Assembly: GCA_031253875.1 (NCBI GenBank)
Contig: JAIRVN010000025.1
Location: 1 to 12,453 of the forward strand
Source of the DNA: Deltaproteobacteria bacterium
Lineage (GTDB): Bacteria > Desulfobacterota > Desulfovibrionia > Desulfovibrionales > Desulfovibrionaceae
Direction: 5' to 3'
DNA: 12,453 nt
Both the position numbers and the translations under genes were made by a program. Within the stretch, counting starts at the first letter, position 1, and every line of letters begins with the position of its first letter. Positions 1 to 12,453 of this stretch are shown here, piece by piece. Below the pieces are notes generated by a model. The model saw nothing but the letters and a program-made list of their open reading frames with translations. It was not told the DNA's origin and did not search any database.

Positions 1-1782
1 GTCATGCTGGCGGTCATCATCATTGTCATGGCGGTTCCCGAGGGCCTGCCGCTCATGATCGCCATTGTCTCGGCTCTGAACATGGGCAAAATGCTCAAGG
101 ACAACGTGCTGGTGCGCAAGGTTGCCGGCATTGAGACCGCCGGCAGCCTGAATATCCTGTTCAGCGACAAGACGGGCACCATCACGAAAGGCGCCCTGGA
201 AGCGATCACGTTTGTGGACGGCGCCGGGAAGGAACATGCTTCGTGCGCCTCATTGGGCGAAGGATTGGCGCGGCTGCTCTCTGTAAGCATACATTACAAC
301 ACCGGCGCCGTGATCTCCGGATCAGGCGAACAGAGTAAAGCCATCGGCGGCAATGCCACGGAAAGGGCGGTATTGCGCTTTATGCCCGACATGCATGCCG
401 GAGAGCGGATTACCAAGGTGGACAGCATTCCGTTCAACAGCGGGAACAAGTATTCCTGCACGCAGCTTGCGGGGGAGCATGCGGGCGTGTTGATCAAGGG
501 CGCGCCGGAAACTCTTCTGCCCCGTTGCCGCTCTTATTATGATGCCCAGGGGCAAGCCATGCCCCTGGCCGACAGCCGGGCCATAAGCGACAAACTCGAC
601 GCTCTGGCGGCCAGAGCCATCCGCGTGCTGGCCTTTGCCGTCAGCAGGGGAAGCATTGCGGGGGGGATGCTGCCCGAAGGCGAATGGATTCTGGTGGGCG
701 TCATGGGCATCCGGGATGAAATCAGGCCGGAAGCCGTCACGGCTATCAAGGAAGTACAAGGGGCCGGAGTGCAGGTCGTCATGATCACCGGGGACAGAAA
801 AGACACTGCCGTGGCCATTGCCCGGGAGGCAGGACTTGTCGCCGACGAAAAGCATTTGGTGCTCACCTCGGGAGAATTGGCCGAACTTTCCGACGCGGAT
901 CTGAAGGAGCGGCTTCCCGATATACGCGTTATTGCGCGCGCCCTGCCCAGCGACAAAAGCAGGCTGGTCCGGGTGGCGCAGGATGCGAACCTGGTTGCGG
1001 GCATGACCGGGGACGGCGTGAACGATGCCCCGGCCCTGAAAGCGGCGGACGTGGGCTTCGCCATGGGCAGCGGTACGGAGGTGAGTAAGGAGGCCAGTGA
1101 AATCATCATCATGGATGACAATTTCAGCTCCATTGACAAGGCGATTCTCTACGGCAGGACCATCTTCAGCAACATCAGAAAATTCATTGTTTTCCAACTC
1201 ACCATCAATGTCTCCGCCGTGTTGATTTGCTTTGTATGCCCCTTGCTGGGCATGGAAACCCCGCTCTCCATCATTCAGATACTCTGGATCAACCTGGTGA
1301 TGGATACCCTGGCCGCCCTCGCCTTCGGCGGCGAACCCGCCTTGCGGCGTTTCATGCGGGAAACGCCGAAAAAGCGCGACGAGGATATTGTCAGCAGATC
1401 CATGTGGCTCTCCATCGGCGTCGGCAGCCTCTACACCTTCGGGGCAAGCCTGTTGTTTCTCCAGTCGCAGGCTGTCCGCGGCTTCTTTCGCGAAGACAAA
1501 TACCTGCTGACAGGCTACTTCACCTTCTTCGTTTTTACAGCGGTTTTCAATGCCCTGAACGCCCGCACGGAACATACGAAGCTTTTTGATAATATCATGA
1601 GTAACAAGGGCTTTCTCTATGTCATGGGCGTAATAGCAGGCGTCCAGATCGCCCTGACCCAGTTTGGCGGGGCCGTCCTGCACTGCTACGGCCTTTCCGC
1701 CGGAGAATGGGGCATGGTGCTGGCGCTGGCCGTTATGATCATTCCTGTGGGTCTGTGCAGGAAACTCCTGATCAGGCAGTAG
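1..1782 (+). CDS. P-type Ca2+-translocating ATPase, PMCA-like (5' partial)
   Basis: This is a membrane pump that exports cations, most likely Ca2+, at the cost of ATP. The reading frame is open to the first base, so the N-terminus (M1-M3 and the actuator domain with its TGES loop) lies upstream; about 593 residues of a probable 850-900 are visible. Counting from the first internal Met (position 4), the order is: the M4 PEGLP motif (12-16); the phosphorylation motif DKTGT with Asp55 (codon 166-168); KGAPE of the nucleotide-binding domain; TGD and the hinge motif TGDGVNDAPALK; then about six C-terminal membrane segments. M6 carries NLVMDT, the N-x-x-x-D arrangement of calcium pumps, and M5 reads QLTINVSAV, closer to plasma-membrane type IIB pumps than to SERCA. 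All catalytic motifs in view are intact. The ion is inferred from family motifs. A probable terminator follows, so the gene seems transcriptionally separate from the next. Confidence 0.93.
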   Translation, partial: VMLAVIIIVMAVPEGLPLMIAIVSALNMGKMLKDNVLVRKVAGIETAGSLNILFSDKTGTITKGALEAITFVDGAGKEHASCASLGEGLARLLSVSIHYNTGAVISGSGEQSKAIGGNATERAVLRFMPDMHAGERITKVDSIPFNSGNKYSCTQLAGEHAGVLIKGAPETLLPRCRSYYDAQGQAMPLADSRAISDKLDALAARAIRVLAFAVSRGSIAGGMLPEGEWILVGVMGIRDEIRPEAVTAIKEVQGAGVQVVMITGDRKDTAVAIAREAGLVADEKHLVLTSGELAELSDADLKERLPDIRVIARALPSDKSRLVRVAQDANLVAGMTGDGVNDAPALKAADVGFAMGSGTEVSKEASEIIIMDDNFSSIDKAILYGRTIFSNIRKFIVFQLTINVSAVLICFVCPLLGMETPLSIIQILWINLVMDTLAALAFGGEPALRRFMRETPKKRDEDIVSRSMWLSIGVGSLYTFGASLLFLQSQAVRGFFREDKYLLTGYFTFFVFTAVFNALNARTEHTKLFDNIMSNKGFLYVMGVIAGVQIALTQFGGAVLHCYGLSAGEWGMVLALAVMIIPVGLCRKLLIRQ

Positions 1783-1852
1783 CCTCAAAGCGCACGGGAT
1801 TGCGACCTGTCTCATTCCCTACCGCCTGAATTTCCGACATACGGGGCGTCTG

Positions 1853-1878
1853 ACTGTCTGAATACCAAGACAGTTTTT
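1853..1878 (+). terminator. Probable intrinsic terminator after the Ca2+ ATPase
   Basis: A 7-bp perfect stem (ACTGTCT at 1853-1859 with AGACAGT at 1868-1874) encloses an 8-nt loop, and the 3' arm runs straight into a T tract (1874-1878). It lies about 70 nt past the ATPase stop. The stem is AT-balanced and short, so termination may be partial. Confidence 0.5.
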
Positions 1879-2043
1879 GCATTGCCTTGCGGAGTCTTCC
1901 GCGTCTCTTGAGCTAATTCCACAATAGTATCAAGACCTGCCACATACCCCTACTACAGGCATACAAATTGCTTTTCTTGTGCTTGTGAAACAAGCCCCAG
2001 CGTGCGGACGGTCTGTACAGCGGCTATACGGCGTGGATCGTAC

Positions 2044-2047
2044 AGGA
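2044..2047 (+). promoter_or_regulatory. Ribosome binding site deciding the antiporter start
   Basis: AGGA lies 9 nt before the ATG at 2057. The upstream in-frame GTG at 1979 has no comparable purine-rich site, and the extension it would add is not membrane-like, so 2057 is preferred. Confidence 0.5.
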
Positions 2048-2056
2048 TGTTTCAGT

Positions 2057-3493
2057 ATGGGAAACTTCATGAAGCAAAAGCCTCTATTCCTTGCGGCCGT
2101 GGTGACTGCATCTCTGCTACGTCCCTGCCTGGCTCTGGCAGCCGCCGGGCACCCGACAATTCCCGGAGCGGAACTGTCGGGGATCTGGGCCGTTCCCTTT
2201 GTCTGCATGCTTTTGTCCATCGCCGTCATGCCACTGGCGCTTCCCGACATCTGGCACCACCATTTTGGAAAAATTTCCCTTTTCTGGGGCCTGGCTTTTT
2301 TTATTCCCTGTTTGTTCACATACGGGTCTTCCGTGGCTTTGTACGAGCTGTTGCACACCATGTTTCTGGAATATATTCCTTTCCTCATCCTGCTTCTTGC
2401 TCTTTTTACTGTGGCCGGAGGCGTCCGCTTTACGGGCGCCCTGGTCGGCACTCCGGCCGTGAACGCCGGCATCCTGCTGGCAGGCACCCTGTTCGCAAGC
2501 TGGATGGGCACCACCGGCGCAGCCATGTTGTTTATCCGGCCTTTGCTGCGCGCCAACAGACACCGTAAATACAAAGTACATTCCGTGATCTTCTTTATTT
2601 TTTTGGTCGCCAATATCGGCGGCTCGTTGACCCCGCTCGGCGATCCGCCGCTCTTCCTCGGTTTTTTGAAAGGCGTCAGCTTTTTCTGGACAACATCTCA
2701 TCTTTTTTTGATGACAGCTTTGCTCTCCCTGGCCTTACTCAGTGTGTACTTTATTTTGGATACGGTATTCTTCGCCAAAGAAGGGCGCCCCACGCCGCCC
2801 GTGACGAAGAATGATGAAAAATTCGGGTTTGAAGGCAAGATAAATCTGTTGTTGCTTGCAGGCGTGGTGTCTGCCGTGCTCATGTCCGGCACTTGGCAGC
2901 CGGCTGCCAGGCCGATTACGATTTACGGGATCGAGTTGGAGTGGCAGAATATGGCTCGTGATGCCATTTTATTGCTTATCGCCGGGCTTTCGCTCAAATT
3001 GACCTCCCGGGAGTGCCGGGACAAGAATGATTTTTCCTGGAGCCCCATTCAGGAAGTAGCAAAGCTTTTTCTTGGCATCTTTCTCACCATCATTCCGGTT
3101 ATTGCCATTCTCAGGGCCGGAACCAGCGGCGCGCTGGCGACGCTCGTCAATCTGGTTTCCAAGGACGGTCAGCCGGTGAACGTCATGTATTTCTGGCTTT
3201 CAGGCGGTTTGTCGAGCTTTTTGGACAATGCGCCGACCTACCTTGTCTTTTTCAATACTGCGGGCGGAGACGCCTTGCAGCTTATGGGGCCCATGGCACA
3301 GACGCTGGTGGCCATATCCGCCGGTTCGGTGTTCATGGGCGCCAATACCTACATAGGCAACGCTCCCAATTTCATGGTGCGATCCATCGCCGAGGAGCAG
3401 GGCGTCGCCATGCCCAGCTTCTTCGGGTACATGCTCTGGTCGGGCGGGATTCTCATCCCGTCGTTCATCATTCTGTCGTGGCTGGTGTTTTAG
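2057..3493 (+). CDS. Sodium:proton antiporter-like / CitMHS-type ion transporter
   Basis: This is a polytopic inner-membrane transporter of the ion-transporter (CitMHS/NhaD-like) superfamily, 478 residues from the chosen ATG at 2057. Roughly 11-12 hydrophobic segments are visible. The family signature is the paired re-entrant-loop motifs: GGSLTPLGDPPL around residues 188-199 in the first half and LDNAPTYLVF around 389-398 in the second half. The N-terminus (MKQKPLFLAAVVTASLL...) resembles a signal sequence or first membrane helix. Relatives are usually annotated as sodium:proton antiporters or putative citrate/anion transporters, and the ion cannot be told from sequence alone. An alternative GTG start at 1979 would add 26 residues. 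A second ATG, at 2069, is also possible. The gene ends 84 nt before the dehydrogenase cassette and may or may not be co-transcribed with it. Part of the gene is AT-rich (hand count for row 2701-2760: 24 of 60 G/C), in line with runs of Phe/Leu codons. Confidence 0.85.
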   Translation: MGNFMKQKPLFLAAVVTASLLRPCLALAAAGHPTIPGAELSGIWAVPFVCMLLSIAVMPLALPDIWHHHFGKISLFWGLAFFIPCLFTYGSSVALYELLHTMFLEYIPFLILLLALFTVAGGVRFTGALVGTPAVNAGILLAGTLFASWMGTTGAAMLFIRPLLRANRHRKYKVHSVIFFIFLVANIGGSLTPLGDPPLFLGFLKGVSFFWTTSHLFLMTALLSLALLSVYFILDTVFFAKEGRPTPPVTKNDEKFGFEGKINLLLLAGVVSAVLMSGTWQPAARPITIYGIELEWQNMARDAILLLIAGLSLKLTSRECRDKNDFSWSPIQEVAKLFLGIFLTIIPVIAILRAGTSGALATLVNLVSKDGQPVNVMYFWLSGGLSSFLDNAPTYLVFFNTAGGDALQLMGPMAQTLVAISAGSVFMGANTYIGNAPNFMVRSIAEEQGVAMPSFFGYMLWSGGILIPSFIILSWLVF

Positions 3494-3496
3494 GAT

Positions 3497-3512
3497 ATGC
3501 TCATCAGAGCAT
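3497..3512. repeat. Small inverted repeat between antiporter and alcohol dehydrogenase genes
   Basis: ATGCTC (3497-3502) and GAGCAT (3507-3512) form a 6-bp stem with a 4-nt ATCA loop, three bases after the antiporter stop. No T tract follows, so it is not a canonical intrinsic terminator. It could be a weak RNA hairpin or chance. Confidence 0.35.
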
Positions 3513-3565
3513 CAAGCGTTCAAAGTGCCCAGACAGTGACCAACACTCAACCTGCTGTTGCATAC

Positions 3566-3570
3566 GGGAG
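3566..3570 (+). promoter_or_regulatory. Ribosome binding site deciding the alcohol dehydrogenase start
   Basis: GGGAG sits 7 nt before the ATG at 3578. The earlier in-frame ATG at 3497 lies inside the hairpin next to the previous stop and would add 27 residues with no family resemblance. Confidence 0.65.
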
Positions 3571-3577
3571 AGTATCC

Positions 3578-4726
3578 ATGATCCATGTTTTCAACAATAT
3601 TCCGAAAATTGTCTATGGTTTCGGCGCTATCTCCAGCGCCGGCGCGGAAATTACGCGTCTTGGCTGTCAACGCGCCTTCATCGTCACTGATCCCGGCATC
3701 GCCGCCCTCGGCTTGCTCAAGCCTTTGGAGGCATCCTTGTCTGCAGCCTCCATCACTTTTGATATTTTCGACAAAGCCGAGCTTGAGCCTTCCGCAGCCT
3801 CCATCCAACAATGCGCGGACGCAGCCAAAGCCTTCAAAGCGGACTGTGTTATCGGCATCGGCGGCGGCAGTCCGCTGGACACCGCCAAAGCGGCCTTGAT
3901 ACTCCTTTCCAATGAAGGCGGCATCGAAAAATATTTCGGCATGAACATGGTTCCCAATCCCTGCCTGCCCGCGATGTTTATCCCCACGGCAGCGGGCACG
4001 GGCAGCGAGGTCACGTCCATTTCCGTGCTCACGAATCCGCAAACGGGCGCGAAACAGGGTGTGGTCAGCGAGTACCTGTATGCACGCGTCGTGTTGCTGG
4101 ATCCGGAACTGACCTTCGGTTTGCCGCCCCATATCACAGCCATGACCGGCATGGACGCCTTTGTGCATGCCATGGAATCCTTTGTGGGTCTTGCGGCCAC
4201 GCCCCTCACCGATGCCGTGAATCTCCAGGCCATGCGGCTCGTGTCCGCCAACCTGCGCAAAGCCTACGCCAACGGCGGCGATACGAACGCCCGCGCGGGC
4301 ATGCTGTACGCTGCGACCCTGGCGGGGATGGGCTTTTCCCAAACCCAAAACGGCATCATCCATGCCGTGGGCACCTCGCTGCCCTCATCCTGTGGACTGC
4401 CGCACGGCCTGGTCATGGCGGCCCTGGCGCCCATGGGCATGTCGTACAACTGTATCGCCGCACCTGAAAAATACGCCCAAGTGGCGGAAATTCTGGGCGC
4501 GACGCCCTGTGGAACAGCCTTGGACACCGCACGCAAGGGCATTGATGCCATGCGCGACCTGCTGGCGGATGTGGGTATCGCCCACGGCCTTAAAGCGCAC
4601 GGGGTTGCGCGCGAACACCTGGAAGGCACGGCGCAGCGCGCCGCCGGAGCCAAGCGGCTTATAGACAATAATCCGCGCAAGGCGAACGCTCAACAGATCC
4701 TGTCGTTGCTGGAAGATCATTATTAG
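3578..4726 (+). CDS. Iron-containing (group III) NAD(P)-dependent alcohol dehydrogenase
   Basis: This is a soluble metal-dependent dehydrogenase interconverting an aldehyde and a primary alcohol. From the ATG at 3578 it has 382 residues, the usual length for the family. Visible are the nucleotide-binding GGGSPLDTAKA (95-105), the conserved PTAAGTGSEVT (136-146), and the four metal ligands of the FucO/Fe-ADH fold: Asp193 and His197 in GMDAFVHA, His262 in NGIIHAVG and His276 in GLPHG. All catalytic positions are intact. It is the first gene of the cassette and lies 119 nt upstream of a CoA-acylating aldehyde dehydrogenase, so its likely job is to reduce the aldehyde made there. If the substrate is sulfoacetaldehyde, this would be a sulfoacetaldehyde reductase giving isethionate, the role of the Fe-ADH SarD in Bilophila taurine metabolism. 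Lactaldehyde, succinate semialdehyde or another short aldehyde cannot be excluded. Family assignment is firm; substrate is inference. Confidence 0.93.
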   Translation: MIHVFNNIPKIVYGFGAISSAGAEITRLGCQRAFIVTDPGIAALGLLKPLEASLSAASITFDIFDKAELEPSAASIQQCADAAKAFKADCVIGIGGGSPLDTAKAALILLSNEGGIEKYFGMNMVPNPCLPAMFIPTAAGTGSEVTSISVLTNPQTGAKQGVVSEYLYARVVLLDPELTFGLPPHITAMTGMDAFVHAMESFVGLAATPLTDAVNLQAMRLVSANLRKAYANGGDTNARAGMLYAATLAGMGFSQTQNGIIHAVGTSLPSSCGLPHGLVMAALAPMGMSYNCIAAPEKYAQVAEILGATPCGTALDTARKGIDAMRDLLADVGIAHGLKAHGVAREHLEGTAQRAAGAKRLIDNNPRKANAQQILSLLEDHY

Positions 4727-4810
4727 ACCCTGTCTCAAGATCGGAATTGCTGAAGACGCGGATCCGGACGCCGCCGTGCGCTATCCGGAAAGAGGAAGCG
4801 GAAACGGGGA

Positions 4811-4823
4811 TCCCAAAATGGGA
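4811..4823. repeat. Short inverted repeat upstream of the aldehyde dehydrogenase
   Basis: TCCCA (4811-4815) and TGGGA (4819-4823) pair around an AAA loop, 12 nt before the AGGAGG site. It lies in the 119-nt gap that is the only sizeable break inside the cassette. It may be an RNA-stability hairpin or chance; no promoter was recognised beside it. Confidence 0.3.
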
Positions 4824-4834
4824 CAATAAAACCC

Positions 4835-4840
4835 AGGAGG
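4835..4840 (+). promoter_or_regulatory. Ribosome binding site deciding the aldehyde dehydrogenase start
   Basis: A full-consensus AGGAGG lies 5 nt before the ATG at 4846. An out-of-frame ATG at 4842 is too close to the site. The longer in-frame start (TTG at 4747) has no site of this strength. Confidence 0.8.
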
Positions 4841-4845
4841 CATGT

Positions 4846-6249
4846 ATGGAAAATAATTCATTGATTGACGATCTTGTCAGCAAGGCGCGGGCAGCGCAGG
4901 AAAAAGTCGCGAATTATACCCAGGCGCAAATCGACGATGTATGCAAAGCAGTGGCCTGGCAGGTCTACAAGGATGAAAACATCCGGCAGCTTGCCCGCCT
5001 CGCTGTCGATGAAACAGGCATGGGCAATTATGAAGACAAGCTTACAAAGCACAAGAACAAAGTTTTGGGCATTATCGTGGACGCGCTTGCGGCCAAGACG
5101 GTTGGGCTTATTGAGAGGGATGAAGCCAGGGGCATAAGCAAATACGCCAAGCCCGTGGGCGTGGTCGGCGCGCTGACGCCCACCACCAATCCCACGGCAA
5201 CGCCAAGCAGCAATGGCGTGGCAATTCTCAAGGGGAGGAACGCGGTCATCTTTGCGCCGCATCCCCGCTCGAAAAAAGCCACCGCTTTGGCAGTCAGCAT
5301 GATGCGCAACGGCCTTAAAATAGTCGGCGCTCCAGAGGATCTGGTACAGGTAATTGCGGAGCCTTCCATAGACTCCACCAACGAACTCATGAAAAAGGTC
5401 GATCTCATTCTCGCCACAGGCGGCGCGCCTATGGTCAAAGCCGCGTATTCAAGCGGCAAGCCTGCATTCGGCGTAGGTCCCGGCAATTCCTGCCAGATAA
5501 TCGCCGAAGACGCCGACGTCAGCGACGCCGCGGAAAAAATCAAAATAGGCAAGACCTTTGACTATGCCACTTCCTGCTCTTCTGAAAATTCGATCGTCAT
5601 CCACAAAAGCATCTACGAAAAAATGATCCATGCATTACAAGAACGTGGCGGCCACCTCTGCAGCGCGGAGGAAAGGGCGAGGCTCAAAGACCTGATGTGG
5701 AAGCCGAATAAACACGGCGCAATGATCATCAATATAGACATTGTTGCGAAGTCAGCCGTCGCAATCGCGGCGGGGGCGAACATCAATGTGCCGGAAAACA
5801 CGAAAATGCTGCTTGTTGAAGGCGACATGCCGCTTGAAGACGATCTGTTCGCCGAGGAAAAAATTTCGCCGGTGCTTACAATTTACAAGTACGACACCTT
5901 TGGGGAAGGCGTCGAGATTCTCACAAGGCTGACCGATAACTGCGGCAAAGGCCACTCTTGCGGCATACACACGTTCAACAGGGAATATATCGAGTACCTC
6001 GGACAACACATGAGAACAAGCCGTATCGTGGTCCGCCAGCCGCAGGCAGCCGCGAACGGCGGCACTTTTTACAACGGTATGCCTTCGACGGTCACCCTGG
6101 GCTGTGGCACCTGGGGAAACAACATCACCACCGAAAACATCAGCATCAAGCATTTCATCAATGTCACCTGGCTTTCCGAGCCGATTCCCCTTAACCGTCC
6201 CACTGACGATGCTGTTTGGGGCGAGTACTTCGCAAAATACGGGAAGTAA
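4846..6249 (+). CDS. CoA-acylating aldehyde dehydrogenase, sulfoacetaldehyde dehydrogenase-like
   Basis: This cytosolic NAD(P)-dependent enzyme interconverts an acyl-CoA with the free aldehyde plus CoA. It has 467 residues, typical of stand-alone acylating dehydrogenases (EutE, SauS, clostridial SucD type) and much shorter than AdhE. Landmarks are TPTTNP in the cofactor region (111-116), GPGN (211-214), the catalytic cysteine Cys244 in TSCSSENS (242-249), and a C-terminal stretch with VVRQPQAAANGG and GTWGNNITTENI that resembles enzymes annotated as acylating sulfoacetaldehyde dehydrogenase (SauS, or SqwD of the sulfo-transketolase pathway). That last match is from memory, not a search. The next gene begins 4 nt after its stop. 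Its position between an Fe-ADH and an acyl-CoA ligase fits reduction of the ligase product. Hand-counted GC of sampled rows is lower here (30/60 and 29/60) than in tctA (38/60 and 41/60). Acylating function is firm; the sulfonated substrate is a hypothesis, with succinyl-CoA or another short acyl-CoA as alternatives. Confidence 0.9.
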   Translation: MENNSLIDDLVSKARAAQEKVANYTQAQIDDVCKAVAWQVYKDENIRQLARLAVDETGMGNYEDKLTKHKNKVLGIIVDALAAKTVGLIERDEARGISKYAKPVGVVGALTPTTNPTATPSSNGVAILKGRNAVIFAPHPRSKKATALAVSMMRNGLKIVGAPEDLVQVIAEPSIDSTNELMKKVDLILATGGAPMVKAAYSSGKPAFGVGPGNSCQIIAEDADVSDAAEKIKIGKTFDYATSCSSENSIVIHKSIYEKMIHALQERGGHLCSAEERARLKDLMWKPNKHGAMIINIDIVAKSAVAIAAGANINVPENTKMLLVEGDMPLEDDLFAEEKISPVLTIYKYDTFGEGVEILTRLTDNCGKGHSCGIHTFNREYIEYLGQHMRTSRIVVRQPQAAANGGTFYNGMPSTVTLGCGTWGNNITTENISIKHFINVTWLSEPIPLNRPTDDAVWGEYFAKYGK

Positions 6250-6253
6250 CACT

Positions 6254-7375
6254 ATGAAACTTTTTGAATTCCAGGCAAAGGAAGCCTTTGCGGAAAACGC
6301 TATCCCCGTTCCCAAGGGCATGGTCGCCACCAGTATGGAAGAGGTGAAGACGGCACTACACAGCATCGGCCTGCCCTGTGTGATCAAAGCTCAGGTTTTG
6401 AGCGGCGGGCGCGGCAAGGCCGGGCTCATCCAGTTCGCCGAAAGCGTTGAGGAAGCGCAGCAGAAAGCGAAAGAACTGTTCGATTCCAAACACAACGTAC
6501 GCAAGCTGCTGATAGAGGAAGCCGTGGACATCGCGCGCGAACTCTACCTGGCCGTCACCATAGACCCGGTGAGCGCCACGGCCCTGTTCATCGCCTGCGC
6601 CGAAGGCGGCGTGGAAATTGAAAAACTGGCCGCCGAGCAGCCGGACAAGATCGTTTCCGTCAAGGTGGATCTGGACTGGAGTTTTATGCCGCACCACATG
6701 CGCGAGATCACCTTCGGCCTTGGGCTTGAAGGCGAAGAAGCCAAACAGGTGGGCGCCATCGCCAAAAACCTGTTCTCCGTATTTCGCAAACACGGCGCGG
6801 AACTCGCGGAAATAAATCCGCTTTTCATTACCAAACAGGGCAGCCTCATTGCGGGTGACGGCAAGCTCATCATCGACGACTGCGTAAGTGACGGAAAATA
6901 TCCCCTCAGTCGGGAATACTTCGACACCGATACGGAATACGAAGCCGCGCTTGCAGGCATTCCCTATCTCCAGTTCGACGGCGATATCGCACTGATGTGC
7001 GCCGGGGCCGGCCTGACGACCACGGTCTTCGACCTGGTGCATTACGCTGGCGGCAAGGTCGCCAGTTATCTTGAATTCGGCGGCCCCAACTATACCAGGG
7101 CCAAAGACGCCATGCAGCTTTGCCTGAAAAATCCCAGCAAGGTCATCCTTGTCGTCACCTTCGGCACCATCGCGCGCGCCGATGTTATGGCCACAGGACT
7201 GGTCGAAGCCATTGCGGAGCTCAAACCCGCCGTGCCCATTGTGACTTGCATACGCGGCACCAACGAGGAAGAGGCTTTCGCCACCTTGCGTTCAATCGGT
7301 CTTGAGCCTTTGTACGAAACCGAAGACGCGGTGCAGCGCGCTGTTGACATCGCTGCCGGGAGGCACGCCTTATGA
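6254..7375 (+). CDS. ADP-forming acyl-CoA ligase, beta subunit (SucC-like)
   Basis: This is the ATP-grasp subunit of a two-subunit acid-CoA ligase related to succinyl-CoA synthetase, which couples formation of an acyl-CoA to ATP hydrolysis or the reverse. It has 373 residues against about 388 in E. coli SucC. The ATP-grasp start MKLFEFQAKEAF, the nucleotide loop KAQVLSGGRGKAG (45-57), EGGVEIEKLA, the metal-site EINPL and a later GDGKL are all present. The C-terminal half departs from SucC where the substrate is thought to bind: VTFGTIARAD replaces NIFGGIVRCD, CIRGTNEEEA replaces RLEGNNAELG, and FGGPNYT replaces the GGGAT loop (E. coli sequence from memory). That argues for a substrate other than succinate. 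Start: ATG at 6254, with GGGAAG of the preceding gene's end as a weak ribosome site. It overlaps the alpha subunit by 4 nt (ATGA), suggesting translational coupling. In context it probably activates the acid imported by TctABC; sulfoacetate is the leading candidate, as for SqwKL. Confidence 0.9.
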   Translation: MKLFEFQAKEAFAENAIPVPKGMVATSMEEVKTALHSIGLPCVIKAQVLSGGRGKAGLIQFAESVEEAQQKAKELFDSKHNVRKLLIEEAVDIARELYLAVTIDPVSATALFIACAEGGVEIEKLAAEQPDKIVSVKVDLDWSFMPHHMREITFGLGLEGEEAKQVGAIAKNLFSVFRKHGAELAEINPLFITKQGSLIAGDGKLIIDDCVSDGKYPLSREYFDTDTEYEAALAGIPYLQFDGDIALMCAGAGLTTTVFDLVHYAGGKVASYLEFGGPNYTRAKDAMQLCLKNPSKVILVVTFGTIARADVMATGLVEAIAELKPAVPIVTCIRGTNEEEAFATLRSIGLEPLYETEDAVQRAVDIAAGRHAL

Positions 7376-8259
7376 GTATTTTCATAGATGCGGCAACCAC
7401 CGTGGAAGTTCAAGGGGCAACGGGCAAAGAGGGCAGCTATTGGCTCAAGCACATGGCCGAAATGGGCACCAGGGTCGTTTTCGGCGTGACGCCCGGCAAG
7501 GAAGGTCAATTCGTGGAAAACGTGCCCGTGTTCTCTTCCGTGCAGCGCGGCATGAAGCAGCATCCGGCGGAACTGGCCATGCTGTTCGTCCCGCCGCGCT
7601 TTACCAAGGACGCCGTGTTTGAAGCTCTGGACGCCGGCATCAAGAAGATCGTCACCATCGCCGAAGGCGTTCCCGCGCACGAGCTTCTCCAAATCCGGCG
7701 GGCCGCCCTTTCCTGCGGGGCCTTTGTCATCGGCGGCAACACCTCCGGGATCATCTCACCCGGCAAAGGCATGGCGGGTTGCATTCCTTACTGGATTCAG
7801 CGCGTATACCGCAAGGGCGATATCGGCGTGATGACCCGCAGCGGCTCGCTGACCAACGAAGTGACCGCGGAAATCGTCAAGGGCGGCTTCGGGGTGTCCA
7901 CCCTGATCGGGGTCGGCGGCGACATGATACCCGGAACGCGCTTTGTCGAGCTTTTGCCCATGTATGAAAAGGATCCGGAGACAAAAGCCGTGGTGATCAT
8001 CGGCGAACTCGGCGGAACTATGGAGGAGGAAGTGGCCGAAGCCATTGAGGCCAAAGTGTTCACCAAGCCTCTTGTGGCCTTTGTGGGCGGCCGCACAGCC
8101 CCGGAAGGCAAACGCATGGGGCATGCCGGCGCGATAGTCACCGGCGGACGCGGTTCCGTAACGGGCAAGGTCAAGGCACTGGAAAAGGCCGGGGCGTTCA
8201 CGGCGGCCAAACCGAGCCAGGTGGGCCAACTGCTCAAGGAAGCTATGGCAAGGGCCTGA
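7372..8259 (+). CDS. ADP-forming acyl-CoA ligase, alpha subunit (SucD-like)
   Basis: This is the CoA-binding, phosphohistidine-carrying subunit that pairs with the SucC-like subunit encoded just upstream. At 295 residues it is close to E. coli SucD. The CoA-binding Rossmann domain begins at MSIFIDAATTVEVQGATGKEG (SucD has QGFTGSQG at the same place). The phosphorylated histidine is His251 in RMGHAGAI (codon 8122-8124), so the phospho-relay chemistry is intact. The conserved loop GPNCPG of SucD is GGNTSG here (121-126), losing both prolines and the cysteine. This loop lies next to the active site, so the change fits altered acid specificity. GGGAGG at 7358-7363 precedes the ATG by 8 nt, and the ATGA overlap with the beta gene fits the 1:1 stoichiometry of the complex. 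Together the pair forms the energy-coupling step of the cassette: it consumes ATP in the uptake direction and yields ATP if the pathway runs oxidatively. Confidence 0.92.
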   Translation: MSIFIDAATTVEVQGATGKEGSYWLKHMAEMGTRVVFGVTPGKEGQFVENVPVFSSVQRGMKQHPAELAMLFVPPRFTKDAVFEALDAGIKKIVTIAEGVPAHELLQIRRAALSCGAFVIGGNTSGIISPGKGMAGCIPYWIQRVYRKGDIGVMTRSGSLTNEVTAEIVKGGFGVSTLIGVGGDMIPGTRFVELLPMYEKDPETKAVVIIGELGGTMEEEVAEAIEAKVFTKPLVAFVGGRTAPEGKRMGHAGAIVTGGRGSVTGKVKALEKAGAFTAAKPSQVGQLLKEAMARA

Positions 8260-8300
8260 CGGGTCTTGCGGCGGCAAACGTTGTCACATGAGGAGAACCC

Positions 8301-9848
8301 ATGCTTGAAACCCTATCGTATTTAAGCTTTCTTGCCGATCCCTACGTGCTGCTCGTCATGACGCTGGGCACCCTGGCCGGCATTTTTCTCGGCGCCATGC
8401 CGGGCGTCAGCCCCACCATGGCTGTGGCCCTGCTGGTGCCCATGACCTTTTACATGGACCCGCGCACCGGGCTCATCCTGCTCGGCGCGGTATATTCCAG
8501 CGCCGTGGCCGGGGGCGGCATTACGGCCATTCTCATTAACGTGCCAGGCGCTCCGGCCTCCATCGCCACCTTGCTCGACGGCTACCCCATGGCCAAGAAA
8601 GGCCGGGCCTGGGAAGCCCTGTGCATTACCTTCTGGTACTCCATGATCGGCGGGATCGTCGGCGTGCTGGCCATGATCTGGTTCGCTCCCATTCTGGCGA
8701 ACTTCGCCATGAACTTCGGCCCTGCCCAGATTTTCTGGGTGACCGTTTTCGGCATCACCATCATCTCCGGCCTTTCCGGAGGCGCGGTAATCAAGGGGCT
8801 TTTCGGCGGACTTTTCGGCATGCTTTTAAGCTGCATCGGCTTCAGCCCCATGCTGGGCGAACCCCGCTACGTCTTCCATGACAGCCTGACCAGCGGCATC
8901 GCCATCGTGCCCGTGCTGGTGGGCATGTTCGCCATACCGCAGGTGCTGGATCTGGCGGAAAACCTGCACAATCTCTCGGGCGAAAACCGCCTGAGACTGA
9001 TGGAGCAGGCCAGGGCGGGAGGCGTACGGCCCAGGGGAACGATGCTGAAAATCATCCTCAACATCCGCCACTGGTGGAAGACGGTGACGTGTAGTCTGGG
9101 CATCGGCCTGGTCAAGAGCGTTATCCCGGGCGTCGGCGCCAACGTGGTCGGGCTTATCGCCTATGACTACTCCAAAAGGCTGTCCGATAATCCCCAGGAT
9201 TGGGGCAAAGGCGAACCCCAGGGCGTTGTGGCCTCGGAAACCGCCAACAACTGCACGGTAGGTCCGGCCCTTATTCCCCTGCTCACCCTGGGCATCCCCG
9301 GCAGTCCCACCGCGGCCGCGCTGCTGGGCGGGCTGCTCATCCACGGCCTCTTCCCCGGCCCGGAACTGTTCACCAAACACCGCGAAATAACCCTGACTTT
9401 TATGGCAGGCCTGCTGGCGGCGCAAGTTTTCATGTTCTTCGGCGGCATGCTCATTTCCCGCTATTCTCAGCATATCACCAAGGTTCCCGCGCTGATCATG
9501 ATAGCCGCGGTTTCCGTGTGCGCCGTGGTGGGTTCCTATGGCGTGCAGAACAGCATGGATGACGTGCTCATCATGCTGGGTCTCGGACTCATGACCTACG
9601 TGCTTCTCAAGCTGGATTTCCCGGTGGCGCCCATGGTGCTGGGCGTGGTGCTGGGCCCCATTGCCGAAGTAAACTTTCTGCGCGGCAAGCTTGTTGCTGA
9701 AGCCGGCGACGGGATGTTCCAGTTCTTTTTTACCGGCGGAATCAATATTACTTTTATTATAATCTGCGTCCTCTCCATTTGTTGGGGGTTCTTCGTGGAG
9801 TATCGCGCCTACAAGAGCAAAAAGGCAGCGGCGGAGGTGCAATCATGA
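8301..9848 (+). CDS. tctA: TTT-family transporter large membrane subunit TctA
   Basis: This is the large permease subunit of a tripartite tricarboxylate transporter, a secondary importer of organic acids that works with a small membrane protein and a periplasmic binding protein. It has 515 residues with about 12 hydrophobic segments, the normal size. The family signatures are clear: GAMPGVSPTMAVALLVPMTF near residues 32-51, then VYSSAVAGGGITAILINVPG with a following DGYPMAKKGRA, and in the second half the repeated motif IPGVGANVVGLIAYDYSK with TLGIPGSPTAAALLGG. The two half-repeats each carry a PG-containing loop. AGGAG at 8291-8295 lies 5 nt before the ATG. The gene follows the ligase alpha gene by 41 nt and overlaps tctB by 4 nt. 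Context makes the cargo the acid activated by the SucCD-like ligase; known TTT cargoes include citrate and other carboxylates, and sulfonate cargo here is inference. Confidence 0.95.
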   Translation: MLETLSYLSFLADPYVLLVMTLGTLAGIFLGAMPGVSPTMAVALLVPMTFYMDPRTGLILLGAVYSSAVAGGGITAILINVPGAPASIATLLDGYPMAKKGRAWEALCITFWYSMIGGIVGVLAMIWFAPILANFAMNFGPAQIFWVTVFGITIISGLSGGAVIKGLFGGLFGMLLSCIGFSPMLGEPRYVFHDSLTSGIAIVPVLVGMFAIPQVLDLAENLHNLSGENRLRLMEQARAGGVRPRGTMLKIILNIRHWWKTVTCSLGIGLVKSVIPGVGANVVGLIAYDYSKRLSDNPQDWGKGEPQGVVASETANNCTVGPALIPLLTLGIPGSPTAAALLGGLLIHGLFPGPELFTKHREITLTFMAGLLAAQVFMFFGGMLISRYSQHITKVPALIMIAAVSVCAVVGSYGVQNSMDDVLIMLGLGLMTYVLLKLDFPVAPMVLGVVLGPIAEVNFLRGKLVAEAGDGMFQFFFTGGINITFIIICVLSICWGFFVEYRAYKSKKAAAEVQS

Positions 9849-10312
9849 GCGACAGGCTGAGAGAGTATCTTTCCATCGGCGTCATGCTCGCCCTGGTCGG
9901 TTTTTTCTACATGCAGACCCCGTCGGAGGTGAAGCACGGAGGCTCCATTTTCCCCAATGCGCTCATGGGCGCACTGGCCTTCTTAACCTTGCTGAAAGTG
10001 GCCGTCGATCTGCTGTTTCCCAAGTCCAGGGCAGCGAAACAGGACGTGGATCAAGCGACAAAGGACAACCGGAAGCGTTTTTGGTTCATCCTGGCGTCCA
10101 TCATCGTCTACGTCCTTTTGGTGGAGTATATCGGCTTCTATGTTTCGAGCTTTGTCTTCTTTTTCGGCCTCACCGTGGCTGTGCAGTATGAACCGCGCAC
10201 CCCGCGCGGCCTTGCCATACGCCTGGCCTCAGTGACGGGGTTTATGCTGTTCCTCTGGATCTTGTTCACAAAGGTATTGTTGGCGCAGTTGCCCAAGGGC
10301 ATGTTCTTTTGA
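9845..10312 (+). CDS. tctB: TTT-family transporter small membrane subunit TctB
   Basis: This is the small, poorly conserved membrane subunit of the TTT importer, 155 residues, starting at the ATGA overlap with tctA (GGAGG at 9833-9837, 7 nt upstream). A longer in-frame start exists inside tctA but lacks support. Four hydrophobic segments are visible: around 8-26, 33-54, 76-112 (probably two helices around GFYVSSFVFFFG) and 121-147. These are separated by a charged loop (KSRAAKQDVDQATKDNRKR), the usual TctB topology. Assignment rests on size, topology and its place between tctA and tctC; on sequence alone it would be uncertain. Confidence 0.9.
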   Translation: MSDRLREYLSIGVMLALVGFFYMQTPSEVKHGGSIFPNALMGALAFLTLLKVAVDLLFPKSRAAKQDVDQATKDNRKRFWFILASIIVYVLLVEYIGFYVSSFVFFFGLTVAVQYEPRTPRGLAIRLASVTGFMLFLWILFTKVLLAQLPKGMFF

Positions 10313-10342
10313 TGAAACCATTGGACTCTTGAGGAGAAAGAC

Positions 10343-11311
10343 ATGAAAAAATTTGCTTTGCCTATCAGTTTTGCGCTCCTGCTTGCGGCGGCGGCCGTGG
10401 TCTGGGCCAAGGGCCCGGGCGGCTACCCCAATGCCCCCATCACCCTGGTGGTCTGCTATTCCGCAGGCGCGGCCACCGACTTCCAGGCCCGCATCGTCAG
10501 CATGCCTGCGGGCAACGACAAGTACTTCGGCGAGCCCATTGTCATTGTGAACAAAGCCGGCGCCGGCGGCATGACCGGCTGGAACTGGATGGTGGACAGA
10601 GCCGGCAAGGACGGCCTGACCATGACCGCCTACAACCTGCCCCACCTGGTGGCACAGGCTTTGGTGCAGAAGCCCAAGTTCACCGTGGAATCCTTTGAGC
10701 CTCTCGCCAACTGGGGCACCGATCCGGCGGTGCTGGTGGTAGCCACGGACAGCCCCTTCAAAACCGTGGATGACCTGGTGAAATTCGCCAAGGCCAACCC
10801 CAAAAAACTGACCATGAACGGCGCGGGCCTCTATGTGGGGCACCACATTGCCACCCTGCAACTGCAAAAAACCGCCAAAATCGAGGTGACCTACGTGCCT
10901 GAGCAGGGCGCGGCCGACGCCATAGCCTCCCTGTACTCCAAGACGGTCATGGCCGGCTTCACAAACCTGGCAGACGCCTACCGTGCGCCGGATCGCCTGC
11001 GCGTTCTGGCCATTGCCGACCTGAAGCGTCACGAGTACCTGCCCGATGTCGCAACTCTCAAGGAACTCGGCTATGACATCGACAACAGCAGCGTGAACTT
11101 CCGGGGCTTCGCCCTCCCGGCCAGCGTGCCCCAGGACATTATCGAATACGCGGCCAAGACGGTGGAAGCCATGTTCAAGGATCCCATGGTAGTCTCGAAA
11201 ATGAAGGAAAGCGGCAGTCCGCTGAATGTCATGTCCCGGGAGGAAGTGAAGAAGCTCTTTGCCCAGCAGAAGGCCGTGCTGACGGAACTGTTGCTTACTG
11301 ATAAAAAATAG
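10343..11311 (+). CDS. tctC: TTT-family periplasmic solute-binding protein TctC (Bug family)
   Basis: This is the periplasmic receptor that delivers the substrate to TctAB. It has 322 residues with a classic signal peptide: MKKFALPISF, then an alanine-rich core, with probable cleavage after VWA near residue 22. Bug-family landmarks follow: YPNAPITLVVCYSAGAATDFQAR with the ligand-loop position usually written GGPTD here reading GAATD, then VNKAGAGGMTGW in place of the common NKPGAGG, PVDDLVKFAKANP-type helix text (TVDDLVKFAKANPKK) in mid-protein, and a C-terminal helix ending in EVKKLFAQQKAVLTELL. GAGGAG at 10331-10336 sits 6 nt before the ATG. It is the last gene of the unit, 30 nt after tctB and about 50 nt before a strong terminator. 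Family members bind carboxylates through backbone contacts in two loops; the changes there are compatible with a different acid, but the ligand cannot be read from sequence. Confidence 0.94.
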   Translation: MKKFALPISFALLLAAAAVVWAKGPGGYPNAPITLVVCYSAGAATDFQARIVSMPAGNDKYFGEPIVIVNKAGAGGMTGWNWMVDRAGKDGLTMTAYNLPHLVAQALVQKPKFTVESFEPLANWGTDPAVLVVATDSPFKTVDDLVKFAKANPKKLTMNGAGLYVGHHIATLQLQKTAKIEVTYVPEQGAADAIASLYSKTVMAGFTNLADAYRAPDRLRVLAIADLKRHEYLPDVATLKELGYDIDNSSVNFRGFALPASVPQDIIEYAAKTVEAMFKDPMVVSKMKESGSPLNVMSREEVKKLFAQQKAVLTELLLTDKK

Positions 11312-11329
11312 ACCGCTTCCTCCGGTTGC

Positions 11330-11357
11330 CGCCTGAAAGCTCATGCGGCTTCAGGCG
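11330..11357. repeat. Inverted repeat downstream of tctC
   Basis: CGCCTGAA (11330-11337) pairs perfectly with TTCAGGCG (11350-11357) around a 12-nt loop that can add a two-pair extension. No T tract follows on either strand. It may act as a 3'-end stabilising hairpin for the operon message, just before the true terminator. Confidence 0.55.
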
Positions 11358-11363
11358 ATAAAA

Positions 11364-11417
11364 GCGTTGCTGTTGAAGCCGACCGACATAGGAATCAACA
11401 GCAGCGCAGTTTTTTTT
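11364..11417 (+). terminator. Strong intrinsic terminator of the catabolic operon
   Basis: A 13-bp stem with one G-U pair (arms 11364-11376 and 11395-11407) encloses an 18-nt loop. After two bases it is followed by eight consecutive T (11410-11417). Four A residues precede the left arm, so it could also work weakly on the minus strand. It separates the tctC end from the downstream regulator gene. Confidence 0.88.
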
Positions 11418-11532
11418 CTTGAAGGCAGCGCATAATTCTGCAATTCTTGAGAACCGGCTTGCAAGACGTATGCCCCGTTCCGCCCGGCGCGGATGCAGGC
11501 GAAACGATATCCGGTTTCAGAGAGCGGAAAAT

Positions 11533-12453
11533 ATGCCAAAATCTCTTGCGATTTTTTCAAAGCCTGCGAAATTCTTCGAGCGCATTCTCAACAGCCTGAC
11601 TACCGGCATATTTGTCTGCGGCAATGAAGAAAGCAATTACATCGTCCATTTTATCAACGACGCCTATGCGTGCTATCTGGGCGTCCCGCGCGAGGAAATT
11701 CTCGGACGGCCCATCACAGACTTCATTCCCGACACACGCGCCCCCTTTGTCACCAGCACAGGGCTCGCCGAAATGGGCGATTTACGCACGCTCAAGGGAG
11801 CAAACGGCGAGAGGTTCATAATTGTAAACCGCCTGCCTTTCAAAGATGACCATCATACGGTCGGCATGCTTTCTCAAACCCTCTTCGGTTCGCGCGAAGA
11901 ATTTGATGTTGTCATCAAACGTGTTGAATATCTTGACAAAAAAATAGCCTCTGACGCCCGGCGCATCAAGAGCGCCCTGTCCCCCCACTACACGCTCAGC
12001 TCCATCCAGGGAGAGAGCAAGGCCATCCGGCAATTCCGGGAACATCTGGTGCGCTGTGCGCAGGCGGATTCACCGGTACTCGTTTGCGGCGCCACCGGCA
12101 CCGGCAAGGAACTTGCGGCAAATGCGCTGCACTGCGAAAGCTCTCGCCATGACGGACCCTTTGTCAGCATCAACTGTGCGGCGATCCCCAAAGAGCTTTT
12201 TGAGTCCGAACTCTTCGGCTATGCGCCGGGCGCTTTTTCCGGCGCGCACAAGGACGGCAAGGTCGGGCAGATCGAACTGGCGGATCGGGGAACCCTGTTT
12301 CTGGACGAAATAGGCGACACGCCCCTGCCGGCCCAGGCAAAACTTTTACGCGTGCTGGAAAACCGCACCCTTCACAGACTGGGGTCTTCGCAGCCGCGCA
12401 CGGTGGATTTCCGCCTTGTCGCGGCCACGAACCGGGATATCAATGCCATGATC
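11533..12453 (+). CDS. PAS-domain sigma-54-dependent transcriptional activator (3' partial)
   Basis: This is an enhancer-binding protein that hydrolyses ATP to open sigma-54 RNA polymerase complexes. The frame is open from ATG 11533 to the last base: 307 residues are visible, and the rest of the AAA+ domain and the expected Fis-type DNA-binding domain are outside. An N-terminal PAS-like sensor (about 13-115) contains the typical FINDAYACYLGVPREEILGR. A charged, probably helical linker (122-150) follows. The AAA+ domain shows Walker A GATGTGKE (186-193), ELFGYAPGAFSGA (226-238) and Walker B TLFLDEIGD (254-262). The sigma-54-contacting loop reads GAFSGA with Ser236 (codon 12238-12240) rather than GAFTGA, and Walker A has Ala for the usual Glu. 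There is only a weak ribosome site (GCGGA). An in-frame ATG at 11470 would add 21 residues that do not look like the family. It lies next to the transporter-ligase operon, so control of that operon by its substrate or an intermediate is likely but inferred. Confidence 0.92.
   Translation, partial: MPKSLAIFSKPAKFFERILNSLTTGIFVCGNEESNYIVHFINDAYACYLGVPREEILGRPITDFIPDTRAPFVTSTGLAEMGDLRTLKGANGERFIIVNRLPFKDDHHTVGMLSQTLFGSREEFDVVIKRVEYLDKKIASDARRIKSALSPHYTLSSIQGESKAIRQFREHLVRCAQADSPVLVCGATGTGKELAANALHCESSRHDGPFVSINCAAIPKELFESELFGYAPGAFSGAHKDGKVGQIELADRGTLFLDEIGDTPLPAQAKLLRVLENRTLHRLGSSQPRTVDFRLVAATNRDINAMI

Follow-up and report, generated by a model that had tools for sequence, protein, structure and literature searches.

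Organization of the gene cluster

The stretch of 12,453 nucleotides analysed here (the window; contig JAIRVN010000025.1) raises the question whether its seven consecutive genes for a ligase, two oxidoreductases and an importer serve the uptake and reduction of sulfoacetate, as a sequence-only reading had proposed, and in which direction the enzymes would work. We consider it probable that they form an operon by which a Desulfovibrionaceae bacterium takes up and reduces sulfoacetate; import, activation and two reductions make up the best-supported reading, to which the SarD and SauS family assignments and the ligase motifs point. The sequence comparisons show what the genes are, how they are ordered, their ancestry and what surrounds them in relatives; substrates, reaction direction and the last cleavage step are our inference. 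TctABC would import sulfoacetate, the two-subunit ligase would turn sulfoacetate and ATP into sulfoacetyl-CoA, the acylating dehydrogenase would convert this to sulfoacetaldehyde, a SarD-like Fe-ADH would form isethionate, and a glycyl-radical lyase would split isethionate into sulfite and acetaldehyde.

A profile search of the window confirmed the cassette: all seven reading frames are open, lie on the + strand and match their named Pfam families. They encode the Fe-ADH (3578..4726), the acylating aldehyde dehydrogenase (ALDH, 4846..6249), the beta (6254..7375) and alpha (7372..8259) subunits of the ligase, and TctA (8301..9848), TctB (9845..10312) and TctC (10343..11311), with gene starts chosen by us and an alternative TTG start of the ALDH frame at 4747. 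The intergenic distances, from the Fe-ADH to TctC, are 119, 4, -4, 41, -4 and 30 nt, so that the earlier description of mostly overlaps or gaps under 45 nt holds for five of the six junctions. The exception, and the widest gap of the set, is the 119 nt between the Fe-ADH and ALDH genes, whose folding is not unusual (z-score -0.84) and in which a simple terminator scan found no terminator-like site on the + strand. The strong terminator expected after the cassette was likewise recovered, at 11364..11417 on the + strand, as a long hairpin with stems GCGTTGCTGTTGA and TCAACAGCAGCGC followed by AG and eight T; the stretch 11305-11425 folds with a z-score of -4.13 and none of 200 shuffled versions folded as well. 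The simple scan, which admits loops of 3-8 only, did not list it.

TctA (PF01970, 437 bits), TctB (PF07331, 60 bits) and TctC (PF03401, 119 bits), all above their Pfam cut-offs, correspond to the large membrane, small membrane and periplasmic binding subunits of a TTT importer, a SauXYZ-like set. In a search for related loci, of which the best 80 of 205 were retained, we compared the window with 24 related loci, and the ligase pair adjoins the dehydrogenase in every one of them. TTT genes were matched in 13, whose TctC proteins are 52-66% identical to that of the window. The other 11, five of which (L164, L169, L174, L176 and L179) are represented by full stretches of 19.9 kb, gave no TTT match, so that not all such loci include the importer. 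Downstream of the terminator, a gene with PAS_9 and Sigma54_activat domains (11533..12453, + strand, start picked by eye) is cut by the contig end, and its product is a possible regulator of the operon; homologues occur in 18 of the 24 related stretches, the best being 71% identical. A scan for sigma-54 promoters gave seven matches at no more than two mismatches, against an average of 8.97 in shuffled sequence, and we therefore claim no such promoter. The CitMHS_2 gene at 1979-3493 was considered as a further member and excluded because none of the 24 related stretches held a match to it.

Predicted reductase and ligase, and known pathways

The Fe-ADH is predicted to be a sulfoacetaldehyde reductase, its best NCBIfam family being SarD (NF050025) at 594 bits against a cut-off of 700, with the next family at 284 bits. 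It is 58% identical to SarD of the relative G013, and alignment of the two revealed a common D/H/H/H pattern, which we take to be the metal ligands. In G013, whose taurine cluster is presumably Bilophila-like, sarD stands with alanine dehydrogenase and aminotransferase genes on another contig than sauSCD. The location of sarD directly upstream of sauS was observed in this window only and in none of the 24 related loci (23 of them informative), and is new here; this singularity and the loose 119-nt spacing count against the proposed operon. In the protein searches with the Fe-ADH, ALDH and ligase, the 8000 candidates with the most words in common were scored and 120 matches listed for each. When the 120 listed Fe-ADH matches were compared by eye with the 120 listed ALDH matches, only two contig sizes, 2135 and 3832, were equal, from different sources, and the 2135 contig is too short for both genes; the neighbourhood is thus taken from this window alone.

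The ligase was predicted to be an ADP-forming sulfoacetate-CoA ligase with a SauC/SqwK-like beta subunit (Pfam ATP-grasp_2 and Ligase_CoA) and a SauD/SqwL-like alpha subunit (CoA_binding and Ligase_CoA). The alpha subunit carries the motif GHAGAI, whose His is presumably the active-site residue. The beta subunit reads FGTIARAD and the alpha subunit RSGSLTNE; FGT(I/V)ARAD was noticed in 95 of 96 other beta rows, the remaining row having a gap, and RSGSLTNE in all 92 other alpha rows, these rows all belonging to loci that had been identified by a dehydrogenase of the SauS/SqwD type. The aligned succinate ligases show FGGI.R.D and SGTLTYE instead. In trees of the sampled rows, the ligase is nested in the clade formed by the sauSCD loci of relatives (99/97 for 13 rows, 98 for 25 rows), and by this sequence evidence it is of the Desulfovibrionaceae type, on the SauCD branch.

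The combination of a SucCD-type ligase, a TTT importer and reduction had been put forward as a distinct arrangement. This novelty is for the most part not supported, as the pathway has already been described in the gut bacterium Bilophila wadsworthia, which converts sulfoacetate by SauCD, SauS, the reductase TauF and IseG and has SauXYZ as its putative TTT importer (Liu et al. 2023, as cited in excerpts of PMC12890257 and PMC12625764). As far as these excerpts go, the window resembles the Bilophila pathway in its predicted enzymes, the kinds of ligase and importer and the direction presumed, and differs in having sarD directly upstream of sauS and an ALDH of the SqwD type; a lyase was not found in this incomplete genome. 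If it functions as predicted, the operon would place the reported route of sulfonate reduction in a further lineage of the Desulfovibrionaceae. The predicted intermediates sulfoacetyl-CoA and sulfoacetaldehyde are also those of SauSTU in Cupriavidus necator (excerpt of PMC12625764), whereas the window lacks SauT and the single-gene MFS transporter SauU and has the two-subunit SucCD-like ligase and the TTT importer instead.

Probable foreign ancestry of the aldehyde dehydrogenase

The ALDH, predicted to be a CoA-acylating sulfoacetaldehyde dehydrogenase of the SauS/SqwD type, has SauS (NF047625) as its best NCBIfam family, at 538 bits against a cut-off of 600, with the next ALDH family trailing by 103 bits (435). 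The SauS and SarD matches both lie below their curated cut-offs, which speaks against the sulfoacetate reading, though the dehydrogenases of G032 and G175 reach no more than 469 and 485 bits, and the SarD-like Fe-ADH that lies close to an islAB-like pair in G046 no more than 502. A grouping with succinate-semialdehyde or propionaldehyde dehydrogenases, earlier named as contrary evidence, did not appear; the ALDH falls with Treponema SauS/SqwD-type rows, in trees that held neither of those two enzymes.

Among the best 80 of 205 related loci, the ALDH is 82% and 79% identical to enzymes of two termite-gut Treponema MAGs, while it shares 54-59% identity with SauS of the 24 related loci. Trees of sampled SauS/SqwD-type rows place it with the Treponema SqwD-type rows, apart from SauS of these loci, and topology tests rejected a shared history of ALDH and ligase; the tests drew on 29 rows for each protein, out of 105 for the ALDH and 92 for the ligase, with 12 of the 24 related loci among them, and compared groups picked after earlier ALDH and ligase trees. 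The ALDH thus looks like a xenologous replacement, probably acquired beside a Desulfovibrionaceae-type ligase, which is new here, and its gene looks as if it derived from spirochetes like those of termite guts. It offers a specific example, amenable to testing, of enzyme transfer between two organisms of which one is likely to produce sulfoacetate and the other to consume it.

Among the listed matches, ALDH and ligase hits fall on contigs of equal size twice, all from source 'ena' (5237: P0125 at 88% and P0245 at 89%; 7290: P0136 at 81% and P0247 at 82%), which suggests that the pairing of a SqwD-type ALDH with a Desulfovibrionaceae-type ligase recurs elsewhere; contig sharing is deduced from the equal sizes. 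Only one of the seven nearest listed ALDH matches (P0122-P0128, 85-89%) is on a contig equal in size to that of a listed ligase match, and several contigs of the others are under 3 kb and too short to judge. The contig of P0123 (88%, size 11004) equals no listed ligase match in size, so the mosaic need not be present in every near relative of the ALDH.

Direction of the pathway and alternative substrates

We regard it as unlikely that the cassette works oxidatively, from isethionate through sulfoacetaldehyde and sulfoacetyl-CoA to sulfoacetate with a gain of ATP, in the manner of SqwD and SqwKL of the sulfo-TK variant (Chu et al. 2023, as cited in excerpts of PMC12890257 and PMC11489063). The ALDH and the ADP-forming ligase of the window are homologous to these enzymes. 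That the ALDH sits on the SqwD branch, and that its nearest Treponema enzymes stand in sulfo-TK-like surroundings, argues against the reductive direction. The genomes point the same way: neither the bin containing the window (G000, a MAG of 259 contigs, 58% complete) nor its sole sampled genus-mate (G001, 64% complete) gave a PFL-like/GRE match, as expected of an isethionate lyase, or a match to dsrA, NIR_SIR or DsrC; Xsc was absent from the window proteins scanned and unmatched in G000, with nothing above cut-off in G001. The isethionate-cleaving enzyme assumed earlier was hence not found, in a genome that is incomplete, and the incompleteness of both bins weakens this argument for oxidation. 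On the other side, the closest counterparts of the ligase, TTT importer and regulator belong to sauSCD loci, some of them beside xsc or an islAB-like pair, and TTT systems are importers. The window's TTT importer takes the place of the Na_sulph_symp-family gene that adjoins the ligase in L003 and L005, and the SqwGH transketolase, SqwI isomerase and sulfoglycolysis genes of sulfo-TK were absent from the nine window proteins scanned.

Very improbable is a set working on 3-sulfopropionate, forming 3-hydroxypropanesulfonate by HpfX/HpfYZ/HpfD-like enzymes in reverse: HpfYZ is a ligase of the ADP-forming kind as well, and 3-sulfopropionate supports growth of B. wadsworthia (excerpt of PMC11489063), but SauS and SarD are the best families here among the NCBIfam models matched, and xsc lies near sauS in eight of the 24 related loci. 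Succinate or a similar carboxylate reduced to an alcohol, for which the SucCD-like ligase and, as a weak hint, the nearest solved ALDH structure (8cei, an acylating succinate-semialdehyde dehydrogenase) could be cited, has a still slimmer chance; the beta subunit reaches 320 bits with the best NCBIfam SucC model (cut-off 376) and the alpha subunit 319 with SucD (cut-off 336), every SucC or SucD match of the pair stays under its respective cut-off, and we rejected succinate and other ordinary substrates on the family scores and the unlike ligase motifs. We give almost no credence to an assembly artefact behind the ALDH-ligase mosaic, which the 259 contigs of the MAG and the single size agreement among the seven nearest ALDH matches would allow, but which the tight junctions, the intact frames and the equal-sized contigs of 5237 and 7290, presumed shared, contradict.

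Fate of sulfoacetaldehyde and isethionate

Returning to sulfoacetate reduction, we entertain only tentatively the wider scenario that a sulfoacetate-using member of the Desulfovibrionaceae, probably of an insect gut, exchanged its own reductive SauS, in place inside the operon, for the oxidative SqwD of gut spirochetes that excrete sulfoacetate and, if the genus is without sulfite respiration, excretes isethionate. If true, the two partners in cross-feeding would have one enzyme lineage in common, which would make sulfoacetate in the one and consume it in the other. In a genus truly without sulfite respiration the pathway would stop at isethionate, and sulfoacetate would be an electron sink without desulfonation.

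In relatives, the set of dehydrogenase, ligase and transporter genes may lie beside xsc and, in two genomes, beside a gene for an enzyme resembling isethionate lyase, which speaks for the sulfoacetate reading. Two of the 24 loci (G030 and G058) carry a GRE with its activase, and the closest solved structures to the G030 enzyme are 5ymr, which we take to be IseG, and 7kq3 (isethionate sulfite-lyase). A GRE at E<=1e-150 was noticed in 15 of the 24 related genomes, and in 13 of these it shares 71% identity or more with that of G030. Xsc was found in eight of the 24 related loci, in four of which its gene immediately precedes sauS in the same orientation; in G175 and G178 the Xsc match lies just beyond the regulator, inside which the window's contig ends. 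The xsc-sauSCD-TTT loci L106, L107, L108 and L165, from Desulfovibrionaceae and Desulfomicrobium, have the ligase, ALDH, TTT importer and sigma-54 regulator as in the window, with Xsc at the place of the Fe-ADH. This points to an exchangeable module for the further conversion of sulfoacetaldehyde, with xsc or sarD next to sauSCD.

Operon layout and predicted pathway

The sequence-only reading had proposed a cassette converting sulfoacetate to isethionate, and seven genes were indeed found on the + strand at 3578-11311, encoding an Fe-ADH, an ALDH, the SucC- and SucD-like subunits of a ligase, and TctA, TctB and TctC; the terminator claimed for the gene set was also recovered, as a hairpin with an eight-T tail at 11364-11417. 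The contig (C214) belongs to a 1.35 Mb genome bin, G000, which is 58% complete. A PAS/sigma-54 activator 3' of the operon is cut by the contig end, and one of the ORFs upstream is what we take to be a P-type ATPase. A putative CitMHS_2 transporter (1979-3493) lies 84 nt upstream of the Fe-ADH; it is 71% identical to one in L227, a stretch of genome G141 which also has a SarD-like gene about 7 kb off.

Judged from its genes, the operon probably represents a known pathway in a new arrangement, and its function would be the reduction of sulfoacetate. According to published accounts, SauCD, SauS and TauF turn sulfoacetate into isethionate in B. wadsworthia, where IseG cleaves isethionate (PMC12890257); a sauSCD cluster has been described with a TTT system as putative sulfoacetate transporter, SauXYZ, and in sponge symbionts clusters of the sauSCD type and of a hybrid sauST type occur together with TTT genes (PMC12625764); SqwD/SqwKL and HpfYZ have been described (PMC11489063); and isethionate is cross-fed in the rumen, with Mailhella as its likely consumer (PMC13219744). 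Among the titles and abstract openings listed, which covered 12 of 29 and 12 of 629 matches in two lists, every match in the others, and few subscription papers, we noticed neither a sarD-sauSCD-TTT operon nor a SauS/SqwD transfer in termite guts.

Family assignment of the enzymes

The top curated family for the Fe-ADH was SarD, with 594 bits against a cut-off of 700 and 284 bits for the runner-up; for the ALDH it was SauS, with 538 bits against a cut-off of 600 and 435 for the runner-up. Both cut-offs look strict for this lineage because relatives score low too, an Fe-ADH of G046 that has an islAB-like pair some 1.5 kb away reaching 502, and the SauS proteins of G032 and G175 reaching 469 and 485. 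The ligase subunits matched SucC and SucD models, all below their cut-offs. We aligned them with proteins from 24 related loci outside the window (stretches of 8 to 20 kb from the family, together with G058 of the same order) and from 80 loci, the best 80 of 205, found via the ALDH. FGT(I/V)ARAD was present in 95 of the 96 other beta rows, the remaining one being a gap, and RSGSLTNE in 92/92 other alpha rows, whereas the succinate ligases aligned with the window's subunits have FGGI.R.D and SGTLTYE instead. Since these rows come from ALDH-found loci, and the neighbours were scanned in three of the 80 (L003, L004 and L005), the motifs mark ligases travelling with SauS/SqwD-type dehydrogenases and not one substrate.

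Neighbourhoods in relatives

A SauS relative (E<=1e-150) was found in 24 of the 288 genomes of the family, the window's own among them. The ligase pair adjoins the dehydrogenase in all 24 related loci, a homologous sigma-54 regulator is present in 18, Xsc in eight, and a GRE with its activase in two. TTT genes were matched in 13; five of the 11 loci lacking a match are full 19.9-kb stretches (L164, L169, L174, L176 and L179). No relative of the window Fe-ADH (E<=1e-12, at least 100 residues) was found in the 24 loci, the upstream side being informative in 23 of them, as the L109 contig (G013) stops at the sauS start.

Xsc directly precedes sauS in G032, G030, G058 and G247. The order xsc-sauSCD-TTT was observed in L106, L107, L108 and L165 (Desulfovibrionaceae, Desulfomicrobium), and such loci would encode a sulfoacetate route through Xsc; an islAB-like pair also lies near this set in L107 and L108. 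The solved structures nearest to the G030 GRE are 5ymr and 7kq3.

Probable mosaic ancestry of the operon

The window ALDH is 82% and 79% identical to proteins of Treponema MAGs with the sample codes Th196 (Termes hospes) and Emb289 (Embiratermes neotenicus), as against only 54-59% to the dehydrogenases of the 24 related loci. We scanned the neighbours of three of the 80 ALDH-found loci, L003, L004 and L005, over ten ORFs around the matches. An aldolase, an RpiB-type isomerase and a Na_sulph_symp-family gene were noticed in L003, part of a transketolase in L004, and a GH31 enzyme with a Na_sulph_symp-family gene in L005; by gene content, these surroundings fit the sulfo-TK variant. The ligase is nearest to Desulfovibrionaceae (five best matches, beta 71-77%, alpha 85-86%), the L003 subunits being only 56% (beta) and 70% (alpha) identical. 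TctC and the regulator likewise have their nearest relatives there, at 66% and 71%.

In the trees, the window ALDH and the two Treponema proteins formed one group (100/99) and the window ligase grouped with G175 (100/98), and larger quick trees agreed with both groupings. Joining the ALDH with 12 related SauS proteins was rejected (p-AU 0.00086), as was joining the ligase with the two Treponema (p-AU 0.00008), p values which are weakened because the first trees had already been inspected when the groups for testing were picked. A cross-phylum replacement of the ALDH gene is a well-supported reading of these sequences, and we infer a direction from a Treponema-like donor to Desulfovibrionaceae. 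In an ALDH tree with 39 database matches, the rows nearest to the window were proteins with no host assignment. That some listed ALDH and ligase matches come from contigs of equal length (one pairing at 5237, another at 7290) suggests that the pairing of a SqwD-type ALDH with a Desulfovibrionaceae-type ligase recurs elsewhere.

Fate of the predicted isethionate

No PFL-like enzyme, dsrA, NIR_SIR or DsrC was found in G000 or in G001, its sole sampled genus-mate (64% complete); Xsc had no match in G000 and only one below cut-off in G001. This absence of cleavage and sulfite-reduction genes is suggestive only, because some relatives also lack matches and because incompleteness would hide a gene present in both genomes with odds of about 0.42 x 0.36 = 0.15, if losses are independent. 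Matches were missing in 37 of 59 genomes for the PFL-like enzyme and in eight of 59 for dsrA (G000, G001 and six others), while DsrC was found in eight of nine other genomes examined, the miss being G033 (72% complete), which has dsrA. Among the 24 genomes with related loci, 15 have a GRE (E<=1e-150) and nine have none.

SarD-like genes elsewhere

Five SauS-bearing genomes have an Fe-ADH match (E<=1e-120), namely G013, G064, G090, G161 and G219; the two genes are on separate contigs, or, in G090, far apart on the same contig. At L188:6700-10642 in G013, SarD, which scores 735 bits and so exceeds the curated cut-off, adjoins an alanine dehydrogenase and a class-III aminotransferase, a set presumably resembling the Bilophila taurine cluster, and the sauSCD genes of this genome are on a different contig. 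Another member of the family, G134, has at L222:5988-14132 a SarD-like Fe-ADH with 77% identity to the one in the window. Encoded on one strand with it are a split transketolase, a PFK-like protein, a LacI regulator, a ThDP enzyme and a protein like 3-hydroxyisobutyrate dehydrogenase, so that this Desulfovibrionaceae genome may contain an operon of the sulfo-TK kind.
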